Positions 1-64,000 of a stretch of 64,000 nucleotides of DNA are shown in pieces. Source of the stretch: Rheinheimera sp. EpRS3 (GTDB taxonomy: Bacteria > Pseudomonadota > Gammaproteobacteria > Enterobacterales > Alteromonadaceae). The stretch covers positions 620,001 to 684,000 of the forward strand of contig NZ_LNQS01000001.1 of the NCBI RefSeq assembly GCF_001513785.1. The letters run 5' to 3'. The stretch's first letter is position 1; each line of letters begins with the position of its first letter. The position numbers and the translations under genes were made by a program. A model generated the notes under the pieces. It saw only the letters and a list, made by a program, of their open reading frames with translations, made no database searches and was not told the DNA's origin.

Positions 1-50
1 TTACAGTAGCCTGGTATTGAAAACGACACTGATACAGGAGCCAGATTAAA

Positions 51-1127
51 ATGCTAAAGCACAGGTTTATTTGCATTATATTTTCTGTTGTCAGCGCCGT
101 TAGCCACAGCTGTGACTTAAACGATACTACTGCCGTTGCTGCAACTTTACCATCATTGTTAGATGATGGCCCGCCAAGAAAAATCAGCCTGAGTAATAAT
201 GTTCAGCTGGATATACCGGACGCTGAAGGCGTGCTGAGGATGCACAGTGCTGACAGCTTAGTACTGCTGGATCAACTGACAAACTGGCCAACTGAAACAG
301 GCCAGACTAGTAGTATTAAAGCGCAACCGGTAGTGCTGGACCAGAACTATGATGGTATAGCTGATGCTGTTTATACTATTGATTCCAGTGGTCGTCTGTG
401 GTTTATCCCGCTCACCCGCAGTGGTTTTGCCGAGCCTGAACTGATAGCTGATTTTAGCGACATTGCGGCTGAGTTTCGCCAACCGTTACAACTTTTGCAA
501 ACATTAGCGCCCGTTGGCGTTGGCACGTTACAACGCCAGACCATGCTGTTGATTATTGCCAGTATGGCGGCAGGAGGTGACACCTTGTTGGTAGTAAAGC
601 ATCTATCGCCGCAGCGCGTCGTTATACAGCTTAGTGATCTGACAGACAGAACCTATCTGAGCGATGCTGAAGCGGTGTCAGGTATTGCCGAACAGCTTTG
701 GCAGCAGGTACAACTGGGCGCTGGCTGGTATGTCAGCATGGATAAACGTATTACTGCCGTGCCGCAGGTTTATGCCGGGGTAGTGTACCTTAGCTCTGCC
801 GAGGTAGCTGCGGTGCAGCCAGACTGCAGTCTGGCAGAAAATACTGAACTGGAGATCCATGCATTACACTTGCATCATGCCGGGGCAGTGTATGCCAGAA
901 GGCACTGGCAAATAGCGGCGCTGGAGCGGGGCAAGCTGGTGTTGCAGAAAAACCCGCAAGGCGAGCTTGAATTAAGTTTGCATAACGAACAGCAACAGCA
1001 AAGCGTACAGGCAGATTTGTTGGCAATTACCCCGGATTGCGCCAATTGTGTTGTAGCATTGACGGCTGATCAGTTTCCCCGGATCAGCCGGCTGGCAACC
1101 TTCCAGGCAGAGCAGGATGGCCACTAA
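51..1127 (+). CDS. Short PilY1-like secreted protein next to a pilin gene
   Basis: A 358-residue protein with an N-terminal signal peptide (basic MLKHR, hydrophobic stretch, Cys near residue 21). The middle holds a segment like the beta-propeller of PilY1/PilC type IV pilus tip proteins: an Asn/Asp-rich DQNYDGIADAVYTID stretch followed by GRLWFIPL, near residues 97-117. Full PilY1 proteins usually exceed 1000 residues, so this is either a short stand-alone relative or a truncated family member. AGGAG lies 8 nt upstream of the ATG, so the start is well supported. The stop codon directly abuts the ATG of the following pilin gene, implying co-translation and a pilus role. The upstream gene lies outside the window. 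Assignment to PilY1 is inference from local similarity and context. Confidence 0.55.
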   Translation: MLKHRFICIIFSVVSAVSHSCDLNDTTAVAATLPSLLDDGPPRKISLSNNVQLDIPDAEGVLRMHSADSLVLLDQLTNWPTETGQTSSIKAQPVVLDQNYDGIADAVYTIDSSGRLWFIPLTRSGFAEPELIADFSDIAAEFRQPLQLLQTLAPVGVGTLQRQTMLLIIASMAAGGDTLLVVKHLSPQRVVIQLSDLTDRTYLSDAEAVSGIAEQLWQQVQLGAGWYVSMDKRITAVPQVYAGVVYLSSAEVAAVQPDCSLAENTELEIHALHLHHAGAVYARRHWQIAALERGKLVLQKNPQGELELSLHNEQQQQSVQADLLAITPDCANCVVALTADQFPRISRLATFQAEQDGH

Positions 1128-1523
1128 ATGCAAACTGTTAAGCCTGGTTTTAGTTTAATCGAGTTATTAATAGTACTGGCCATAGTGGGTATTCTGGCGG
1201 CGATATGCTACCCGTCTTATCAGCAGTATGTGTTGCGAAGCTATCGCGCAGAAGCAATATCACAGTTATTGCAACTGGCAAATGCTCAAGAGCAGCATTT
1301 AGCCGACTACGGTGCATACTCGGCAGATTTAGCTGTACTCGGTGTTAAGGCGTCAGAGCGCTATACATTTAATATTAACCTGTTTGCAGCGCAGCAGGAA
1401 TTTGAGCTGACAGCTCAGGCTCAGGGGCAGCAACAGGCCGATAGCGAATGCCAACTGTTTACATTGAACCACCTTGGACAACGTAACGGTGAGGATCTGC
1501 AAGCACAGGCTTGCTGGAATTAG
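1128..1523 (+). CDS. Type IV pilin-like protein, PilE family (minor pilin)
   Basis: 131 residues with a class III prepilin leader. A short basic leader ends in Gly before [18 protein letters not shown], giving the G-F cleavage site and the conserved Glu at position 5 of the mature protein used in filament assembly. The N-terminal helix is followed by [15 protein letters not shown], typical of PilE, and two Cys near the C terminus (SECQLF and QACWN) could form the usual D-loop disulfide. The ATG follows the stop of the PilY1-like gene with no gap. Its stop codon abuts the stop of the convergent FimT-like gene. It probably acts as a minor pilin in the inner membrane and pilus; major pilin status is unlikely given the context. 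Confidence 0.82.
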
Positions 1524-2030
1524 TCAGGCCGGGCAAGGTGTGGCGACCTCAGTTAACCTGCTACGGCCAGCTTGATTTACGGTAAGCCGGTAATGCCACT
1601 TATAGCTTTGTTGCGGGCAATAGTAAAAAGTACCGTTTTCAAAACCATTTAAACTACCATCCCGCCGGAATGTTATGGCTTCGCGGTTATAGATTAGTTT
1701 ATGACGCGGATCAATTGCGGGTATTTCGCGCAATAGGGTGCGCTCGTTAGTATCTGGATAAAGCATTGATAATTGTACTGGTACAGTTTGCCACTGTGCT
1801 TCACATTTCCCCTCAACGGCGGGGCATAGTTGTACTGGTAAGTTACTGCTGGTGGCTGCAACACGGGCAAAAGCCAGATGCTGGCTAAACTGGCGGACAT
1901 AAGCGGTAGCCCGCTGGCGATCGATAAATTCAGCCATTGCCGGTACTGCAACAGTGACAAAAATGATCAGAATGGCCAGCGTAATCATCAGCTCTGGTAA
2001 GCTAAATCCCCGGCTTGTCTTTAATGACAT
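1524..2030 (-). CDS. GspH/FimT-type pseudopilin
   Basis: A 168-residue prepilin-like protein. I chose the internal ATG at 2030 because AAGGAG sits about 7 nt upstream and the protein then begins MSLKTSRGFSLPELMITL, a normal class III leader with Gly before FSLPE and Glu5. The longer reading from 2072 would put 14 unlikely residues in front. After the hydrophobic helix comes the GspH/FimT-like region (FARVAATSSNLPVQLCP, then FRRDGSLNG, with Cys residues near the C terminus). FimT proteins are minor pilins that help prime pilus assembly and, in some species, bind DNA for uptake. It is convergent with pilE, rather than in the usual single-strand minor pilin cluster. Confidence 0.8.
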   Translation of the reverse strand: MSLKTSRGFSLPELMITLAILIIFVTVAVPAMAEFIDRQRATAYVRQFSQHLAFARVAATSSNLPVQLCPAVEGKCEAQWQTVPVQLSMLYPDTNERTLLREIPAIDPRHKLIYNREAITFRRDGSLNGFENGTFYYCPQQSYKWHYRLTVNQAGRSRLTEVATPCPA

Positions 2031-2100
2031 ACAACGCTCCTTGCAACTATTGCCCTGCAAAAAGCGTAGCATTTATTATTTTAATGTAAAATAATTGCTT

Positions 2101-2928
2101 CTAATCGTATATTGTCGGGATCGGCTGGCGTTTATGCTGGGTTTTCAGATAAATGCCAATCAGTTTTTCACTAACCTCAGCAGATACGGTTTTACCTTCA
2201 AGGAAATCATCAATTTGCTCGTAAGTTAAGCCAAGTGCTGCCTCATCTGCTTTTTGTGGTGCTAAACATTCTAAATCGGCAGTTGGCGTTTTGCTTACCA
2301 GCACATCTGGTGCCCCCAGTGTTTTACCCACTAAACGCACCTGGCGTTTACTTAAGCCAAACAGCGGTGCTAAATCGCAGGCGCCATCGCCCCATTTGGT
2401 ATAAAAACCGGTAATGTTTTCAGCGGAATGATCGGTACCCAGCACTAAGCCTCCAAGCAGGGCTGCGATATGATACTGAATCACCATACGGGTGCGGGCC
2501 TTTACATTACCTCTGGCAAAGTCGGCCTGAGCCTCACTGGCGGTAGCCAGGCCATCAGCAGCCATAGCACTAAAGGTTGCCTGATGAATGGCATCTGCAC
2601 CCGGTTGTACATTTACCGATAACGCTTTACTTGGCTGAATAAAATCAACTGCCATCTGGGCTTCGGCTTCATCTTTTTGCGTAGCGTATGGCAGGCGCAC
2701 AGCAATAAACTGATAACCACTACCGGTTTCGTTCAGCTCATCTATAGCCAACTGGGCTAAACGGCCACAAGTAGTAGAGTCGATACCACCGCTGATGCCC
2801 AGTACCAGTGTTTTCATGCCTGAGGCGCTAAGACGTTGCTTAATAAAATCGACCCGGCGGCGGATCTCAAATTGCGGATCTATCTGCGGTAGCACCCGCA
2901 TTTCGGCAATAATCTGTGCTGCATTCAT
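2101..2928 (-). CDS. nadE: NH3-dependent NAD+ synthetase
   Basis: 275 residues, the same length as E. coli NadE. It catalyses the last step of NAD biosynthesis, amidating deamido-NAD with ammonia and ATP. The PP-loop ATP pyrophosphatase motif [19 protein letters not shown] is at about residues 43-61. Further family motifs are [26 protein letters not shown] (shown in part: the GTDHSAEN segment), [15 protein letters not shown] and TPTADLE. No glutaminase domain is present, so it is the short ammonia-dependent type. It lies alone on the minus strand behind the FimT-like gene, about 70 bp away, without an obvious operon partner. Confidence 0.97.
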
Positions 2929-3062
2929 ACTATTTTGGCCTCTGCTGAAAATACCAGTCTATCTTATCGTGTTTTACCCTCAGCAGATCAAGTGATTCTT
3001 AGTGATTAACTGCTGAACAGCTTCCGGCCTTGTATTATACTGCCAATACCACCGACGCTTAA

Positions 3063-3416
<354 letters not shown>

Positions 3417-3448
3417 CAAGGTTAATAATTATTTAACCTGAGAATGTT

Positions 3449-4624
3449 ATGCTCGTATACAAGCAGTTTTATCTTGTGGTTGTTGGGCTCAGCTGCCTGA
3501 GCCTTATTGCTTGTAGTTCTGCTCCGGCGCAAGTAAGTAATACAGCTGTTTTACCTTATTCAGCGTTGTTAGAAAGCGCTAATGCTAATACGCCGACGGT
3601 CGATGATATTTTTCAGTTGTCAGCGTCACAGCAAGCCGAGTTTCTGGCGTATTTTAATGCCCCCGAGCGTCAGGATGTTGCAGCCCATCGGCGGGTATAT
3701 CAGTTTCTGGCGCAACATTTATCTGGTTTTGACTACCAGGGCAAAAACTACACTGCAACAAAGGCTTACGCACTTAAAAGTGGAAACTGTATTTCTCTGG
3801 CCGTACTGACCAAAGCTCTGGCAGATTTGGCAGGCGTGCAAATAGAGTTCCAAAGTATTATCTCTGCACCTGTGCTGAGTTTTGAGAGTGATCTGATGGT
3901 GTCCTCAGACCATGTTAGAACTTTTCTTTATGATCCGGCGTTTATTCCCGAAAAAGATACATTTTATTTTATAAAGCCCTCATTGGTAGTGGATTATCTG
4001 CCATCATCAGCGGATATAACTGGCCCCCGAATTACTCAGCAAACCTTTATTGCTATGTTTTATCGTAACCTGGCCGCAGATGCACTGCTGGCTGAGCAAT
4101 ATGACCAGGCTCTGGCACTGCTGAAAACTGCATTGCAATACGCTCCCGATTACAGTGCAGTTATTAATCTGACAGCAGTAGTTCACCGGCGTATGGATGA
4201 GATGCAATTGGCTGAGCAGTTTTATCAATATGGTCTTGATGTTTCAGCAAGTAAGGTCACATTGCTTACGAACTATGCAGTGCTAAAGCAAAGTCAGGGA
4301 GACCCGGATACTGCTCAGGAGATGCTACAATCCTTGTCGTCATTTAACGAGTATGACCCATACCTGTGGTATGTGCTGGGGAAAAACGCACAACAGAAAA
4401 ACCAGTATCAGGAGGCCGTAACTTATTTGTACAAAGCAGCAGAGCAAGCGCCTTATATGCATCAGTTACAACTGGAGTTGGCGTTGGCATATTACCGTAA
4501 CAATCAGACTGGCAGAGCACTGCAGGTGCTTAGCAAAGCGGCTGAGCTGGTCGTCGATAACAATACACAACAACGCTATCATGCAAAACTTGAAGCGTTA
4601 AAACTGCGTCAGTCTACGCACTGA
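3449..4624 (+). CDS. Lipoprotein with transglutaminase-like and TPR regions
   Basis: 391 residues. A signal peptide ends in a lipobox (LSLIAC), predicting a lipoprotein attached at Cys22 to the outer or inner membrane. Residues about 80-175 resemble a transglutaminase/bacterial Cys-protease-like fold: ALKSGNCISLAVLTKALADLAG contains the Cys, and SSDHVRTFLY contains a candidate His. Residues about 210-385 are TPR-like helices (LAAEQYDQALALLKTALQYAPDYS type, then LWYVLGKNAQQKNQYQEAVTYLYKAAEQAP). The gene ends 2 nt before the M28 peptidase start, so both are probably co-transcribed. Substrate unknown; a role in peptide or envelope processing is only inferred. Confidence 0.7.
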   Translation: MLVYKQFYLVVVGLSCLSLIACSSAPAQVSNTAVLPYSALLESANANTPTVDDIFQLSASQQAEFLAYFNAPERQDVAAHRRVYQFLAQHLSGFDYQGKNYTATKAYALKSGNCISLAVLTKALADLAGVQIEFQSIISAPVLSFESDLMVSSDHVRTFLYDPAFIPEKDTFYFIKPSLVVDYLPSSADITGPRITQQTFIAMFYRNLAADALLAEQYDQALALLKTALQYAPDYSAVINLTAVVHRRMDEMQLAEQFYQYGLDVSASKVTLLTNYAVLKQSQGDPDTAQEMLQSLSSFNEYDPYLWYVLGKNAQQKNQYQEAVTYLYKAAEQAPYMHQLQLELALAYYRNNQTGRALQVLSKAAELVVDNNTQQRYHAKLEALKLRQSTH

Positions 4625-4626
4625 TT

Positions 4627-5532
4627 ATGCTCAGGCTGCCTGTTGCTGCATTACTGCTGATCCAAGTATTTTGTGCACAGGCAAATCTGCTGACAGATAT
4701 TCAGCAGTTAAGCGCTGCAGATATGCAGGGGCGTAAAACCGGCACTGCAGGTGCCGGTCTTGCCCGCGAACTGATTTCTGAGCGTTTTGTCCATTTGCGA
4801 TTAGACAGGTTTAACAACAGCTATCAGCAACCTTTTGTCTATTCATCCTGGCCTGAAAAAACCGGTATTAATGTGCTGGCCTGGCGCCGTGGGTGCACTT
4901 ACCCGAATCACTATATTGTTGTTACAGCACATTATGATCATCTTGGCATACAGGGCAGAAAAATTTTCCATGGGGCTGATGATAATGCTTCCGGTGTTGC
5001 CGCTATGCTGGAACTGGCCGCCAGGCTAAACCACTTTTGCCCGGCGTATTCTTATATTTTTCTTGCCACCGATGCTGAAGAAAGCGGCTTACATGGCAGC
5101 AAAGCTTTTATCGCCAAACCACCGGTGTCGCTTGGCAGCATAGTAATGAACCTGAATCTGGATATGATTAGCCAGCCTGATCGGCGTGGCAAGCTTTACC
5201 TGACCGGCGCCAGACGTTATCCGGCACTGGCAGCGCAATTAGATGCCACTTTTAGCACGCTGCAGTTTCTACATCATCGCGGCCCGGGCCGTATGGCACG
5301 CGATAACCCGCGTTATAACTGGCCTAATGCCAGCGATCACGGCCCCTTTCATCGTGTCGGCATTCCTTATTTATTTTTCGGCGGTCAGGAGCATGCGTAT
5401 TACCATACGGTGCAAGATACCTGGCAGCGTATTGAGCCGGTATTTCTGGATATGGCAATGCAGGCTATCTGGCAGACAGTGCAGTGGCTGGAGCAACAAC
5501 CCCCACAGGCACTGCGGCCGGATTCGCACTAA
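4627..5532 (+). CDS. M28-family zinc aminopeptidase, exported
   Basis: 301 residues with a signal peptide (LPVAALLLIQVFCAQA). The M28 co-catalytic zinc layout is visible: VTAHYDHLG (His ligand plus Asp), GADDNASGVAAMLELA (bridging Asp), ATDAEESGLHGS (general base Glu and Glu ligand), NLDMIS (Asp ligand) and a C-terminal HTVQDT (His ligand). It probably removes N-terminal residues from peptides in the periplasm. It starts 2 nt after the TPR lipoprotein stop, so the two likely form an operon. Substrate specificity cannot be read from the sequence. Confidence 0.88.
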   Translation: MLRLPVAALLLIQVFCAQANLLTDIQQLSAADMQGRKTGTAGAGLARELISERFVHLRLDRFNNSYQQPFVYSSWPEKTGINVLAWRRGCTYPNHYIVVTAHYDHLGIQGRKIFHGADDNASGVAAMLELAARLNHFCPAYSYIFLATDAEESGLHGSKAFIAKPPVSLGSIVMNLNLDMISQPDRRGKLYLTGARRYPALAAQLDATFSTLQFLHHRGPGRMARDNPRYNWPNASDHGPFHRVGIPYLFFGGQEHAYYHTVQDTWQRIEPVFLDMAMQAIWQTVQWLEQQPPQALRPDSH

Positions 5533-5546
5533 CCAGCCGTTCAAAC

Positions 5547-7061
5547 TCACTCCCAGTCAAAGCTAAGCTGATCCCGGCAAGCTATCTTTTGTTGCGTTGC
5601 GGGCCTTTTGCGGCTGGCATGGCGTACAAACACGGCTTGTTTTTGCTGTTGCCAGTCTGGTTTATTATGTTGCTGCAACCATTGGCTTAGCCGTGCTCTG
5701 GCTTGTTGTTGTGCCTGCTGTAAATCGACTATTGGTGCCGGATAATCCCGCGCTATAACACAACTATAACGTTGTTGTAGTGCGGCTGGCATTAGCCAGG
5801 GCGTATGCAGCCAACTATCCGGCACCTGACGCAGTTCGGGCAACCACTGGCGGATAAAGCGGCCATCGGCATCTTTTTGCTGGCTTTGTTTTACCGGGTT
5901 ATACATCCGGTTTGGGTTTATCCCGGTGGTACCGGCCTGCATTTGTATTTGGGGGTAATGAATGCCCGGCTCGTAATCGATAAAGCACTGAGCCAGATGC
6001 AATGCCACTGGCCGCCAATGTAACCATAAGTGATAGCTGGCAAAGGCCACTAACATTGCGCGCGCGCGAAAATGCAGCCAGCCGGTTGCCAGCAAACTGC
6101 GCATAGCAGCATCGATCAGCGGGTAGCCGGTTTGGCCGCTTTGCCAGGCCTGAAACAGCGCAGGGTTAAAGTCGTGCTCCCGCAAGCCGTCAAAACCACG
6201 GTGCATATTAAAAAACTCAATGGCGGGCTCATCTTCCAGTTTCTGGATGAAGTGGCAATGCCAGCGTAACCGGCTGAAAAATGCCTGCAAGCCCTGCTGT
6301 TTGCGTTGTTCTGTGCTGCGCTTTAGCGCCATAAAGCTGTGTTGTTGCAACTGGCGCAGGCTAAGCTGGCCGTAGCTGATATAAGGGCTGAGCCTGGAGC
6401 AGCTGCTTAGCGCTTTTACCGGCAGTGAAATGTGCTGGCGGTAGTGCATACAGCGTGTGCTGATAAAGCTGTCAAAAGTGTGGTTTGCTGCAGTCGCGTC
6501 TTGCAGGGTAGAGCAAAGCGGTAAATCGATTTTACGGGACGGTGCCAGTTCCGCCAGGTTCCACTGTACGGCAGTTAAAAATGGCAGTGCTGTTACTGTT
6601 GGTGCCAGAGATGACTTTAGCCAGCTATCGGCCAGGTTAAACCAGTTATCCCGGTCTTTCAGTTTTCGAAATACAGCGAACTGGCGGTACTGCTGCCAGG
6701 GTATATTCAGCTCGTGTAATAGCCGTGCTACTGCCAGATCACGCTGATAAGTCCAGAGGTTGCCGGTTTCTTCATGGCTGCATACGCGGCTAATGGCAAA
6801 TTGCTGGCAGAGTTGGCGCAGCACTAAAGTTGCCGGGCCTTTCACTATCAGCAAAGGTTGGCCAAGTGCAGTTAATTGTTGGTTAAGTTGCTGCAGTGCC
6901 GGGGCGATAAATTGCCAATGGCGCAGCGATACATCGCTTTGTTGCCAGTAATCCGGTTCAATAATGTAAACCGGTAATACTGCACCTGCTTTGGCCGCCT
7001 GATACAACGGCTGATGATCATCAATGCGTAAATCGCGTTTAAACCACACCAAAGTGTTCAT
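5547..7061 (-). CDS. Cryptochrome/photolyase family protein (third gene of photolyase operon)
   Basis: 504 residues. The N-terminal Rossmann-type antenna domain begins TLVWFKRDLRIDDHQPL, as in class I photolyases. The FAD-binding helical domain follows, with SRLSPYISYGQLSLRQ, GYPLIDAAMRSLLATGWLHFRARAM and GINPNRMYNPVKQSQQKD as markers. The order of these motifs is that of CPD photolyases and related cryptochromes; class cannot be fixed by eye. Photolyases use blue light and FADH- to split UV pyrimidine dimers. It overlaps the preceding cry-DASH gene by 4 nt (ATGA), so translation is probably coupled. It converges on the M28 gene with only 14 bp between stops. Confidence 0.88.
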   Translation of the reverse strand: MNTLVWFKRDLRIDDHQPLYQAAKAGAVLPVYIIEPDYWQQSDVSLRHWQFIAPALQQLNQQLTALGQPLLIVKGPATLVLRQLCQQFAISRVCSHEETGNLWTYQRDLAVARLLHELNIPWQQYRQFAVFRKLKDRDNWFNLADSWLKSSLAPTVTALPFLTAVQWNLAELAPSRKIDLPLCSTLQDATAANHTFDSFISTRCMHYRQHISLPVKALSSCSRLSPYISYGQLSLRQLQQHSFMALKRSTEQRKQQGLQAFFSRLRWHCHFIQKLEDEPAIEFFNMHRGFDGLREHDFNPALFQAWQSGQTGYPLIDAAMRSLLATGWLHFRARAMLVAFASYHLWLHWRPVALHLAQCFIDYEPGIHYPQIQMQAGTTGINPNRMYNPVKQSQQKDADGRFIRQWLPELRQVPDSWLHTPWLMPAALQQRYSCVIARDYPAPIVDLQQAQQQARARLSQWLQQHNKPDWQQQKQAVFVRHASRKRPATQQKIACRDQLSFDWE

Positions 7062-8332
7062 GACAGCGTTGATGGCAGCATAGCTTTGACGAATGCGCCT
7101 TGCGGATCGTACATTTGCGCTTGTTTGCTGATATTAAACTGCCGCTGGGCGCTATTGCCGGTGCCGGCAATATAGGCCCAGTTTCCCCAGTTGCTGGCGC
7201 AGTCATAATCGAGCAGGCGCTGCTCAAAATAAGCGGCACCCAAACGCCAGTCGATATCAAGATTATGCAGCAAATAGCTGGCAACATTCTGCCTGCCACG
7301 GTTGCTCATTAAACCGGTTTGGTTTAGCAGGCGCATATTGGCATCAATAAAGGGCTCACCGGTATTGCCCTGGCACCAGAGGTTAAATTGCTTAAGCTGA
7401 GCTTTGCTAAGCTGTGGCTGGCTAAAATCGGCGCGGCCTTTTATGGCATCTTTACTAAACCAAAGACTGCCATATTTGCGAAATTGCCAGCGGAAAAACT
7501 CACGCCACAACAGCTCAAATTTAAGCCAGTAAGTAGAGTCGTTAGCCTGCACTTGCTGCTCAAAGCTGACAATCTGCTGCCATAAAAAACGTACAGACAA
7601 ACTGCCAAGTGACAGCGGCACTGAGAAAAAACTGGCGTAATTCCCGCCCATCAGCTGATTGCGGGTTTGTTTGTAGTGCAAAATATGTTGCTGTTGCCAG
7701 ATATAATGCTGCAGCCTTGCCAAAGCAGAAGCCTCGCTGCCAGTGCCTGCTGTTAAATGAGTATGGTATTGCTGGCTTAGCTGTATAAAAGCACTGTTAT
7801 AAGCCCCGGTTTGTGCCGGTAACAGCCAGTTTTGGTCGGGTGCCTGCATTGCTGGCTCACTTACCTGCAGCAGCGGCTCGCGCTGTTTACGAAACGGCGT
7901 AAAGCTGTCGGGCATCTTGGCAAGGTTGGGCCTTAAACCATCACTCAGTAAAGAGTTAGAGTCGAGTTGAGTAACGTTAAGAGTCTGCTTCAGGCGGTTA
8001 ATGGCGGCATATTCGTAAGAAGCAACCGGCTCTGCACAGTACAGCTGTTCTGCTTTTAATTCATCGGCCAGAGTGCGGATACAGCTGACAGTATCGCCAA
8101 CCAGGGTGATAAGGCCAATATGCTTTGCCGCCAGAGTATTTTTTAGCGCAGCAATAACAGCTATCTGTTGTTGTAAACGCTGCAAATTGGCTCTGGGTAA
8201 ACCATACTGGCGGCCAAAAAATGCGGCTTTATTCAGCACAATTACGGCTGCTTTGCGGCCTTCACAGGCGTTTAACAGCGGGTTATCGTGCCAGCGCAAT
8301 GTATTGTTTAGCAGTATCAGGCTGATACTCAT
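7058..8332 (-). CDS. DASH-type cryptochrome
   Basis: 424 residues. The N terminus (LILLNNTLRWHDNPLLNACE) is the photolyase/cryptochrome antenna fold. The FAD domain carries the motifs typical of the DASH group: GGNYASFFSVPLSLGSLS, WREFFRWQF, DANMRLLNQTGLMSNRGRQN and DYDCASNWGNWAYIAGTG. DASH cryptochromes bind FAD and usually MTHF and repair CPDs mainly in single-stranded DNA; some have signalling roles. It overlaps both neighbours by 4 nt, lying second in a three-gene operon transcribed leftwards. The group assignment is from recognised motifs, not from a tree. Confidence 0.88.
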   Translation of the reverse strand: MSISLILLNNTLRWHDNPLLNACEGRKAAVIVLNKAAFFGRQYGLPRANLQRLQQQIAVIAALKNTLAAKHIGLITLVGDTVSCIRTLADELKAEQLYCAEPVASYEYAAINRLKQTLNVTQLDSNSLLSDGLRPNLAKMPDSFTPFRKQREPLLQVSEPAMQAPDQNWLLPAQTGAYNSAFIQLSQQYHTHLTAGTGSEASALARLQHYIWQQQHILHYKQTRNQLMGGNYASFFSVPLSLGSLSVRFLWQQIVSFEQQVQANDSTYWLKFELLWREFFRWQFRKYGSLWFSKDAIKGRADFSQPQLSKAQLKQFNLWCQGNTGEPFIDANMRLLNQTGLMSNRGRQNVASYLLHNLDIDWRLGAAYFEQRLLDYDCASNWGNWAYIAGTGNSAQRQFNISKQAQMYDPQGAFVKAMLPSTLS

Positions 8333-9858
8333 AGCTGCTCCAGACGGTTTAACGTGTCGGCAGCTTTGGCCAGAATGGCGGTTTTGTCGCTGTCACTGCG
8401 TTTTTGCCAGTTAGCAAAGGCCAGTGCCAGGCGCGGGTTAGCGCCAAATTGCTGCTGATGGCGGTGAAGAAAGTCCCAGTACAGTGCATTAAACGGACAG
8501 GCATCGGTTTGCGTGGTATGTTTAACCTCGTATGCGCAGTTTTTGCAATAATTGCTCATCCGGTTGATGTAAGCACCACTGGCGGCATAGGGCTTGGATG
8601 CCATTACACCACCATCGGCAAATAATGCCATACCAAGGGTGTTGGGCAATTCCACCCATTCGTAGGCGTCGGCATAAACGGCCAGATACCAGTCGGTAAC
8701 CTGCTCAACCGACAGGCCGGCCAGCAGCGCGAAATTACCGGTGATCATTAAGCGGTGAATATGGTGCGAGTAAGCATGATCAATAGTGCTTTTTACGGCC
8801 TGCTGCATACAGCGCATTTGCGTGTTGCCATGCCAGTAAAAGCCCGGTAAAGCGCGTTCAGCGTTTAAACTGTTGTGTTGCTTGTAGTCCGGCATCAGCA
8901 GCCAGTACAGGCCGCGCACATATTCTCGCCAGCCAATCAGCTGGCGGATAAAACCCTCTGCGGCATTAAGCGGCACTAAGCCCTGCTGATAGGCCAATTG
9001 CACTTTATTACACATCCAGCGCACATCCAGCAGGCCACAATTTAGATATACCGAGCAAATGCTATGAAACAAAAACGGTTGGTCAAGCAGCATGGCATCC
9101 TGGTAATCGCCAAACCGGGGCAGTTGCTGTTGCACAAAATGTAAAAAGGCATGCCTTGCATCTTTGCCGGTAACGGCATAGCTAAAGTTATCAGCATCGC
9201 CCATATTTGCGGCAAAATGCTGGTTAACCAGCGCCATTACCTCTGCCGTGATATCGTCGGGTATAAAGTGCAGTGGCACAATTTGCTGTAAATCTTGCGG
9301 GCAGGCTTTACGGTTATCGGCGTCATAGTTCCATTTGCCTCCTTCGGGTGTATCGCCTTGCATTAGCAAGCCGGTATAGCGGCGCATTTCGCGGTAAAAG
9401 TATTCCATCCGTAGTTGCTTTTTACCCTGGGCCCAGCGCGCAAAACGCGGTAAGTCACAGATAAAACGGTCATCAGACAGTATTTCTGTTGGCACAGGAA
9501 AATGCTGTTGCCAGCTGTTAATTTCCTGCTGCAGGCGGTATTCACCACACTGTGTTATCAGGATGCTTTGCAAGTGAGGGTGTTGCGCCAAAGCATGCTG
9601 CACGGCATCGCCGATGCATTTTATCTGGCTTTGGCTATCATAATGGATATAACAAACAGTATGGCCTTGCTGTCGCAGCACCGCGGCAAAGTGGCGCATA
9701 GCGCTGAAAATCAGAATAATTTTGTGTTTGTGGTGTTGCACATAACTGGCCTCTGCTGCTACTTCTGCCAGCAGCAGCACGTCATCTGCTGTTATGTTTT
9801 GCAAGCTCGACAGCGCCGGGCTTAGCTGATCGCCTAAAATTACAATAAGTCTGGCCAT
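8329..9858 (-). CDS. Iron-sulfur (6-4) photolyase, PhrB/FeS-BCP type
   Basis: 509 residues. The N-terminal half is the cryptochrome/photolyase-related domain (RLIVILGDQLSP), the C-terminal half the FAD-binding helical domain (IRQLIGWREYVRGLYW, ANFALLAGLS-like region, GGVMASKPYAASGAYINRM). Cysteines at 350, 438, 441 and 454 (MRCMQ, YCKNC, DACPF) occupy the positions of the 4Fe-4S ligands of Agrobacterium PhrB, a prokaryotic (6-4) photolyase. Function is therefore probably light-driven repair of (6-4) photoproducts. It is first in the operon. Its ATG lies about 130 bp from the divergent ZrgA-like gene, so the promoters share that gap. Confidence 0.9.
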   Translation of the reverse strand: MARLIVILGDQLSPALSSLQNITADDVLLLAEVAAEASYVQHHKHKIILIFSAMRHFAAVLRQQGHTVCYIHYDSQSQIKCIGDAVQHALAQHPHLQSILITQCGEYRLQQEINSWQQHFPVPTEILSDDRFICDLPRFARWAQGKKQLRMEYFYREMRRYTGLLMQGDTPEGGKWNYDADNRKACPQDLQQIVPLHFIPDDITAEVMALVNQHFAANMGDADNFSYAVTGKDARHAFLHFVQQQLPRFGDYQDAMLLDQPFLFHSICSVYLNCGLLDVRWMCNKVQLAYQQGLVPLNAAEGFIRQLIGWREYVRGLYWLLMPDYKQHNSLNAERALPGFYWHGNTQMRCMQQAVKSTIDHAYSHHIHRLMITGNFALLAGLSVEQVTDWYLAVYADAYEWVELPNTLGMALFADGGVMASKPYAASGAYINRMSNYCKNCAYEVKHTTQTDACPFNALYWDFLHRHQQQFGANPRLALAFANWQKRSDSDKTAILAKAADTLNRLEQL

Positions 9859-9942
9859 AACCGGGCTATATTACGACAACAATAGTGCCTTTACGCTGTG
9901 CCTGGCGGGGAAGATCATCGTCTGGTGTACAGAAAGTTCTTT

Positions 9943-9962
9943 ATGTTATATTGTCACATAAC
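9943..9962. promoter_or_regulatory. Probable Zur box upstream of ZrgA-like gene
   Basis: ATGTTATATTGTCACATAAC reads as an imperfect inverted repeat (GTTAT and ATAAC arms) and closely resembles the Zur site I recall before E. coli znuA. It lies 25 bp before the ATG of the DUF2796 gene. Zinc-loaded Zur would repress the gene. Inferred from motif resemblance and from the zinc-linked neighbours. Confidence 0.6.
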
Positions 9963-9986
9963 TTAAATTAATACAGGAACCATGCT

Positions 9987-10583
9987 ATGAAGCTCTCTTT
10001 AGTCGCCAGCCTGCTTGTTTGTAGCTTAATGGCGTTAAATACACCTGCAGTAGCGCAAGAGCAGAGTGCTGCCGAACATAAACACGATCATGCTGAACAC
10101 AAACATGAACACGACGAACATGACGACGACGTGGTCGCGCTGGGGGCTCATGTGCATGGCCATGCGGTGTTAACTCTGGTGCTGGAAGGCAACGAAATGC
10201 AACTAGCATTTCAATCAGCAGCGCAAAGCATAGTGGGCTTTGAGCATAAACCCAGCACGGCTGAGCAAAAGCAGGAAGTCGCCGCTGCTATTGAGGTGTT
10301 TAATCAGGGTGAATGGTTCAGCTTTAACAATGATGCCAACTGCGAGCTGGCCATGGCAGAGGCCAGTACTGATTTGACTGAACTACAGGCCAATGAAGGC
10401 CATGCTGATTTTTACGCTAACTATCAGCTGTTATGCCAGCGTCCGGCACGGTTGACTGAATTGCAATTGCGTATTTTCGAGCTGTTGCCAGCACTGGAGC
10501 ATATGGATATTCAGTGGATTATCAATGGCCAGCAAGGTGCATCACAGGCTGCACTTAGTAGCAGTACAGTACGTTTTCAGTAA
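9987..10583 (+). CDS. ZrgA-like periplasmic zinc-binding protein (DUF2796)
   Basis: 198 residues with a signal peptide (LVASLLVCSLMALNTPAVAQ). Just after it comes a His/Asp/Glu-rich tract (HKHDHAEHKHEHDEHDDD), followed by LGAHVHGHAVLTLVLEGNEM, the conserved DUF2796 start. Such His-rich loops bind or collect zinc in the periplasm. In Vibrio cholerae a DUF2796 protein is part of the Zur-regulated ZrgA-E zinc uptake set, and here the DUF3299, ABC ATPase and permease genes follow directly. A good Shine-Dalgarno (CAGGAACC) and the probable Zur box precede it. Function is inferred from this context. Confidence 0.82.
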   Translation: MKLSLVASLLVCSLMALNTPAVAQEQSAAEHKHDHAEHKHEHDEHDDDVVALGAHVHGHAVLTLVLEGNEMQLAFQSAAQSIVGFEHKPSTAEQKQEVAAAIEVFNQGEWFSFNNDANCELAMAEASTDLTELQANEGHADFYANYQLLCQRPARLTELQLRIFELLPALEHMDIQWIINGQQGASQAALSSSTVRFQ

Positions 10584-10596
10584 CGATAAAATGATA

Positions 10597-10621
10597 ACGG
10601 CAGCTTAAGCTGCCGTTTTTT
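10597..10621. terminator. Bidirectional rho-independent terminator
   Basis: ACGGCAGCTTAAGCTGCCGT is a perfect 10-bp-arm palindrome followed by T6 on the plus strand. It sits between the convergent stops of the ZrgA-like and DUF3299 genes and overlaps the end of the latter. Confidence 0.9.
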
Positions 10622-11165
10622 AGTAGGTGTATTCTTCTACTTTATCCACTTTTAGGCTGTAAGCCGCCTGGCCCAAATCGTGGGTCATGGTTTCGGTGGT
10701 TAAGGTGCCGCTGATCCAAAAGGGTGAATAAATCATATCGGCTTTTAAATCTTTCGCCCCGGTCACATAGATAATCTGGTTCGGTGGTGGTGGCGGTACG
10801 TGAATACAGGCACCAAAATAAGGCACTAAAAAGAAGCTGGTCACGTTTTGGGCACTGTCAAACTCCAGTGGCACAATAAAGCCGGGTACCCGCACTTTGG
10901 TATTGTTAAACTCAGAGCGTACTTTGGCTGATTTAAGAATTTGCTGCCATTGCTGCGCGGCTGGATCATCACCCTGGTAGTCATCGTCAAACGGTGATGG
11001 CTGGTTATAATCGTGCTGCACTTCAGGCATTTGCTCTAGCAGCTTTAAATCTTCTTCCGGCATTAAGTCAGTCCATTCAATGGTTTTGACTTCACTTGCA
11101 CTGAGCCCGCCAGCAAAACATGCGACCAGTGTCAGATATAACGCAACAGATAACGTCCGTAGCAT
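10620..11165 (-). CDS. DUF3299 protein of the zinc locus
   Basis: About 181 residues from the ATG at 11165, chosen because a G-rich Shine-Dalgarno (AGGGGGG) precedes it and the protein then starts with a clean signal peptide (MLRTLSVALYLTLVACFAGG). A reading from 11225 would add 20 unlikely residues. The DUF3299 core has VRVPGFIVPLEFD and FFLVPYFGACIHVPPPPPNQ, with a conserved Cys-X-His before five prolines. The run of prolines suggests EF-P dependence. In Vibrio zrg loci DUF3299 proteins accompany the zinc ABC system. The Cys/His could bind metal, but that is inference. It diverges from the ABC ATPase gene. Confidence 0.78.
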   Translation of the reverse strand: MLRTLSVALYLTLVACFAGGLSASEVKTIEWTDLMPEEDLKLLEQMPEVQHDYNQPSPFDDDYQGDDPAAQQWQQILKSAKVRSEFNNTKVRVPGFIVPLEFDSAQNVTSFFLVPYFGACIHVPPPPPNQIIYVTGAKDLKADMIYSPFWISGTLTTETMTHDLGQAAYSLKVDKVEEYTY

Positions 11166-11236
11166 TGGAGCTCGCCCCCCTAAGTTGGCATAATGACAAA
11201 AAACGCCGATATCATAACATGACACTGAGGGCTCCT

Positions 11237-11929
11237 GTGACCGACAAGCCGAAAATTCCCGCTATTGATCTCAAACAGCTGCAGTTTTATTACCAAAGTG
11301 GTGGCTGGCAATTGCACCTGCCTGAGCTGACTTTACACTGTGGCCAGCATTTATTTGTTCGTGGTGCTTCGGGCAGCGGCAAAACAACCTTATTAAATTT
11401 ACTCTGTGGTATCACCCGCCCGGTCAGTGGTGAGCTGTATGTCAATGGCCAGCCGCTGCATCAACTCTCCAGCAGTGCGCGTGACAGCCTGCGGGCAAAG
11501 CATATTGGTGTAGTATTTCAGCAGCTTAATCTTATTCCTTATTTGTCGGTGCTGGATAACGCGCTGCTTAGCAGCCACTTTGCCAGCCAGAATAAAACCG
11601 ACTCGGTAAGCCGGGCAAAAACGCTGTTGCAGCGCCTGGGGTTACAACAGGATTTATGGCATAAACCGGCCACTAACCTCAGTGTCGGCCAGCAACAACG
11701 GGTGGCGATTGCCCGGGCTTTGCTGCCCAAACCTACCTTACTGATTGCCGATGAGCCCACGTCAGCACTGGATAGCGATAACCGCGATGCGTTTATGCGG
11801 GTAATGCTGGCCGAAGCCGATGCCAACGGCTGCACAGTGATTTTTGTCAGCCATGATCAAAGCCTGACGCAGTATTTTCATTATCAGCTGGATATGCAGC
11901 AGTTAGTTAAAGGAGTACAGCCATGCTGA
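11237..11929 (+). CDS. ABC transporter ATP-binding protein (zrg-type zinc locus)
   Basis: About 230 residues of a LolD/MacB-type ATPase. Walker A is GASGSGKTTLL, the Q-loop FQQLNLIPYLSVLDN, the signature LSVGQQQRVAIARALL, Walker B LLIADEPTSALD, and the switch His is in VSHDQ. I prefer the GTG at 11237, since GAGG lies 6 nt upstream; an in-frame ATG at 11219 has no visible Shine-Dalgarno. The gene overlaps the permease gene by 7 nt, so both form one transporter. In zrg-like loci this ATPase-permease pair is tied to zinc acquisition. The LolD-like sequence could also mean envelope work such as moving a lipoprotein or metallophore. Confidence 0.85.
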   Translation: MTDKPKIPAIDLKQLQFYYQSGGWQLHLPELTLHCGQHLFVRGASGSGKTTLLNLLCGITRPVSGELYVNGQPLHQLSSSARDSLRAKHIGVVFQQLNLIPYLSVLDNALLSSHFASQNKTDSVSRAKTLLQRLGLQQDLWHKPATNLSVGQQQRVAIARALLPKPTLLIADEPTSALDSDNRDAFMRVMLAEADANGCTVIFVSHDQSLTQYFHYQLDMQQLVKGVQPC

Positions 11930-13179
11930 TGAAATTAGCCCGGTTAAGTTTATGGAACCGGCGCGGTACAGTGCTGATGACCTGGTTATCACTAACCATA
12001 AGTATTGCGTTGCTGCTGGGCATTGATCACTTGCGCACCGAGGCAAAAAACAGTTTTACCAGCACAGTGTCAGGCACTGATCTGATCGTAGGGGCCCGCT
12101 CTGGCCAGCTTAACCTGCTGTTGTATTCGGTATTTCGTATTGGCAATGCTACCGCCAATATCAGCTGGCCCAGTTATCAGCGTATTATTAAACACCCGCA
12201 AATAGACTGGGCCATTCCCATATCACTGGGCGATTCGCACCGTGGTTACCGGGTAATGGGCACTAATACCGATTACTTCAGCCATTACCGCTATGCCAAC
12301 AGCCAGCCACTGGTGCTGGCGCAGGGTAAAGCATTTGAGCGGGTATTTGACACTGTACTTGGTGCTGAGGTAGCGCAAAAGCTGGGCTATAAACTAAACG
12401 AACAAATTGAACTGTCGCATGGTGTCGGCGCGGTAAGTTTCAGCCAGCATAAAGACAAACCTTTCACTGTAGTGGGCATTCTGGCACGCACCGGTACGCC
12501 GGTAGATCAAACTGTGCATGTCAGCCTGGAAGCAATAGAAGCTATTCATCTGGACTGGCAGCAGGGCGCACCCATACCCGGCAGACAGCTAACCAGTGAG
12601 CAGACGCTGGCGCAGGATTTAACACCCAAATCTATCACTGCCTTTATGGTGGGGCTAAAGTCACGCATGGCAACGTTTACGCTGCAGCGGCAGATTAACG
12701 AATTTAAAAATGAGCCACTAACTGCCATATTGCCGGGTGTCGCATTGGCAGAGCTGTGGCAGATGCTGGGTATGGTAGAAAACCTGTTGTTGCTGATAAG
12801 TTTACTGGTGCTGCTGGCGGCGCTGGTGGGGATGATCACTACCTTGCTGGCATCAATGAAAGAGCGGCAACGCGAAATGGCCATTTTACGCGCAGCCGGG
12901 GCGCACCCCTGGTATTTGTTTGTGCTTATTCAGCTTGAGGTATTACTGGTAACGCTGCTATCAATGTTATCTGCTGCAGCCTTGCTGTTTATCAGCCTTT
13001 ATCTGTTGCAGGATAAACTGGCCGCTGATTTTGGTTTATTTATCAGCCTGCAAATTGTCAAACTGACCAGCTTATACTGGGCTGGGGCTATTTTGCTGTT
13101 GTCTGCCGTGCTGGCAACAATACCGGGCGTGTTGGCTTACCGCAAAGCGCTGGCTGATGGCCTGACAATCAGGTTGTAG
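11923..13179 (+). CDS. FtsX/MacB-type ABC permease (zrg-type zinc locus)
   Basis: 418 residues with the type VII ABC layout: one N-terminal membrane helix (about residues 15-37), a large periplasmic domain, then three C-terminal helices (about 280-310, 335-365, 385-410). The ATP-coupling region MKERQREMAILRAAGAHPW is the usual FtsX/LolE-type coupling helix. AGGAG lies 8 nt upstream of the ATG at 11923; another in-frame ATG follows 6 nt on. Such transporters act as mechanotransmitters driving periplasmic partners rather than transporting solutes in the classical way. The neighbours suggest the partners are the ZrgA-like and DUF3299 proteins. It converges with the histidine kinase gene, overlapping 11 nt. 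Confidence 0.83.
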   Translation: MLMKLARLSLWNRRGTVLMTWLSLTISIALLLGIDHLRTEAKNSFTSTVSGTDLIVGARSGQLNLLLYSVFRIGNATANISWPSYQRIIKHPQIDWAIPISLGDSHRGYRVMGTNTDYFSHYRYANSQPLVLAQGKAFERVFDTVLGAEVAQKLGYKLNEQIELSHGVGAVSFSQHKDKPFTVVGILARTGTPVDQTVHVSLEAIEAIHLDWQQGAPIPGRQLTSEQTLAQDLTPKSITAFMVGLKSRMATFTLQRQINEFKNEPLTAILPGVALAELWQMLGMVENLLLLISLLVLLAALVGMITTLLASMKERQREMAILRAAGAHPWYLFVLIQLEVLLVTLLSMLSAAALLFISLYLLQDKLAADFGLFISLQIVKLTSLYWAGAILLLSAVLATIPGVLAYRKALADGLTIRL

Positions 13180-14536
13180 TACTGAGGTTAAGCGGGCAGA
13201 TAAGGGTTACTACACAGCCTGTATCAGTATTGTGCAGGCTAACATCACCCTGTAGCAGATGAGTAACCAGATTAAACACCAGCGTCATGCCCAGGCCTTT
13301 GGCGCCCTTACTGCGGCGTGTAGTAAAAAATAGCTCAAAGGCGCGGGCCAATTCGTCTGTATTCATTCCGCGGCCATTATCGGCTATTTCCAGCTGCCAG
13401 CTGTAAGGGGTTTGGCTGGCACGGATCACAATCTGGCGTGACGGTTGTTTATCAAAGGCGTGCTGGCAGGCATTCTCTATAAGCCGGGTCAGAATGGTGG
13501 TTAGCGGGCTGGCAAAGCTCTGAATTTTTAACGTTGCAGGCACCTCTAACTGCACACTCACCTGATGCTGCTTTAACAGCGACTCCACACTACACAGCAC
13601 TTTGGGAATAAACTCGCTTAATACCAACCATTCTGCCTGCTGATCCGGGTTTGCCGCGGCGGTTTGTTTAAAGCTGTTTACCAGATCAACAGTGCGATGC
13701 AGGTTTGCCTGCACCATGGCAATACTGTGCTTAATTGCAGCGCCACTCTGGCCAAATTTTTGCCGGGTAAGCTGGCCTGCCAAAAATAGCTTTTCCAGTT
13801 CCAGTAGCGTTACTTCGGCATGGCTGATAGCAGTAACAGCAACGCCCAGCGGGGTATTTATCTCATGGGCGATACCGGCCACTAAACGGCCGAGGCTGGC
13901 CATTTTTTCTACTTCAATTAATCTGTGCTGGGTTTGCTGCAGTTGCTCCAGTGACTGGGTCAGTTCTTGTGTACGCTGGCTGATAATTTGCTCTAAGCCG
14001 CTGTTTAGCTGTTCTAACTCGCACTGATAACGCATGCGTTCCGATGCACTTAATGCCCGGCCATAAATATCGGCCAGAAAACCGGCAAACACAATTTCGT
14101 CTGTTTGCCATTGTTTAATCTGGCGGTGCTCAATACAGATAATACCCACCATAACGCCATGATGGCGGATCGGCGTATCCAGCATAGAGCAAATACCAGA
14201 AGGTGACAGGTAGATATCTGAAAATTCAGCAGTTTGCGGGTGATGATGTGCATCGGCAGCAACAATGTTACGCTCATCGTCCAAGGCATTAAAATAGCTG
14301 GGAAAGTCTTGCCGGCTTAGCGTCAGATCAGGGGTGCTGTGCTGCTTACCATCGAGCTGATAGGCACAGTACATTAATTGATTATTGTCAGAAAATAGCC
14401 AGACGCTGGCGCGATCAACAGCCAGCCCTTGAGTAATGGCCTCTAAAATCAAGCTGTTAGCTGCGGATAAATCGCCTTTGTCGATATTTGGATTACGGCT
14501 GATTTGGGCCAGAATATGCTGCAGTTCAATTTGCAT
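13169..14536 (-). CDS. GAF-domain sensor histidine kinase
   Basis: 455 residues, cytoplasmic by appearance. A GAF domain spans about 20-160 (DRASVWLFSDNNQLMYCAYQ and later MLDTPIRHHGVMVGIICIEH). A coiled coil (about 165-210, Gln/Glu-rich) links to the HisKA domain, whose H-box is ASLGRLVAGIAHEINTPLGV. The HATPase domain has an N-box (ENACQHAF), G1 (DNGRGMN) and a G2 loop (KGLGMTL). There is no receiver or Hpt domain on the protein. It lies divergent from the Hpt-REC-REC-GGDEF gene with about 207 bp between, so that protein is the likely phosphorelay partner. The signal sensed is unknown. Confidence 0.88.
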   Translation of the reverse strand: MQIELQHILAQISRNPNIDKGDLSAANSLILEAITQGLAVDRASVWLFSDNNQLMYCAYQLDGKQHSTPDLTLSRQDFPSYFNALDDERNIVAADAHHHPQTAEFSDIYLSPSGICSMLDTPIRHHGVMVGIICIEHRQIKQWQTDEIVFAGFLADIYGRALSASERMRYQCELEQLNSGLEQIISQRTQELTQSLEQLQQTQHRLIEVEKMASLGRLVAGIAHEINTPLGVAVTAISHAEVTLLELEKLFLAGQLTRQKFGQSGAAIKHSIAMVQANLHRTVDLVNSFKQTAAANPDQQAEWLVLSEFIPKVLCSVESLLKQHQVSVQLEVPATLKIQSFASPLTTILTRLIENACQHAFDKQPSRQIVIRASQTPYSWQLEIADNGRGMNTDELARAFELFFTTRRSKGAKGLGMTLVFNLVTHLLQGDVSLHNTDTGCVVTLICPLNLSTTT

Positions 14537-14743
14537 TACTACGCAGAGCTCTCCGTATCGGCTTCGGACGGTACGTCAACCTGTTATGCCTTAGCACCAA
14601 TGTATAGCATCTTTAACGGTTATGCGCTAAATTTACAGCAGATTTTTCATTAACTTGATGTTGTAGCAGCCTGGGCAGTGCCGGGCGCAGGATCGTATCG
14701 ACGCCAGCATTAAACTTATGAGCAGCGCAGTGATCAGGGTAGC

Positions 14744-16378
14744 ATGACAGAGTCAAAAATAGATTTAGAGCAGCAGCTTGCACAGTTGCGCCATACCTAT
14801 GTGATGCGGCTGGTGCAAGAGTTGCCGCAGTTACAGCAAGGCGCGATGTTGCTGTATCAGTTGTCTGACGTGGCCTGGCATGCCCAGGTAGAGGATTTGT
14901 CTGTCAAACTGCATACTCTGGCAGGCTCTGCCGGTACTTTTGGTTTACCAGAACTGGGCGAACAGGCCCGGCAGTTTGAGCAGCAACTAAAACCCTGGCT
15001 GGTGCCTGGCGCTGTCGTTACCGCGGCAGAACAACAGCAGCTGATTGATGATATACAACAGCTTAAGCTGCCAACGGCAGTGGCAGATTATCCTGCAGCA
15101 CCTGCAACGGCAGAGGTAACAGCAGCAGAGCGGGCCGGTGTTTATCTGTTATGCAATGAGCCTGCTTTAACAGAGCAAATCAGCACCATGCTGGATATTT
15201 TTGGCTACAGTTACCGTCATTTCAGCAGTGTGGATGACTTAGTGCAGGCGATTGCCAATACCCCCCCCGAAGTACTCATTGTTGATCTGGATATGCACCA
15301 AACCCCCGGGCAATGTATGCAGGGCATCGCCGATTTACAGGCGAAGCAAAGCTCAGCCATTCCGGTGTTGCTGCTAAGCCACCAGAGCGACTTTGGCAGC
15401 TATTTGAACGCTATACGCGTAGGCGCTATCGGCTATTTTGTAAAACCACTGAACTCTACTGAACTGGAGGCCCGCTTAAGGCAGCAACTATCGCGTAACG
15501 AACGTGAACCGTTTCGGGTAATGCTGGTAGATGACGACCAACTGCTGGCAGAGCACTATGCCTTGGTATTGCGTCAGGGCGGCTTACTGGTAGAGGTGTT
15601 GTCAGAGCCCGCACTGATTTTTGAATCTCTTAAGCAGTTCCACCCGGATGTCATTTTACTGGATGTGAATATGCCGTTTTGCTCTGGCCCGGAGCTGGCG
15701 CAACTGGTGCGGTTACAGCAAGCCTGGCTGGGAGTGCCGATTATTTATTTATCGTCTGAAACCGATGGCGAACAGCAACTGGCAGCACTGATTAAAGCCG
15801 GTGACGATTTTATTACCAAGCCTATTACCGATACCGCCTTGCTGGTTGCGGTATTTGCCCGGGCGCAACGGGCCAGGCAGTTGGCTGATATTATGACGCG
15901 CGATAGCCTTACCGGCTTGCTGCAGCACGCCCATATTAAAGAGCGGCTGGGGTTGGAGATGTTGCGCGCTGTACGCAGCAGCCAGTCAGTCAGTGTGGTA
16001 ATGCTGGACATTGATCACTTTAAAAAGGTTAACGATAACTACGGCCATTTAATTGGTGATCAGGTCATAGCCAATTTAGCTAACCTATTAAAGCAACAAT
16101 TACGTAAAACTGATCTGGTAGGGCGTTATGGTGGTGAAGAGTTTTTACTGGTGCTGCCCGATTGCAGTGTTCAGCGGGCTTTTACCGTGGTAGAGCAGGT
16201 TCGCGAGTTGTTTGCTGCTTTACCTTTTACCGCAGCTGAGCAGCGGTTTTTCTGTAGTTTCAGTGCCGGCATCTGTGCTGCCACGTTGGAGCATGCCGAT
16301 TTAGTTATCGACAAAGCTGATCAGGCGTTATACCGCGCCAAAAGTTCGGGCCGTAACCGGACTATGCTGTCTGGCTGA
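14744..16378 (+). CDS. Hpt-REC-REC-GGDEF diguanylate cyclase
   Basis: 544 residues. An N-terminal Hpt domain has the phosphoacceptor His57 in HTLAGSAGTFG. REC1 (about 131-250) keeps Asp181 or Asp183 and the Lys of VKPL, but its acidic pocket reads CNE, so it may be weak. REC2 (about 257-380) is canonical, with VDDD, Asp307 in LLDVNMP and TKP. The GGDEF domain (about 385-540) has an active GGEEF site, with RKTD five residues earlier forming the inhibitory I-site. The output is likely c-di-GMP, controlled by phosphotransfer. The nearby divergent GAF kinase is the probable donor. Start supported by AGGGT before the ATG. Confidence 0.9.
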   Translation: MTESKIDLEQQLAQLRHTYVMRLVQELPQLQQGAMLLYQLSDVAWHAQVEDLSVKLHTLAGSAGTFGLPELGEQARQFEQQLKPWLVPGAVVTAAEQQQLIDDIQQLKLPTAVADYPAAPATAEVTAAERAGVYLLCNEPALTEQISTMLDIFGYSYRHFSSVDDLVQAIANTPPEVLIVDLDMHQTPGQCMQGIADLQAKQSSAIPVLLLSHQSDFGSYLNAIRVGAIGYFVKPLNSTELEARLRQQLSRNEREPFRVMLVDDDQLLAEHYALVLRQGGLLVEVLSEPALIFESLKQFHPDVILLDVNMPFCSGPELAQLVRLQQAWLGVPIIYLSSETDGEQQLAALIKAGDDFITKPITDTALLVAVFARAQRARQLADIMTRDSLTGLLQHAHIKERLGLEMLRAVRSSQSVSVVMLDIDHFKKVNDNYGHLIGDQVIANLANLLKQQLRKTDLVGRYGGEEFLLVLPDCSVQRAFTVVEQVRELFAALPFTAAEQRFFCSFSAGICAATLEHADLVIDKADQALYRAKSSGRNRTMLSG

Positions 16379-16478
16379 CATGGCGTTTTTAAGCATTATT
16401 CATCTGACACACCCGCTGCACTGGTAGCCATATCCGCGTGCCGTTATACTGCGTTTTTTATGATAACCGGAGAAAACA

Positions 16479-16979
16479 ATGCAGCTGTTTTTGGTGTATA
16501 TAGGCGGTACAGCGCCTGGGGCCAATATTGAATTACATGATGTGCGTTTTGTCGCAGCGCAACGTATCGAAGACACTTACAGCCTGTTATGCCAGCAATG
16601 GTTTGGCACCGTTAAAGGCCTGCATATAGATAGCTATATGCAAATTAACCATATTGATGGCTACAGCGTCAGCTTACACAACGAGCCACAGCCCGGCAGC
16701 AACAAACTGTATTTTGTTAACTTTGGTGGTTATTACCCTGATAAAATTGCCGAGCAGCATGACTTTATGCTTTGCGTTGCAACTTCCGCAGCAGAAGCTA
16801 AGGCTAAAGCAAAACAACAACTGTTAACCGATGCCGACAGCCAGCACAAAGATGATTTACTGCAACTGGACGACTGCTTTGCGCTGGAACAGCTGCAGGG
16901 CTTATATATTCACCTGCACAGCAGTGGGCAAAGCCAACCAATGCGGCCCGACTGGTCTGGTTATCAGATTATTGGTTAA
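16479..16979 (+). CDS. DUF1543 family protein
   Basis: 166 residues starting LFLVYIGGTAPGANIELHDVR, the recognisable DUF1543 opening, with GLHIDSYM and NKLYFVNFGGYYPD as further family blocks. No signal peptide or membrane segment is seen, so it is probably cytoplasmic. GGAG stands upstream of the ATG. Family function is unknown to me. It overlaps the convergent YdjM-like gene by 11 nt. No operon partner on the same strand is apparent. Confidence 0.82.
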   Translation: MQLFLVYIGGTAPGANIELHDVRFVAAQRIEDTYSLLCQQWFGTVKGLHIDSYMQINHIDGYSVSLHNEPQPGSNKLYFVNFGGYYPDKIAEQHDFMLCVATSAAEAKAKAKQQLLTDADSQHKDDLLQLDDCFALEQLQGLYIHLHSSGQSQPMRPDWSGYQIIG

Positions 16980-17976
16980 GTGGTAAGTAAGGTGAGGGCA
17001 ACTGCTGCCCCCACATGCGCTGCCACAGCCACGGCAATGCCACTGCCATATCACGGCGCATCGGTAACTGCTGCACGGGGGCGCTGTTTTTCGGGTCTAC
17101 CACAAACTCAAAGGCATAACTGCCTTCCTGCCCCATCCGCAGATCGGTAAGCAGCAAGGTGTCACCTTGTTGCTGCATAGTGTAAAAGCCCCGGCTGAAC
17201 CAGTGTAATTGCTGCACCGGTTTAAGCCAGGCATATTGTTGTTTAAGCGAGTGATCCCGCACTACATGCGTAAAACTAATCTCTGTAGTGCTGTCGAATA
17301 ATGAATAAAACCCTTCTGCGTAGCCCTGCTCGGTTATGACAACAATGCGCCACAATACTGTAGTCAGCGGCGCTGGCGTAACCAGCATTTGCTGATAATC
17401 CAGCTGCTGCTGACGCAGGCTGTTTTGCGCAACGTTGCTGACATGCTGCTGTGCTGCCACAGACCACAACATATAAGCACTGGAAACCGCCACTGCCGCG
17501 GCATTTACTGCCAGGCCGCGTGTTTTACCCAGCAGGTAATACCCCAGCCCCAGTAGCAGTGGCAGGGTATACAGGGGATCAATAATAAAGATGCTGCCAA
17601 CGGCAAAAGGAGTATTGGTAAAGGGTAAACCGAACTGGGTACCATACACCGTCATCGCATCTATTGCAGTGTGGGTTAGCAGAATAAGCCAGGTTGCCAG
17701 CAGCCAGCGCCAGTAATACTGCCGCTGCTGGCATAACATTGCTGCCAGCCAGGCCAGTACAGGGGATATCAGTGTCTGATACAAAAACGCATGGCTTTCC
17801 GTACGGTGCAACACCATGTTGCTTACGACATCGCCATAATCTATTACCACATCTAAATCAGGCAAAGTGCCCAGCACCGCTCCGGTAAGTACGGTTTTCA
17901 GCCGGGAGCCCGGCGTTTTGCCCATTACCGTGGCGGCAACGGCCGCACCCAATGCAAGTTGTGTTAATGAATCCAT
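16969..17976 (-). CDS. YdjM/DUF457-type membrane-bound metal-dependent hydrolase family protein
   Basis: 335 residues. The N terminus MDSLTQLALGAAVAATVMG and TVLTGAVLGTLPDLDVVIDYGD, then LHRTESHAFLYQTL, are the hallmark His/Asp motifs of the YdjM (DUF457/LexA-regulated hydrolase) family, which contains putative metal sites. About five membrane helices occupy residues 60-185 (for example WLLATWLILLTHTAIDAMT). A soluble C-terminal part of about 140 residues follows. The family is predicted to be hydrolases, with no clear substrate known to me. It stands between a DUF1543 gene and the acyltransferase gene, with no evident functional link. Confidence 0.8.
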   Translation of the reverse strand: MDSLTQLALGAAVAATVMGKTPGSRLKTVLTGAVLGTLPDLDVVIDYGDVVSNMVLHRTESHAFLYQTLISPVLAWLAAMLCQQRQYYWRWLLATWLILLTHTAIDAMTVYGTQFGLPFTNTPFAVGSIFIIDPLYTLPLLLGLGYYLLGKTRGLAVNAAAVAVSSAYMLWSVAAQQHVSNVAQNSLRQQQLDYQQMLVTPAPLTTVLWRIVVITEQGYAEGFYSLFDSTTEISFTHVVRDHSLKQQYAWLKPVQQLHWFSRGFYTMQQQGDTLLLTDLRMGQEGSYAFEFVVDPKNSAPVQQLPMRRDMAVALPWLWQRMWGQQLPSPYLPLNQ

Positions 17977-18026
17977 ACTGCTGTCAGGTACCCGTGCGTA
18001 GAATCAGGCCGGCATTTTAACAGATG

Positions 18027-18854
18027 TCAGCGATAAGCCAACTGTGGCCGGGCGGCATGAAAATACTCGTCGCTTTGTTCAAATAACTGTTCATCAAGGG
18101 CATTACGCAACTTCAGGTAATCGGATTTCAGCGTGGCTCTGGTGGTGCGCATATCCAGGTAATAGGGCGCGCGTTTGCCGTTAAAGTCTATAGCTTCGGC
18201 AATCTGCACAAAATGAATGCCTACTCTTTTTAATATTCTGGCCAGTGAAGGTTCAATCATCACATAGGCGTGGTAACGCTCGTCACGCACGCACATCAGG
18301 GTGGCCAGCAAATACAGCGCAACAGATACCAGCTTGCGGCATTGGCCCTGTACACTGGTTAAACCGGAATATTCATCTGTTGCTTCAATAACCTGGCTGT
18401 GGCGAATATCTTTTGGCACCGCAAGGCGTGATATTTCACAGATATTACGCCGGGAGAAATTAGCCGGCGCCAGTGCTGCATTGGTAAAGCTATTGGCAAA
18501 ATAACACTCCACCGGCAGCAATTGCTCTGGTGCTGCTGACGTGATCAGGCGCACGGTGCCAGCCAGAGTATCAGAATCAGTGTGTTTAATGGCGCAGTGG
18601 ATCGCCCGGTGATCAAACTGATCATACTCCAATTTATTTGGCCGTGGCGGTTCGTAGCGCAGTTCTTCACAATACACCTTATGGCGTAAGCGAAAAGTTT
18701 CATTGCGGTGCTCTTGCATACTTGCCACCCGCGCCTGATAAAAGTCAGGAAAATGCGACAAAGGGCTGTACAAAGAGGTACAGTTAAAAGGTGCTGCTAA
18801 TGTGTTTGCTGATGGTGAAAAAGCAGTATCTGCAACTGCTGCCAGAGAACTCAT
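18027..18854 (-). CDS. PEP-CTERM/exosortase-associated type acyltransferase
   Basis: About 275 residues from the ATG at 18854 (MSSLAAVADTAF); upstream in-frame ATGs at 18875 and 18959 lack a Shine-Dalgarno. The core has FRLRHKVYCEELRYEPPRPN, close to the opening of the LuxI-like GNAT fold, then LAGTVRLI, ICEISRLAVPKDIR and YVMIEPSLARILKRVGIHF. This pattern matches the acyltransferases annotated as PEP-CTERM/exosortase-system associated, distantly related to autoinducer synthases. No exosortase or PEP-CTERM protein is in this window. The product could be an acylated small molecule or lipid; substrate is unknown. Confidence 0.7.
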   Translation of the reverse strand: MSSLAAVADTAFSPSANTLAAPFNCTSLYSPLSHFPDFYQARVASMQEHRNETFRLRHKVYCEELRYEPPRPNKLEYDQFDHRAIHCAIKHTDSDTLAGTVRLITSAAPEQLLPVECYFANSFTNAALAPANFSRRNICEISRLAVPKDIRHSQVIEATDEYSGLTSVQGQCRKLVSVALYLLATLMCVRDERYHAYVMIEPSLARILKRVGIHFVQIAEAIDFNGKRAPYYLDMRTTRATLKSDYLKLRNALDEQLFEQSDEYFHAARPQLAYR

Positions 18855-19169
18855 AATGATGCCCCAAAAAGTCATTGTCTGCGCATTATCTGATTTTATA
18901 GTTGTATTAATTGCGCGTGAAATTAGCTTTCCGTGCGGTGTAAATGCTGACAATTCCATTGCAGGGCACTAAGGCCGGAATTACTATGCAGTTGATTCGG
19001 GTTTGCGTCAAATGCCAGATCGGTACTTTTATAAAGTAAATCAGCCAATTGAAACTAAGATTATGATTTAACGAAAGTAAAAAAATATTGTTATTTAACT
19101 AATGTTATTAAATGTAATTCAGCTTAAGTTCATCTTAAACATGTACTAACAGCATGAAGTATATGGCTA
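18855..19169. other. AT-rich intergenic region
   Basis: A 315-bp gap between the acyltransferase start and the end of ohrR. It becomes strongly AT-rich near 19060-19130 with runs of A and T and several TTAA tetranucleotides. No convincing ORF, RNA gene or terminator is visible; it should hold the acyltransferase promoter. Confidence 0.5.
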
Positions 19170-19619
19170 TTAGTCAACAGAACAACGTTCAAGTTGTTGA
19201 ATATCCGACTGAACTTGCCGCGCCAATGCTCTTAACTGGATTAACCGGTCATCGGTCAGTGATATTTGACAGCGCAATGCAGGCATCACACCCGCTACAG
19301 CCGTTTGTAGTGCTGTGCCGCTGCTGGTCAGTACAACATGTTTTACCCGCTCATCCACAGAAGATGGCATGCGTTTTAGCCAGCCTTTTTGTTCAAGCTT
19401 TTTTACCAGTGGCGTTAGGGTGCCTGAATCAAACAGCGTTTTGCTACCCAGTTCACCCAGGCTGATATTGTCTTGCTGCCATAAAGCCAGCATTACCACA
19501 TACTGCGGGTAGGTGAGATCAAAGGGCTGCAATAATGGCCGGTACAGCCGCACCACAGCATTAGAGGCGCTATAAAGCGCAAAGCACAGCTGCTGTTCCA
19601 GTGGTAAAGTTTTATTCAT
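19170..19619 (-). CDS. ohrR: OhrR-type MarR family peroxide-sensing repressor
   Basis: About 149 residues from the ATG at 19619, which gives the family start MNKTLPLEQQLCFALYSAS; the longer reading uses a TTG 36 nt upstream. The N-terminal Cys in QLCFALYSASNAV is the redox sensor conserved in OhrR. The winged helix includes LTYPQYVVMLALW, TLTPLVKKLEQKGWL and RMPSSVDERVKHVVLT. Oxidation of Cys by organic hydroperoxide releases DNA and induces ohr. It is divergent from ohr with a palindromic operator between, as in other ohrR-ohr pairs. Confidence 0.92.
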   Translation of the reverse strand: MNKTLPLEQQLCFALYSASNAVVRLYRPLLQPFDLTYPQYVVMLALWQQDNISLGELGSKTLFDSGTLTPLVKKLEQKGWLKRMPSSVDERVKHVVLTSSGTALQTAVAGVMPALRCQISLTDDRLIQLRALARQVQSDIQQLERCSVD

Positions 19620-19717
19620 CTGTTTTAATCCGGCAATTTTATTCAAGTGTACCAAACTTAGCTGGCGGCCTTATAGCTTTAGTAATTATATTTGAGGCAA
19701 AAAAGTTATATACAAAT

Positions 19718-19733
19718 ATCTTGCATACAAGAT
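19718..19733. promoter_or_regulatory. Probable OhrR operator
   Basis: ATCTTGCATACAAGAT is a palindrome with 6-bp arms around CATA, in the divergent ohrR-ohr gap. OhrR/MarR proteins bind palindromes of this kind between these two genes. It would control both promoters. No binding data; inferred from location and symmetry. Confidence 0.6.
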
Positions 19734-19793
19734 TAATTGGTTCTATTATGCAGGTGTTCGCTAATGGCAACTAACCTAACTGAGGAAATAACG

Positions 19794-20210
19794 ATGGATA
19801 TTCTTTATAAAGCAGTAGTAACGTCAACCGGCGGCCGTGATGGCGCAGCTAAATCAAGCGATGGTTTATTAGAAGTTAAACTGGCCGCGCCAAAAGAATT
19901 AGGTGGCGGCGGCGGGGCAACCAACCCTGAGCAGTTATTTGCTGCCGGTTATTCTGCCTGCTTTATCGGTGCAATGAAGTTTGTCGCTGGCCAGAGCAAA
20001 CAGGCACTGCCTGCCGATGTGAGCCTGCGTGCTGAAGTAGGTATTGGTAAAATTGAAGGTGGCTTTGGTCTGGATGTTGATTTGTTTATCAGCCTGCCGG
20101 GTATGGACAAAGCTGCAGCACAGCAACTGGTAGAAAAAGCGCACCATGTTTGTCCGTATTCAAATGCAACCCGCGGTAATATCGACGTGCGTTTACACGT
20201 TAGCGTATAA
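19794..20210 (+). CDS. ohr: Organic hydroperoxide resistance protein
   Basis: 138 residues from the ATG at 19794, which has AGGA upstream and gives the family start MDILYKAVVTSTGGRDG. The two redox cysteines are in AGYSACFIGAM and HHVCPYSNATRGN. Ohr is a dimeric thiol peroxidase that reduces organic hydroperoxides, using lipoylated proteins as reductant. A longer reading from 19737 is unlikely. The divergent ohrR gene and the palindrome between explain its control. A strong terminator follows. Confidence 0.95.
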   Translation: MDILYKAVVTSTGGRDGAAKSSDGLLEVKLAAPKELGGGGGATNPEQLFAAGYSACFIGAMKFVAGQSKQALPADVSLRAEVGIGKIEGGFGLDVDLFISLPGMDKAAAQQLVEKAHHVCPYSNATRGNIDVRLHVSV

Positions 20211-20226
20211 CCGCGTTGGTGCAACG

Positions 20227-20251
20227 AAAAGCCGGCTTTCGCCGGCTTTTT
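20227..20251. terminator. Bidirectional rho-independent terminator
   Basis: AAAAGCCGGC, TTTC and GCCGGCTTTTT form a GC-rich stem with flanking A and T tracts on both strands. It ends ohr and the convergent RND gene. Confidence 0.9.
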
Positions 20252-20254
20252 GCA

Positions 20255-22669
20255 TTATGCACGTTTAACAAAACGGCTAAGCAGGGCCGGCAATATAGTT
20301 AAATCGGCTGCCAGCGCCATTATCATGGCCGCGGCTGTTAGCAAGCCAAAATAGACACTGGGTAAAAAGCTGGAAAAACCAAACACGGCAAAACCTGCGG
20401 CAATAACCACTGAGGTAAACAACATTGCCATGCCGGTATGGGCAAAGGCGTTTTTCAGTGCAGTATCAGCAGGGGCCTGCAAATAACTGTGAACAAAGTG
20501 AATGGTGTCGTCAATCGCGATACCCATCGCAATGGCAGCAATGGTAATAGTCATAATGTCCAATGGAATGCCCAGCCAGCCAATAAGGCCTAAAATGCCA
20601 AGCGTGGTGCACACATTGGGTACCAGCGCTATCAGCGCAATTTTTAATGAGCGGAAAATCAGCAGCAAAATAACCGCCATGCCAAGGTAAACCAGGCCTA
20701 AGGTCATTATTTGCGAATCAAACAGCCGCGATAAAATATCCTGATACAACACAAACAGGTTGGTAAGGCTGTAATCTTCGGCTTTAAGGCCCACCGATTG
20801 TAAATCCTGATTTAGCTGTTGCATCAGCAGCTCGCGGTTAAGCCCCTCTGTGGTGTCCTGAATGCGGGTGGCAATGCGTACCTGCAGCGGATCTTCAGTC
20901 AGATAAGCGCCCACCAGCTGGTTAACGACCTTTTGATCCAGCAACTGATATATAGAATTTAATTCATACTCTGTCAGTGGTTTGCCATCGTTAAGCTGGG
21001 TAGCCAGGGTGGTAAAGTTAACCAGCGAGGTAACATTACCGGTAGCGGCAAACTCTGCCACCACGGCGTGCGCTACATGTAGCTGATTAAATTGCTCGGC
21101 ACTTAGCAGTAAATCTGCCTTGGTTTTTGCCGGATCAAGGGTAATAACAATATCCAATGGCGTAGAGCCACCAAATTCCTGATCAATAAACTTAAGCTCC
21201 TGGTACACCTGGGTGTCTGTGGCAAAATAATTAATAAAGCTGTTTTCCACATTCAGCCGCGCAATGCCCGGTAACAGTAGCGCAAACAATAGCAGGCAGG
21301 CAAAAACCGTGCGTAAAGGCGCCCGTTCTACCAAACGGCGGATAGCTTGTAAGCTGGTGCTGAGTATGGCGTAGTCGGCGGTTTCTGCTTTGCTTTTCAG
21401 CAGGCTAAGCAGGGCAGGAAACAGTAGCAGGCTGACACTCATGGTAATCAGCATGGCAATTAACATCATAAAACCAAAATCAACCACCGGCTGAATACCG
21501 CTGAAGATTAACGAGCCAAAACCGACAGAGGTGGTGACTGTGGCATAAAAGCACGGTGCCAGTTTTTGTTGTAATGTCATTGCCACGCGCTGCTGTTGGG
21601 TAGTGGTGGCATTGTTACGGGCGATATCGCGATAAGCGCCGATAAGGTGGATCATCACCGCCAGCGTTAAAATAAGCTGCAAGGCAATAAAATTGGCCGA
21701 AATAACGGTGGCGCGTATATCCAGAAAGGCAAACAGGCCAAGCGTAAGCCAAACGCTTGCTCCGCAGGCTAACACCGGAAACACTACCCAGCGTATGCTA
21801 CGGTACAGCAGTAACAACAGCAGGGCGATAATGCCAGCGATGGCGCTACCAAACACGGTGAGATCCCTGCTGATAATATCCACCAGATGCTGCGCCACCA
21901 CATAGCCACCACCGGTAAAGGTTTGGGCCCGTTGCTGCACCTGTTGGTTAATGTGTTCTATCTGCGCAATTTCCTGCTGGCGCTGTTTAACCAGCGCCTG
22001 GCGTAACGGATCAGCCTGATCCTGCAGTTCCGTCAGTGCTGTTTGTTCTTCCGCACTCAGTTCGCGTTGCAGCGTGTGGCGCTCAATTGCCAGCATATCG
22101 CTTTCCAGCGCGGTTAACTTCGCGTCTGGCTTAAACACAATTTGAATTGCTGCAGCGGTTTGGGCGGTATTTAGCAAAAGATCGGTAAAAATAGGGTGAT
22201 CACTGAGCAGCTGTTGCATCTGCGCCGCTGAGTATTGCTGTTTCTGCCAGGTAAGCGCAGATACATCAACGTCTGTGGTCAGCGCTGATGCATCGGCAAT
22301 CAGCGGTACGTTAAGCATCGACGTAACGCTTTGCACCCGTTCCAGCTTGCTGTATTGCTCACTTAGTGCAGTTAAGTCGGCAAAGGTAGTGTCAGTAAAC
22401 AACTCGCCGTTGCGTGGTTTATACGCCACCAGAATAAACTCATCCGGTGAAAAACGCTGGTTTGCCTGCTGGGTTTTAATGTATAGCGCGTTGTTTTTTA
22501 CCAGCAGGGTTTCGGCCGAGGCATCAATACGAAACTGCTGGACAAAAAATGCGGCTGCGCCAAGCAGGAAGACAAATAACGCTAATATAACAAAGCGTGC
22601 CTGCACAATGCTTTGCGCCAGCCACATGCTAAACCCGTTGTTATTCTGGCTGGTTGTTGAAGGCGTCAT
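20255..22669 (-). CDS. RND/MMPL-family exporter
   Basis: 804 residues with about 12 membrane helices in two halves. One helix is at about 27-45, five more at 270-420 and the second set at 450-470 and 650-800. Two large periplasmic loops separate them, with a Gln-rich coiled-coil segment near 210-250. Conserved stretches such as IAMGIAIDDTIHFVHSYL and YSIRWVVFPVLA-like segments place it in the MMPL/RND superfamily with a sterol-sensing-like domain. The upstream mlaA gene overlaps it by 29 nt, so the pair is co-translated. It probably moves lipids or hydrophobic compounds across the envelope, though the substrate is not visible. Confidence 0.83.
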   Translation of the reverse strand: MTPSTTSQNNNGFSMWLAQSIVQARFVILALFVFLLGAAAFFVQQFRIDASAETLLVKNNALYIKTQQANQRFSPDEFILVAYKPRNGELFTDTTFADLTALSEQYSKLERVQSVTSMLNVPLIADASALTTDVDVSALTWQKQQYSAAQMQQLLSDHPIFTDLLLNTAQTAAAIQIVFKPDAKLTALESDMLAIERHTLQRELSAEEQTALTELQDQADPLRQALVKQRQQEIAQIEHINQQVQQRAQTFTGGGYVVAQHLVDIISRDLTVFGSAIAGIIALLLLLLYRSIRWVVFPVLACGASVWLTLGLFAFLDIRATVISANFIALQLILTLAVMIHLIGAYRDIARNNATTTQQQRVAMTLQQKLAPCFYATVTTSVGFGSLIFSGIQPVVDFGFMMLIAMLITMSVSLLLFPALLSLLKSKAETADYAILSTSLQAIRRLVERAPLRTVFACLLLFALLLPGIARLNVENSFINYFATDTQVYQELKFIDQEFGGSTPLDIVITLDPAKTKADLLLSAEQFNQLHVAHAVVAEFAATGNVTSLVNFTTLATQLNDGKPLTEYELNSIYQLLDQKVVNQLVGAYLTEDPLQVRIATRIQDTTEGLNRELLMQQLNQDLQSVGLKAEDYSLTNLFVLYQDILSRLFDSQIMTLGLVYLGMAVILLLIFRSLKIALIALVPNVCTTLGILGLIGWLGIPLDIMTITIAAIAMGIAIDDTIHFVHSYLQAPADTALKNAFAHTGMAMLFTSVVIAAGFAVFGFSSFLPSVYFGLLTAAAMIMALAADLTILPALLSRFVKRA

Positions 22670-23561
22670 CGCGCTTTACTCCCTGTAAAAACTGGTTACG
22701 GAAATACAGGTAAGGGTCTTCAGCCTGCTGATAGAGTTTTTCATATACTCTGGCGCGATCTGAAAAGGTATCAACGGCACCAACACCCTGCAAATAATAG
22801 GTATCAGGTGGCGACGTTATTTGCCGCAGCGGGTCAAGCAGCACTTCACTGACTACTGAGGTAGAACCACGCACATTATTCTGCCCCAGTATAGGCAGTA
22901 CCAGATAGGGGCCGGGGCTGACGTTATAACCGGCCAGCGTATCGGCTAATGATTGCTTCGCTGATGGCAAATCAAACCAGGCTGTGGCGGGGTCAAACAA
23001 GCCAAGAATACCCACAGTACTGTTAATTAAAAAGCGGCCCAGGTTGGTGCCGGCGTCTTTTACTTCACCGGCGGCAAGGTTATTAAGCAGGCTAAGTGGC
23101 TCGCGGATATTACTAAAAGCATTACCTATTTTGCTGCGTACCACATCCGGCAACACATATTCGTAGCCTTTAACCAGCGGAATAAGCGCATAAGAGTAGG
23201 CGACATGGTTAAAGCCAAATATGGCGCGGTTCCAGCCTTCCAGCGGATCATTATACTGCTCTGCCGCTTCATCTTCCGGTGTTGCGGGGTCGTCACGGCT
23301 GGCCATATCCACCACTGTAGGCTGAATTTCAATATTGCCCTGTGAGGTTTTAATGGTGGTGGTTTTACCGCTGCTAAGTTGTTCTGTTGCAGTTATTGCT
23401 TCTGCGGCGGCTTCTGATTCTACAGCGGTTTCTGATTCTGCAGCAGCTTCGGTGGTTTGTTGCGCTGTTTCGGTAGCTGTACTATCGGGTGGTGCAGGCT
23501 TACTGGCACAACCGCTAAGGGTAAATAAAAAAAAGGCAGCAATAACGGTGGCTGTTTTCAT
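22641..23561 (-). CDS. mlaA: MlaA/VacJ-family outer membrane lipoprotein
   Basis: About 306 residues from the ATG at 23561, preceded by GGAG at 6 nt; the reading from 23573 adds four residues without a better site. The lipobox is LSGCAS. An Ala/Glu/Thr-rich low-complexity linker covers about residues 25-65. The MlaA domain follows with DPLEGWNRAIFGFNHVAY, NAFSNIREPLSLLNNLAAG, GRFLINSTVGILGLFDPA and YNVSPGPYLVLPILG. MlaA removes phospholipids from the outer leaflet of the outer membrane in the Mla system. Pairing with an RND/MMPL gene instead of mlaFEDCB is a known alternative layout. Confidence 0.93.
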   Translation of the reverse strand: MKTATVIAAFFLFTLSGCASKPAPPDSTATETAQQTTEAAAESETAVESEAAAEAITATEQLSSGKTTTIKTSQGNIEIQPTVVDMASRDDPATPEDEAAEQYNDPLEGWNRAIFGFNHVAYSYALIPLVKGYEYVLPDVVRSKIGNAFSNIREPLSLLNNLAAGEVKDAGTNLGRFLINSTVGILGLFDPATAWFDLPSAKQSLADTLAGYNVSPGPYLVLPILGQNNVRGSTSVVSEVLLDPLRQITSPPDTYYLQGVGAVDTFSDRARVYEKLYQQAEDPYLYFRNQFLQGVKRDDAFNNQPE

Positions 23562-23612
23562 GCAGAACTCCAATGTAAGTACCCTGACACCTAATGTAGC
23601 CAGCAGTTTATT

Positions 23613-24725
23613 TTAATTTTTTTCAGCTTCCTGTTTCTCATCAGCCATCGATGAAAAATCGATAATATCTTCAAGATTCAATTTGTAAGCTTCGATAAAA
23701 GCGTTTCTCAGCAGCCCTGCCAAGGCTTTTAATCTGGAGACATCCGGCTCGCTAAAATTACCGCTGACAGGAATCCGGGTCGCGATCAGGTTTTGTTCAC
23801 TGTTCTCCAGCAGTGTGGCGAACATGGCCGAAACACCCTCAACAAATATCTGCAGGGTATTCTCGTCGCCTTCTATCACATCTTTTACCACGTCTTCTTT
23901 CCAGGAGAAAATTTCCAGGTTGTAAATGCCAAACTTTACATAACCATTTAGCCGGCCGTTATCGCTGGCCAGCTCAGTTGCCAGTTCAAACTCGCCGGCT
24001 TCTACGTCAAACGGGGCATATATTTTAATAATATTGGCTGTCTCGGCAGTAGGCATTCTGTCCATTTTCAGATTGATATCAAACATCGGTAACTTTACAT
24101 TCGGATTAAACTTACCTTGGATGATAAAAGGGGTCTGCGTGGCCACCATACCGCTAAAATCGACTTCCGTCAGCAATTCTGACTTTGCGTCATTGTGCAG
24201 GTTAACAATCTCGCCTTCTACCTGGCTCAAAATCAGCTCACCAAGCACATCTTTGGCAATAGCATTAAACTCGATTTTGCCATCATGGATTGACAACTTA
24301 TCAATGGAGAACAGGGTTAAGTTATTTGCCAGACCAATCCAGGTGCGCTCATCCAGCACCGCATCCTCGGTGATGTCTTCCTGCCCGGCTCGGTCCTGTG
24401 CCATTATTACAGGCTGGTGAAATGCCATAGTGCTAACTATTTCACCATCGGCCAGCGCCGCCCAGGACAACTGAATATCAATGCGCTCGGCTGAAAACAG
24501 CGGCAGCTCGCCTTTGTCGTTAAGCTGATTAATTTCTATCTGTTTAATAACATAACCACCACGCCAAAGCGCCAAATCGATATCCCGCACCTGGCCGCTA
24601 ATACCTTCCTGCTGTTCCAGTAGCGAATTGACATACCATACCATCACAGGTGGCAGGGCTACTCTTACTGCTAGTAATACTAAAACCACAGCCAGCATGA
24701 TTTTTACACTGTTAGATAATCTCAT
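23613..24725 (-). CDS. DUF748/AsmA-like envelope protein
   Basis: 370 residues with one N-terminal membrane helix (IMLAVVLVLLAVRVALPPVMVW) and a long periplasmic region of beta-type repeats. Phrases such as DIDLALWRGGYVIKQIEI and IDKLSIHDGKIEFNAIAKD fit DUF748, whose members resemble AsmA/TamB lipid-transfer proteins. It stands just upstream of mlaA on the same strand (about 50 bp), so a shared envelope-lipid role is plausible. Precise function unknown. The region beyond its start marks the edge of the ssrA island. Confidence 0.75.
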   Translation of the reverse strand: MRLSNSVKIMLAVVLVLLAVRVALPPVMVWYVNSLLEQQEGISGQVRDIDLALWRGGYVIKQIEINQLNDKGELPLFSAERIDIQLSWAALADGEIVSTMAFHQPVIMAQDRAGQEDITEDAVLDERTWIGLANNLTLFSIDKLSIHDGKIEFNAIAKDVLGELILSQVEGEIVNLHNDAKSELLTEVDFSGMVATQTPFIIQGKFNPNVKLPMFDINLKMDRMPTAETANIIKIYAPFDVEAGEFELATELASDNGRLNGYVKFGIYNLEIFSWKEDVVKDVIEGDENTLQIFVEGVSAMFATLLENSEQNLIATRIPVSGNFSEPDVSRLKALAGLLRNAFIEAYKLNLEDIIDFSSMADEKQEAEKN

Positions 24726-24935
24726 GGGTAAGCGCTGTTTAAGGTGAATACAGAAATGCTAAGACAATAGCAAAGATCAAGCCACGTAGCTTGGAATGCT
24801 CAAGATGCTGAATTTAAATAACTTTACTAAAATTCACTAAGCTAGCTAACCAAGGCAAGACAAAATTTCGCGGATTATTTACCTGCAATTTTGTAAATTT
24901 TGCTGCAATGCAGGTGTGATAGTAGAACTAAAAAT
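24726..24935. other. Intergenic region left of the ssrA island
   Basis: A 210-bp AT-rich gap. It contains an inverted repeat, ACCTGCA at 24881-24887 and TGCAGGT at 24909-24915. No coding region is supported. It should include the promoter of the DUF748-mlaA-RND genes. Confidence 0.45.
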
Positions 24936-24993
24936 AAAAGGCCAGCATTTCTGCTGGGCTGTTGCTATTTGGCTGAGCTGGCGGGAGTTGAAC
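24936..24993. repeat. Left attachment-like copy of the ssrA 3' end
   Basis: 58 bp matching the ssrA 3' end and terminator with three mismatches. The tmRNA-like sequence is broken after the AACTGAC segment, where the true gene reads AACCCGCG. This is the far end of the ssrA island and not a working tmRNA. Confidence 0.8.
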
Positions 24994-25029
24994 TGACAAG
25001 ATTTTCAATATCTTCAATGATTTGAGGCG

Positions 25030-25650
25030 TTATCTGTCATCTTCTGATAAAAGTTGCGCGACAAGCAAGTGCACACTAGTCGTTGGGACTGTATCTATAG
25101 GTGTATCTGTGTTTAATACGTTGCCATGTGCGACTGCCAAATGCACATTCTGTTTAAAGTAATCCGTGTCATACCTTGCTTTACTGTATGTAGGCATCAT
25201 CTTTTTCAATTCAGCGTCGCAAATTTGCTTGTTTAATGGTGCTTTTTTTTGTGCTTGATGTAGCAGCAACCAAAATTCAAAGCATGGATTACTGAGAATA
25301 AAATTGATCTCTTTTCTTTGACACTCAGCCTGAATTGCAACTAGTGTTTCGCGAGGCCACGAGTCTCTATCAATTACTAACCATAACTCTTTGTTTTGAG
25401 CATTATTTTCAGTCTTGTACTTTTGTAAGCGTTCGAAAACTTTATCAGGAGATGATTGACCCCTCTTGGTTTCAAGAACTGGCATTCTTATATTTTTTCT
25501 GCCAAAAAGGTCAGTAAAATATAACTTTTCTGTTATCTGCCCTTCAGTTGCAATAACATATAGAGGTTTGACGCTCCATAATGTTTTTTCTCTGACTAAC
25601 GGTTTTTGTCTTCTGCCCAAGCTATTACCTATTAAGTCTCTTGAAATCAC
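25030..25650 (-). CDS. RloB-family TOPRIM-like protein
   Basis: 206 residues from a GTG at 25650. A TTG at 25620, just after the RloA stop and behind AGG, is an alternative start that gives the protein beginning LGRRQKPLV. Motifs seen are VIATEGQITEKLYF (the acidic EG..TE block), LWLVIDRDSW (paired acidic residues) and ILSNPCFEFWLLLHQ, the recognised RloB signature. RloB-like proteins have a TOPRIM-related fold and are predicted nucleases that partner an AAA ATPase. The gene overlaps the end of the ATPase gene by 26 nt. A defence role against phage is inferred from the family and the island setting. Confidence 0.82.
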   Translation of the reverse strand: MISRDLIGNSLGRRQKPLVREKTLWSVKPLYVIATEGQITEKLYFTDLFGRKNIRMPVLETKRGQSSPDKVFERLQKYKTENNAQNKELWLVIDRDSWPRETLVAIQAECQRKEINFILSNPCFEFWLLLHQAQKKAPLNKQICDAELKKMMPTYSKARYDTDYFKQNVHLAVAHGNVLNTDTPIDTVPTTSVHLLVAQLLSEDDR

Positions 25651-26971
25651 CTACAAATGGAATAGCACCATAACGACCAAGTAAATAATCCTTTCTTATG
25701 TCTTTATCATACCGCGGCTGAAAATTATTAAGCGAATACAAAGAAGAAATACCGCTTTCGCTCTTTTGAACAAACCAAATTTCGTCTCTTCTTACTAATG
25801 AAACATCGAGTAAAGAAGTCTCATGTGTCGTAACAATCAATTGTGACTGGGTGTTTTTTTCTGACTCTAGATGTTCACGCACAAGTAGACGAGTTATATG
25901 TGGGTGTAAGCTTCGGTCAATTTCATCAATTATGTATACACTCGGCTCTTTAGAATATGCCATTTCGTACAAAGATGGAGTTAATTCAATTAACCTCCTT
26001 GTACCATCAGATTCTTCTTCTAGATCGAACGACACGTTTAAGTCTTGAGTTTGACATTTGTGTGTTGTTGATAGCTTAAACGCAACTAGTTCGCCATCTT
26101 GCTTCTTTATCACTAGACGACGTCCTGCATCAGGATCTGTTGCAAGTGCAGCTTCATCGTTGTCAAGGTCCTCTTTAAGTCTATCAAGTATTTGAGGCGG
26201 AAGACCGGCAGATTTGATGGAATCCAACTGTTCCGTTCTTATTGCATCTATACCGGTGTCAGCTAAATGTAACACCTTTTGAAGGTAGTCTTTAAAGGTA
26301 GAGTCCTGACTAATTTTAAACTCAATACCACTATGCATGGTTGAAGGCGAAATTACTTTTAGAGTCCGGTCAAACCAGTTAAATACGTCAGAAAAGTCTT
26401 CAATGTTTCGCTCAATAGATTCCGTTAGAAACAGTTGATTTTGACGAGTGCCTCTTGATGTAAATTGCAAGAACGATTGCTCATCGGTAGATTTTTCTTG
26501 TAGTGTTTTACCAAATGTGAATTCGTCGTGATTTGAGGTGCCATGTGCTCTAGAAAAAATTAGTGTCTCTTTGTCTTTTGTTAATCTAAAAAGCCATTCC
26601 GATTCAACATAACTATTTTTAAGTTCAAAACCATAAGCATATATATTACCCTGCACCAAAATTTCGAATTCGAATCTTGATGATGGATTAGTTTCTTGCT
26701 TACAAAGCTTGAACAATGGTAAATCAAACTTTTTATTTGGCCCTTTACCTCGTAGTATTAAATTTCTGGCAAATTCGATTGCTTTGACCAGATTGCTTTT
26801 TCCTGAGGCATTTGCACCATAAATAATTGCTCCACGCAAAATGTTCACGAGGTTCGTCTGCTTAGTTTTATATACCTGACTTGGGTGTGCCCGTTCTTTC
26901 GAAGGGATCATCGACAACTCAACTTCATCAAGAAATGAATTAAAGTTTGAGACTGTGAATCTAATTAACAT
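25625..26971 (-). CDS. RloA-type AAA ATPase (ABC-like, OLD-related)
   Basis: 448 residues. Begins LIRFTVSNFNSFLDEVELSM, the usual start of this AAA_15/AAA_21 ATPase group. Walker A is YGANASGKSNLVKAIEFA (about residues 53-70), Walker B VYIIDEIDRSLHPHITRLL, and an H-loop follows in IVTTHETSLLD. An insertion of about 200 residues sits between the two ATPase halves. It is paired with RloB, and such ATPase plus TOPRIM-like pairs occur among phage-defence systems (compare PARIS and OLD). The ATG at 26971 follows a palindrome. AT-rich composition suggests recent transfer. Confidence 0.86.
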   Translation of the reverse strand: MLIRFTVSNFNSFLDEVELSMIPSKERAHPSQVYKTKQTNLVNILRGAIIYGANASGKSNLVKAIEFARNLILRGKGPNKKFDLPLFKLCKQETNPSSRFEFEILVQGNIYAYGFELKNSYVESEWLFRLTKDKETLIFSRAHGTSNHDEFTFGKTLQEKSTDEQSFLQFTSRGTRQNQLFLTESIERNIEDFSDVFNWFDRTLKVISPSTMHSGIEFKISQDSTFKDYLQKVLHLADTGIDAIRTEQLDSIKSAGLPPQILDRLKEDLDNDEAALATDPDAGRRLVIKKQDGELVAFKLSTTHKCQTQDLNVSFDLEEESDGTRRLIELTPSLYEMAYSKEPSVYIIDEIDRSLHPHITRLLVREHLESEKNTQSQLIVTTHETSLLDVSLVRRDEIWFVQKSESGISSLYSLNNFQPRYDKDIRKDYLLGRYGAIPFVGDFKRLNR

Positions 26972-26985
26972 GCTTTACTCTGTTT

Positions 26986-27062
26986 AAGAGAAATTTTCTC
27001 TTTTATTACGCATTTCTGGCTTTATATCAAGAGGAAAGTCTCATTTTGAGAGAATTTTTCTC
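26986..27062. promoter_or_regulatory. Palindromic sites upstream of rloA
   Basis: AAGAGAAATTTTCTCTT (26986-27002) is a perfect palindrome about 15 bp upstream of the RloA-like start. GAGAGAATTTTTCTC (27048-27062) is a similar imperfect copy, 61 bp away centre to centre. They may be operators or part of the promoter. Which protein binds is unknown; the RloA/RloB pair or the nearby AbrB-type antitoxin are candidates. Confidence 0.4.
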
Positions 27063-27169
27063 ATATCCGGGATTTTTCTGCTCTTTTTGGGGCTTTTGGT
27101 TCATAAATGGGAAAAGCGTCAGTGCTAGAAGCGACCCAAATCAAATACTAGCCCGACTAGTGTCGGAGG

Positions 27170-27340
27170 TTAATGAGTGTCTATTAGATTAGGGGAAGTC
27201 CAGTTGGCAGCAGGGGAGAGTATTCGGTCTGTACCATTCGCCCGCACGGTTACTTGCGCAATGTCATCCGGAAAGTGTACTTCAAGCGGAAGTTCAACTA
27301 TTTGGGAGTTGTTATGGTTTATCACCTTGCCGGTTGTCAT
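27170..27340 (-). CDS. Truncated VapB-like (AbrB-fold) antitoxin, no toxin
   Basis: About 56 residues from the ATG at 27340, preceded by GGAGGT at good spacing. It reads MTTGKVINHNNSQIVELP and then EVHFPDDIAQV and DRILSPA, matching the AbrB/SpoVT swapped-hairpin DNA-binding domain of VapB antitoxins. Family members are usually about 75 residues with a C-terminal toxin-binding segment (WDSFF-like); here the tail is short and different (NWTSPNLIDTH). No PIN-domain VapC follows, and only about 200 bp remains before rloA. It is probably a relic or a repurposed regulator. A reading from 27376 would add 12 residues. Confidence 0.6.
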   Translation of the reverse strand: MTTGKVINHNNSQIVELPLEVHFPDDIAQVTVRANGTDRILSPAANWTSPNLIDTH

Positions 27341-27410
27341 ACACACCTCCGTTGACTGGGCAACGCAGCGAAGCAAAATATTGCCCGCTGCCTTTGACTG
27401 TTATATGCAT

Positions 27411-27926
27411 TTATTTGATATTTCGGTTTACGAAGTTATCCAGCTCAGAAACCGACTTAACAATGTACACTGACTTTCTATCTGACAATGCTTCTAATCT
27501 GGTGATGAAATCCTCATTCCAGAATTTTGGACATAGCCGTAAAACTTTATAGCTCTGAAGAGTGCCTTTTAGTACCGAACTGCCATCAGGCCAACCTTCA
27601 GGTTTTACGACAAGCCCTTTTAGCAGTCTCTTAGTTACAAACCAGTAGCTTGTTAAGTATGGCAGATCAACATAAACCAATGTATCAGCTGCTTCTAAAC
27701 GCTGGTGAAATGAATTTATTGGCCCAAACCCATCAATGATCCAACTTTCAGACGATAAGATACGCTTATGTGCTTCATCGAATGAACTGCTATCTACCAG
27801 CTCCCCATTCGGTTTGTACACAATCGAATCCAGCTGATGCAACGGTATACCAGTTGCCAACGCCAGTGCTTTGCTTAAAGTAGATTTACCGCTTCCGGGC
27901 TTACCAAAAACTGCTATTTTTTTCAT
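27411..27926 (-). CDS. Small P-loop kinase (adenylate kinase/FlaR-like)
   Basis: About 171 residues from the ATG at 27926, which has GAGG upstream and gives KKIAVFGKPGSGKSTLSKALA with a Walker A motif GKPGSGKST. Reading from 27977 would add 17 residues over a hairpin. Other markers are LHQLDSIVYKPNGEL, WIIDGFG and TLVYVDLPYLTSYWFVTKRLL, as in adenylate-kinase-related proteins often annotated as DNA topology modulation protein FlaR. It probably binds a nucleotide and a small phosphoacceptor. Located in the island; involvement in defence is speculative. Confidence 0.72.
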   Translation of the reverse strand: MKKIAVFGKPGSGKSTLSKALALATGIPLHQLDSIVYKPNGELVDSSSFDEAHKRILSSESWIIDGFGPINSFHQRLEAADTLVYVDLPYLTSYWFVTKRLLKGLVVKPEGWPDGSSVLKGTLQSYKVLRLCPKFWNEDFITRLEALSDRKSVYIVKSVSELDNFVNRNIK

Positions 27927-27969
27927 ACTGCCTCTTTTATATAAATTATTCCCATAAGGCAGAAACAGA

Positions 27970-27994
27970 AAACCCACCTCTATGGGGTGGGTTT
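27970..27994 (-). terminator. Hairpin upstream of the island kinase gene
   Basis: AAACCCACC, TCTATGG and GGTGGGTTT form a 9-bp stem. Read on the minus strand it is followed by a T-rich stretch and could end transcripts coming from ssrA before the kinase gene. Its orientation is a guess. Confidence 0.45.
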
Positions 27995-28243
27995 GATAAA
28001 TTATAGACGCATCAAAACTCCCACCATTCCTATGGAATGATGATAATTCGAGATACTTTGTGCGTAAGATTTAGATTCATAAGGCTTATCCTGCTAGAAG
28101 AGCAGCATCATGTCAACTTAAAGCCGGATGAGGATGTTCCCGCAAGCGTATAACAAAAGCGTATCCCCGGGTTGGAGCAGCGTGAAGAAGTAGCAGGGTA
28201 TTGGCAATTGGCGCGGTAATGCGAGGTACTGTTTGCAGAAAAA

Positions 28244-28270
28244 CAAAAGGCCAGCATTTCTGCTGGCCTG
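28244..28270 (-). terminator. ssrA: ssrA terminator
   Basis: AGGCCAGCA and TGCTGGCCT form a stem around TTTC, followed on the minus strand by TTTTGTTTTT. It lies just after the CCA end of tmRNA. A near copy lies in the left att-like repeat. Confidence 0.85.
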
Positions 28271-28302
28271 TTGCTATTTGGTGGAGCTGGCGGGAGTTGA
28301 AC
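28245..28302. repeat. Right attachment-like copy: genuine ssrA 3' end and terminator
   Basis: 58 bp that cover the terminator and the last part of ssrA. It matches the copy at 24936-24993 at 55 of 58 positions and forms the ssrA-side end of the island. Confidence 0.8.
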
Positions 28303-28639
28303 CCGCGTCCGAAAAACCTACATCTTCGGTACTACATGCTTAGCACATTCATTTAGTTAACCCTATGAGCGCCGAATGGCAGGCTATCGTCGGGCGAGCC
28401 TGATTGGTTTTAACGTGTTGTCTCCAGGCGAAGACGCGACGCGATTCTGTTAGGGGTGATCTTCCAGAGTCTCAGCTTACAGACATGCGTGAGGGGAAGA
28501 GCTATCTACTGCCTATTAAGCAGCGATTGCGTATGTTTCGTCGTTTGCGACTAGTTTTTTGCGGTTTTTTTACGAGGCCTACCGCACCTCGGCATGCACC
28601 TAGGAGTTCGTGAATCCCGTCGAATCCAGAATCAGCCCC
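28279..28639 (-). ncRNA. ssrA: Transfer-messenger RNA
   Basis: 361 nt on the minus strand, starting GGGGCTGATTCTGGATTCGA and ending CCACCA, with the encoded CCA. The 3' half has the T arm (GGTTCAACTCCC) and the 5' half the matching tRNA-like part. The reading frame at 28516-28548 gives the tag ANDETYAIAA followed by TAA. tmRNA rescues stalled ribosomes with SmpB, whose gene lies 160 bp upstream. The 3' end is the boundary of the genomic island and stays intact. Confidence 0.97.
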
Positions 28640-28798
28640 GAATTCTGTATGGAACACTTACACACCATAGTGTTTGGCTATTGTACGCAGCTGACTGTTG
28701 TTACACAAGCAAGCATTGCACCTTTGCCGTTATTTCCTGTCGCCTTACTTAGATGGGGTTAGGCAGCAGAAGTTTCAAGTATTATTTTACGTTTACTG

Positions 28799-29281
28799 TT
28801 AACGCTTGGAGTGCTTCATCATGCGTTCTTTTTCGCGTGACCAGTCTCTGTCTTTAATATCGTCACGCTTATCAAAGGTTTTTTTACCTTTGGCTAAATG
28901 AAACTCCAGCTTAACCCAGCAGGCTTTCCAGTACATGGCAGTGGCTACCAGCGTAAAGCCGTCGCGCTCTTTTAAGCCAACTAACTTATCCAGTTCGCGT
29001 TTGTGCAGCAATAACTTGCGGCTGCGCTCAGGGTCGCATATCACATGGCTGGAAGCGCTGTTTAGCGGCTGAATTTGCGCACCGAGTAAGAAAGCTTCGC
29101 CATTGTGCAAAATGACATAAGAATCTGACAGGTTAACTTTACCTTCGCGGATGCTTTTCAGCTCCCAGCCCTGCAGGGCCATACCCGCTTCATAGCGGTC
29201 TTCCAGAAAGTACTCGTGCCGTGCCTTTCTGTTTTGCGCTATGGTGCCGTTTTTGTTTTTACTAACTTGTTTTTTACTCAT
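28799..29281 (-). CDS. smpB: SsrA-binding protein
   Basis: 160 residues. Conserved blocks are [40 protein letters not shown] and the basic C-terminal tail [20 protein letters not shown] that enters the mRNA channel. SmpB delivers tmRNA to stalled ribosomes. It lies directly upstream of ssrA on the same strand and divergent from ratA, the usual order in many gammaproteobacteria. Confidence 0.98.
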
Positions 29282-29387
29282 AATTCGTTATTTGTCGCAG
29301 CTCTGTTTTATGGGTCAGCGATGGCTCAAGCCTTGTTGCAGCGCGTTATTCTGTTACAATCGGCGGCGGGTTTAAAGGGGAAAGAGT

Positions 29388-29831
29388 ATGCCACAAATTG
29401 AGCGCAGTGCGCTGGTTTTTTACAGTGCACAGCAGATGTTTGACTTAGTCAACGCTGTACCTGACTATCCGCAATTCCTGCCTGGCTGCACCTCTGCCCG
29501 TATTGTCAGCCAGTCTGAAACAGAGATGGTGGCATCGCTTACGGTTTCCAAGGCTGGTATTGGCCATTCTTTTACCACCCTTAATACCTTGTACCCGCAT
29601 CATCGTATTGCTATGCAATTGGTAGACGGCCCGTTTAAGCAATTATACGGCGGCTGGGAGTTTCAGCCATTAAGTGAAACAGCCTGTAAGGTTATTTTAA
29701 GGCTGGAGTTTGAATTTTCCAGCCGGCTTATTCAATTTGCCTTTGGTAAAATTTTTGGCGAGCTGACCGCGGCCATGGTGAATGCTTTTACCCAACGGGC
29801 AAAACAAGTATACGGAGAAAACCATGTCTGA
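29388..29831 (+). CDS. ratA: RatA/COQ10-type START domain protein
   Basis: 147 residues of the START-like fold: [41 protein letters not shown] and [18 protein letters not shown] match RatA (PasT/YfjG). E. coli RatA is proposed to block 70S ribosome association; the family also resembles Coq10, which binds ubiquinone. It overlaps ratB by 8 nt, and both stand opposite smpB, a conserved arrangement. Confidence 0.93.
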
Positions 29832-30171
29832 GCAGATCATGATAGAGGTTGCCTATGCGCTGCCAGATCGGCAAAGCCTGATGACATTATCGGTTAACCG
29901 TAACAGCACCGTGCAACAGGTTATTGAGCGTTCAGGCATTTTACAGCAGTTTGCTGAAATTGACCTGGCAGTGCAAAAGGTCGGGATCTGGAGCCGGCCG
30001 GTAAAGCTTGATGATGCGGTAAAAGCAGGCGACAGAATTGAAATTTACCGGCCGCTGATTGCCGATCCAAAAGATTTACGCCGTCGCCGGGCCGAGAAAG
30101 CCAAAGAAGAAGGCCGGGCAGACAAAGTAACCGGTGGCCGGCCACACGAAGTTAAAAGCGCCACTGAATAA
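29824..30171 (+). CDS. ratB: RnfH-family protein (RatB)
   Basis: 115 residues from the ATG at 29824, inside the last codons of ratA, with GGAG about 7 nt upstream. The longer reading from 29782 has no support. It shows the beta-grasp RnfH family: [38 protein letters not shown] and [20 protein letters not shown]. Function is unclear; in E. coli it is the second gene after ratA. A strong terminator follows. Confidence 0.92.
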
Positions 30172-30198
30172 AAAACCAGCTTAATAGCTGGTTTTTTT
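30171..30198 (+). terminator. Rho-independent terminator after ratB
   Basis: AAAACCAGC, TTAATA and GCTGGTTTTTTT; good stem and T-run right after the ratB stop. It also gives an A-tract/T-tract pair for bamE on the other strand. Confidence 0.9.
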
Positions 30199-30225
30199 GT
30201 GATCTGCTTTTATCTGCGCCAGAGT

Positions 30226-30576
30226 TTAAATATCCAGCGGCGTGCTAAACTCGGCCGATTTATCAAAATCGCCTTTTATATCCTGCAATTTGTCGTCTTT
30301 AAACTCAACAATCAGCTGCTTTTCAAAGTTATTACCACGGCCACTTTTAAGGGCATAAAAATAGTGCCAGGTGTCGTTGTCAAATGCATTGCTGGCTACC
30401 GGGCTGCCTAAGACATAAGTTACCTGCTCTTTGGTCATAGCCACACGCAGCTTATCTACATCTTTTTGTTCTAAAAAGTTGCCCTGTGGAATATCAATAC
30501 GGTAAATCCAGCTGCTGCAGGCACCAAGGCTAAGTATGCCAACTACCAGGCATAAGGTTTTAATTACTGCTTTCAT
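30226..30576 (-). CDS. bamE: Outer membrane assembly factor BamE
   Basis: 116 residues. Signal peptide with lipobox LSLGAC, then IDIPQGNFLEQKDVDKLRVAMTKEQV and YVLGSPVASNAFDNDTWHYFY, the BamE/SmpA core. It is the small lipoprotein subunit of the BAM complex that inserts beta-barrel proteins. It lies between ratAB (convergent) and recN. Confidence 0.96.
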   Translation of the reverse strand: MKAVIKTLCLVVGILSLGACSSWIYRIDIPQGNFLEQKDVDKLRVAMTKEQVTYVLGSPVASNAFDNDTWHYFYALKSGRGNNFEKQLIVEFKDDKLQDIKGDFDKSAEFSTPLDI

Positions 30577-30643
30577 CTGTCACTTCTGCTTAATCTGATT
30601 GGCTTTATCATACCCTATGACAAGCCTTGTGAAAAACCTTCTT

Positions 30644-32317
30644 TCAGACTGCCGGTGCACATAAAAGTTCTCGGGCATTTGCCAGCGCGCTGGCGCTGAT
30701 ATTCTCGCCTGCCAGCAAGCGCGCAATTTCACTAATACGTTCTTCGTCGGCCAGAGTGCGCATGCGGGTTTCTGTGGCGATACCGTCGGTATACTTTTCT
30801 ACATACAGTTGCTGATGCCCCTGGCTGGCTACCTGTGGCAAGTGGGTAACACAAATAATTTGCGTGCTTTCGCCCAACTGGCGCAGTAAACGGCCGACAC
30901 CTGCTGCAACCGGGCCGCTGATACCTACGTCTACTTCATCGAAAATAAGTGTAGGGGTGGTTACTTTGTCAGCCAATATTACCTGAATTGCCAGGCTGAT
31001 GCGTGATAACTCGCCGCCCGATGCCACTTTATGCATGGCTTGTAACGGCTGCCCTGGGTTAGTAGATACCTGAAATTCAACAGCGTCAATGCCGCTGGCG
31101 CTGGCCTGCTCGGCAGCCATAGTGGTTAGCTGTATTTCAAAGCGGGCATTTGCCATGCTAAGTTCATGCATGCTTTTACTGACCTGACTACTAAGTGCAC
31201 TGGCGGCCTGGCGGCGTTGCTCACTTAACTGCTCTGCCTGTGCCATATAGTCTAACTCGGCCTGCTCAATGTCGGCAGCCAGTTGCAGCAGGCGTTTGTC
31301 GTTGCCGGTAAGGGTTGCCAACTGCGCAGACAGTTGCTGATGCAGTGCGGGTAGGGCCTCATGGGCTACCTGATGTTTACGCGATAAGTTCAGCCACAGG
31401 CCAAGGCGCTCATCTACCTGTGCTAAACGTTCCGGGTCCAGCTCAACTTTATCGGCATAACGGCGCAGTTCGCGGCTGGCTTCTTCGGTTTGTACCAGCG
31501 CATCGTTCAGCATCTGGGCTATGTTATTCAGTGCCGGGTCTAATGTTGCCAGCTGTTCTAACTGGGCAGTGGCGACAGATAATGCCTGATAAATATTCTG
31601 CTGTTCGTCATCATACAACAGCTGCAGGCATTGCTGGCTCTGGCTTAACAATGTATTGCCGTGGCTTAGGCGGCTGTGTTCGGCTTCCAGATCGGGGTAT
31701 TCATTTTCCTGCGGGGCAAAGTTGTCCAGCTCGGCTACCTGATATTCCAGCAACTGGCGCTGGGCATCACGTTGCTGTTGCGATTGTTGTAAATCGCCGT
31801 ATTCGCGTTGTAATTGCTGCCAGTTGCGCCAGGCCTGGCGGGTGGCATCCAATGTTGCACTGTTGGCGGCAAACGCATCCAGTAATTGGCGCTGGTAGTC
31901 GCTTTTTAGCAGTTGCTGGTGCGCGTGCTGGCCATGAATACTGAGTAAATACTGGCCTAAGGCTTTAAGTTGCTGTGCCGGTACCTGCACACCATTAATG
32001 TAACCACGTGAGCGACCCTCGCTGCTAACTACGCGCCGTACAATGCACTCGTTGCCCATGGCAAGGTCTTGTTCTGTCAGCCAGTGCTGTGCGGCTTTAA
32101 GTTCGCTGATATCAAAGCTGGCGACGATATCGGCTTTATCTGCACCGGGGCGCACGACGCTGGCATCGGCGCGTTCGCCCAAACACAATGATAAAGCATC
32201 AATAGCAATAGATTTACCGGCACCGGTTTCACCGGTAATGGTAGACATACCACTGGCCCAATCAATTTCCAGCGCGCGGACAATGGCAAAATTACTGATA
32301 TGCAGATGACACAGCAT
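30644..32317 (-). CDS. recN: DNA repair protein RecN
   Basis: About 557 residues from the ATG at 32317, preceded by GGAG at 6 nt; the reading from 32356 adds 13 residues. SMC-like ATPase: Walker A GETGAGKSIAIDAL near the N terminus, long coiled coil in the middle (Gln-rich, about 150-380), then VASGGELSRISLAIQV (signature) and TLIFDEVDVGISG (Walker B), ending with ICVTHLPQVAS. RecN joins broken DNA ends in double-strand break repair. It lies between bamE and nadK, a common order; no LexA box was confirmed by eye. Confidence 0.96.
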   Translation of the reverse strand: MLCHLHISNFAIVRALEIDWASGMSTITGETGAGKSIAIDALSLCLGERADASVVRPGADKADIVASFDISELKAAQHWLTEQDLAMGNECIVRRVVSSEGRSRGYINGVQVPAQQLKALGQYLLSIHGQHAHQQLLKSDYQRQLLDAFAANSATLDATRQAWRNWQQLQREYGDLQQSQQQRDAQRQLLEYQVAELDNFAPQENEYPDLEAEHSRLSHGNTLLSQSQQCLQLLYDDEQQNIYQALSVATAQLEQLATLDPALNNIAQMLNDALVQTEEASRELRRYADKVELDPERLAQVDERLGLWLNLSRKHQVAHEALPALHQQLSAQLATLTGNDKRLLQLAADIEQAELDYMAQAEQLSEQRRQAASALSSQVSKSMHELSMANARFEIQLTTMAAEQASASGIDAVEFQVSTNPGQPLQAMHKVASGGELSRISLAIQVILADKVTTPTLIFDEVDVGISGPVAAGVGRLLRQLGESTQIICVTHLPQVASQGHQQLYVEKYTDGIATETRMRTLADEERISEIARLLAGENISASALANARELLCAPAV

Positions 32318-32426
32318 GCGATGCTCCAACCTGAATAAAGTTACGCTACAGAACAACTGTGAAAAATAACAGTGTTTATTTATACAGTAACTTTATACAG
32401 GAATTGTACAATAGGCAAGCAGCGGT

Positions 32427-33308
32427 TTAATAAAGTTTGCTGCCCCAGCCCAACTTATTGCGCAGCACATGAAAGTAGCTATAACCCGGCGGATGCACTA
32501 ACCGAAGTGGCGTAGGGTGTTTACGGATATAAATATCATCACCTGGCATTACCGCCAGAATAACGTGGCTGTCGCAGCTGATTTGCAGGTGAGCATCGTT
32601 AGTGCTGGCCACTTTAAGCCTGATTTCGCTATTGCCAGACACCACCAGCGGCCTGCTGCTTAAGGTGTGTGGGAACATTGGCACCAGGCTGACGGCGTCT
32701 AAATCGGGTGTCAGGATCGGGCCGCCGCCAGAGAGTGAATAAGCGGTAGAGCCGGTAGGGGTGCTGATAATAAGGCCATCGGAGCGTTGGCTGTATACAA
32801 ATTCGTCATTGATGTAGGCTTCAAACTCAATCATATGCGCCACTTTATCGGCGTGTAGCACGGCTTCGTTTACGGCACTGTTGCTGCTTTTTACCGTGCC
32901 ATGGCGGTGTACGGATATTTCCAGCAGGTTACGTTTTTCAGTAACAAAGTTACCTGCCAGCACCTCGCTTAATGGCTGTTGAAAATCTTCCGGCGCTAAA
33001 TCGGTTAAAAACCCTAAATTACCGCGGTTTACGCCCAGTACCGCCACATCAAAGCGCGCCAATACCCTGGCTGCTCCGAGCATATTGCCGTCGCCGCCTA
33101 CCACTATGGCCAGATCGCATTTTTTACCCAGTTCAACCAGATCGAGTATTTCTACATCCGGCAGCGTCAGCGATTGGGCTACGCGTTCTTCAACGTAAAC
33201 TTTCAGGCCTTGTTGTTGTAAAAAACTGTACAGGCTGATCAGCGTATTATTCGCGCCCTGATGGTGTGGTTTGCCAATCAGGCCAACGGTGGTAAAGGCA
33301 TGTTGCAT
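32427..33308 (-). CDS. nadK: NAD kinase
   Basis: 293 residues. ATP-NAD kinase motifs are [15 protein letters not shown] (GGDGN), [15 protein letters not shown] (the NE..h motif) and [20 protein letters not shown]. It phosphorylates NAD to NADP. Shine-Dalgarno AAAGGA precedes the ATG. Divergent from hrcA with about 126 bp between, which includes the hrcA promoter. Confidence 0.97.
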
Positions 33309-33376
33309 AGCAGTTTCCTTTCAATGCGTTAGCGCAGTATAACGGCAGCACGCGTTGGACACTAGGCCGTGTTTTA

Positions 33377-33404
33377 CTTGAATTGGTACTTATTGCCCCC
33401 ATAT
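33377..33404 (+). promoter_or_regulatory. Sigma-32 type heat-shock promoter before hrcA-grpE
   Basis: CTTGAA, a 14-nt spacer and CCCCATAT match the consensus of RpoH (sigma-32) promoters (CTTGAA, 13-15 nt, CCCCATNT) with no mismatch. It lies 31 bp upstream of the hrcA ATG. It predicts heat induction of hrcA and grpE by RpoH. Confidence 0.85.
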
Positions 33405-33434
33405 CCAAGCTCAATGATGAAGTGAGTATGTCGC

Positions 33435-34466
33435 ATGACGTTAGCCCTAAACCGATCTGAGTTGATTTTAAAGCTGATTGTTGAACAGTATCTGCTGGAT
33501 GGCCAGCCTGTATCATCAAAGCTGCTGGCGGATCATGCTCAGCTGGCCGTGAGTTCGGCTACGGTGCGCAACACCATGATGGCACTGGAGCAGCAGGGCT
33601 TAATCCGCTCGCCGCATACCTCTGCCGGGCGCATTCCCACTACTGCCGGTATTCGTTTATTTATCGATAAAATGCTGCAACTGCAGCCGCTTACCAGCAT
33701 GTGGAATAATGAGTTACAGCGCAGGCTTACGCCACAGTTACCGGTGTCTTTATTGTGCCAGCAAGCCGGGCAGTTACTGACTAACCTTACCGGCTTTGTC
33801 GCTATTGTCAGTGCGCCTAAAGCCGACGGCCGTATTGTGCGGCAGATTGATTTAGTGCGCCTGGCCAGTGACAGATTACTGCTGGTGGTAATAGATGAAG
33901 ACGGTGATATTTTGCACCGCGTGCTGCACTGTGAAAGCGCGATAGACAGCAATACATTAAGCAAAGTGCTGTGTTTATTAAACGCCGCTTTAGGCGGCGG
34001 TGGGCAGTGGCAGGATGGTATTGAACGGCTTGGCAGCATAGTGCGTAATGAAACCGGCTTGTGCCAGCAATTATTGCAAAAAGTGCTGGGGCAACTGAGC
34101 CTGGATGAGCTGCAGCAGCATCAGCCATTAATTTACGGTCAGCATCAGTTATTACTGGCGCCAGAATACCAGCAAAACCCTGCGCTGCAGCAGGTAATGC
34201 AGATGCTGGAACAGCCCGACGGCTTGATCCGCCTGTTACAAACCGTAACGCAGGATGATCAGCCAAAATTATTGTTGGGTAAAGAGTCTGGTTTTATCGA
34301 ACTGGCTAATGTCAGTGTCATCGTGCAGCGTTATCAGCAACAGCCAAAACGTTTTATTGCTTTACTGGGGCCGCGCAGAATGAATTACGCCCGGCTGATC
34401 CCGTTAGTGGAAGCCTGTGCGCGCCAATTAAATTTAAACTTGAATCGGCGCCAGGTATCCCCATAA
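33435..34466 (+). CDS. hrcA: Heat-inducible transcription repressor HrcA
   Basis: 343 residues. Winged helix: ILKLIVEQYLLDGQPVSSK and SSATVRNTMMALEQQGLIRSP, then TSAGRIPTTAGIRLFID (shown in part), and C-terminal sensor region with GKESGF. HrcA represses groE/dnaK operons through CIRCE sites. No CIRCE repeat (TTAGCACTC-type) is found upstream here or before grpE. grpE follows 30 bp downstream. Two layers of heat control (RpoH promoter and HrcA) seem to exist in this organism. Confidence 0.93.
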   Translation: MTLALNRSELILKLIVEQYLLDGQPVSSKLLADHAQLAVSSATVRNTMMALEQQGLIRSPHTSAGRIPTTAGIRLFIDKMLQLQPLTSMWNNELQRRLTPQLPVSLLCQQAGQLLTNLTGFVAIVSAPKADGRIVRQIDLVRLASDRLLLVVIDEDGDILHRVLHCESAIDSNTLSKVLCLLNAALGGGGQWQDGIERLGSIVRNETGLCQQLLQKVLGQLSLDELQQHQPLIYGQHQLLLAPEYQQNPALQQVMQMLEQPDGLIRLLQTVTQDDQPKLLLGKESGFIELANVSVIVQRYQQQPKRFIALLGPRRMNYARLIPLVEACARQLNLNLNRRQVSP

Positions 34467-34496
34467 TACACCTACTTAATTTGGGAGTAGTAACAC

Positions 34497-35060
34497 ATGA
34501 CAGAGCAACACCAGCCAAACGACAATGCGCCAGAGCAAGCCAACGAGCATGCCGACACAGTAGAGCTGTCGGGTGAGCAGGCAATTATTGCCAAACTTGA
34601 AGCCGAATTGGCCGACGCTAACGCCCGTGTGGCAGAGCAGCAGGATTTAATGCTGCGCATTAAAGCCGAATCTGAAAACGTGCGCCGCCGTGCCACGATG
34701 GACGTAGAAAAAGCCCATAAGTTTGCCCTGGAAAAATTTGCCGGTGACTTGTTACCGGTAGTCGATAACCTGGAGCGGGCGCTGGGCTTTATTAACCGTG
34801 AAGATGAAGCATTAAAAGGGGTGGTTGAAGGCGTTGAGCTGACCCTGAAAAGCTTTCTGGATACGGTAGCCAAATATGGTGTTAACCAAATTGACCCGCA
34901 AGGCCAGCCATTTAACCCTGAGCATCATCAGGCGATGAGTATTCAGCCATCTGCTGATGTTGCACCTAATACCGTTACCTTTGTAATGCAAAAGGGCTAC
35001 GAGTTAAACGGCCGTTTATTACGCCCGGCAATGGTAGGTGTATCTAAAGCACCGGATTAA
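34497..35060 (+). CDS. grpE: Nucleotide exchange factor GrpE
   Basis: 187 residues. An acidic N-terminal part and long coiled coil ([20 protein letters not shown]) lead to [36 protein letters not shown] and the C-terminal beta domain ([10 protein letters not shown] and [20 protein letters not shown]). GrpE releases ADP from DnaK. It is cotranscribed with hrcA; dnaK is not in this window. Confidence 0.97.
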
Positions 35061-35079
35061 AACGGCAGCAGTTCAGCAG

Positions 35080-35106
35080 AAAAACCGGCTTTACGCCGGT
35101 TTTTTT
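35080..35106. terminator. Terminator between grpE and CE12 gene
   Basis: AAAACCGGC, TTTAC and GCCGGTTTTTTT, with A and T tracts on either side; works in both directions between convergent genes. Confidence 0.9.
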
Positions 35107-35863
35107 ACAATAATTCCCGGTAGATATAAGCTGCCAGCGGATGCTGCTGTTGTTTTAAATCCTGCACAAAAAACTGCGCTATTTTGCTGGCACCTTGCAG
35201 TGTCAGGTGGGTGTTATCCACTTTGCCGTCGGGGAATTTTTGATACAACCCTGCCGGTACCTGAATAAAATATGGCTGGCTGTTATCTTTACCCTGCTGT
35301 TGCCAGAAATCACAACTTAGCTGCTGTAAGTCAAAAAAGCTGACTTTTGTTTCCTTGGCTACTTTGGCAGCGGCACTGGCATAATCGGCCAGATCACGTT
35401 TTAAGCTGCCATCTTCAGCAAAGTTACGCCGGCAAATTGAGCTTGCCAGCATTGGCGTGGCGCCACGCTCACGTACATCAGCAATAAATTGCGTTAAAAA
35501 TGTCTGATAATCACTGTTAAAAGCGGCATAACGCGCCGGGTCTGACTCTTTTGAATCGTTATGGCCAAATTGGATTAGCACATAATCGCCGTTGCCAAGC
35601 TCGCTTAACAGTAATTGCCAGCGGCCTTCAGTTAAAAAACGCCGGGTGCTGCGGCCATTAGCGGCATGGTTCACTACCGTTAGCTGTGGCAATAAAAACT
35701 GTGGTAGCAACTGGCCCCAGCCGCGCTCAGGGTAAGCCAGGTTGGGTTTATCCGACATGGTAGAATCGCCGACCAGGTGCAGTTTTACCGGTTGCATTTC
35801 AGCGGCTTGCGCCTGGCTCAAGCCAAAGCCGCTGCATAAAGCCAAAATAAGCAGATACTTCAT
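35105..35863 (-). CDS. Rhamnogalacturonan acetylesterase (CE12 type)
   Basis: 252 residues with signal peptide (ILALCSGFGLSQAQA). SGNH hydrolase blocks: HLVGDSTMSDK (Ser nucleophile in GDST), the NGRSTRRF block, FGHNDSKE and KVDNTHLTLQGA (Asp-His). These match rhamnogalacturonan acetylesterases of family CE12, which remove acetyl groups from pectin backbone. AAGGAG precedes the ATG. It follows the pectinesterase gene on the same strand with a 3-nt gap, so both form an operon that prepares pectin for cleavage. Confidence 0.9.
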   Translation of the reverse strand: MKYLLILALCSGFGLSQAQAAEMQPVKLHLVGDSTMSDKPNLAYPERGWGQLLPQFLLPQLTVVNHAANGRSTRRFLTEGRWQLLLSELGNGDYVLIQFGHNDSKESDPARYAAFNSDYQTFLTQFIADVRERGATPMLASSICRRNFAEDGSLKRDLADYASAAAKVAKETKVSFFDLQQLSCDFWQQQGKDNSQPYFIQVPAGLYQKFPDGKVDNTHLTLQGASKIAQFFVQDLKQQQHPLAAYIYRELL

Positions 35864-35866
35864 TTA

Positions 35867-36874
35867 TTACTCCTTATTTAGTTGCAGCAGCATTTTTACC
35901 TGTTGCTCCGGATCCCAGCGGCCGGCAAAGGTCCACTTAGCGGTGATTTGCTCCGGCGATAGTTGTGATGGATGCTCGGCCAAATTAGCTTTAAGCCAGG
36001 GATAAACCACCTGCTTGTTATCGCTGTGGCTAAAATAGTAGCGATCGCCCCACAGGTTAGCGCGGTCGCGTTCTGGCTCGGCCGGATAGGTATGGCGGAA
36101 TATCGGCTTGTCGGACATATTGGTGCTGTATTGATTATTAATCAGGTAGAACTGCGCATCATAATGCCGCCGGCCCAGCATAAAGCCCGGCACGCCGTCA
36201 AAGTGCGAGTCGCGCACCACCATTTTTTGCTGCTCGTTTAACTCGCCGTCATGCCATAAGGTGGCGTAAGCTTTTTTATTGATAAAGGTACTGTTGCTAA
36301 AAAACGCCCAGCCGCGCGGGCACACCATATCGGTATGGCCTTCAAAGTAGCAGTTGTCGTGGTAATACATGCCGTCGGTTTTATTCCACAGGCTTAAGGT
36401 ATCGGCACCGCCGGCAATAATGTGGCAGTTAGCGGTAATAATGCGGGTGGCCTGCTCAAAGCCACGCACCGCGAACTGATGCTCATTATCACCGGTTAGC
36501 TCGCCATAGCTGTTTACAATACTGATATTTAACAATGCTATGTCGCTGGAACGGATATTTACCACCGCCGCGCCCCAGTCTGACGGGTGCTGCTTTAGCC
36601 AGTTAGTGCGCAGTTCGGCGACGCGAATTTCGGTTTTATCTGCACCTGCACCAATCAGCGCCACTTTATTGCGGGTGAGGTAAATTTTCTCGGCATATAC
36701 ACCGGGGCCAATCTGAATAATGGCCTGAGTATCGTTATCCGGCAGGCTGTTTATCGCTTGCTGAATACTGCGAAACGGCGCATCACCGCTTTGTGCCACT
36801 TGCAGGCGGATGATATCGGCGAAGCTGGTTGTACTAAACAGCAGAAAGAGCAAAAGCCAGGGGGGTAGTTTCAT
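35867..36874 (-). CDS. Pectinesterase (CE8), exported
   Basis: About 335 residues from the ATG at 36874, which gives a clear signal peptide (LPPWLLLFLLFSTTSFA). Motifs of the right-handed beta-helix CE8 family are seen: FRSIQQAINSLPDN, GPGVYAEKIYL, GADTLSLWNKTDGMYYHDNC, then GHTDMVCPRGWAFF and LGRRHYDAQFYL. The usual GxxDFIFG segment is here GHTDMVCP, keeping the Asp but not the IFG. Demethylation of pectin would open it for lyases and polygalacturonase. Operon with the CE12 gene. Confidence 0.87.
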   Translation of the reverse strand: MKLPPWLLLFLLFSTTSFADIIRLQVAQSGDAPFRSIQQAINSLPDNDTQAIIQIGPGVYAEKIYLTRNKVALIGAGADKTEIRVAELRTNWLKQHPSDWGAAVVNIRSSDIALLNISIVNSYGELTGDNEHQFAVRGFEQATRIITANCHIIAGGADTLSLWNKTDGMYYHDNCYFEGHTDMVCPRGWAFFSNSTFINKKAYATLWHDGELNEQQKMVVRDSHFDGVPGFMLGRRHYDAQFYLINNQYSTNMSDKPIFRHTYPAEPERDRANLWGDRYYFSHSDNKQVVYPWLKANLAEHPSQLSPEQITAKWTFAGRWDPEQQVKMLLQLNKE

Positions 36875-36923
36875 AGTATCAGGTTCCAAAAAAAGCAGCC
36901 GGCTGCAAGTTTTAAGCATCTGA

Positions 36924-37094
36924 CACGAACCGGTTTACCCACACTAACACGCCGTGAATACGTCCTTGTAGGCTCGATTACAAACTTCATCCTTGAAGTT
37001 TGCCCGGTGGGCCAGCAGAGCTGTTCAAATTCGCTCCTGGCGAATTTGTCAGCATCCATGCCTTCAACGGTTAGTTTAGGGTAAGCCGGTTCTC
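36924..37094. repeat. Structured intergenic repeat, copy A (long form)
   Basis: 171 bp, near-identical in pattern to 57398-57569. Ends carry GAACCGG and CCGGTTC arms. Inside are two hairpins, CAAACTTCA/TGAAGTTTG and CAAATTCGC/GCGAATTTG. A core GCCGTGAATACGTCC is shared with the other copies (reverse of GTATTCACGGC). Confidence 0.75.
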
Positions 37095-37139
37095 ACTCAG
37101 GTGGATGCTGCTTAGCACCGGCTAAACACAGGAAGAAAC

Positions 37140-39608
37140 TTAGTTAGTACCAAGCAGTTTGGCTACTTGCACACCGGCCATAATAAAGGGGCCGTTGGCT
37201 TTAGCGTCGTTACGAAATACCGGTTCACTCATATAGTATTCATAGCTGCCATCACGGCCAAAACCTAAACCGGCAACCTGACAGGTATTGACTAAGCTTA
37301 TGCTGTTATCCGGGTGTACCAGAATAAATTCATTTACCAGGCCTTCGTAAGCTTTTACTGCGGTAGCTTTATAGCGTGCATCCAGATAACCGTTATTTAC
37401 GCCTTTAGCAAAGAAGTAAGTAAACATGCCGCTGGCGGACGATTCTAAATAATTACCCGGTGCGTTGGGTTTATCCAGGATCTGATACCAGGTGCCGCTG
37501 TCATGCTGTACTTTTACCAGCGCGTCGGCCAGTTCTGCTGTCATATCCAATAGTGGTTGGCGTAATTCGGTTTGATCTGCAGGGATAATGTCCAGTACAT
37601 CGACCAGTGCCATAGCTAACCAGCCTAAACCACGGCCCCAGAACTGGCTGGCCAGGCCGGTGTCTTTATCGGCCCAATCCTGCTGGCGGGCTTCATCCCA
37701 GGCGTGGTAATACAAGCCGGTGTTAGGGTCGCGCAGTTTTTCACGGCTGATGGTAAATTCTTTTACCACTTCGTCAAAAGCATGGCCTTGCTCAAACGCT
37801 TTGCTGTAGTTGGCCAGAAAGGGCATACCCATGTATACGCCGTCCAGCCATAGCTGGTGCGGGTAAATTTGTTTATGCCAGAAGGCGCCCTCAGAAGTGC
37901 GTGGGTGTTCAGCTAACTGTTTGCGTAATAAATCCAGCGCCTGTTTATACTCTGGCTTGGGGTTACGCTGGTATTCACGCAGCAGCATATTGCCGGTATT
38001 TAAACTATCGATATTATGGTTACTGATTTTGTACGTGCGGATATCACCATCGCTGGTAATAAAAGAGTCGATAACATCCGTCAGCACCTGTTGCCACTGG
38101 GCATTAGGTTTAACTTTAAGCAGGTCGTCATAGGCTTGCAGCTGTAAACCGGTAGTGTATTCCCATTTGCTTGGGCGCTGGCGCTCGTAATCCCAGCCAC
38201 CATAAGCATAGTGAGGGGTTTGCCGTACCATTTCGCTGGCGGCTAAACGCTCGCTCCAGTTTAATGCTACGTCGGCAGTTAACGCTCCGGCTTTTTGCTG
38301 CTCAGACAGTGCGGTTTTAAGCGATAACCTGGGGGTTAGCGTAAGTTTTTCTACTTCCTGTTCAAGGTATTCAACAAACTCGGCTTCGGTTTTAATACCG
38401 CCTGGCTCACCATCCCAGGCTGAAAGGAAATAATATTCCAGCTCGGTGCCTGATGGCGTCATTACTGCGACATGGCTGTTCTCATCGCCAGTCAGTTGTT
38501 TATTAGCGCCACGCTTATACAAAATGGCCATGCCCAGCTTATCGTTGCCACCGGTCAGGGTTTGCTCGCCCCAGGTGGCCAGATAGGTCCAGCTGTGGCC
38601 GGTCACTTCTGATTTACCATGCAAAACCTTGGTGTCAGGCAAGCGCACTAAACCGATGGCGATATTGTCCAGCGGCTCGGTTAAAGACAAGCGGGTATGC
38701 ACCAGGCGGCTACCGGCAGTCATGGACAGGTTAGCGGTTAAGTTGGTGGTTTTACCGGCAATTTGCCAGTCTTTATACTGAATTTGCAGTGCAGAATATA
38801 AAGCGCCGTTTTCAATTACTTTGGCGGTGTGGCCGCTGACAGTGGATACCAGTTGCACCTTTTCACCGTCCCAGTAGCCGAAACCGCCGGCGCCAAGCGA
38901 TTTACCTACTTTAAGTAAATCCATGCCCCAGTCGGCCATTTCATGGTACGACTTATAGCCGTCCAGCCCTACCTGATGCAGCACCGGCTTGCCGGTTTTA
39001 TTGCCAAATACATCAAAGCCGTTGCGCCAGTCCAGATAAATACGATAGCCGACTTTATCTGACTCTATGCCCGGGCCTTCGTAGCGGATCCACTCGGAAT
39101 GATCGGTATATTGCGCAGGTGGGGTAAGCTCGGCGACATTTTCAAAGCTGCCGCCAATATATTTAGCATCTTGCCACTGGCCGCCGGTTTTATGCGAAAT
39201 TTCTGCCTGCGTACGTTTGGCTAACTGCTGGGCATTAAACAGCGCAGTATCGTTAATAATCTGCAGTTGCTTTGTCTCAACGGCGGCAAAATCAAACTGT
39301 AATAACAGGCTGTCTTTACTGCCATCACCGTTGTGATCAATCAGTTGTGACGGCACTGTATTGCCGCCATCCAGCGCTACTAACGCCTGTGCCTGGCTTG
39401 CTGTTACGCCAAGATCAGTAAATGGCAGCAGCAGGTTTTGCTCTTTGCGTTCAAAGGTAGAAGGGTTGTTGACGCTAAGAGTGGCAATGCTACTGTCGTT
39501 GCTGCTAACCGACTGTGGAGTCGTAGCAGAAGGTTGTGGCGAGCAAGCGCTGACAACTGTGGCAATGCTGATACTTAACAAGGTTTTGCCAAAAAGAATG
39601 CGGGCCAT
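37140..39608 (-). CDS. DUF4861-GH105 fusion lipoprotein (unsaturated rhamnogalacturonyl hydrolase)
   Basis: 822 residues. Lipobox ATVVSAC and a Ser/Thr-rich linker begin it. Residues about 45-430 match DUF4861 (DHNGDGSKDSLLLQFDF, RIYLDWRNGFDVFGNKTGK, GYKSYHEMADWGMDLLKVG, AWDGEPGG). Residues about 440-820 form the (alpha/alpha)6 barrel of GH105: GGWDYERQRPSKWEYTTGL, WLDGVYMGMPFLANYS, GLYYHAWDE, FWGRGLGWLAMALVDVLD and YLESSASGMFTYFFAKGV. GH105 enzymes cut the unsaturated uronate left by pectin lyases. The fusion of both domains in one outer-membrane lipoprotein is unusual. The stop is followed by repeat copy A. Confidence 0.88.
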   Translation of the reverse strand: MARILFGKTLLSISIATVVSACSPQPSATTPQSVSSNDSSIATLSVNNPSTFERKEQNLLLPFTDLGVTASQAQALVALDGGNTVPSQLIDHNGDGSKDSLLLQFDFAAVETKQLQIINDTALFNAQQLAKRTQAEISHKTGGQWQDAKYIGGSFENVAELTPPAQYTDHSEWIRYEGPGIESDKVGYRIYLDWRNGFDVFGNKTGKPVLHQVGLDGYKSYHEMADWGMDLLKVGKSLGAGGFGYWDGEKVQLVSTVSGHTAKVIENGALYSALQIQYKDWQIAGKTTNLTANLSMTAGSRLVHTRLSLTEPLDNIAIGLVRLPDTKVLHGKSEVTGHSWTYLATWGEQTLTGGNDKLGMAILYKRGANKQLTGDENSHVAVMTPSGTELEYYFLSAWDGEPGGIKTEAEFVEYLEQEVEKLTLTPRLSLKTALSEQQKAGALTADVALNWSERLAASEMVRQTPHYAYGGWDYERQRPSKWEYTTGLQLQAYDDLLKVKPNAQWQQVLTDVIDSFITSDGDIRTYKISNHNIDSLNTGNMLLREYQRNPKPEYKQALDLLRKQLAEHPRTSEGAFWHKQIYPHQLWLDGVYMGMPFLANYSKAFEQGHAFDEVVKEFTISREKLRDPNTGLYYHAWDEARQQDWADKDTGLASQFWGRGLGWLAMALVDVLDIIPADQTELRQPLLDMTAELADALVKVQHDSGTWYQILDKPNAPGNYLESSASGMFTYFFAKGVNNGYLDARYKATAVKAYEGLVNEFILVHPDNSISLVNTCQVAGLGFGRDGSYEYYMSEPVFRNDAKANGPFIMAGVQVAKLLGTN

Positions 39609-39685
39609 AGGGTACCTGTTATTACAATTCGTACGTCCATGCTTAGTAAAACGGGCCTTCCGTGGCTCAGCGTTTACCGGGAGAA

Positions 39686-39714
39686 ACTAAAACCGCTATG
39701 CCGGAGCATAGCGG
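39686..39714 (-). terminator. Terminator after the TonB receptor gene
   Basis: CCGCTATGC, CGGA and GCATAGCGG form a 9-bp stem; on the minus strand it is followed by TTTTAGTTT. It lies between the TonB receptor stop and the GH105 fusion gene. Confidence 0.8.
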
Positions 39715-39733
39715 GTAGTGCATCGAGGCGATA

Positions 39734-42517
39734 TCAGAACTTGTACTGTGCGCCTAAGTAGTACTGACGACCAGTGCTGTGGTAGTAGGTTAAGCGGTTG
39801 CCGCTTGAGTCTACCCATTGATCATCCACTTCATCGGTCAGGTTAAGTGCTTCAAAGCTGATCCGCCAGCTATCAGTTAACTGGTAAGACATAGCGGCGT
39901 CAATATTACGGGTAGCGTTGGTGCCTTCCATATCATTGTTGTCGCGGCCGATAGCGTTAGTCAGGTACTTAGAACGATCTGTCAGTGACACACGGGCGCT
40001 GAACGTTTCATCTTCATAGTACAGCGTGGCGCTACGGGTAGATTCTGATAAACCCTGTAAGTCACGGGTTGCCAGAATCTGGCCATCAGCATTGATGTAA
40101 TCCATCTGCGCTTTTACGTAAGTGTAGTTACCCACAAAGCCAAAACGGTCCCAGAATTCTGGCAGGAAGCTAAACGGCATCTGATATTGCACTTCAAAGC
40201 CATACAGGTTGCCACCAGGGCCATTTAATGGCGTATTGGTTTGCCACTCTACGTTTTCATTACAGTCTTCACCATAGCCCGGGCCAGCATTACAGGCATC
40301 AATGGCTGCCTGAATCGGTAAACCGGTTTCAGTAAATGGCTTGGTTTCACGCAGGCCCTGCACATAGCTGTCGATATCTTTACGGAATACCGCCACACCT
40401 AACAAAGATTCATTATCAAAGTACAGCTCTAAGCCTAAGTCATAGGTTTTGGCTTTGGTTGGTTCCAGCGTTGGGTTACCACCGCTAACACTGCGCGAAC
40501 CACCAGATACCGATACCGATACGTTAGGCCGTAAACTGCCTAAACCGGCACGGGCCATTACTTCGGCATAACCAAAACGGATAATCACATCTTCTAATGG
40601 TTCAAATACCAGATTCAGCGATGGCAGGAACTCATTGTAATCATGCTCGGCAGTAATCAGCTCATTGGTGCCACCCAAGGTTGCCCAAGCAGTAGATGAC
40701 TGATCGGTTTTAACATAACGGCCACCTACATCACCACGAATGGTGGTATCGCCCACCTCAGTTTCAAATGCCAGTTGCAGATAAGCGCCTAAGGTTTTTT
40801 CTTCAGCGGAGTAGTTATCTACACGGCGGAAGTCAGAGCTAACAGTAAAATTACCGGTATTGCTGTAAATATCGTATTCGTTAGCAAAGGCATTTAGGTC
40901 AGGTATCAGCCAGGCACCTTGTGAACCTAAACCGGAATCATAGCTGGTGATCAGCTCTTCTGGCATAGCGATACCCGGAGTACCAGCCAAGCCGCCTTCA
41001 CGTTCTAACCGCGCTTCACGGGTTTCAAATTCAAAAGTTTTATAATGTAAGCCGCCGCGCAGTGTCAGGTTGTCGTTAAGCACATACTCCAGGTTCAGAG
41101 CGGCGTTATCAAAGGTGTTTTCTGCGCCAAGCGGACGCAAACGTAGGCTGTTAATTTCCCAGCCTGCACTGTCGTATACGCCGTCACCAAATCGCAGATC
41201 TGGCGACTGACGGTTGCCACCGCGGTAATCATAACTGAAATCGACACCGGTTTTTTCCATAACAACTGTTGTTTGGATCGGGTTATCAAATTCAGATTTA
41301 GCCCGGCCAATCATGCCATCAATTTTAAGATTGTCGGTCAGCTGATGCTGGCCGCTTAAACTAAATTGCAAAAACTCGGTGCCGAGCTCGTCGTAACGGT
41401 TTTCGTTACGCACGGTAGCATTTTCAAATGCAGCGTAGGTTACTGTGTTGGTGTCATCTATTTCGTAATCTAACACATTCATCCGTCCGGTCTGACCGTT
41501 GCCGTTCAGTATGCCCTGAGTGAACACCTCATTACGGGTTGAATCGTCTTTGGAGTACAAAATATCCAGATTAAAGCGTGTTTCCTGAGTGGGACGGAAT
41601 TCAAAAGCTGCCGCAGCACCGGTGCGTTTTACATTGTGTGTGTACGAGTCATAACGCGGTAAACGCGGGCGGAAACCTTCGTTTATAGCGACTAAATCTT
41701 CATTTTCTGCGTCGGTAATGCCCTGATAGCTGCCAAAGTCATTAACATTATTCCAACGTACTGTACTGGCGCCTTCATCTTTTACATTACGTTCGGACAT
41801 CGCCAATGAAAATAGTGCACCGAATTTGCCATCGGCAAAAATGTTACTGACGAGGAAAGAGGCTTTTGGATCGACCTCTTCTGATAAATCGTTATAGCCA
41901 CCTTGTATATTGGCGGCAAAGGTTAAGCCGTCATAATCAAAAGGCCGCGCGGTGCGCAGGTCTACCGTGGCGCCAAGAGAGCCTTCTTCTACGTTGGCAG
42001 AGGCTGTTTTACGTACCGTCAGCTCGCTGAATAAATCAGATGAAAAGGTGTTAAAGTCAAAGCCACGGCCACGGTTAGCGCCACCAATCTGGTCAGTACC
42101 GCCGCTGGTAGATTGTGCTTCCATACCGTTGATACGTACGCGGGTAAAATCCGGGCCTAAGCCACGAACTGAAATTTGGCGGCCTTCACCGGCGGCTCGG
42201 CTAATTGCCACACCAGGAATACGCTGTAAAGATTCTGCTAAGTTAAGATCCGGGAAATCGGCGATATCTTCAGCTTTGATGGTGTCAGTAGATCCGGTTT
42301 CAAAGCGCTTCTGGTTTAAAGCGCTGGCCAGGCTGCCACGAAAGCCACCGGTTACGGTAATAACTTCAATGTCTTCTTCCTGTACTTGTGCTGCTGGTTG
42401 CTCTTCGGCCTGTTGTGCCTGCAGTGCCGGAGCAACGCCAAGCACGGTAGCTAAGCCGGCCAGCGTAAGCGCGCGCACCAGCTTAGTGGGGCGGAATTGC
42501 GTGTTGCGATAAGCCAT
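39734..42517 (-). CDS. TonB-dependent receptor, pectin locus
   Basis: 927 residues. Signal peptide ends near ALQA. A TonB box lies in EDIEVITVTG, followed by the plug (LNLAESLQRIPGVAISRAAG, RQISVRGLGPDFTRVRINGM, GSLGATVDLRTARPFDY). The rest is a 22-stranded-barrel-like pattern ending with aromatic YYLGAQYKF. It probably imports oligogalacturonides. Its promoter side carries two LacI-type operators shared with divergent kduD. The protein resembles the carbohydrate TonB receptors of Alteromonadales. Confidence 0.93.
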   Translation of the reverse strand: MAYRNTQFRPTKLVRALTLAGLATVLGVAPALQAQQAEEQPAAQVQEEDIEVITVTGGFRGSLASALNQKRFETGSTDTIKAEDIADFPDLNLAESLQRIPGVAISRAAGEGRQISVRGLGPDFTRVRINGMEAQSTSGGTDQIGGANRGRGFDFNTFSSDLFSELTVRKTASANVEEGSLGATVDLRTARPFDYDGLTFAANIQGGYNDLSEEVDPKASFLVSNIFADGKFGALFSLAMSERNVKDEGASTVRWNNVNDFGSYQGITDAENEDLVAINEGFRPRLPRYDSYTHNVKRTGAAAAFEFRPTQETRFNLDILYSKDDSTRNEVFTQGILNGNGQTGRMNVLDYEIDDTNTVTYAAFENATVRNENRYDELGTEFLQFSLSGQHQLTDNLKIDGMIGRAKSEFDNPIQTTVVMEKTGVDFSYDYRGGNRQSPDLRFGDGVYDSAGWEINSLRLRPLGAENTFDNAALNLEYVLNDNLTLRGGLHYKTFEFETREARLEREGGLAGTPGIAMPEELITSYDSGLGSQGAWLIPDLNAFANEYDIYSNTGNFTVSSDFRRVDNYSAEEKTLGAYLQLAFETEVGDTTIRGDVGGRYVKTDQSSTAWATLGGTNELITAEHDYNEFLPSLNLVFEPLEDVIIRFGYAEVMARAGLGSLRPNVSVSVSGGSRSVSGGNPTLEPTKAKTYDLGLELYFDNESLLGVAVFRKDIDSYVQGLRETKPFTETGLPIQAAIDACNAGPGYGEDCNENVEWQTNTPLNGPGGNLYGFEVQYQMPFSFLPEFWDRFGFVGNYTYVKAQMDYINADGQILATRDLQGLSESTRSATLYYEDETFSARVSLTDRSKYLTNAIGRDNNDMEGTNATRNIDAAMSYQLTDSWRISFEALNLTDEVDDQWVDSSGNRLTYYHSTGRQYYLGAQYKF

Positions 42518-42647
42518 TTTTTATACCTCGTCCTGAATTGACTTGTAGTTTTAGCCTGAGTCATGCCCCGGCTTTTTGTGTTTTTTCAGGAGCAAAGTGA
42601 CTTTGCTCCCTGTTGATTTGCTTGTTTCGTATTCAGCCTATATGCTT

Positions 42648-42663
42648 TGTCTACCGGTGGCAA
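42648..42663. promoter_or_regulatory. LacI-type operator site 1
   Basis: TGTCTACCGGTGGCAA; right half matches the perfect palindrome at 49331 fully, left half partly (13 of 16). Central ACCGGT with CG at the dyad is usual for LacI-family sites. Confidence 0.65.
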
Positions 42664-42680
42664 AAAAAACTTGCAATTTT

Positions 42681-42696
42681 GTGCCACCGATGGCAA
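42681..42696. promoter_or_regulatory. LacI-type operator site 2
   Basis: GTGCCACCGATGGCAA, 14 of 16 positions as in the palindrome at 49331. Its centre lies exactly 33 bp from that of site 1. Confidence 0.7.
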
Positions 42697-42890
42697 AAAG
42701 CTAACACCATCAACTAAAATCTGTCAATTATTGGCGATAATAAAATCAGCCGAATTTGTAAGTAAAACACGCCAACATGGCTTAACTGATTGATTTTTTG
42801 ATATTTTAGAGTTGTTTCGAATTTTAATTTTGTTCCATATATGAACGAAATATCGTGATGACAAAGTTTATTTAAACGCAGGAGGCCATT

Positions 42891-43649
42891 ATGGCTGCAT
42901 TATTTTCTCTCGCCGGGCAGACCGCTTTGGTTACTGGCGCCAGCCGTGGTTTGGGCCAGGCTATTGCTGTAGCGCTGGCACAGGCCGGTGCCAAAGTGCT
43001 GTGTGCCAGTTCAACCGTTGCAGGCAGCCGCGATACAGTCGCAATGATTATCGAACAGGGCGGCGAGGCCATTGGTTTAGCGGCAGATTTAAGTAATGAA
43101 GCTGCAGTAGAGCAGTTAGCACAGCAGGCGCTGGCGCAAGGCGTAGTTGATATTCTGGTGAACTGCGGCGGGACTATTTTCCGTGCCCCGGCACATCAGT
43201 TCCCGATGAACGAGTGGCACAAAGTGATTGCAGTAAACTTAGATGCGGCCTTTTTGCTAAGCCAGCGTTTGGGTGCAGAAATGATTAAACGCCAGCAGGG
43301 TAAAATTATTAATATCGCCTCAATGTTATCCTACAGCGGCGGTATTACCGTGCCGGCGTACACCGCCAGCAAACATGCTATTGCCGGTATAACTAAAGCA
43401 CTGGCCAACGAATGGGCGCAGCACAATATTCAGGTTAATGCTATTGCGCCGGGTTATTTCCGTACCGACAACACTGCTGCGTTGCAAGCCGATACCGAGC
43501 GTAACGCTGCTATTACTGCGCGTATCCCGGCAGCACGCTGGGGCGAACCGGAAGATTTAGCCGGTGCCGCGGTATTTCTGGCGTCAAACGCCAGTAATTA
43601 TGTTAATGGCCATGTACTGGCGGTAGATGGCGGCTGGCTGGCGCGCTAA
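42891..43649 (+). CDS. kduD: 2-dehydro-3-deoxy-D-gluconate 5-dehydrogenase
   Basis: 252-residue short-chain dehydrogenase. NAD-binding TGASRGLGQAIA, NNAG-type motif changed to LVNCGGTI, catalytic Ser in NIASMLSYSGG, Tyr-Lys in YTASKHA, and substrate-site PGYFRTDNT. The pattern is that of KduD, which reduces 5-keto-4-deoxyuronate-derived diketo acid (DKII) to KDG. AGGAGG at the ideal distance supports the start. It is followed by kduI, 28 bp away, and then the TRAP genes; transcription is likely under the upstream operators. Confidence 0.94.
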   Translation: MAALFSLAGQTALVTGASRGLGQAIAVALAQAGAKVLCASSTVAGSRDTVAMIIEQGGEAIGLAADLSNEAAVEQLAQQALAQGVVDILVNCGGTIFRAPAHQFPMNEWHKVIAVNLDAAFLLSQRLGAEMIKRQQGKIINIASMLSYSGGITVPAYTASKHAIAGITKALANEWAQHNIQVNAIAPGYFRTDNTAALQADTERNAAITARIPAARWGEPEDLAGAAVFLASNASNYVNGHVLAVDGGWLAR

Positions 43650-43676
43650 ACACTTTACTTTTCAACTGAGGTTTTT

Positions 43677-44519
43677 ATGACTGTTTTATTTGAAAGCCGT
43701 TACCCGACACATCCGGATGACGTAAAGCACTATGACACTGACGAACTGCGCCAGCATTTTCTGGTAGATAACCTGATGCAAGCCGACAAGCTGGTATTAT
43801 GTTACACCCATTACGAGCGCGTTATTGTTGGTAGTGCTGTACCGGTAAAAGCCGCGGTAAAGCTTGACGCGCCAGAGCCGCTTAAAGCGCAGTTTTTTCT
43901 GCAGCGCCGTGAGCTGGGTATTATCAACGTTGGCGGTACCGGTAAAGTGTCTGTCGATGGCACCGATTACGAGCTGAAAAACACCGAAGCATTGTACGTT
44001 GGCATGGGCGCACGTGATGTGAGCTTTCATAGTAGCGACAGCGCAACGCCGGCAAAATTCTATTTAAATTCGGCCCCGGCGCATCATGCTTACCCCACCA
44101 AACACCTGACGATGGATAACTGCACTGTGCTGCAAATGGGCGCGCTGGAAACATCGAACGAGCGGGCTATTCACCAGTTGATGATTAACGATGTGGTGCA
44201 AACCTGCCAGTTACAAATGGGCTTAACGGTGCTCAAACCCGGCAGCGTATGGAACACCATGCCAGCGCACCAACATGATCGGCGCATGGAAGCCTATTTC
44301 TATTTCAACCTCGGTGATGATCAGCGTGTGTGCCACTTTATGGGCCAGCCGCAGGAAACCCGGCATATTTGGGTGGCCAATGAGCAGGCGGTAGTGTCAC
44401 CGGCGTGGTCTATTCACAGTGGTTGTGGCACCAGTAATTATGCCTTTATCTGGGGTATGGCCGGGGAAAACCTGGATTACCACGATATGGATAAATTTCC
44501 TGCCAGTGCAATGAAGTAG
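43677..44519 (+). CDS. kduI: 5-dehydro-4-deoxy-D-glucuronate isomerase
   Basis: 280 residues, the family length. Cupin-type metal motif MPAHQHDRRMEAYFYF (two His and Glu) plus His in WSIHSGCGTSNYAF. Start YPTHPDDVKHYDTDELRQHF is characteristic of KduI. It converts DKI, from unsaturated galacturonate, to DKII, which KduD reduces. In operon with kduD. GAGG precedes the ATG. Confidence 0.96.
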   Translation: MTVLFESRYPTHPDDVKHYDTDELRQHFLVDNLMQADKLVLCYTHYERVIVGSAVPVKAAVKLDAPEPLKAQFFLQRRELGIINVGGTGKVSVDGTDYELKNTEALYVGMGARDVSFHSSDSATPAKFYLNSAPAHHAYPTKHLTMDNCTVLQMGALETSNERAIHQLMINDVVQTCQLQMGLTVLKPGSVWNTMPAHQHDRRMEAYFYFNLGDDQRVCHFMGQPQETRHIWVANEQAVVSPAWSIHSGCGTSNYAFIWGMAGENLDYHDMDKFPASAMK

Positions 44520-44609
44520 CAACTGGCCTTTCGCTGCCAATAGCAGCAATCGTACCGAGTAAGGCATGCATTAAGACATGCCACTCCTAGCAACAGGGTA
44601 GGACGAGTT

Positions 44610-45617
44610 ATGAGAACTATCACCCGGCGGGCCAGCGGCCTGCTGTTGGTGGCGGCTGCTCTGCTGATTGGCTGTAAGCCTCAGCAGGACGTTACCACCT
44701 TAAGACTGGCGCACGCGCTGGATCAGGAACATGTTGTACACAAAGCCATGGTATTAATGGGCGAGCGCCTTGAGTATTACTCTAACGGCACTATGCAGGT
44801 TGATATTTACAGCGGCGGCCAGCTTGGTAATGAACGCGAATTAGTTGAACTGCTGCAAATTGGCAGCCTGGCGATGACAAAGGTGTCGGCCAGTTCAGTA
44901 GAAAGCTTTGTACCGCAAATGCGTGTATTTAGTGTGCCCTATATTTTTAATGACAACGCCCATTTATGGCAGGTGTTAAACGGTAAAACCGGCACTGAAT
45001 TGCTGATGGCACTGCAACCGGCACGCTTACGCGGCCTGGGCTACTATGACGCCGGTAGCCGCAGTTTTTACTCTACCAATACTGAAATTAATACCCCGGC
45101 TGATTTACGTGGCAAAAAGTTTCGCGTGTTGGCCAGCCAAACCGCCGTACGGATGGTTGAGGAGTTAGGTGGCGCCGCCACACCGGTAGATTGGGGCGAG
45201 CTGTATACTGCCCTGCAGCAAGGCGTCGTGGATGGTGCAGAAAATAACCCGCCGAGCTTTTACTTGTCGCGCCATTATGAATTAAGCAAATACTACACCC
45301 TGGACGAACATACCGCAGTGCCGGATGTACTGATTGTCAGTCTGCCGGTGTGGCAGGATCTGACACCCCAGCAACAGGAATGGCTGCAGCGTGCCGCTAA
45401 TGATTCTATCGCCTACCAGCGCGAGGCCTGGCAGCAATCTTCTGATGAAGCACTGGCTGCTGTGAAAGCCGCCGGCGTAAAAGTTATTTACCCGGATAAA
45501 CAGCCGTTTCGCGATGCGGTAGCGCCGTTTCATCAAAGCCTGCAACAAACCGATATTGGCCCCTTACTGCAGCAAATTGCAGATGTAGGCGCGCAAATGG
45601 AGGCAAAAAATGACTAA
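44610..45617 (+). CDS. TRAP transporter substrate-binding lipoprotein DctP family
   Basis: 335 residues with lipobox LLIGC. DctP family blocks are LGNERELVELLQIGSLAM, GLGYYDAGSRSFYS, FRVLASQTAVRMVEELGG and VDGAENNPPSFYLSRHYELS. It binds an acidic sugar and delivers it to the DctQ-DctM pair. Given the locus it is probably a uronate or short oligogalacturonate. It overlaps dctQ by 8 nt. A hairpin GGCATG/CATGCC (44563-44582) lies upstream. Confidence 0.93.
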   Translation: MRTITRRASGLLLVAAALLIGCKPQQDVTTLRLAHALDQEHVVHKAMVLMGERLEYYSNGTMQVDIYSGGQLGNERELVELLQIGSLAMTKVSASSVESFVPQMRVFSVPYIFNDNAHLWQVLNGKTGTELLMALQPARLRGLGYYDAGSRSFYSTNTEINTPADLRGKKFRVLASQTAVRMVEELGGAATPVDWGELYTALQQGVVDGAENNPPSFYLSRHYELSKYYTLDEHTAVPDVLIVSLPVWQDLTPQQQEWLQRAANDSIAYQREAWQQSSDEALAAVKAAGVKVIYPDKQPFRDAVAPFHQSLQQTDIGPLLQQIADVGAQMEAKND

Positions 45618-46110
45618 GTTAATCCACGTCGTTGATAGCTTGCTTAAGTGGTTTCTGGCCGGGCTAATGGGCGGCATAGTGCTGGTGGTGTGCTGGCAGG
45701 TTGTGTCGCGTTACATATTAAATGCGCCCAGCTCAATTACTGAAGAGTTGTCACGCACCTTTTTAATCTGGATTGGTATGGTAGGGGCGGCTTTTGCCTA
45801 TCGTACCGGTGTGCATTTGGGGCTGGATATTGTTACCCGCCGGTTTAATGCTGCGTTACAACGTAAGTTGGCAATGGTGCTGACCGCATCGGTCGTTATT
45901 TTTGCCATTGCCGTAATGGTGATTGGCGGCGGTAACTTAGTTGCGCTGACTTACGAGCTGAACCAGATGTCAGCCGCACTGGATATTAAAATGGCCTATA
46001 TCTACGTTGCGGTACCGTTATCCGGTGTGCTGATTGCGTTTTATGGTATTTGCCAGCTGTACTTTATGGCCTGTAACAAACCGACACCGGTAGTAGAGGG
46101 GATGCAATAA
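45610..46110 (+). CDS. TRAP transporter small permease DctQ family
   Basis: 166 residues with four membrane helices: about 15-35, 48-65, 88-112 and 128-150. SITEELSRTFLIWIGMVGAAFAYR is the usual DctQ signature. It joins DctM and DctP. It overlaps dctP by 8 nt and dctM by 1 nt (TAATG), consistent with coupled translation. Confidence 0.93.
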   Translation: MTKLIHVVDSLLKWFLAGLMGGIVLVVCWQVVSRYILNAPSSITEELSRTFLIWIGMVGAAFAYRTGVHLGLDIVTRRFNAALQRKLAMVLTASVVIFAIAVMVIGGGNLVALTYELNQMSAALDIKMAYIYVAVPLSGVLIAFYGICQLYFMACNKPTPVVEGMQ

Positions 46111-47405
46111 TGGAAATGGCAATTCTGGTTTTACTGCTGGTGTTTTTCGGCTTATTGCTGCTTAACGTACCTATTTCATTTTGTATTGGCCTGGCAACGC
46201 TGGCCACTATGCTGCTTAGCGTCGACTTTATGCCGGCGGTTACTACCATGGCGCAGCGTATGGCCGGTGGTATTAACAGCTTTGCACTGCTGGCTATTCC
46301 GTTTTTTGTACTGTCGGGGCTGATTATGGGCCGCGGCGGTATTGCCAAACGGCTGATTGAATGCGCGATGGCGCTGGTGGGCATGTTGCCGGGTGGCCTG
46401 GCACTGGTTAATGTGATGTCCTGTATGTTTTTCGGCGCGATCTCAGGCTCTGCTGTGGCGGCAACCTCGGCCATTGGCAGTTTTATGCTGCCGGAAATGA
46501 AAAAACAGGGCTACGACGTAAACTACAGCGCTGCCGTAACAGCGGCGGCGGCAACCACCGGTATGCTTATTCCGCCGAGTAATATTCTTATTGTGTACGC
46601 CATTGCCAGCGGTGGCGTATCTATTGCGGCACTGTTTATCGCCGGTTATTTGCCTGGTATTTTGCTTGGCCTGTCGTTAATGATTGTCTGTGCCGGTTAC
46701 GCCAAAATAAAAGGCTACCCGGTAGGCGCGCGCTTACCATTAAAGTTGGTGGTACAAAAAGTGGCAGCAGCCGTACCCAGCTTGTTTATGATATTCCTGG
46801 TGATTGGCGGTATTGTCAGCGGTGTATTTACTGCCACTGAGGCTGGCGCTATTGCTGTGGTGTATTCGCTGATCCTGGCGGTAGGTATTTACCGTGAAGT
46901 AAAAACCACTGAACTGCCGGGCATTTTAATGAAATCGGCAGAAACCACGGCTATCGTGCTGGCGCTTATTGCTACCTCATCGGCTATGTCATGGATTTTA
47001 TCTTACGAGCAAATTCCGCAAGCCATTAGTGCCGGGATGCTGACAATCAGTGAAAACCCGCTATTAATTCTGCTGATGATTAACCTGATTTTACTGCTGG
47101 TGGGCGCCTTTATGGATATGACCCCGGCGGTGCTGATTTTTACGCCGATTTTTCTGCCGGTAGCGGTAGAGCTGGGCATGAGCCCGCTGCATTTTGGCAT
47201 TATGATGGTACTTAATTTATCTATCGGCCTGGTATCACCGCCGGTGGGTAGTGTGTTGTTTGTCAGCTGTGCCATTGCCAAAACCAAGCTTGAAGCCATT
47301 TTACGGCCGTTAATGCCGTTATATCTGGCCATGTTTGTGGTGCTGATGCTGGTAACCTATGTGCCGGCGATCAGCGAATGGTTACCGGCGCAGTTTGGCT
47401 TTTAA
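46110..47405 (+). CDS. TRAP transporter large permease DctM family
   Basis: 431 residues and about 12 membrane helices. DctM blocks are LLLLNVPISFCIGLAT, FGAISGSAVAATSAIGSF, GMLIPPSNILIVYAIASGG and the second-half repeat FTATEAGAIAVVYSLI, DMTPAVLIFTPIFLPVA and SIGLVSPPVGSVLFVSCAI. Sodium-driven uptake of an acid sugar is the family role. The alternative ATG at 46116 is possible. iclR follows with a 25-bp gap. Confidence 0.95.
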   Translation: MEMAILVLLLVFFGLLLLNVPISFCIGLATLATMLLSVDFMPAVTTMAQRMAGGINSFALLAIPFFVLSGLIMGRGGIAKRLIECAMALVGMLPGGLALVNVMSCMFFGAISGSAVAATSAIGSFMLPEMKKQGYDVNYSAAVTAAAATTGMLIPPSNILIVYAIASGGVSIAALFIAGYLPGILLGLSLMIVCAGYAKIKGYPVGARLPLKLVVQKVAAAVPSLFMIFLVIGGIVSGVFTATEAGAIAVVYSLILAVGIYREVKTTELPGILMKSAETTAIVLALIATSSAMSWILSYEQIPQAISAGMLTISENPLLILLMINLILLLVGAFMDMTPAVLIFTPIFLPVAVELGMSPLHFGIMMVLNLSIGLVSPPVGSVLFVSCAIAKTKLEAILRPLMPLYLAMFVVLMLVTYVPAISEWLPAQFGF

Positions 47406-47430
47406 TGCTGTTAAACTCAGGAGTTAACCG

Positions 47431-48216
47431 ATGGTAAGCTACGTGATCCCCAATCTGGCCAATGCCTGCCGTATTCTGTCGCTGGTGACAGAGTCGGATC
47501 AGGGCCTGAGTTTAACCGAGCTGGAACAGCGTTTAGCAGTGCCACGCACCACAGCGTTTCGCATTTTACAAACCCTGTGCCAGGAGCAGGTGTTGGAAAA
47601 ACACGGCAAGCGCTACCTGGTAGGGGCGCAGCTGTTTAAAATGGGCCTGAGTTTATTAAGTTCTCAGCGTTTGCAGCAGCAGGCTTTACCAATGCTGCAG
47701 CAACTGGCGCTGACTACCGGTTTAAGCTGCCATTTGGCATTGCCACATGCCAAAGGCGCTTTGCTGGTAGAAGTATGCGACAGTCCTAATCCGCAACGTT
47801 TAGCGGCTAGGCCGGGCACCATAGCCGATTTTAACTGCTCTGCTGCGGGCAAGGTGTTTTTAGCATTTCATCATTTTGACAGGTTAGCGGCATTAGCCGA
47901 AGCGGGTTTGTTTAAGCGGCGCACTTCGCACAGCCTGGTGCAGCCAAATGAGTTAACAACAGAGTTGCAGCGGATACTGGCACGCGGTTATGCTAGCGAC
48001 GATATGGAATACCATGACGACGTGCGCTGTCTGGCGGTGCCAATTCGCGACAGCCAGGGTGCTGTAGTGGCGGCAGTTGGCATTACCGGTCCGCTGGTGC
48101 TGTTTGCTAAAAAAGCCCAAACCGATCTTATCGCCAGCGTAAAACAAACGGCGATCGATATTGCACTTTGTACCTACAGGCCGCAGCTGGTCGCTAACAG
48201 TGCGCGTGGTCAATAA
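47431..48216 (+). CDS. IclR-family regulator, KdgR-like
   Basis: 261 residues. Winged helix with RILSLVTESDQGLSLTELEQRL and PRTTAFRILQTLCQEQVLEK, then the IclR effector domain (LAARPGTIADFNCSAAGKVFLAF, GYASDDMEYHDDVRCLAVPI). AGGAG lies before the ATG. IclR-type KdgR senses KDG and controls pectin genes in other bacteria; here it lies in the pectin locus behind the TRAP genes. Role as a second regulator is inferred. Confidence 0.9.
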   Translation: MVSYVIPNLANACRILSLVTESDQGLSLTELEQRLAVPRTTAFRILQTLCQEQVLEKHGKRYLVGAQLFKMGLSLLSSQRLQQQALPMLQQLALTTGLSCHLALPHAKGALLVEVCDSPNPQRLAARPGTIADFNCSAAGKVFLAFHHFDRLAALAEAGLFKRRTSHSLVQPNELTTELQRILARGYASDDMEYHDDVRCLAVPIRDSQGAVVAAVGITGPLVLFAKKAQTDLIASVKQTAIDIALCTYRPQLVANSARGQ

Positions 48217-48217
48217 G

Positions 48218-49261
48218 ATGAGACTTATGCAAAAACAAGCCACGATAAATGATGTTGCCCGTATTGCCGGCGTATCCAAACGCACGGTCTCAAGGGTTAT
48301 TAATGGTTCGCTTAGTGTCGGTGACACTACCCGTACCCGGGTAGAAAAGGTGATCAGCGAATTAAAGTATTCGCCCAACACTCAGGCCAGAGGCCTGGCA
48401 TCCAGCCGCTCATATCTACTCGGCCTTATTTACGACAACCCCGATGCACTCTATCTGGATGATGTGCAACGTGGTGTGCTGGAAGTATGTTCTAACCTGG
48501 GTTACGAGCTGGTAGTGCATCCGTGCCGCTACCGCAGTGAAACCCTGGTACAGGACTGCCTGCGCTTTATGCAGCGCTCTAAGCTGGATGGCGTTATTGT
48601 GCTGCCGCCGGTGTCGGAATCTGAAACTCTGGCGCAGGCGCTAAAAGAATCCGGCAGTGCTTATGTGCGCTTAAGCTCAGTAGCGCTGGATGACGCCAAG
48701 CATATTGTAGTGTCAGACGACAGAGCTGCAGCTGCCGAAATGGCGCGTTATTTTGCTCAGTTGGGGCATGAACATATTGCCTTTATCAGCGGGCCACAGC
48801 GTTATAAATCGTCAACCGAGCGGATGGAAGGTTTTCAGCTGGGGCTATCGGCCTATGGTATTAAACTGCGGCCAGACTGGATTATTGAAGGTAATAACAC
48901 CTACGAAACCGGTATCGAATGTGCGCGCCAGTTGCTGCAGGCAGAGGAAAAGCCGACTGCTATTTTTGCCAATAATGACCAGATGGCCGCTGGCGTACTA
49001 AAGGTAGCGCACAGCCTGGGTATTAAAGTACCGGAGCAGCTGTCGGTAGCCGGTTTTGACGACAATATGCTGGCCTCGCGGGTGATACCGGCGTTAACCA
49101 CTATAAAACGGCCGGTGCGGCAAATGGCATTGCTGGCCACCAGTAAGCTGATTATGTCGATAGAAAACAACGATAAAGCTGCATCTAACGTGGCTGCCAA
49201 AGTAGCACCAACCTTGGTAGTGCGCGAGTCTACCGCCCGTGTAATTGAAAGTAGCAACTAA
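48218..49261 (+). CDS. LacI-family regulator of the pectin locus
   Basis: 347 residues from the ATG at 48218, two nt after the iclR stop; another Met is at 48227. HTH: ATINDVARIAGVSKRTVSRVINGS and then NTQARGLASSRSYLLGLIYDNPD (hinge). Effector domain has SVAGFDDNMLASRVIPALTTIKRP. The two palindromes just downstream and those upstream of kduD fit LacI-family operators, so this is the best candidate binder. Inferred effector: a uronate or KDG. Confidence 0.9.
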   Translation: MRLMQKQATINDVARIAGVSKRTVSRVINGSLSVGDTTRTRVEKVISELKYSPNTQARGLASSRSYLLGLIYDNPDALYLDDVQRGVLEVCSNLGYELVVHPCRYRSETLVQDCLRFMQRSKLDGVIVLPPVSESETLAQALKESGSAYVRLSSVALDDAKHIVVSDDRAAAAEMARYFAQLGHEHIAFISGPQRYKSSTERMEGFQLGLSAYGIKLRPDWIIEGNNTYETGIECARQLLQAEEKPTAIFANNDQMAAGVLKVAHSLGIKVPEQLSVAGFDDNMLASRVIPALTTIKRPVRQMALLATSKLIMSIENNDKAASNVAAKVAPTLVVRESTARVIESSN

Positions 49262-49297
49262 GCTGTTTAATTTGGCTTTTAACTAAAGCACACTTTT

Positions 49298-49313
49298 TTG
49301 CTACCGCTGGCAA
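49298..49313. promoter_or_regulatory. LacI-type operator site 3
   Basis: TTGCTACCGCTGGCAA, 14 of 16 as in the perfect palindrome. Centre lies 33 bp from site 4, the same distance as between sites 1 and 2. Confidence 0.7.
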
Positions 49314-49330
49314 AAAGTTTGCCGATTTAC

Positions 49331-49346
49331 TTGCCACCGGTGGCAA
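49331..49346. promoter_or_regulatory. LacI-type operator site 4 (perfect palindrome)
   Basis: TTGCCACCGGTGGCAA is a perfect 16-bp dyad in the gap between the LacI gene and the GH28 gene. It lies about 99 bp before the GH28 ATG. Confidence 0.8.
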
Positions 49347-49444
49347 ATTGGTTATTATAGTATCAATAGCCAACTTAATTAAGCTGTAAACAGGGTAAAG
49401 GCGCCGCTGAAAATAATAACTGCGGCCATAAAAAGAGGTTACTC

Positions 49445-50884
49445 ATGACAGATAAACAGAAGCGACAACATTTAAAAACCTTAGGCCTGGCTGGTGCAGG
49501 CTTATCTTTATGGTCATTAAACGGCTGTTCGTCTGTCTCTGCTGTGGCAACCTCATCCAGTGATGCCGCCGACGATGTACTGTGGCAGCAAGCCGATGCC
49601 ATTATTGCCAGTATTGCACCCACGTCTTTTGCCAAACGCGATTTTGTTATTACTGAATTTGGCGCCAAAGTTGGCATTGATAGCAGTGACGCCATTAACG
49701 CAGCTATTGCTAAGTGTGCTTCTGCTGGCGGTGGCCGTGTGGTAGTGCCAGCCGGGCGCTTTAACACCGGGCCGGTGCATTTAAAATCTAACGTTAACCT
49801 GCACCTGCAAAAAGATGCCGTATTATCGTTTTACGCTGAACCAGAGCGCTATTTACCGGCAGTATTCACCCGTTGGGAAGGCGTAGAGCTGATGGGCTAC
49901 TCGCCGCTGATTTATGCCTTTGAGCAGGAAAACATCGCAGTTACCGGTGAAGGTATCGTTGAAGGCAACGGCAGCAACACCCAATGGTGGCCGTGGAAAG
50001 GTAAATGGAAACATACCCCCTGGCAGCTGGACGCGAAAACTGATCAGGCTAACACCCGTACACCGTTATTTGGTATGGCCGAAGCCGGTGTGCCGGTAGC
50101 AGAGCGTGTTTTTGCGCAAAATTACTTACGGCCGCCGTTTATTCAGCCATACCGCTGTAAACGGGTGCTGATTGAAGGAATTACCATTCGTAACTCGCCA
50201 TTTTGGCTGATTAATCCTGTGCTGTCAGAAGATGTGATTGTGCGCGGTGTAAACTGTGTTAGCCACGGGCCTAACTCTGATGGTTGCAACCCGGAATCCA
50301 GTAACCGGGTGTTAATTGAAAACTGCTTATTTGATACCGGTGATGATTGTATTGCGCTGAAATCCGGCCGTAATAACGACGGCCGCCGTTTGGCTACGCC
50401 GGTACAGAATGTGGTGATCCAGGACTGTATGATGCGTGCCGGCCACGGTGGTGTGGTGCTGGGCAGTGAAATCTCCGGCGGTGCGCGCAATATTTTTGCC
50501 CGCCGCTGCCGTATGAGCAGCCCGGATTTAGATCGTGGTATCCGTATTAAAACCAACTCGGTACGTGGCGGCTTAATTGAAAATATCTATATCCGTGATA
50601 TTGATATCGGCGAAGTAAAAGACGCTATCGTGATTAACTTCTTCTATGAAGAGGGCGATGCTGGCCAGCACCTGCCACAGGTAAAGAATTTGCATATCAG
50701 TAATTTACGCGTACAAAAAGCGCAGCGTGCCTTTGAACTGCGCGGTTTTGAGCGGGCGCCGATCAGCGGTGTTAGTTTGCACCATGTGCAGTTTAATCAG
50801 ACCGCCAGCATTGGCGTGCTGGAGAATGTCGCAAAGATTGATCAGGTCGATCTGACCTTAAATGGTGAGGCGCTGCAGCTTTAG
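49445..50884 (+). CDS. GH28 polygalacturonase, lipoprotein-like
   Basis: 479 residues. N-terminal signal with a lipobox-like LNGCSS after a short hydrophobic run. Right-handed beta-helix of GH28 with catalytic sites: NSDGCNPESS, DTGDDCIALKSG (double Asp), AGHGGVVLGSE and GIRIKTNSVRG. The Asn-Asp-Gly, Asp-Asp, His-Gly-Gly and Arg-Lys motifs identify it as a polygalacturonase, maybe exo-acting. AGAGG before the ATG. It is preceded by two operators of the LacI type. Confidence 0.93.
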   Translation: MTDKQKRQHLKTLGLAGAGLSLWSLNGCSSVSAVATSSSDAADDVLWQQADAIIASIAPTSFAKRDFVITEFGAKVGIDSSDAINAAIAKCASAGGGRVVVPAGRFNTGPVHLKSNVNLHLQKDAVLSFYAEPERYLPAVFTRWEGVELMGYSPLIYAFEQENIAVTGEGIVEGNGSNTQWWPWKGKWKHTPWQLDAKTDQANTRTPLFGMAEAGVPVAERVFAQNYLRPPFIQPYRCKRVLIEGITIRNSPFWLINPVLSEDVIVRGVNCVSHGPNSDGCNPESSNRVLIENCLFDTGDDCIALKSGRNNDGRRLATPVQNVVIQDCMMRAGHGGVVLGSEISGGARNIFARRCRMSSPDLDRGIRIKTNSVRGGLIENIYIRDIDIGEVKDAIVINFFYEEGDAGQHLPQVKNLHISNLRVQKAQRAFELRGFERAPISGVSLHHVQFNQTASIGVLENVAKIDQVDLTLNGEALQL

Positions 50885-50916
50885 CTTTTACCTGAAGTAC
50901 TGCGGTGCTGAGAGGG

Positions 50917-51019
50917 GAGAATCGACTTGCCCTAAACCAACCGTTGAAGGCATGGATGCCTGAATCGAGCCTACAGGGATGTATTTACGGCGTGTTGGTG
51001 TGGGCAAGTCGGTTCGAGC
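50917..51019. repeat. Structured intergenic repeat, copy B (short form)
   Basis: About 103 bp, opposite in orientation to copies A and D. It keeps the ends (GACTTGCCC and GGGCAAGTC) and the core but lacks the two inner hairpins. Contains GGCATGGATGCC and GTATTTACGGCGTG. Confidence 0.75.
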
Positions 51020-51057
51020 AAAACACAATAGTCAGACACGTTTTTTTTAATCACAGT

Positions 51058-51073
51058 TTGCCACCGCTAGACA
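51058..51073. promoter_or_regulatory. Degenerate LacI-type operator near uxaA
   Basis: TTGCCACCGCTAGACA: left half matches perfectly the palindrome at 49331, right half is degenerate (12 of 16 in total). It lies 19 bp upstream of the uxaA ATG. No second site at 33 bp. Confidence 0.35.
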
Positions 51074-51092
51074 AGGTGCAGGAAGGCTGAAC

Positions 51093-52649
51093 ATGAGCAC
51101 AGAGCTAAAACCCGGTTGCAGTACCAAACTGAATACACCGTCAGATATCGGCGAGCAATTACAGGTGTTGCAGGTACACCCGCGCGACAACGTGGTAGTG
51201 GCATTGCAACCATTAGCGCAGGGCGTGGCACTGCCAGAGCCGTTTGCGCAGTTAACTGCACAGCAGGCCGTACCGGCCGGGCATAAAGTGGCGCTAACTA
51301 ATATTGCCAAAGGCGAGAGTGTCATTAAATACGGCTTTGCCATCGGTGCCGCTACTACTGATATTAAAGCCGGCGAGCATATTCACTCGCATAATCTTGC
51401 TACGCTGTTAAGCGGCCAGGTCGATTACCGTTATAGCGGCTGTCAGGCGCAACCGTTGGCGTTTCCGGCCGGTTTGCCAACCGAATTTATGGGCTACCGC
51501 CGCGGTAATGGCAAAGTAGGTACCCGTAACGAGCTGTGGATTATCAATACCGTTGGCTGCGTTAATCGCGCCGCGATGCGGGTGGCCGAGCAGGCGCGTA
51601 AGCTTTATAGCGATGATATCGACGGTATTTATGCTTTTACCCATCCGTTTGGTTGCTCGCAGCTCGGTGACGATTTAGATCATACCCGCCGTTTACTGGC
51701 TGGCCTTATTCAACACCCTAATGCCGGTGGTGTGCTGGTGATGGGTTTAGGCTGTGAAAACAATCAGCTAAGCAAATTACTGGCAGCCAGCGAAGGCGTC
51801 GATTTAAGCCGGATCCGCTCTTTTAACGCCCAACAGGTGGAAGATGAAATAGAGCAGGGCTTAGCTGCAGTGGAAGAGCTGGTAGCAAAAATGCGCGATG
51901 ATAAGCGCACGCCGCGCCCTGTGTCAGATTTAGTCATGGGCATGAAATGCGGTGGCTCTGATGGCTTAAGCGGCTTAACCGCTAACCCGTTGGTGGGCCG
52001 CATTGCCGATTTAGTCGCTGCCGGTAACGGCAAGGTAGTACTGACCGAAACGCCGGAAATGTTCGGCGCCGAGCAGGTGTTTATGGCCCGCGCGCAAAAC
52101 GAACAGGTGTTTGGCGATATTGTGACGCTGGTAAATGACTTTAAGCAGTACTTTATCGACAACAAACAGCCGGTGTACGAAAACCCGAGCCCGGGCAACA
52201 AAGACGGCGGCTTAACCACGTTGGAAGAGAAATCGCTTGGCGCTATTCAAAAAGGTGGCTCAGCGGTAGTAAATCAGGTGATCCGCTACGGCGATATGGC
52301 CAGCCAAAGTGGCTTAACCTTGCTCGAAGGGCCGGGCAATGATGCGGTGTCATCCACCGCCTTAACCGCTGCCGGTGCTACCTTACTGTTATTTACCACC
52401 GGCCGTGGTACACCGCTGGGCTTTCCTGCGCCGACAGTAAAAATTTCGTCAAACTCCTCTTTGGCCTCACGCAAGCCGCAGTGGATTGATTTTGATGCCG
52501 GCGGCCTGTTGCAAAAAGGCCAGGACGCCGAGCAGTTCAGCCATGACTTTTTCCGTTATCTGATCGATGTTGCTTCCGGCAAAGCCACACGCAATGAGCA
52601 GTCAGATAACCGCGAAATTGCCATCTGGAAAAACGGCGTGACGCTCTGA
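51093..52649 (+). CDS. uxaA: Altronate dehydratase
   Basis: 518 residues. N-terminal SAF domain about 20-115, then GYRRGNGKVGTRNELWIINTVGC and FTHPFGCSQLGDDLDHTRR, LGCENNQLSKLL and MKCGGSDGLSGLTANPLVG, the UxaA family blocks. It makes KDG (2-keto-3-deoxygluconate) from altronate, iron-dependent. It is the first gene of the uxaA-uxaC-uxuB-eda-kdgK run. Repeat B precedes it. Confidence 0.94.
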   Translation: MSTELKPGCSTKLNTPSDIGEQLQVLQVHPRDNVVVALQPLAQGVALPEPFAQLTAQQAVPAGHKVALTNIAKGESVIKYGFAIGAATTDIKAGEHIHSHNLATLLSGQVDYRYSGCQAQPLAFPAGLPTEFMGYRRGNGKVGTRNELWIINTVGCVNRAAMRVAEQARKLYSDDIDGIYAFTHPFGCSQLGDDLDHTRRLLAGLIQHPNAGGVLVMGLGCENNQLSKLLAASEGVDLSRIRSFNAQQVEDEIEQGLAAVEELVAKMRDDKRTPRPVSDLVMGMKCGGSDGLSGLTANPLVGRIADLVAAGNGKVVLTETPEMFGAEQVFMARAQNEQVFGDIVTLVNDFKQYFIDNKQPVYENPSPGNKDGGLTTLEEKSLGAIQKGGSAVVNQVIRYGDMASQSGLTLLEGPGNDAVSSTALTAAGATLLLFTTGRGTPLGFPAPTVKISSNSSLASRKPQWIDFDAGGLLQKGQDAEQFSHDFFRYLIDVASGKATRNEQSDNREIAIWKNGVTL

Positions 52650-52704
52650 TGCGTGAAATTAATGAAATATTGAATTTAAACACTTTTTATAACAGGACTT
52701 GAAA

Positions 52705-54129
52705 ATGGCACAGAGTCGTCGCTTAGAACTGCACCCAGACCGCTTATTTCCGTCAGATCCGGTGGTGCGTGATATCGCCCGGCGTTTATATCAGCAAATT
52801 AAAGACTTGCCGATCGTTAGCCCGCATGGCCATACCGATCCGCGCTGGTTCGCTGAAGACGCCAACTGGGACAATGCCACTGCGTTATTGCTGCTGCCGG
52901 ATCACTATGTGTTTCGTATGTTATACAGCCAGGGCATTAAGCTCGAAGAGCTCGGCATCCGCCGTAAAGACGGTGCCGTAGTTGAGAGTGACTACCGCAA
53001 AATCTTCCATATTTTTGCCAAGCACTATTACCTGTTTCGCGGCACACCTTCACGCATTTGGCTTGACACGGTATTTCACGATGTATTCGGTTTAACCGAA
53101 ACTTTGTGTGAAGAAACCGCCGATCATTATTATGACAGCATTAACGCCCAGCTGGCCAAGCCGGAATTTAAACCGCGTGCTTTGTTAGAGCGTTTTAATA
53201 TCGAGCTGATTGCCACCACCGAAGGTGCGTTAAACGACTTAAAACACCACGCCAAACTAAAAGGCACCGGCTTTGAAACCCGCGTTATTACCACCTTCCG
53301 CCCGGATGACGTGGTAGATGCTGACCGCGCCGATTTTGCCGCTAACGTGGCTAAACTGGGCGAAATTACCGGCGAAGATACCAAGAGCTGGCAGGGTTAT
53401 CTGGCCGCATTGCGTAAGCGCCGTAAGGTGTTTCGTGAGCATGGCGCTACGGCGACCGATCACGGCCACCCAACCGCCATTACCGCAGACTTAGCCATGA
53501 AAGATGCCGCGGCATTATTTCAACGCTGTTTAAGCGGTAAAGCCACGCCGGCAGAAACAGAGCTGTTCCGCGGCCAGATGTTGACCGAAATGGCCGGCAT
53601 GAGCCTGGAAGATGGCATGACGATGCAAATTCACCCCGGTGCACACCGTAACCACAATCAGGTGATTTTTGAGCGTTTTGGTGCTGATAAAGGCGCGGAT
53701 ATTCCCAGCCCGACCGAGTATGTACAAAACCTGAAACCTTTGCTGCAGAAATACGGCAACGAAGCGAGCTTAAACATCATTCTGTTTACACTGGACGAAA
53801 CCACTTATGCCCGTGAACTGGCGCCGCTGGCAGGCCATTACCCGGCATTAAAACTCGGCCCGGCCTGGTGGTTCCATGATAGTCCGGAAGGCATGCTGCG
53901 TTTTCGCCATCAGGTAACTGAAACCGCCGGTTTTTATAACACTGTGGGCTTTAACGACGATACACGGGCGTTTTTATCAATACCGGCACGGCACGACGTA
54001 GCAAGGCGCATCGACTGCCGCTTCCTGGCAGGCTTAGTGGCCGAGCACCGCTTAACCGAAGAAGACGCCGGCGAGTTAGCTTACGAGCTGACCTATGGCC
54101 TGGTAAAAAAAGCGTATCAGTTGAAATGA
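52705..54129 (+). CDS. uxaC: Uronate isomerase
   Basis: 474 residues from the ATG at 52705; a TTG 6 nt upstream is less likely. AGGA precedes it. Motifs LPIVSPHGHTDPRWFAED, RGTPSRIWLDTVFHDVFGLTE, LSLEDGMTMQIHPGAHRNHN, and LGPAWWFHDSPEGMLRFRHQ match UxaC. It isomerises galacturonate to tagaturonate and glucuronate to fructuronate. Confidence 0.95.
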   Translation: MAQSRRLELHPDRLFPSDPVVRDIARRLYQQIKDLPIVSPHGHTDPRWFAEDANWDNATALLLLPDHYVFRMLYSQGIKLEELGIRRKDGAVVESDYRKIFHIFAKHYYLFRGTPSRIWLDTVFHDVFGLTETLCEETADHYYDSINAQLAKPEFKPRALLERFNIELIATTEGALNDLKHHAKLKGTGFETRVITTFRPDDVVDADRADFAANVAKLGEITGEDTKSWQGYLAALRKRRKVFREHGATATDHGHPTAITADLAMKDAAALFQRCLSGKATPAETELFRGQMLTEMAGMSLEDGMTMQIHPGAHRNHNQVIFERFGADKGADIPSPTEYVQNLKPLLQKYGNEASLNIILFTLDETTYARELAPLAGHYPALKLGPAWWFHDSPEGMLRFRHQVTETAGFYNTVGFNDDTRAFLSIPARHDVARRIDCRFLAGLVAEHRLTEEDAGELAYELTYGLVKKAYQLK

Positions 54130-54151
54130 TGCTAAGCGTAATCTAACAGCG

Positions 54152-54248
54152 GGGCAGATTGTTACTAAGCAGAGCGTCTCCAGCAGGGATGCTGGAGAGG
54201 AGTCTACAAGGATGTATTTACGACGTCTCTGCGTGTAACAAACTGCCC
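54152..54248. repeat. Structured intergenic repeat, copy C (second type)
   Basis: About 97 bp with terminal arms GGGCAGATTGTTAC and GTAACAAACTGCCC (13 of 14 complementary). Inner hairpin CTCCAGC/GCTGGAG around AGGGAT. Shares CTACAAGGATGTATTTACG with copy B. Confidence 0.75.
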
Positions 54249-54282
54249 AAGCCTACACTGCAGAAAATAGCAGGAATCATAA

Positions 54283-55752
54283 ATGGCAAATCTTAGTAAT
54301 CAGACTCTGGCGGGTCTAAACGGCAAGCTGCCAATTCCGGCCTACCGGCTGGCAGAGCAAAAGCCGCAAATCGGCATAGTGCATTTAGGCCCCGGCGCCT
54401 TTTTCCGCGGCCATCAGGCCTGGTATACCGAACAGGCACTGCAATTTGGCGGCGATTGGGCCATCAGCGCCGTATCAATGCGATCACCCGATGTCAGCCA
54501 GGCATTATCACCGCAAGATGGTTTGTATACGCTGGCCGTGCTGGATGCCGTGCAAAGCTATCAGGTTATCGGCTCTGTGCAGGAAGTGTTAATCGCCAGC
54601 GAGCAGTACGGCCAGGTATTGGCGCGTTTAACTGCCGCCAGCACCAAATACGTGACCATGACTATTACCGAAAAAGGCTATTGCTTAAACGGCAGTGGTA
54701 AGCTGGATTTAAACCATAGCCAAATTCAACAAGACTTAAGCGGTAGCGGCCAACCGATAACGGCAATTGGCCTGCTGTTTACCGCACTGGCCGCGCGTTA
54801 TCAGGCCAATATAGCGCCGTTTTGCGTGATCAGCTGTGACAACCTGACCGACAACGGCCATAAGCTGCGTAACGCACTCATCGCCTTTGCGGAGCAAAAA
54901 GACCCTACTATTGCTAACTGGTTAAGCCAGCAGCTGATCAGCCCCTGTACTATGGTCGACAGCATTACACCGGCTACCGACGACGCTATTAAAGCGCAGG
55001 TTGCAGAGGTACTGGGAGTACAGGATAACTGGCCAATTAAACGCGAAGCCTTTGTGCAGTGGGTGATTGAAGATATTTTACCGGCCGACCGGCCAGCCTG
55101 GCAGCAAGCCGGGGTAATTTACGCCCAGGACGTCACCGCCTTTGAAAAAGCCAAGCTACGTTTACTCAACGCGCCGCATTCCACCCTGGCCTATGTTGGC
55201 TGTCTGCTTGGCTATGAAACCGTATTCGATGCGATGCAGGATGAAGTGCTGACACAGTTTATTCAGCAGATGATAAGCGACGAGATTATGCCGTCGTTCA
55301 CACCGCCGGCCGAGCTGGATGTTAAGCAGTACAGTAACGATATATTAGCGCGGTTTCGCAACCCGGCTATCCGCCATTTGCTGGCGCAAATTGCCTGGGA
55401 CGGCTCGCAAAAGCTGCCAATGCGTATTTTGCCTGCTATTAGCGACAACTTAGCCACAGGTAAACCGATAGACAAACTGGCTTTTGCCATCGCTGTCTGG
55501 TGCCGCTTTATTGTTAAGCGTTATAGCGATAATGAAAAATTAGTCGACCCGTTAGCAGAGCAACTGCTGGCTGTAGCAGCCCAGTGCAGTGGCAATGCCG
55601 ATACCGATGTGGCGCTGTTTTTAGCGGTGGATGCCGTGTTCCCGGCAGAACTGAGTTTAAACAAAACCTTCTTTAGTGCAGTACATACTGCTTATCAGCA
55701 ATTAGTTTCCCGCCCAGCCGCAGCGCTGGCGGCTTTTACGGGAGTCGTTTGA
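54283..55752 (+). CDS. uxuB: UxuB-type uronate reductase (mannitol dehydrogenase family)
   Basis: 489 residues. Begins IGIVHLGPGAFFRGHQAWYTEQ and has VTMTITEKGYCLNG, VISCDNLTDNGHKLRNA and PCTMVDSITPATDD, then KLRLLNAPHSTLAYVGCLLGYE. All are features of fructuronate reductase (UxuB) rather than E. coli UxaB. With UxaC and UxaA as neighbours and no uxuA, it probably reduces tagaturonate to altronate here. Substrate is inferred. The stop overlaps the eda ATG by one nt. Confidence 0.88.
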   Translation: MANLSNQTLAGLNGKLPIPAYRLAEQKPQIGIVHLGPGAFFRGHQAWYTEQALQFGGDWAISAVSMRSPDVSQALSPQDGLYTLAVLDAVQSYQVIGSVQEVLIASEQYGQVLARLTAASTKYVTMTITEKGYCLNGSGKLDLNHSQIQQDLSGSGQPITAIGLLFTALAARYQANIAPFCVISCDNLTDNGHKLRNALIAFAEQKDPTIANWLSQQLISPCTMVDSITPATDDAIKAQVAEVLGVQDNWPIKREAFVQWVIEDILPADRPAWQQAGVIYAQDVTAFEKAKLRLLNAPHSTLAYVGCLLGYETVFDAMQDEVLTQFIQQMISDEIMPSFTPPAELDVKQYSNDILARFRNPAIRHLLAQIAWDGSQKLPMRILPAISDNLATGKPIDKLAFAIAVWCRFIVKRYSDNEKLVDPLAEQLLAVAAQCSGNADTDVALFLAVDAVFPAELSLNKTFFSAVHTAYQQLVSRPAAALAAFTGVV

Positions 55753-56408
55753 TGTCGTCTTTACCTCAGTTTTTGTCGTCACTGGTCAAGGGGCCGGCAT
55801 TATTACCCATTATTCAGGCTGAGACGCCGCATGAAGCGGTATTGATTGCCAAAGCTTTGCAGGATGGCGGCGTTGGCTCGGTTGAAGTGGTGCTGCGCAC
55901 CCGTCAGGCCTTAGCGGCGATTACTGCCATTCGCACTGCTTTGCCAGACTTATTGGTAGGTGCCGGTACTATATTGTCAGCGGCAGATGCCAACGCCTGT
56001 AAAGATGCCGGCGCGCAGTTTCTGGTCAGCCCGGCCAGCACGCCAAAGTTGCTTGAAGCGATGATCGACACCGGCCTGCCACTGGCGCCCGGTGTGGCAA
56101 CACCGTCGGAAATTGCCATGGCGTATGAATATGGTTTGCGCGAGGTTAAGTTTTTCCCGGCGCATTTATCCGGCGGCATTGAGATGCTAAAAGCCCTCAG
56201 CGGAGTATTCCAGCAGGTTAAATTTTGCCCCACAGGCGGTATTGGCCAGCATAATCTGGCCGACTTTTTAGCGCTGAAAAATGTGTTTGTGGTGGGCGGT
56301 TCCTGGTTAACGCCGACTAATCTGGTGAAAGCACAGCAGTGGAGCCAGATCACCGCACTGGCTGCTGAAGCGACCGCTATTGCCAGACAGATTAAAACAG
56401 CAGCTTAA
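55752..56408 (+). CDS. eda: KDPG aldolase (2-dehydro-3-deoxy-phosphogluconate aldolase)
   Basis: 218 residues from ATG at 55752 (TGATG overlap with uxuB). Sites: IIQAETPHEAVLIAKALQDG, VEVVLRT, GAGTILSAADANACKDAGAQ and EVKFFPAHLSGG, with Lys in VKFFPA as Schiff-base residue. It splits KDPG into pyruvate and glyceraldehyde-3-phosphate. Confidence 0.95.
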   Translation: MSSLPQFLSSLVKGPALLPIIQAETPHEAVLIAKALQDGGVGSVEVVLRTRQALAAITAIRTALPDLLVGAGTILSAADANACKDAGAQFLVSPASTPKLLEAMIDTGLPLAPGVATPSEIAMAYEYGLREVKFFPAHLSGGIEMLKALSGVFQQVKFCPTGGIGQHNLADFLALKNVFVVGGSWLTPTNLVKAQQWSQITALAAEATAIARQIKTAA

Positions 56409-56419
56409 GGAGCATCGGC

Positions 56420-57376
56420 ATGAGCAAGCGTATTGTCATTATGGGTGAGTGCATGGTCGAGCTGTATCAGCTGGTCGACAATGTCTATCACCAGAATTTT
56501 GCCGGTGATGTGTTTAATACTGCGGTGTATTTAAAACGCACTTGTGAGAACCCGGTCGATGTACAGTTTTTTACTGCAGTCGGTACCGATCTTATCAGCG
56601 ACAAGCTGGTGCGGGCGGTAGAGCGGGAGAAAATTGACACCAGCCTGATGCTGCGCACAAAAACCGCCCGGCCCGGCCTGTATATGATCAATACCGATGC
56701 GTTTGGCGAGCGCAGTTTTGTCTACTGGCGCGACAGCTCGGCGGCCAAGCAGGTATTGCAGTGTTTTAATGCGCAATTAAATTACGACGCCATTAAAGGC
56801 TGCGATATGTTTTATTTCTCCGGCATTACGCTGGCGATTTTATCTGATGCCGACAGAGCCCAATTGTTCGAACTGGTCAGCCGGTTAAAAGCCGATGGCA
56901 GCCAGATTATCTTCGACCCCAATTATCGCCCGGCGCTGTGGCCTAATGCTGAAGTGGCCAAAGCGGCCTTTATTCAGGCTTACAGCCAGGCTGATATGGC
57001 GCTGCCTGGCCTGGATGATCATCGCGTGTTATTTGATGCACAAACCACCAATGATGTGGTTGAGCAGTTAACACAACTGGGGGTGGCGGAAATTATTGTT
57101 AAAGATGGCAAAAACGGTATTAACGGTCGTTATCAGCAGCAGGGTTTTACCGCACTGGCGCACCCGGTAAAGAAGGTGGTAGATACCACAGCAGCCGGCG
57201 ATTCGTTTAACGGCGGTTATCTGGCCGCACGTTTAGGTGGTATAGCACCGCAGCATGCAGTGAAGTTTGCTGCTCGCTTAGCCGGTTTTGTTGTTGAGCA
57301 TACCGGCGCTATTGTCGGCAAGGATCACTTTAACGGCTTTTGGGCGCAGAACCGGCCTTCAGTGTTTGTGAAGTAG
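56420..57376 (+). CDS. kdgK: 2-keto-3-deoxygluconate kinase
   Basis: 318 residues of the PfkB family: begins IVIMGECMVELYQ, with FDPNYRPALW and VDTTAAGDSFNGGYLAARLGG as the ATP site and catalytic Asp. It phosphorylates KDG to KDPG, used by Eda. AAGGAG before ATG, 11 nt after eda stop. Confidence 0.95.
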   Translation: MSKRIVIMGECMVELYQLVDNVYHQNFAGDVFNTAVYLKRTCENPVDVQFFTAVGTDLISDKLVRAVEREKIDTSLMLRTKTARPGLYMINTDAFGERSFVYWRDSSAAKQVLQCFNAQLNYDAIKGCDMFYFSGITLAILSDADRAQLFELVSRLKADGSQIIFDPNYRPALWPNAEVAKAAFIQAYSQADMALPGLDDHRVLFDAQTTNDVVEQLTQLGVAEIIVKDGKNGINGRYQQQGFTALAHPVKKVVDTTAAGDSFNGGYLAARLGGIAPQHAVKFAARLAGFVVEHTGAIVGKDHFNGFWAQNRPSVFVK

Positions 57377-57397
57377 CCAAGGGGTCAGTGGCTTCGG

Positions 57398-57569
57398 CAC
57401 GAACCGGTTTGCTCACGCTGACACGCCGTGAATACGTCCCTGTAGGCTCGATTACAAACTTCATCCGTGAAGTTTGTCCGTTGGACCAGCGGAGCTGTTC
57501 AAATTCGTTCCGGACGAATTTGTCAGGCATCCATGCCTTCAACGGTCAGCTTACAGCAAACCGATTCTC
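57398..57569. repeat. Structured intergenic repeat, copy D (long form)
   Basis: 172 bp, the twin of copy A. Inner hairpins are CAAACTTCA/TGAAGTTTG and CAAATTCGT/ACGAATTTG; the last pair differs from copy A by a C-G to T-A change on both arms. Contains GGCATCCATGCC. Confidence 0.75.
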
Positions 57570-57651
57570 GCTGTGGCAAAACGTCAAAAGCAGGTTGGAA
57601 CCCCGAAGCGCACAGCTAACGATTGATGTATCACCGAAATAACAAAGCGAA

Positions 57652-57744
57652 ACAGTCAAGGGTATAGCAAAGCGTCTGCCGCAGGGATGCGGCAGAGGAG
57701 TCTACAGGGAGGTATTCACGACGTCTTTGCGTTCCCTTAACTGT
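57652..57744. repeat. Structured intergenic repeat, copy E (second type)
   Basis: 93 bp with arms ACAGTCAAGGG and CCCTTAACTGT. Inner hairpin CTGCCGC/GCGGCAG around AGGGAT, same location as CTCCAGC/GCTGGAG in copy C. Confidence 0.75.
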
Positions 57745-57859
57745 GAAGCCAGCATCGGTACCAGTACAAAGCAACATAACAAGATCTGGCTTAAGCCGGG
57801 CAAGCGTCGCATCTGACCCTGACTAACAACCAAGTCAATTTTGTTAGAAGGAGCAAGGC

Positions 57860-59473
57860 ATGAGTTTAGCAACAGTTTTTCCGCAAGCGGCTGATATACC
57901 GGCAGAGTTTGCCCATAAGGGCGAGATAACCCAGCGCGACTATTTATTAAACGGCGAGCTGGTGCAGTGGCAGGGCGAACTTAGCCCGGTGGTAAGTCCA
58001 ATTTATATACGAAATAGCGATAGCTTACAGCAAGTAGTGCTGGGCCATACGCCATTATTGGACGCCGACACTGCATTAAAAGCGCTCGACAGTGCGGTAA
58101 AAGCCTACGACTTAGGCCGTGGGGCCTGGCCAACCATGGCGGTGCTGGAACGTATTCAGCATGTGGAGAAATTCCTCGGTTTAATGCAATTGCAGCGCGC
58201 TGAAGTGATCCGGCTGCTGATGTGGGAAATCGGTAAAACCTACCCCGATGCGGCGAAAGAATTCGACCGTACCTGTGATTATATCCGCGACACCATCGAA
58301 GCGTTAAAACAGCAGGACAGAGATGCCAGCCACTTTATTATCGAGCAGGGCAGTTTAGGTAAAATCCGCCGCGTGCCGGTAGGCGTGGCACTGTGTATGG
58401 GGCCTTTTAACTACCCGTTAAATGAAACCTTTACCACGCTAATTCCGGCGCTGATTATGGGCAACACCGTAATTTTTAAGCCGGCAAAATATGGCGTACT
58501 GCTTATTCAGCCACTGCTGCAGGCGTTTTTACAAAGCTTCCCGGCCGGGGTCATCAACATTATTTATGGTCGCGGCCGCGAAACCGTTGGTGTGCTGATG
58601 GAAAGCGGCAAAATTGACCTGTTTGCCTTTATCGGCACCAATAAAGGCGCCAGTGATTTAAAGCGTATGCACCCCAAGCCGCACCGGCTGCGCGCTGTGC
58701 TGGGGCTGGATGCCAAGAACCCGGCGATTATTTTGCCCGACGCCGATATGAATCGCACGGTAAAAGAATGTGTGGCTGGTAGTTTGTCGTTTAACGGCCA
58801 GCGCTGCACTGCGTTAAAAATTCTGTTTGTCCATAACAGCCGCGCCGCCGAGCTGGTGGAGAAACTCTCAAATGCCATTAGTGAGTTAAAAGCCGGTATG
58901 CCGTGGCAACAGGGCGTAGCGATAACACCGCTGCCGGAGCCTGGCAAAACACAATTTCTAACAGAGCTGTTAGAAGATGCGCTAAGCAAAGGCGCTAAGC
59001 TGCAAAACCCCGGAGGCGGCCAAACTACGGCCTCGCTCTTTACCCCGGCGCTGTTGTATCCGGTAAACAGCAGTATGCGGCTGTACAACGAAGAGCAATT
59101 CGGCCCGCTGGTGCCGGTGGTGCCTTATAACGATATTAATGAAGTGATTGATTATGTGGTGAACTCTAACTTTGGCCAGCAACTGAGTATCTTTGGCCAA
59201 AACCCACAGCAGGTGGGTGAGTTGGTAGATATTTTTGCCAACCAGGTGGGGCGGATTAATATCAACAGCCAGTGTCAGCGCGGGCCGGACAGCTTTCCGT
59301 TTAACGGCCGCAAAGATTCTGCTGAAGGTACGCTGTCGGTGGTGGATGCGCTGCGGCAATTCTCAACCCCGACCTTAGTGGCCGCTAAATATCAGGATAG
59401 TGATGTCGACTTTGTGAAACAGATGGTGAAAGAGCGACATTCGCGCTTTTTATCGACGGATTTTTTGTTCTGA
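57860..59473 (+). CDS. gapN: NADP-dependent glyceraldehyde-3-phosphate dehydrogenase (non-phosphorylating)
   Basis: 537-residue aldehyde dehydrogenase. MCMGPFNYPLNETFT-type region, GNTVIFKPAKYGVL, the catalytic Cys in FNGQRCTALKILF and EEQFGPLVPVVPY are seen. Where most ALDHs have ELGGKNP this protein has LGLDAKNPAI; the general-base Glu is not in its usual place. Oxidising GAP straight to 3-phosphoglycerate would yield NADPH downstream of Eda. It overlaps the pectate lyase ATG by one nt. Confidence 0.85.
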   Translation: MSLATVFPQAADIPAEFAHKGEITQRDYLLNGELVQWQGELSPVVSPIYIRNSDSLQQVVLGHTPLLDADTALKALDSAVKAYDLGRGAWPTMAVLERIQHVEKFLGLMQLQRAEVIRLLMWEIGKTYPDAAKEFDRTCDYIRDTIEALKQQDRDASHFIIEQGSLGKIRRVPVGVALCMGPFNYPLNETFTTLIPALIMGNTVIFKPAKYGVLLIQPLLQAFLQSFPAGVINIIYGRGRETVGVLMESGKIDLFAFIGTNKGASDLKRMHPKPHRLRAVLGLDAKNPAIILPDADMNRTVKECVAGSLSFNGQRCTALKILFVHNSRAAELVEKLSNAISELKAGMPWQQGVAITPLPEPGKTQFLTELLEDALSKGAKLQNPGGGQTTASLFTPALLYPVNSSMRLYNEEQFGPLVPVVPYNDINEVIDYVVNSNFGQQLSIFGQNPQQVGELVDIFANQVGRININSQCQRGPDSFPFNGRKDSAEGTLSVVDALRQFSTPTLVAAKYQDSDVDFVKQMVKERHSRFLSTDFLF

Positions 59474-61809
59474 TGCCTTACCGGCTGCGCCATCTGCTGC
59501 TATTGGTTGGTTTGTTGTTTTCCTGTGTTGCCAGCGCAAATTACTGGCAGGATCAGCAGCTACCTGCACAGTGGCAGCAGTATTTAGCTCAATCAGCACA
59601 GCTGCTACAGCAGGATGCGGCGGTGCTGGCCGCTGAGCAACAGGGTGGAGCGCTAACTGCGGCAACCAGGCATAATCAGTTTGGTTTAACCGGCATTAGT
59701 AATGCCGCTGAGGCGCAAGCGGTGCTGAGCTTTCAAACACCTTCAGGCGGCTGGAGCAAACGCACTGATATGCGTATTGCCAGGCTAAGCGGCCAACAGT
59801 TTGGCTCTGAAGCCAATTATGTGCCGACTTTTGATAATGACGCCACCAGCACGCAGTTGCACTGGCTGGCCGATTTTTACCCGCAAGCAACGCCGCAACT
59901 GCAACAACATATAGTGCAGGGTATAGAGCGTGGTGTGGCGTTGGTGCTAAAAGCGCAGTATCCCAATGGCGGTTTTCCGCAGTCTTATCCGCTGCGTGGC
60001 GGTTATCATGATGCGATAACGCTGAACGATAATGCACTGTATCAACTGATGCAGTTATTGTGGCAAGTGGCAAATGAACCGCGCTTTGCTATGTTGGCCG
60101 ACAGTACTAAAACCGAGGCCGCCGCAGCCTTTTATCGTGCGGTCGATTGGTTACTGGCTAATCAGGTCGTCGTCGATGGCAAGCGCACTGTGTGGGGCGC
60201 ACAGCATCATCCGTTAACGGGTGAGCCGGTAACGGCGCGTAAGTATGAGAAAGCTTCGCTGGTTAGTAGTGAAAGTGGAAAAATTCTGCAGTTGTTGCTA
60301 CGTTATGCGCCAGATTACCCCGGCGTAGCGCAAAGCCTGGCGGATGCTGCTAACTGGCTGCGGCAAAAGCAGATAAACGATAAAGACCGTCACCGCGACG
60401 CTGATGGCCGTTTGTTATTAATCGACAGCCCCGGCAGTGTGATCTGGTCACGGTTTTATGATCTGAAAACTGGCCAGCCGGTATTTTTCGACCGCGACGG
60501 TCAAACGTACAGCGATGTCAGCCAGATATCGCTGGAACGCCAACGCGGTTATGGCTGGTATCAAAGCGTTGCCGCAGAGTTTTTGGCAGAATATGACCAG
60601 GCTGCAGCAGATAAGCACTGCACTAACTTTGGCCTCGATACACCAGGCGGCACAGGCGGTGCGGTGTTAAAGGTCACTAACCTGAACCCTAACGGGCCGG
60701 GCTCTCTGGCAGCAGCCCTGGCACACAGCGGGCCGCGCATCGTGGTATTTGAAGTGGCTGGGGTGATAGATCTTCAGCGTACTAATCTGGAAATAAACCA
60801 GCCGTACCTGACCATCGCCGGTGAAACCGCACCAGCACCCGGCATTACGCTGATTAAAGGCGGCCTGCGTATTATCAGTCATGATGTGATAGTGCGGCAT
60901 TTACATATCCGGCCGGGTGATGCCGGTTTGCCCAAGCGTGCCGGCTGGGACACCGACGGCATAGCGGTAACCGGCAGCAATGCCTGCAATGTGTTGGTTG
61001 AGCATAATTCGATAAGCTGGGCCACCGACGAGCTGGTGTCGGCGTCAGGTCCGCGTGATAAAGGGCCGCAGGCAACGTCGAAGCACATTACCTTTCGCTA
61101 CAATATTCTGGCAGAAGCACTGGACTACGCTACTCACATTAAAGGCAAACACAGCAAAGGCGCGTTGGTGCACGATTTTAGCCGCCACATTGCCTTTATC
61201 GGTAACCTGTTTGCCCATAACGCACGGCGTAACCCATACTTTAAAGCCCATACCACAGGCGTGGTGCTGAACAATATTATTTACAACGCCGACGCCAATG
61301 CCGTAAAGCTGGGTTTTATTGATGCTGAATGGGCGCATACTGCTTATACACCTGAGAACCCGCAGGTGGCAGTTGTCGGTAATGTGCTGCGCTATGGCCG
61401 CGATTCGTATTCAGATTTAGCCCTGGTGTCCTATCATGGCGATGCTTACCTGCAGGATAACCTGACCTTTAACCTCGATGACAAAGCCATGTACGACACT
61501 GCTGGGGTTATCACGCCTTTAGCTGCAGCACCGGTATGGCCGAAAGGCGTTCGCGTTATGGCAGCGAAAGAGGTTGAACACCAGCTGTTACCTGTTGTTG
61601 GAGCACGATACTGGCAGCGCGACGCTATTGAGCGGCGCATAGTGCAAAGTTACGTTAACCGTAACGGCCGTATTATCGACAGCCAACAGCAAGTGGGTGG
61701 CTATCCCCAAATTAAGCCGGTGTACCGGCCGCTGGACGTGCCAACAGACAATATCAAGGCCTGGCTGGACAGCTTTATTCCGGCCGGTAACAAACCACAG
61801 GAACCTTAA
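59473..61809 (+). CDS. PL10-PL1 bimodular pectate lyase
   Basis: 778 residues. Signal peptide (LLLVGLLFSCVASA). Residues about 70-375 match PL10: FQTPSGGWSKRTDM, PTFDNDATSTQLHWLAD, LKAQYPNGGFPQSYPLRGG, TLNDNALYQLM, and SRFYDLKTGQPVFFDRDG. Residues about 385-770 match the PL1-type beta-helix: TPGGTGGAVLKVTNLNPNGP, ITLIKGGLRIISHDVIVRHL, WDTDGIAVTGSNACNVLVEH and HNARRNPYFKAHTTGVVLNN. Both modules would cleave polygalacturonate by beta-elimination; each may have its own product. Start overlaps the gapN stop. Confidence 0.9.
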   Translation: MPYRLRHLLLLVGLLFSCVASANYWQDQQLPAQWQQYLAQSAQLLQQDAAVLAAEQQGGALTAATRHNQFGLTGISNAAEAQAVLSFQTPSGGWSKRTDMRIARLSGQQFGSEANYVPTFDNDATSTQLHWLADFYPQATPQLQQHIVQGIERGVALVLKAQYPNGGFPQSYPLRGGYHDAITLNDNALYQLMQLLWQVANEPRFAMLADSTKTEAAAAFYRAVDWLLANQVVVDGKRTVWGAQHHPLTGEPVTARKYEKASLVSSESGKILQLLLRYAPDYPGVAQSLADAANWLRQKQINDKDRHRDADGRLLLIDSPGSVIWSRFYDLKTGQPVFFDRDGQTYSDVSQISLERQRGYGWYQSVAAEFLAEYDQAAADKHCTNFGLDTPGGTGGAVLKVTNLNPNGPGSLAAALAHSGPRIVVFEVAGVIDLQRTNLEINQPYLTIAGETAPAPGITLIKGGLRIISHDVIVRHLHIRPGDAGLPKRAGWDTDGIAVTGSNACNVLVEHNSISWATDELVSASGPRDKGPQATSKHITFRYNILAEALDYATHIKGKHSKGALVHDFSRHIAFIGNLFAHNARRNPYFKAHTTGVVLNNIIYNADANAVKLGFIDAEWAHTAYTPENPQVAVVGNVLRYGRDSYSDLALVSYHGDAYLQDNLTFNLDDKAMYDTAGVITPLAAAPVWPKGVRVMAAKEVEHQLLPVVGARYWQRDAIERRIVQSYVNRNGRIIDSQQQVGGYPQIKPVYRPLDVPTDNIKAWLDSFIPAGNKPQEP

Positions 61810-61812
61810 GTT

Positions 61813-62193
61813 ATGCGTATCGAACATGTCGCTTTTAATGTTGCCCAACCGCAACAAATGGCCAACTGGTATAGGCAGCATCTGGGCTTTAGCTTAAAAC
61901 GCGCATTAAACGATGCAGCACAAACGCATTTTCTCGCTGATGACAGCGGTGTAATGATGATAGAAATTTACTGCAACCCGGCCGATCAGGTGCCTGATTA
62001 TGCCAGTATGGACCCGCTGATTTTACACCTGGCGCTGGTATCAGCCGATCCGGTCGCCGACAGCGCCCGCTTAATCGCCGCCGGCGCCAGCCATGTTACC
62101 GATGTACACCTGAACGACGGTTCACACCTGGCCATGTTGCGCGACCCCTGGGGCTTAGCACTGCAACTGTGCCGGCGCGGTGCTGGCAGGTAA
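61813..62193 (+). CDS. VOC (glyoxalase) family protein
   Basis: 126 residues. Begins RIEHVAFNVAQPQQMANWYR and has HFLADDSGVMMIEIYCNPAD, LHLALVSADPVADSARL and LRDPWGLALQLCRR, as in VOC fold proteins with two beta-alpha-beta-beta-beta units. The His and Glu needed for a metal site are partly visible. It begins 3 nt after the pectate lyase stop. A role for a pectin-derived aldehyde is only a guess. Confidence 0.85.
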   Translation: MRIEHVAFNVAQPQQMANWYRQHLGFSLKRALNDAAQTHFLADDSGVMMIEIYCNPADQVPDYASMDPLILHLALVSADPVADSARLIAAGASHVTDVHLNDGSHLAMLRDPWGLALQLCRRGAGR

Positions 62194-62228
62194 AACAGTG
62201 TGTTATAGCGGTTGAAACTACATTAGTT

Positions 62229-62245
62229 ATGAATAAATTATTCAT
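62229..62245. promoter_or_regulatory. Palindrome upstream of the dehydrogenase gene
   Basis: ATGAATAA, A and TTATTCAT form a perfect 17-bp palindrome in an AT-rich stretch about 95 bp before the ATG. Could be an operator for the FAD dehydrogenase gene. Unknown binder. Confidence 0.4.
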
Positions 62246-62340
62246 ATATGAATTTATATAGCAAAAAATTTATGCAAGCGGCGCGCGAATACCGTATTAT
62301 CGGTTAATCTAGGTTTAGTTTTTCAGCGCCAGAGGTTTGC

Positions 62341-64000
62341 ATGCAACCGCAGTTTATTCAGGCCGTTAAACAGCTTATTCCGGCTGAGCGTTATTTTGAC
62401 GACCCTATCGCTACGCTTGCCTTTGGCACTGACGCCAGCTTTTACCGTATGCTGCCTAAATTAGTGCTGCGCATTGAAAGCGAAGCTGAAGTGGTGGCGC
62501 TGCTAAAACTGGCAAACGACTTTAAGGTTGCGCTAACCTTTCGCGCCGCCGGCACCAGTTTATCCGGCCAGGCGGTAACCGATTCTGTGCTGCTGGTGCT
62601 GGGCGAAAACTGGCAACAGCGTGAAGTGCGCGGTTTAGGTGAGCAAATACGGCTGCAGCCCGGTGTTATCGGCGCTGCGGCTAACAATGTACTGACAAAG
62701 TTTCAGCGCAAAATCGGCCCTGATCCGGCGTCAATTAACAGCTGCAAAATCGGCGGTATTGTCGCAAATAACGCCAGCGGTATGTGCTGCGGCACGGCGC
62801 ATAACAGTTTTAATACGCTCTCAGCAATGCGGCTGGTATTGTTTGACGGCACCGTGCTGGATACTGAAGATACGCAAAGCGTAGCGGCGTTTCGCCAGAC
62901 ACATGCCAAACTTTTAGCCGAGCTGGCGCTGCTGGGCAAACAAACTCAGGATAACCCTGAACTTAGTGCAAGAATTCGTCATAAGTACCGCTTAAAAAAT
63001 ACCACCGGTTTTTCACTCAATGCGCTAACCGAATTTACCGACCCTATCGATATCCTGACCCATTTAATGGTCGGCTCTGAAGGCTGCCTGGGTTTTATCA
63101 GCGCTGTGACGTACAACACCGTGCCGGATTATCCACACCGGGCCAGCGCGTTGCTGGTGTTTCCGTCAGTGGAAAGCTGCTGCCGTGCCGTTACGGTATT
63201 AAAGCAACAGCCGGTATCGGCGGTAGAGCTGCTGGATCGGCGCAGCCTGCGCTCGGTAGAACATAAGCCGGGCATGCCAGCCTGGGTAAAGGGTTTGTCT
63301 GATAATGCCTGTGCTTTGCTGATAGAAAGTACGGCGATAAACGGCACCATATTGCAACAGCAACTGGCACAGGTACGAAGTGCTTTAACCGCTTTTGCGC
63401 TGGAGCAGCAGGTCGATTTTAGTACTGACGCAGCCGTATACAACCAGCTATGGGCTATCCGCAAAGGTACTTTCCCGGCAGTAGGAGCGGTGCGTAAAAC
63501 TGGCACGACAGTGATTATTGAAGATGTTACTTTTCCGGTTGAGCAACTGGCTGAAGGGGTATCGCGGCTACAGCAGTTGTTTGATAAGTACTACTACCAT
63601 GAAGCGATTATTTTTGGCCACGCCTTAGAGGGCAACCTGCATTTTGTTTTTACGCAGGGCTTTGATGATGCCACCCAGGTTGCACGTTACGATGCCTTTA
63701 TGCAGGAGGTGGCGCAACTGGTGGCGGTAGAGTTTGGTGGCTCACTTAAAGCTGAACATGGCACTGGCCGTAATATGGCACCTTTTGTTGAGCTGGAGTG
63801 GGGCACAGAGGCCTATACACTGATGTGGCAGATTAAAAAGCTGCTGGATCCGCAGCATATTTTAAACCCGGACGTCGTGCTAAGTTACAACAGCCAGTTG
63901 CATTTGCAAAACCTTAAACCCTTACCTGCCACTAACCCGCTGGTAGATAAATGTATTGAATGCGGCTTTTGTGAGCCGGTGTGCCCGTCACGCAAACTAA
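62341..64000 (+). CDS. FAD plus 4Fe-4S oxidoreductase, Dld-II D-lactate dehydrogenase-like (truncated by window end)
   Basis: The ATG at 62341 begins MQPQFIQAVKQLIPAERYF and the frame stays open to the right edge, giving 553 codons so far. FAD-binding 4 region: FRAAGTSLSGQAVTDSV and GGIVANNASGMCCGT; later ALEGNLHFVFTQGF and AEHGTGRNMAPFVELEWG from the FAD-oxidase C domain. Near the end CIECGFCEPVCPSR shows a 4Fe-4S motif, so a CCG-domain part should follow. This architecture matches D-lactate dehydrogenases of the Dld-II type and related 2-hydroxyacid dehydrogenases. It acts at the membrane quinone pool. Exact substrate unknown. Confidence 0.88.
   Translation, partial: MQPQFIQAVKQLIPAERYFDDPIATLAFGTDASFYRMLPKLVLRIESEAEVVALLKLANDFKVALTFRAAGTSLSGQAVTDSVLLVLGENWQQREVRGLGEQIRLQPGVIGAAANNVLTKFQRKIGPDPASINSCKIGGIVANNASGMCCGTAHNSFNTLSAMRLVLFDGTVLDTEDTQSVAAFRQTHAKLLAELALLGKQTQDNPELSARIRHKYRLKNTTGFSLNALTEFTDPIDILTHLMVGSEGCLGFISAVTYNTVPDYPHRASALLVFPSVESCCRAVTVLKQQPVSAVELLDRRSLRSVEHKPGMPAWVKGLSDNACALLIESTAINGTILQQQLAQVRSALTAFALEQQVDFSTDAAVYNQLWAIRKGTFPAVGAVRKTGTTVIIEDVTFPVEQLAEGVSRLQQLFDKYYYHEAIIFGHALEGNLHFVFTQGFDDATQVARYDAFMQEVAQLVAVEFGGSLKAEHGTGRNMAPFVELEWGTEAYTLMWQIKKLLDPQHILNPDVVLSYNSQLHLQNLKPLPATNPLVDKCIECGFCEPVCPSRKL

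Follow-up and report, generated by a model that had tools for sequence, protein, structure and literature searches.

A predicted AbiL-type RloA/RloB pair, likely anti-phage, carried in a small ssrA insert of Rheinheimera sp. EpRS3

What does a two-gene operon of an ATPase and a RloB-family protein do behind the tmRNA gene of Rheinheimera sp. EpRS3, and how did it get there? The window, by which we mean the whole 64,000-nt stretch of DNA that was analysed, carries such a pair on its minus strand. A first-pass annotation had described an ABC-type ATPase gene overlapping a RloB gene and proposed a probable role in phage defence. The open reading frame (ORF) list bears out this layout: both frames are intact, and the end of RloA overlaps the GTG start of RloB by 26 nt.

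25625 to 26971, minus strand: RloA, an AbiLi-type ABC ATPase of 448 aa with an ATG start (ORF; Pfam AAA_21, E = 1.3e-32; PADLOC AbiLi, E = 1.6e-88; predicted fold near Rad50, SMC and PtuA heads, Z 16-20; proposed sensor and holder of RloB)
25030 to 25650, minus strand: RloB, an AbiLii-type Toprim-like protein of 206 aa with a predicted GTG start (ORF; Pfam RloB, E = 2.4e-29; PADLOC AbiLii, E = 1.7e-19; model pLDDT 86.5, nearest OLD Toprim domains; proposed nuclease effector)

AbiLi is the best PADLOC match of RloA (294.9 bits). RloB matches AbiLii best and so supplies the partner expected of an AbiL operon. The RloB motifs picked out at first pass, TEGQITE, DRD and SNPCFEFWLLLH, are all found in the translation. 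Because the Pfam and PADLOC matches and these motifs are all present, the two genes are, by family, an AbiL-type (RloA/RloB) pair. An anti-phage role for RloAB is likely, and the proposal of phage defence stands as a probable one on the strength of the AbiL family matches, the ssrA insert and the predicted folds.

We read RloAB as a horizontally acquired AbiL-type two-gene anti-phage system, in which RloA would sense infection and hold RloB, and RloB would be a nuclease with host RNA as the likelier target. We give this reading a probability of roughly 60%. RloA would be an ABC ATPase, probably multimeric, that keeps RloB inactive. On sensing infection it would release or activate RloB, a metal-dependent Toprim-like nuclease that would cut nucleic acid once freed. 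An essential host RNA, such as tRNA, is a likelier target than phage DNA, and host growth would stop before the phage matures.

The Toprim glutamate and the D-x-D motif are present in RloB. We aligned the window RloB with 21 relatives from a family-profile search. In this alignment E36, G37, E41, Y44, D94, P122, F124, W127 and H131 are invariant, and D96, S120 and E125 are kept in at least 90% of rows. A second alignment holds the window RloB and 54 relatives fetched through the pattern SxP[CK]FExWLL, with one viral row fetched through FExWLLLH, which fixes H131 too. E36 and D94 are again invariant, as are D96, Y44, F45, P68 and N121. S120, P122, F124, E125, W127, L128 and L129 are invariant as well, but by construction: the relatives were chosen by that pattern, so the invariance from S120 to L129 carries no new information. 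All 55 rows match AbiLii, having been selected as RloB relatives. The metal ligands of the OLD nuclease TsOLD are E377, D431 and D433, together with D381, S478 and E480 (PMC7049728; this and the other papers are cited here from parts of their text). RloB E36, D94 and D96, with T40/E41, S120 and E125, are plausible counterparts of these ligands. The relatives also share a basic N-terminal tail, with a mean net charge of +6.4 over about 22 residues and at least +3 in 52 of 55, which fits binding of nucleic acid or of an acidic partner.

RloA was aligned with 39 relatives. Walker A residues G52, N54, G57 and K58 are invariant, as are E320 and G323 of the ESDG stretch, D349-E350 and H383. Near the C-terminus, Y429, G432, R433 and P438 are invariant too.

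Structure prediction placed RloB nearest OLD Toprim domains and RloA nearest ABC-type heads. AlphaFold models of the single proteins had a mean pLDDT of 86.5 for RloB and 89.7 for RloA. Foldseek alone gave no match for the RloB model at E <= 0.001. In a second-look alignment its first-ranked match was the Toprim domain of TsOLD (6p74; Z 8.4, rmsd 3.7, 129 residues aligned), and the second was BpOLD (6nk8; Z 7.2, rmsd 4.5, 146 residues aligned). Unrelated proteins in that list score Z 6.5 and below, and 7.2 against 6.5 amounts to a tie. By sequence, RloB matches no solved chain, the best profile match (E 0.14) being a designed protein. HHPred has also related RloB to OLD Toprim domains (PMC10440598). 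With moderate confidence, the predicted overall fold of RloB is Toprim-like and nearest OLD Toprim domains. The RloA model lies near Rad50 (4ncj; Z 20.5, rmsd 3.7, 276 residues aligned) and near SMC heads and PtuA (retron Ec83, 9e8z, Z 18.4; Septu, 8eea, Z 17.1), and TsOLD 6p74 is among its Foldseek matches (E 1.3e-9). Since RloB comes nearest OLD Toprim domains and RloA comes near Rad50, SMC and PtuA heads and TsOLD, the modelled pair is best seen as an OLD enzyme split over two genes.

The same folds feed the alternative that survives best, in which RloAB keeps its defence role and cuts incoming phage or plasmid DNA directly, like OLD nucleases, and not via RNA. RloB is predicted to fold most like OLD Toprim domains, which cut DNA, RloA resembles the DNA-binding heads of Rad50 and SMC, and TsOLD degrades both linear and supercoiled DNA (PMC7049728). 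Direct DNA cutting sits less well with what is reported of AbiL, however. AbiL was named as an abortive-infection system, and in E. coli the AbiLii of Fusobacterium is toxic even when no phage is present (PMC3985639). Among well-studied two-gene architectures the nearest is PARIS, which cuts tRNA (PMC12409363). We therefore weigh direct DNA cutting as a serious but unlikely alternative, and we take RNA as the likelier target because AbiLii is toxic without phage.

Related systems bear on the holding step of the favoured AbiL-type reading. AbiL is said to work through a Toprim_OLD effector, AbiLii (PMC10440598), and has been grouped with PARIS among ABC-plus-Toprim systems (PMC12409363, PMC10440598). 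In PARIS, a hexamer of AriA sequesters AriB, a tRNase, and frees it on meeting phage proteins (PMC12409363). Within the toxin-antitoxin network NetFlax, AAA partners neutralise toxins (PMC10440598). In the parts of PMC3985639 used here, Fusobacterium AbiLi failed to neutralise AbiLii and L. lactis AbiLii was non-toxic in E. coli, so these two results fit poorly with simple holding.

How the pair came to the site is told by the insert that carries it. The genes had been placed in an ssrA island, and a 64-nt unit, made of the ssrA 3' end and its terminator, indeed stands at both ends of a 3.3-kb AT-rich insert.

28279 to 28639, minus strand: ssrA, the tmRNA gene, with the tag ANDETYAIAA (tmRNA search)
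28239 to 28302, no strand assigned: 64-nt unit, comprising the final 24 nt of ssrA and a further 40 nt with the terminator, at the ssrA-side end of the insert (direct repeat; terminator-like site)
27411 to 27977, minus strand: P-loop kinase-like ORF of 188 aa, lying between the VapB-like ORF and ssrA (Pfam AAA_18, E = 2.1e-4, and NCBIfam PRK08118, E = 1.2e-23, both below cut-off)
27170 to 27376, minus strand: VapB-like antitoxin ORF of 68 aa (NCBIfam TA_anti_VapB, E = 6.4e-10, below cut-off)
24930 to 24993, no strand assigned: second copy of the 64-nt unit, 94% identical, at the far end of the insert (direct repeat; single copy in congener G002)
23613 to 24725, minus strand: gene for a DUF748 protein, beyond the insert (Pfam)

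From ssrA, the order is kinase-like ORF, VapB-like remnant, RloA and RloB. The gene pair was rightly called AT-rich. Its GC content is 37.2%, against a mean of 50.0% (sd 1.9) over 284 equal-length stretches outside the island, and falls below the lowest of these (44.7%). No VapC ORF was seen after the VapB-like ORF, which is probably the remnant of an earlier vapBC. About 150 nt here have counterparts, 83-85% identical, in the inserts of congeners G014 and G029. Scans with Pfam, PADLOC and NCBIfam found no integrase among the four main ORFs of the insert. A six-frame genome search found no tyrosine integrase on the window's contig and five matches elsewhere in the genome. With direct repeats of the ssrA 3' end and no integrase match inside, the insert has the form of an integrase-less ssrA island, putatively of the cis-mobilizable kind. 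Arrival of RloAB by horizontal transfer, as cargo of this small insert, belongs to the reading that we favour.

We compared the site across 30 ssrA regions of the genus, those of the window and of 29 of 30 congeners (G013 lacks a full tmRNA); contigs stop early in at least G009, G012, G016 and G027. The site is empty in G002, where the 64-nt unit occurs once and 245 nt separate ssrA from the DUF748 gene that follows it; across G002 and G007 the start of this gene lies 245-250 nt past ssrA. Eight of the 30 regions carry a second copy of the ssrA tail, either its last 20 nt (G000, G009, G014, G019, G025, G029) or the 64-nt unit (G018, G030). The remaining 22 have no second copy in the stretch available; in several of them a core gene lies no more than about 450 nt from ssrA, and others have longer stretches. 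G014 has an ssrA-side flank identical to that of the window over 444 nt, a far flank 94% identical and a different insert, whose ORFs include an NA37-type protein and a RelA_SpoT protein (PDC-S33, 2.5e-8). The 4.1-kb insert of G019 has its own GpA-type replication gene and integrase. An integrase also lies beside ssrA in G030, and likewise in G004, G016 and G017, where a second copy was not seen; G020 has a 92-aa integrase-like fragment. Among the ORFs scanned in the other six two-copy regions, part of them with two integrase seeds only, no integrase was found.

Other cargo of the two-copy regions includes VapBC (G025), HicB with a HicA-like ORF (G029; HicA recognised by eye and unmatched in Pfam), an FRG-domain protein (G018) and, in G009, a further RloAB pair. 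A PDC-M18A match in G018 lies outside the insert, past the second copy. Ordinary genes occupy the same stretch in G028 (GGDEF and amidohydrolase) and in G020 (LigB and GST), so the ssrA slot in this genus is not purely for defence. The second RloAB pair sits in a 2.9-kb insert at the same site in G009. Its RloA is 34% identical to that of the window and its RloB is diverged, and the two genomes are identical over 402 nt up to and just beyond the end of ssrA. Because two distant pairs follow an identical ssrA, their sequences indicate that they are almost certainly separate arrivals. A far-diverged RloAB in the slot of a congener thus speaks of cargo turnover at one small site. Location at a tRNA or tmRNA gene as a general RloAB feature is ruled out, since none of eight other RloA/RloB loci (L072-L075, L248-L251) has it. 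The G009 pair (L061) is at ssrA, and two tRNA-Phe genes lie roughly 7 kb from L076, whose RloB match is weak.

The cargo of this slot raises the alternative that RloAB is a toxin-antitoxin pair, RloB the toxin and RloA the antitoxin, that mainly maintains the insert and serves defence secondarily. VapBC in G025 and HicB with the HicA-like ORF in G029 occupy the same slot, and RloB is assigned to the toxin-antitoxin network of NetFlax, which also reports pairs neutralised by AAA partners (PMC10440598). In contrast, Fusobacterium AbiLi showed no antitoxicity in the parts of PMC3985639 used here, and RloA, a large ATPase whose ATP motifs are intact, exceeds the needs of a plain antitoxin. We judge this alternative improbable. 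That RloAB is a non-functional passenger of a decaying island is slighter still: the VapB remnant, the lack of a tyrosine integrase match in the insert and the 6% divergence of the second 64-nt unit would suit decay, but both frames are intact, and in the window proteins the ATP-site residues are preserved, as are the Glu and Asp of the Toprim type.

Beyond the genus, the two genes travel together. RloA lies directly upstream of RloB at 125 of 133 loci in genomes and viral contigs. Six of the eight exceptions fall within 200 nt of the end of the contig stretch available. At L150 an overlapping RloA exists, 4 nt beyond the 300-nt cut, and at L144 there is no RloA within 1.5 kb of RloB. In whole-genome searches a RloA homologue was found at 34 of 37 loci, the window's own counted and some matches weak. 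Measured on first-start ORFs, the median gap between the two is -1 nt (range -173 to +59), a spacing as in coupled translation.

The distribution of the pair is patchy. RloB occurs in 30 of 369 genomes of the class and in 8 of 60 relatives, 6 of them above the family cut-off (the window's genome is in both counts). Among 394 genomes of the order the closest RloA is 43% identical. In a RloA tree of 76 rows the window gene falls within a 21-row set (98/96) that includes sequences of Bacteroidota, Fibrobacterota, Spirochaetota and Chloroflexota, and the G009 gene on a very long branch. The RloA genes of congeners G003 and G017 are in a different deep part of the tree. Because the window RloA groups with these other phyla, apart from G003 and G017, the tree speaks for horizontal transfer of the pair, while leaving sister relations within the set unsorted. 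A divergent query found matches in 12 plasmid records, out of 72,556, and in a single phage record, out of 50,697. One E. coli plasmid, mobilizable and 3.7 kb long, carries RloAB with rop, mobA and a replication gene. RloAB is its sole annotated cargo in the incomplete gene tables of PLSDB, so the two genes probably suffice by themselves.

Such pairs had also been said to be found in defence islands. We sampled neighbouring ORFs of 100-700 aa, at most three per locus and no farther than 2.5 kb from the pair, which gave 148 neighbour proteins at 62 loci. Eight neighbours, of L130, L142 and L162, were dropped as repeats of L129, L132 and L153, judged by similar coordinates and hosts, and the other 140 were scanned with Pfam. 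Pfam recognised 141 families in them, each in at most 4 proteins. Of the 25 families listed out of these 141, those possibly linked to defence are Methylase_S (2), N6_Mtase (1), AAA_15 (3) and AAA_21 (2). On this Pfam-only view of 140 neighbours, taken without a control set, few recognised defence families stand next to RloAB. These counts tell against the general statement about defence islands, and enrichment of defence genes around the pair was rejected.

Upstream of RloA the pair had been credited with palindromic operators of its own. Two sites are found there.

26988 to 27000, no strand assigned: 13-nt palindrome, the core of 17-nt AAGAGAAAATTTCTCTT, a possible operator (palindrome search)
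27050 to 27062, no strand assigned: second 13-nt palindrome, one mismatch from the first, a possible operator (palindrome search)

These two palindromes matching GAGAAAAWTTCTC are the only exact sites in the window. Such a pair arose in none of 3000 dinucleotide shuffles and in none of 634 other 199-nt stretches of the window, a test framed after the sites had been seen. The longest palindrome arm alone was reached by 3.7% of 1000 shuffles. The palindrome pair is thus real and rarer than chance, but local: none of 118 related upstream regions, taken as 200 nt each, contains one, which rules it out as a feature of the RloAB family. It is also absent from the 250 nt upstream of G009 RloA. No regulator was found among the four scanned ORFs of the insert, the VapB-like remnant aside. 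As putative operators, the palindromes may serve a host regulator.

A bolder picture goes beyond the reading favoured here, and we offer it as speculation that is probably wrong in some part. RloB would be a tRNA-cutting Toprim effector held by a RloA multimer, a second, separately evolved case of PARIS-like logic. Within the genus, a 64-nt slot would be formed by the 3' end and terminator of ssrA, and integrase-less cassettes of 2-4 kb, several of them defence or toxin-antitoxin, would swap in it through an integrase acting in trans.

Several components of this account are already described: AbiL, PARIS, OLD, ssrA as a defence landing site and integrase-less ssrA islands. By its sequences the window pair is closest to AbiL (AbiLi/AbiLii) of Lactococcus lactis (Deng 1999, as cited in PMC3985639 and PMC10440598). 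Both are two-gene operons of an AAA ATPase and a RloB-family protein, and both window proteins match the PADLOC AbiL models. L. lactis is a distant host and its AbiL is on a plasmid, whereas the window pair is in a chromosomal ssrA insert and its protective role is predicted. AbiL has been known since 1999, yet the open-licence literature, with most subscription papers outside its scope, gave no trigger, substrate or structure for any RloAB pair.

Membership in PARIS was raised by the two-gene layout. AriA models also match RloA in PADLOC (6.5e-34 and 1.2e-9), far behind AbiLi (1.6e-88). RloB has no AriB-type match, its sole Pfam match being PF13707 (E <= 0.001) and its sole PADLOC match AbiLii (E <= 0.01), although AriB models may miss so distant a relative. 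Membership in PARIS was dropped because RloB matches no AriB-type model. PARIS (AriA/AriB) and RloAB share an ABC ATPase and a Toprim-like effector in separate genes and differ in the effector family, that of AriB being DUF4435. Compact and intact, RloAB offers a practical way of asking in E. coli whether ATPase-controlled Toprim effectors outside PARIS act on tRNA too.

OLD nucleases (class 1, TsOLD) likewise combine an ABC ATPase with a Toprim domain, and it is the TsOLD Toprim domain that RloB matches best in structure. An OLD nuclease is one polypeptide, whereas RloAB consists of two overlapping ORFs. With Septu and the retron PtuAB systems the likeness is in PtuA, which resembles RloA in sequence and fold; PtuB is an HNH nuclease, whereas RloB has no HNH match in Pfam. 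As for the site, ssrA is a defence landing site in E. coli (hotspot 9; PMC10121019) and in P. aeruginosa (cDHS2; PMC10250203), and Dehalococcoides has 15 ssrA islands without an integration module (PMC3146451). As far as these sources are cited here, the three share variable cargo downstream of ssrA with the window, and some Dehalococcoides islands share the lack of integration genes. The inserts of the window's genus differ in being about 2-4 kb long and in having, in part, a 64-nt unit with the ssrA terminator at their borders.

The same ssrA site in the congener G009 holds a second RloAB, which is only 34% identical and lies within a 2.9-kb insert. Other congeners carry different genes at this slot. 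Their features, with those of G009, are as follows, in nucleotides past ssrA:

804-2135 (L061, G009; ssrA end at 8948), RloA
2140-2811 (L061, G009; same ssrA end), RloB
704-2088 (L059, G029), HicB, a HicA-like ORF and a third ORF of 142 aa
1798-3875 (L062, G014), an NA37-type nucleoid protein gene beside a gene for a RelA_SpoT-domain protein
84-3396 (L067, G019), genes for a replication protein of the GpA type and for a tyrosine integrase
126 (L048, G020), a 92-aa ORF with partial integrase likeness

A VapB-like antitoxin ORF lies in the window's own insert (window 27170-27376), with no VapC ORF accompanying it. About 150 nt at this ORF are common to the G014 and G029 inserts, and therefore an older vapBC may once have filled the slot.

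The third G029 ORF, judged by eye, looks like a SecB-type chaperone; Pfam and PADLOC scans of it returned no match. Together with HicB and the HicA-like ORF, it possibly forms a toxin-antitoxin-chaperone set. The G014 pair is a possible two-gene defence candidate, its RelA_SpoT-domain protein giving a weak match to PDC-S33.

The G019 insert spans 4.1 kb and encodes its own tyrosine integrase, making it a possible supplier of integrase to the ssrA inserts that lack one. The G020 ORF adjoining ssrA, given its partial likeness, is read as a decayed integrase gene. G000 has an integrase match (contig C7, 110665-111270) in a 343-aa frame, a length found among integron integrases; a chromosomal integron is possible.

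RloAB also occurs on an E. coli plasmid (L252; NZ_CP070130.1, 1439-3404), a mobilizable 3.7-kb molecule of which the pair is the sole annotated cargo.
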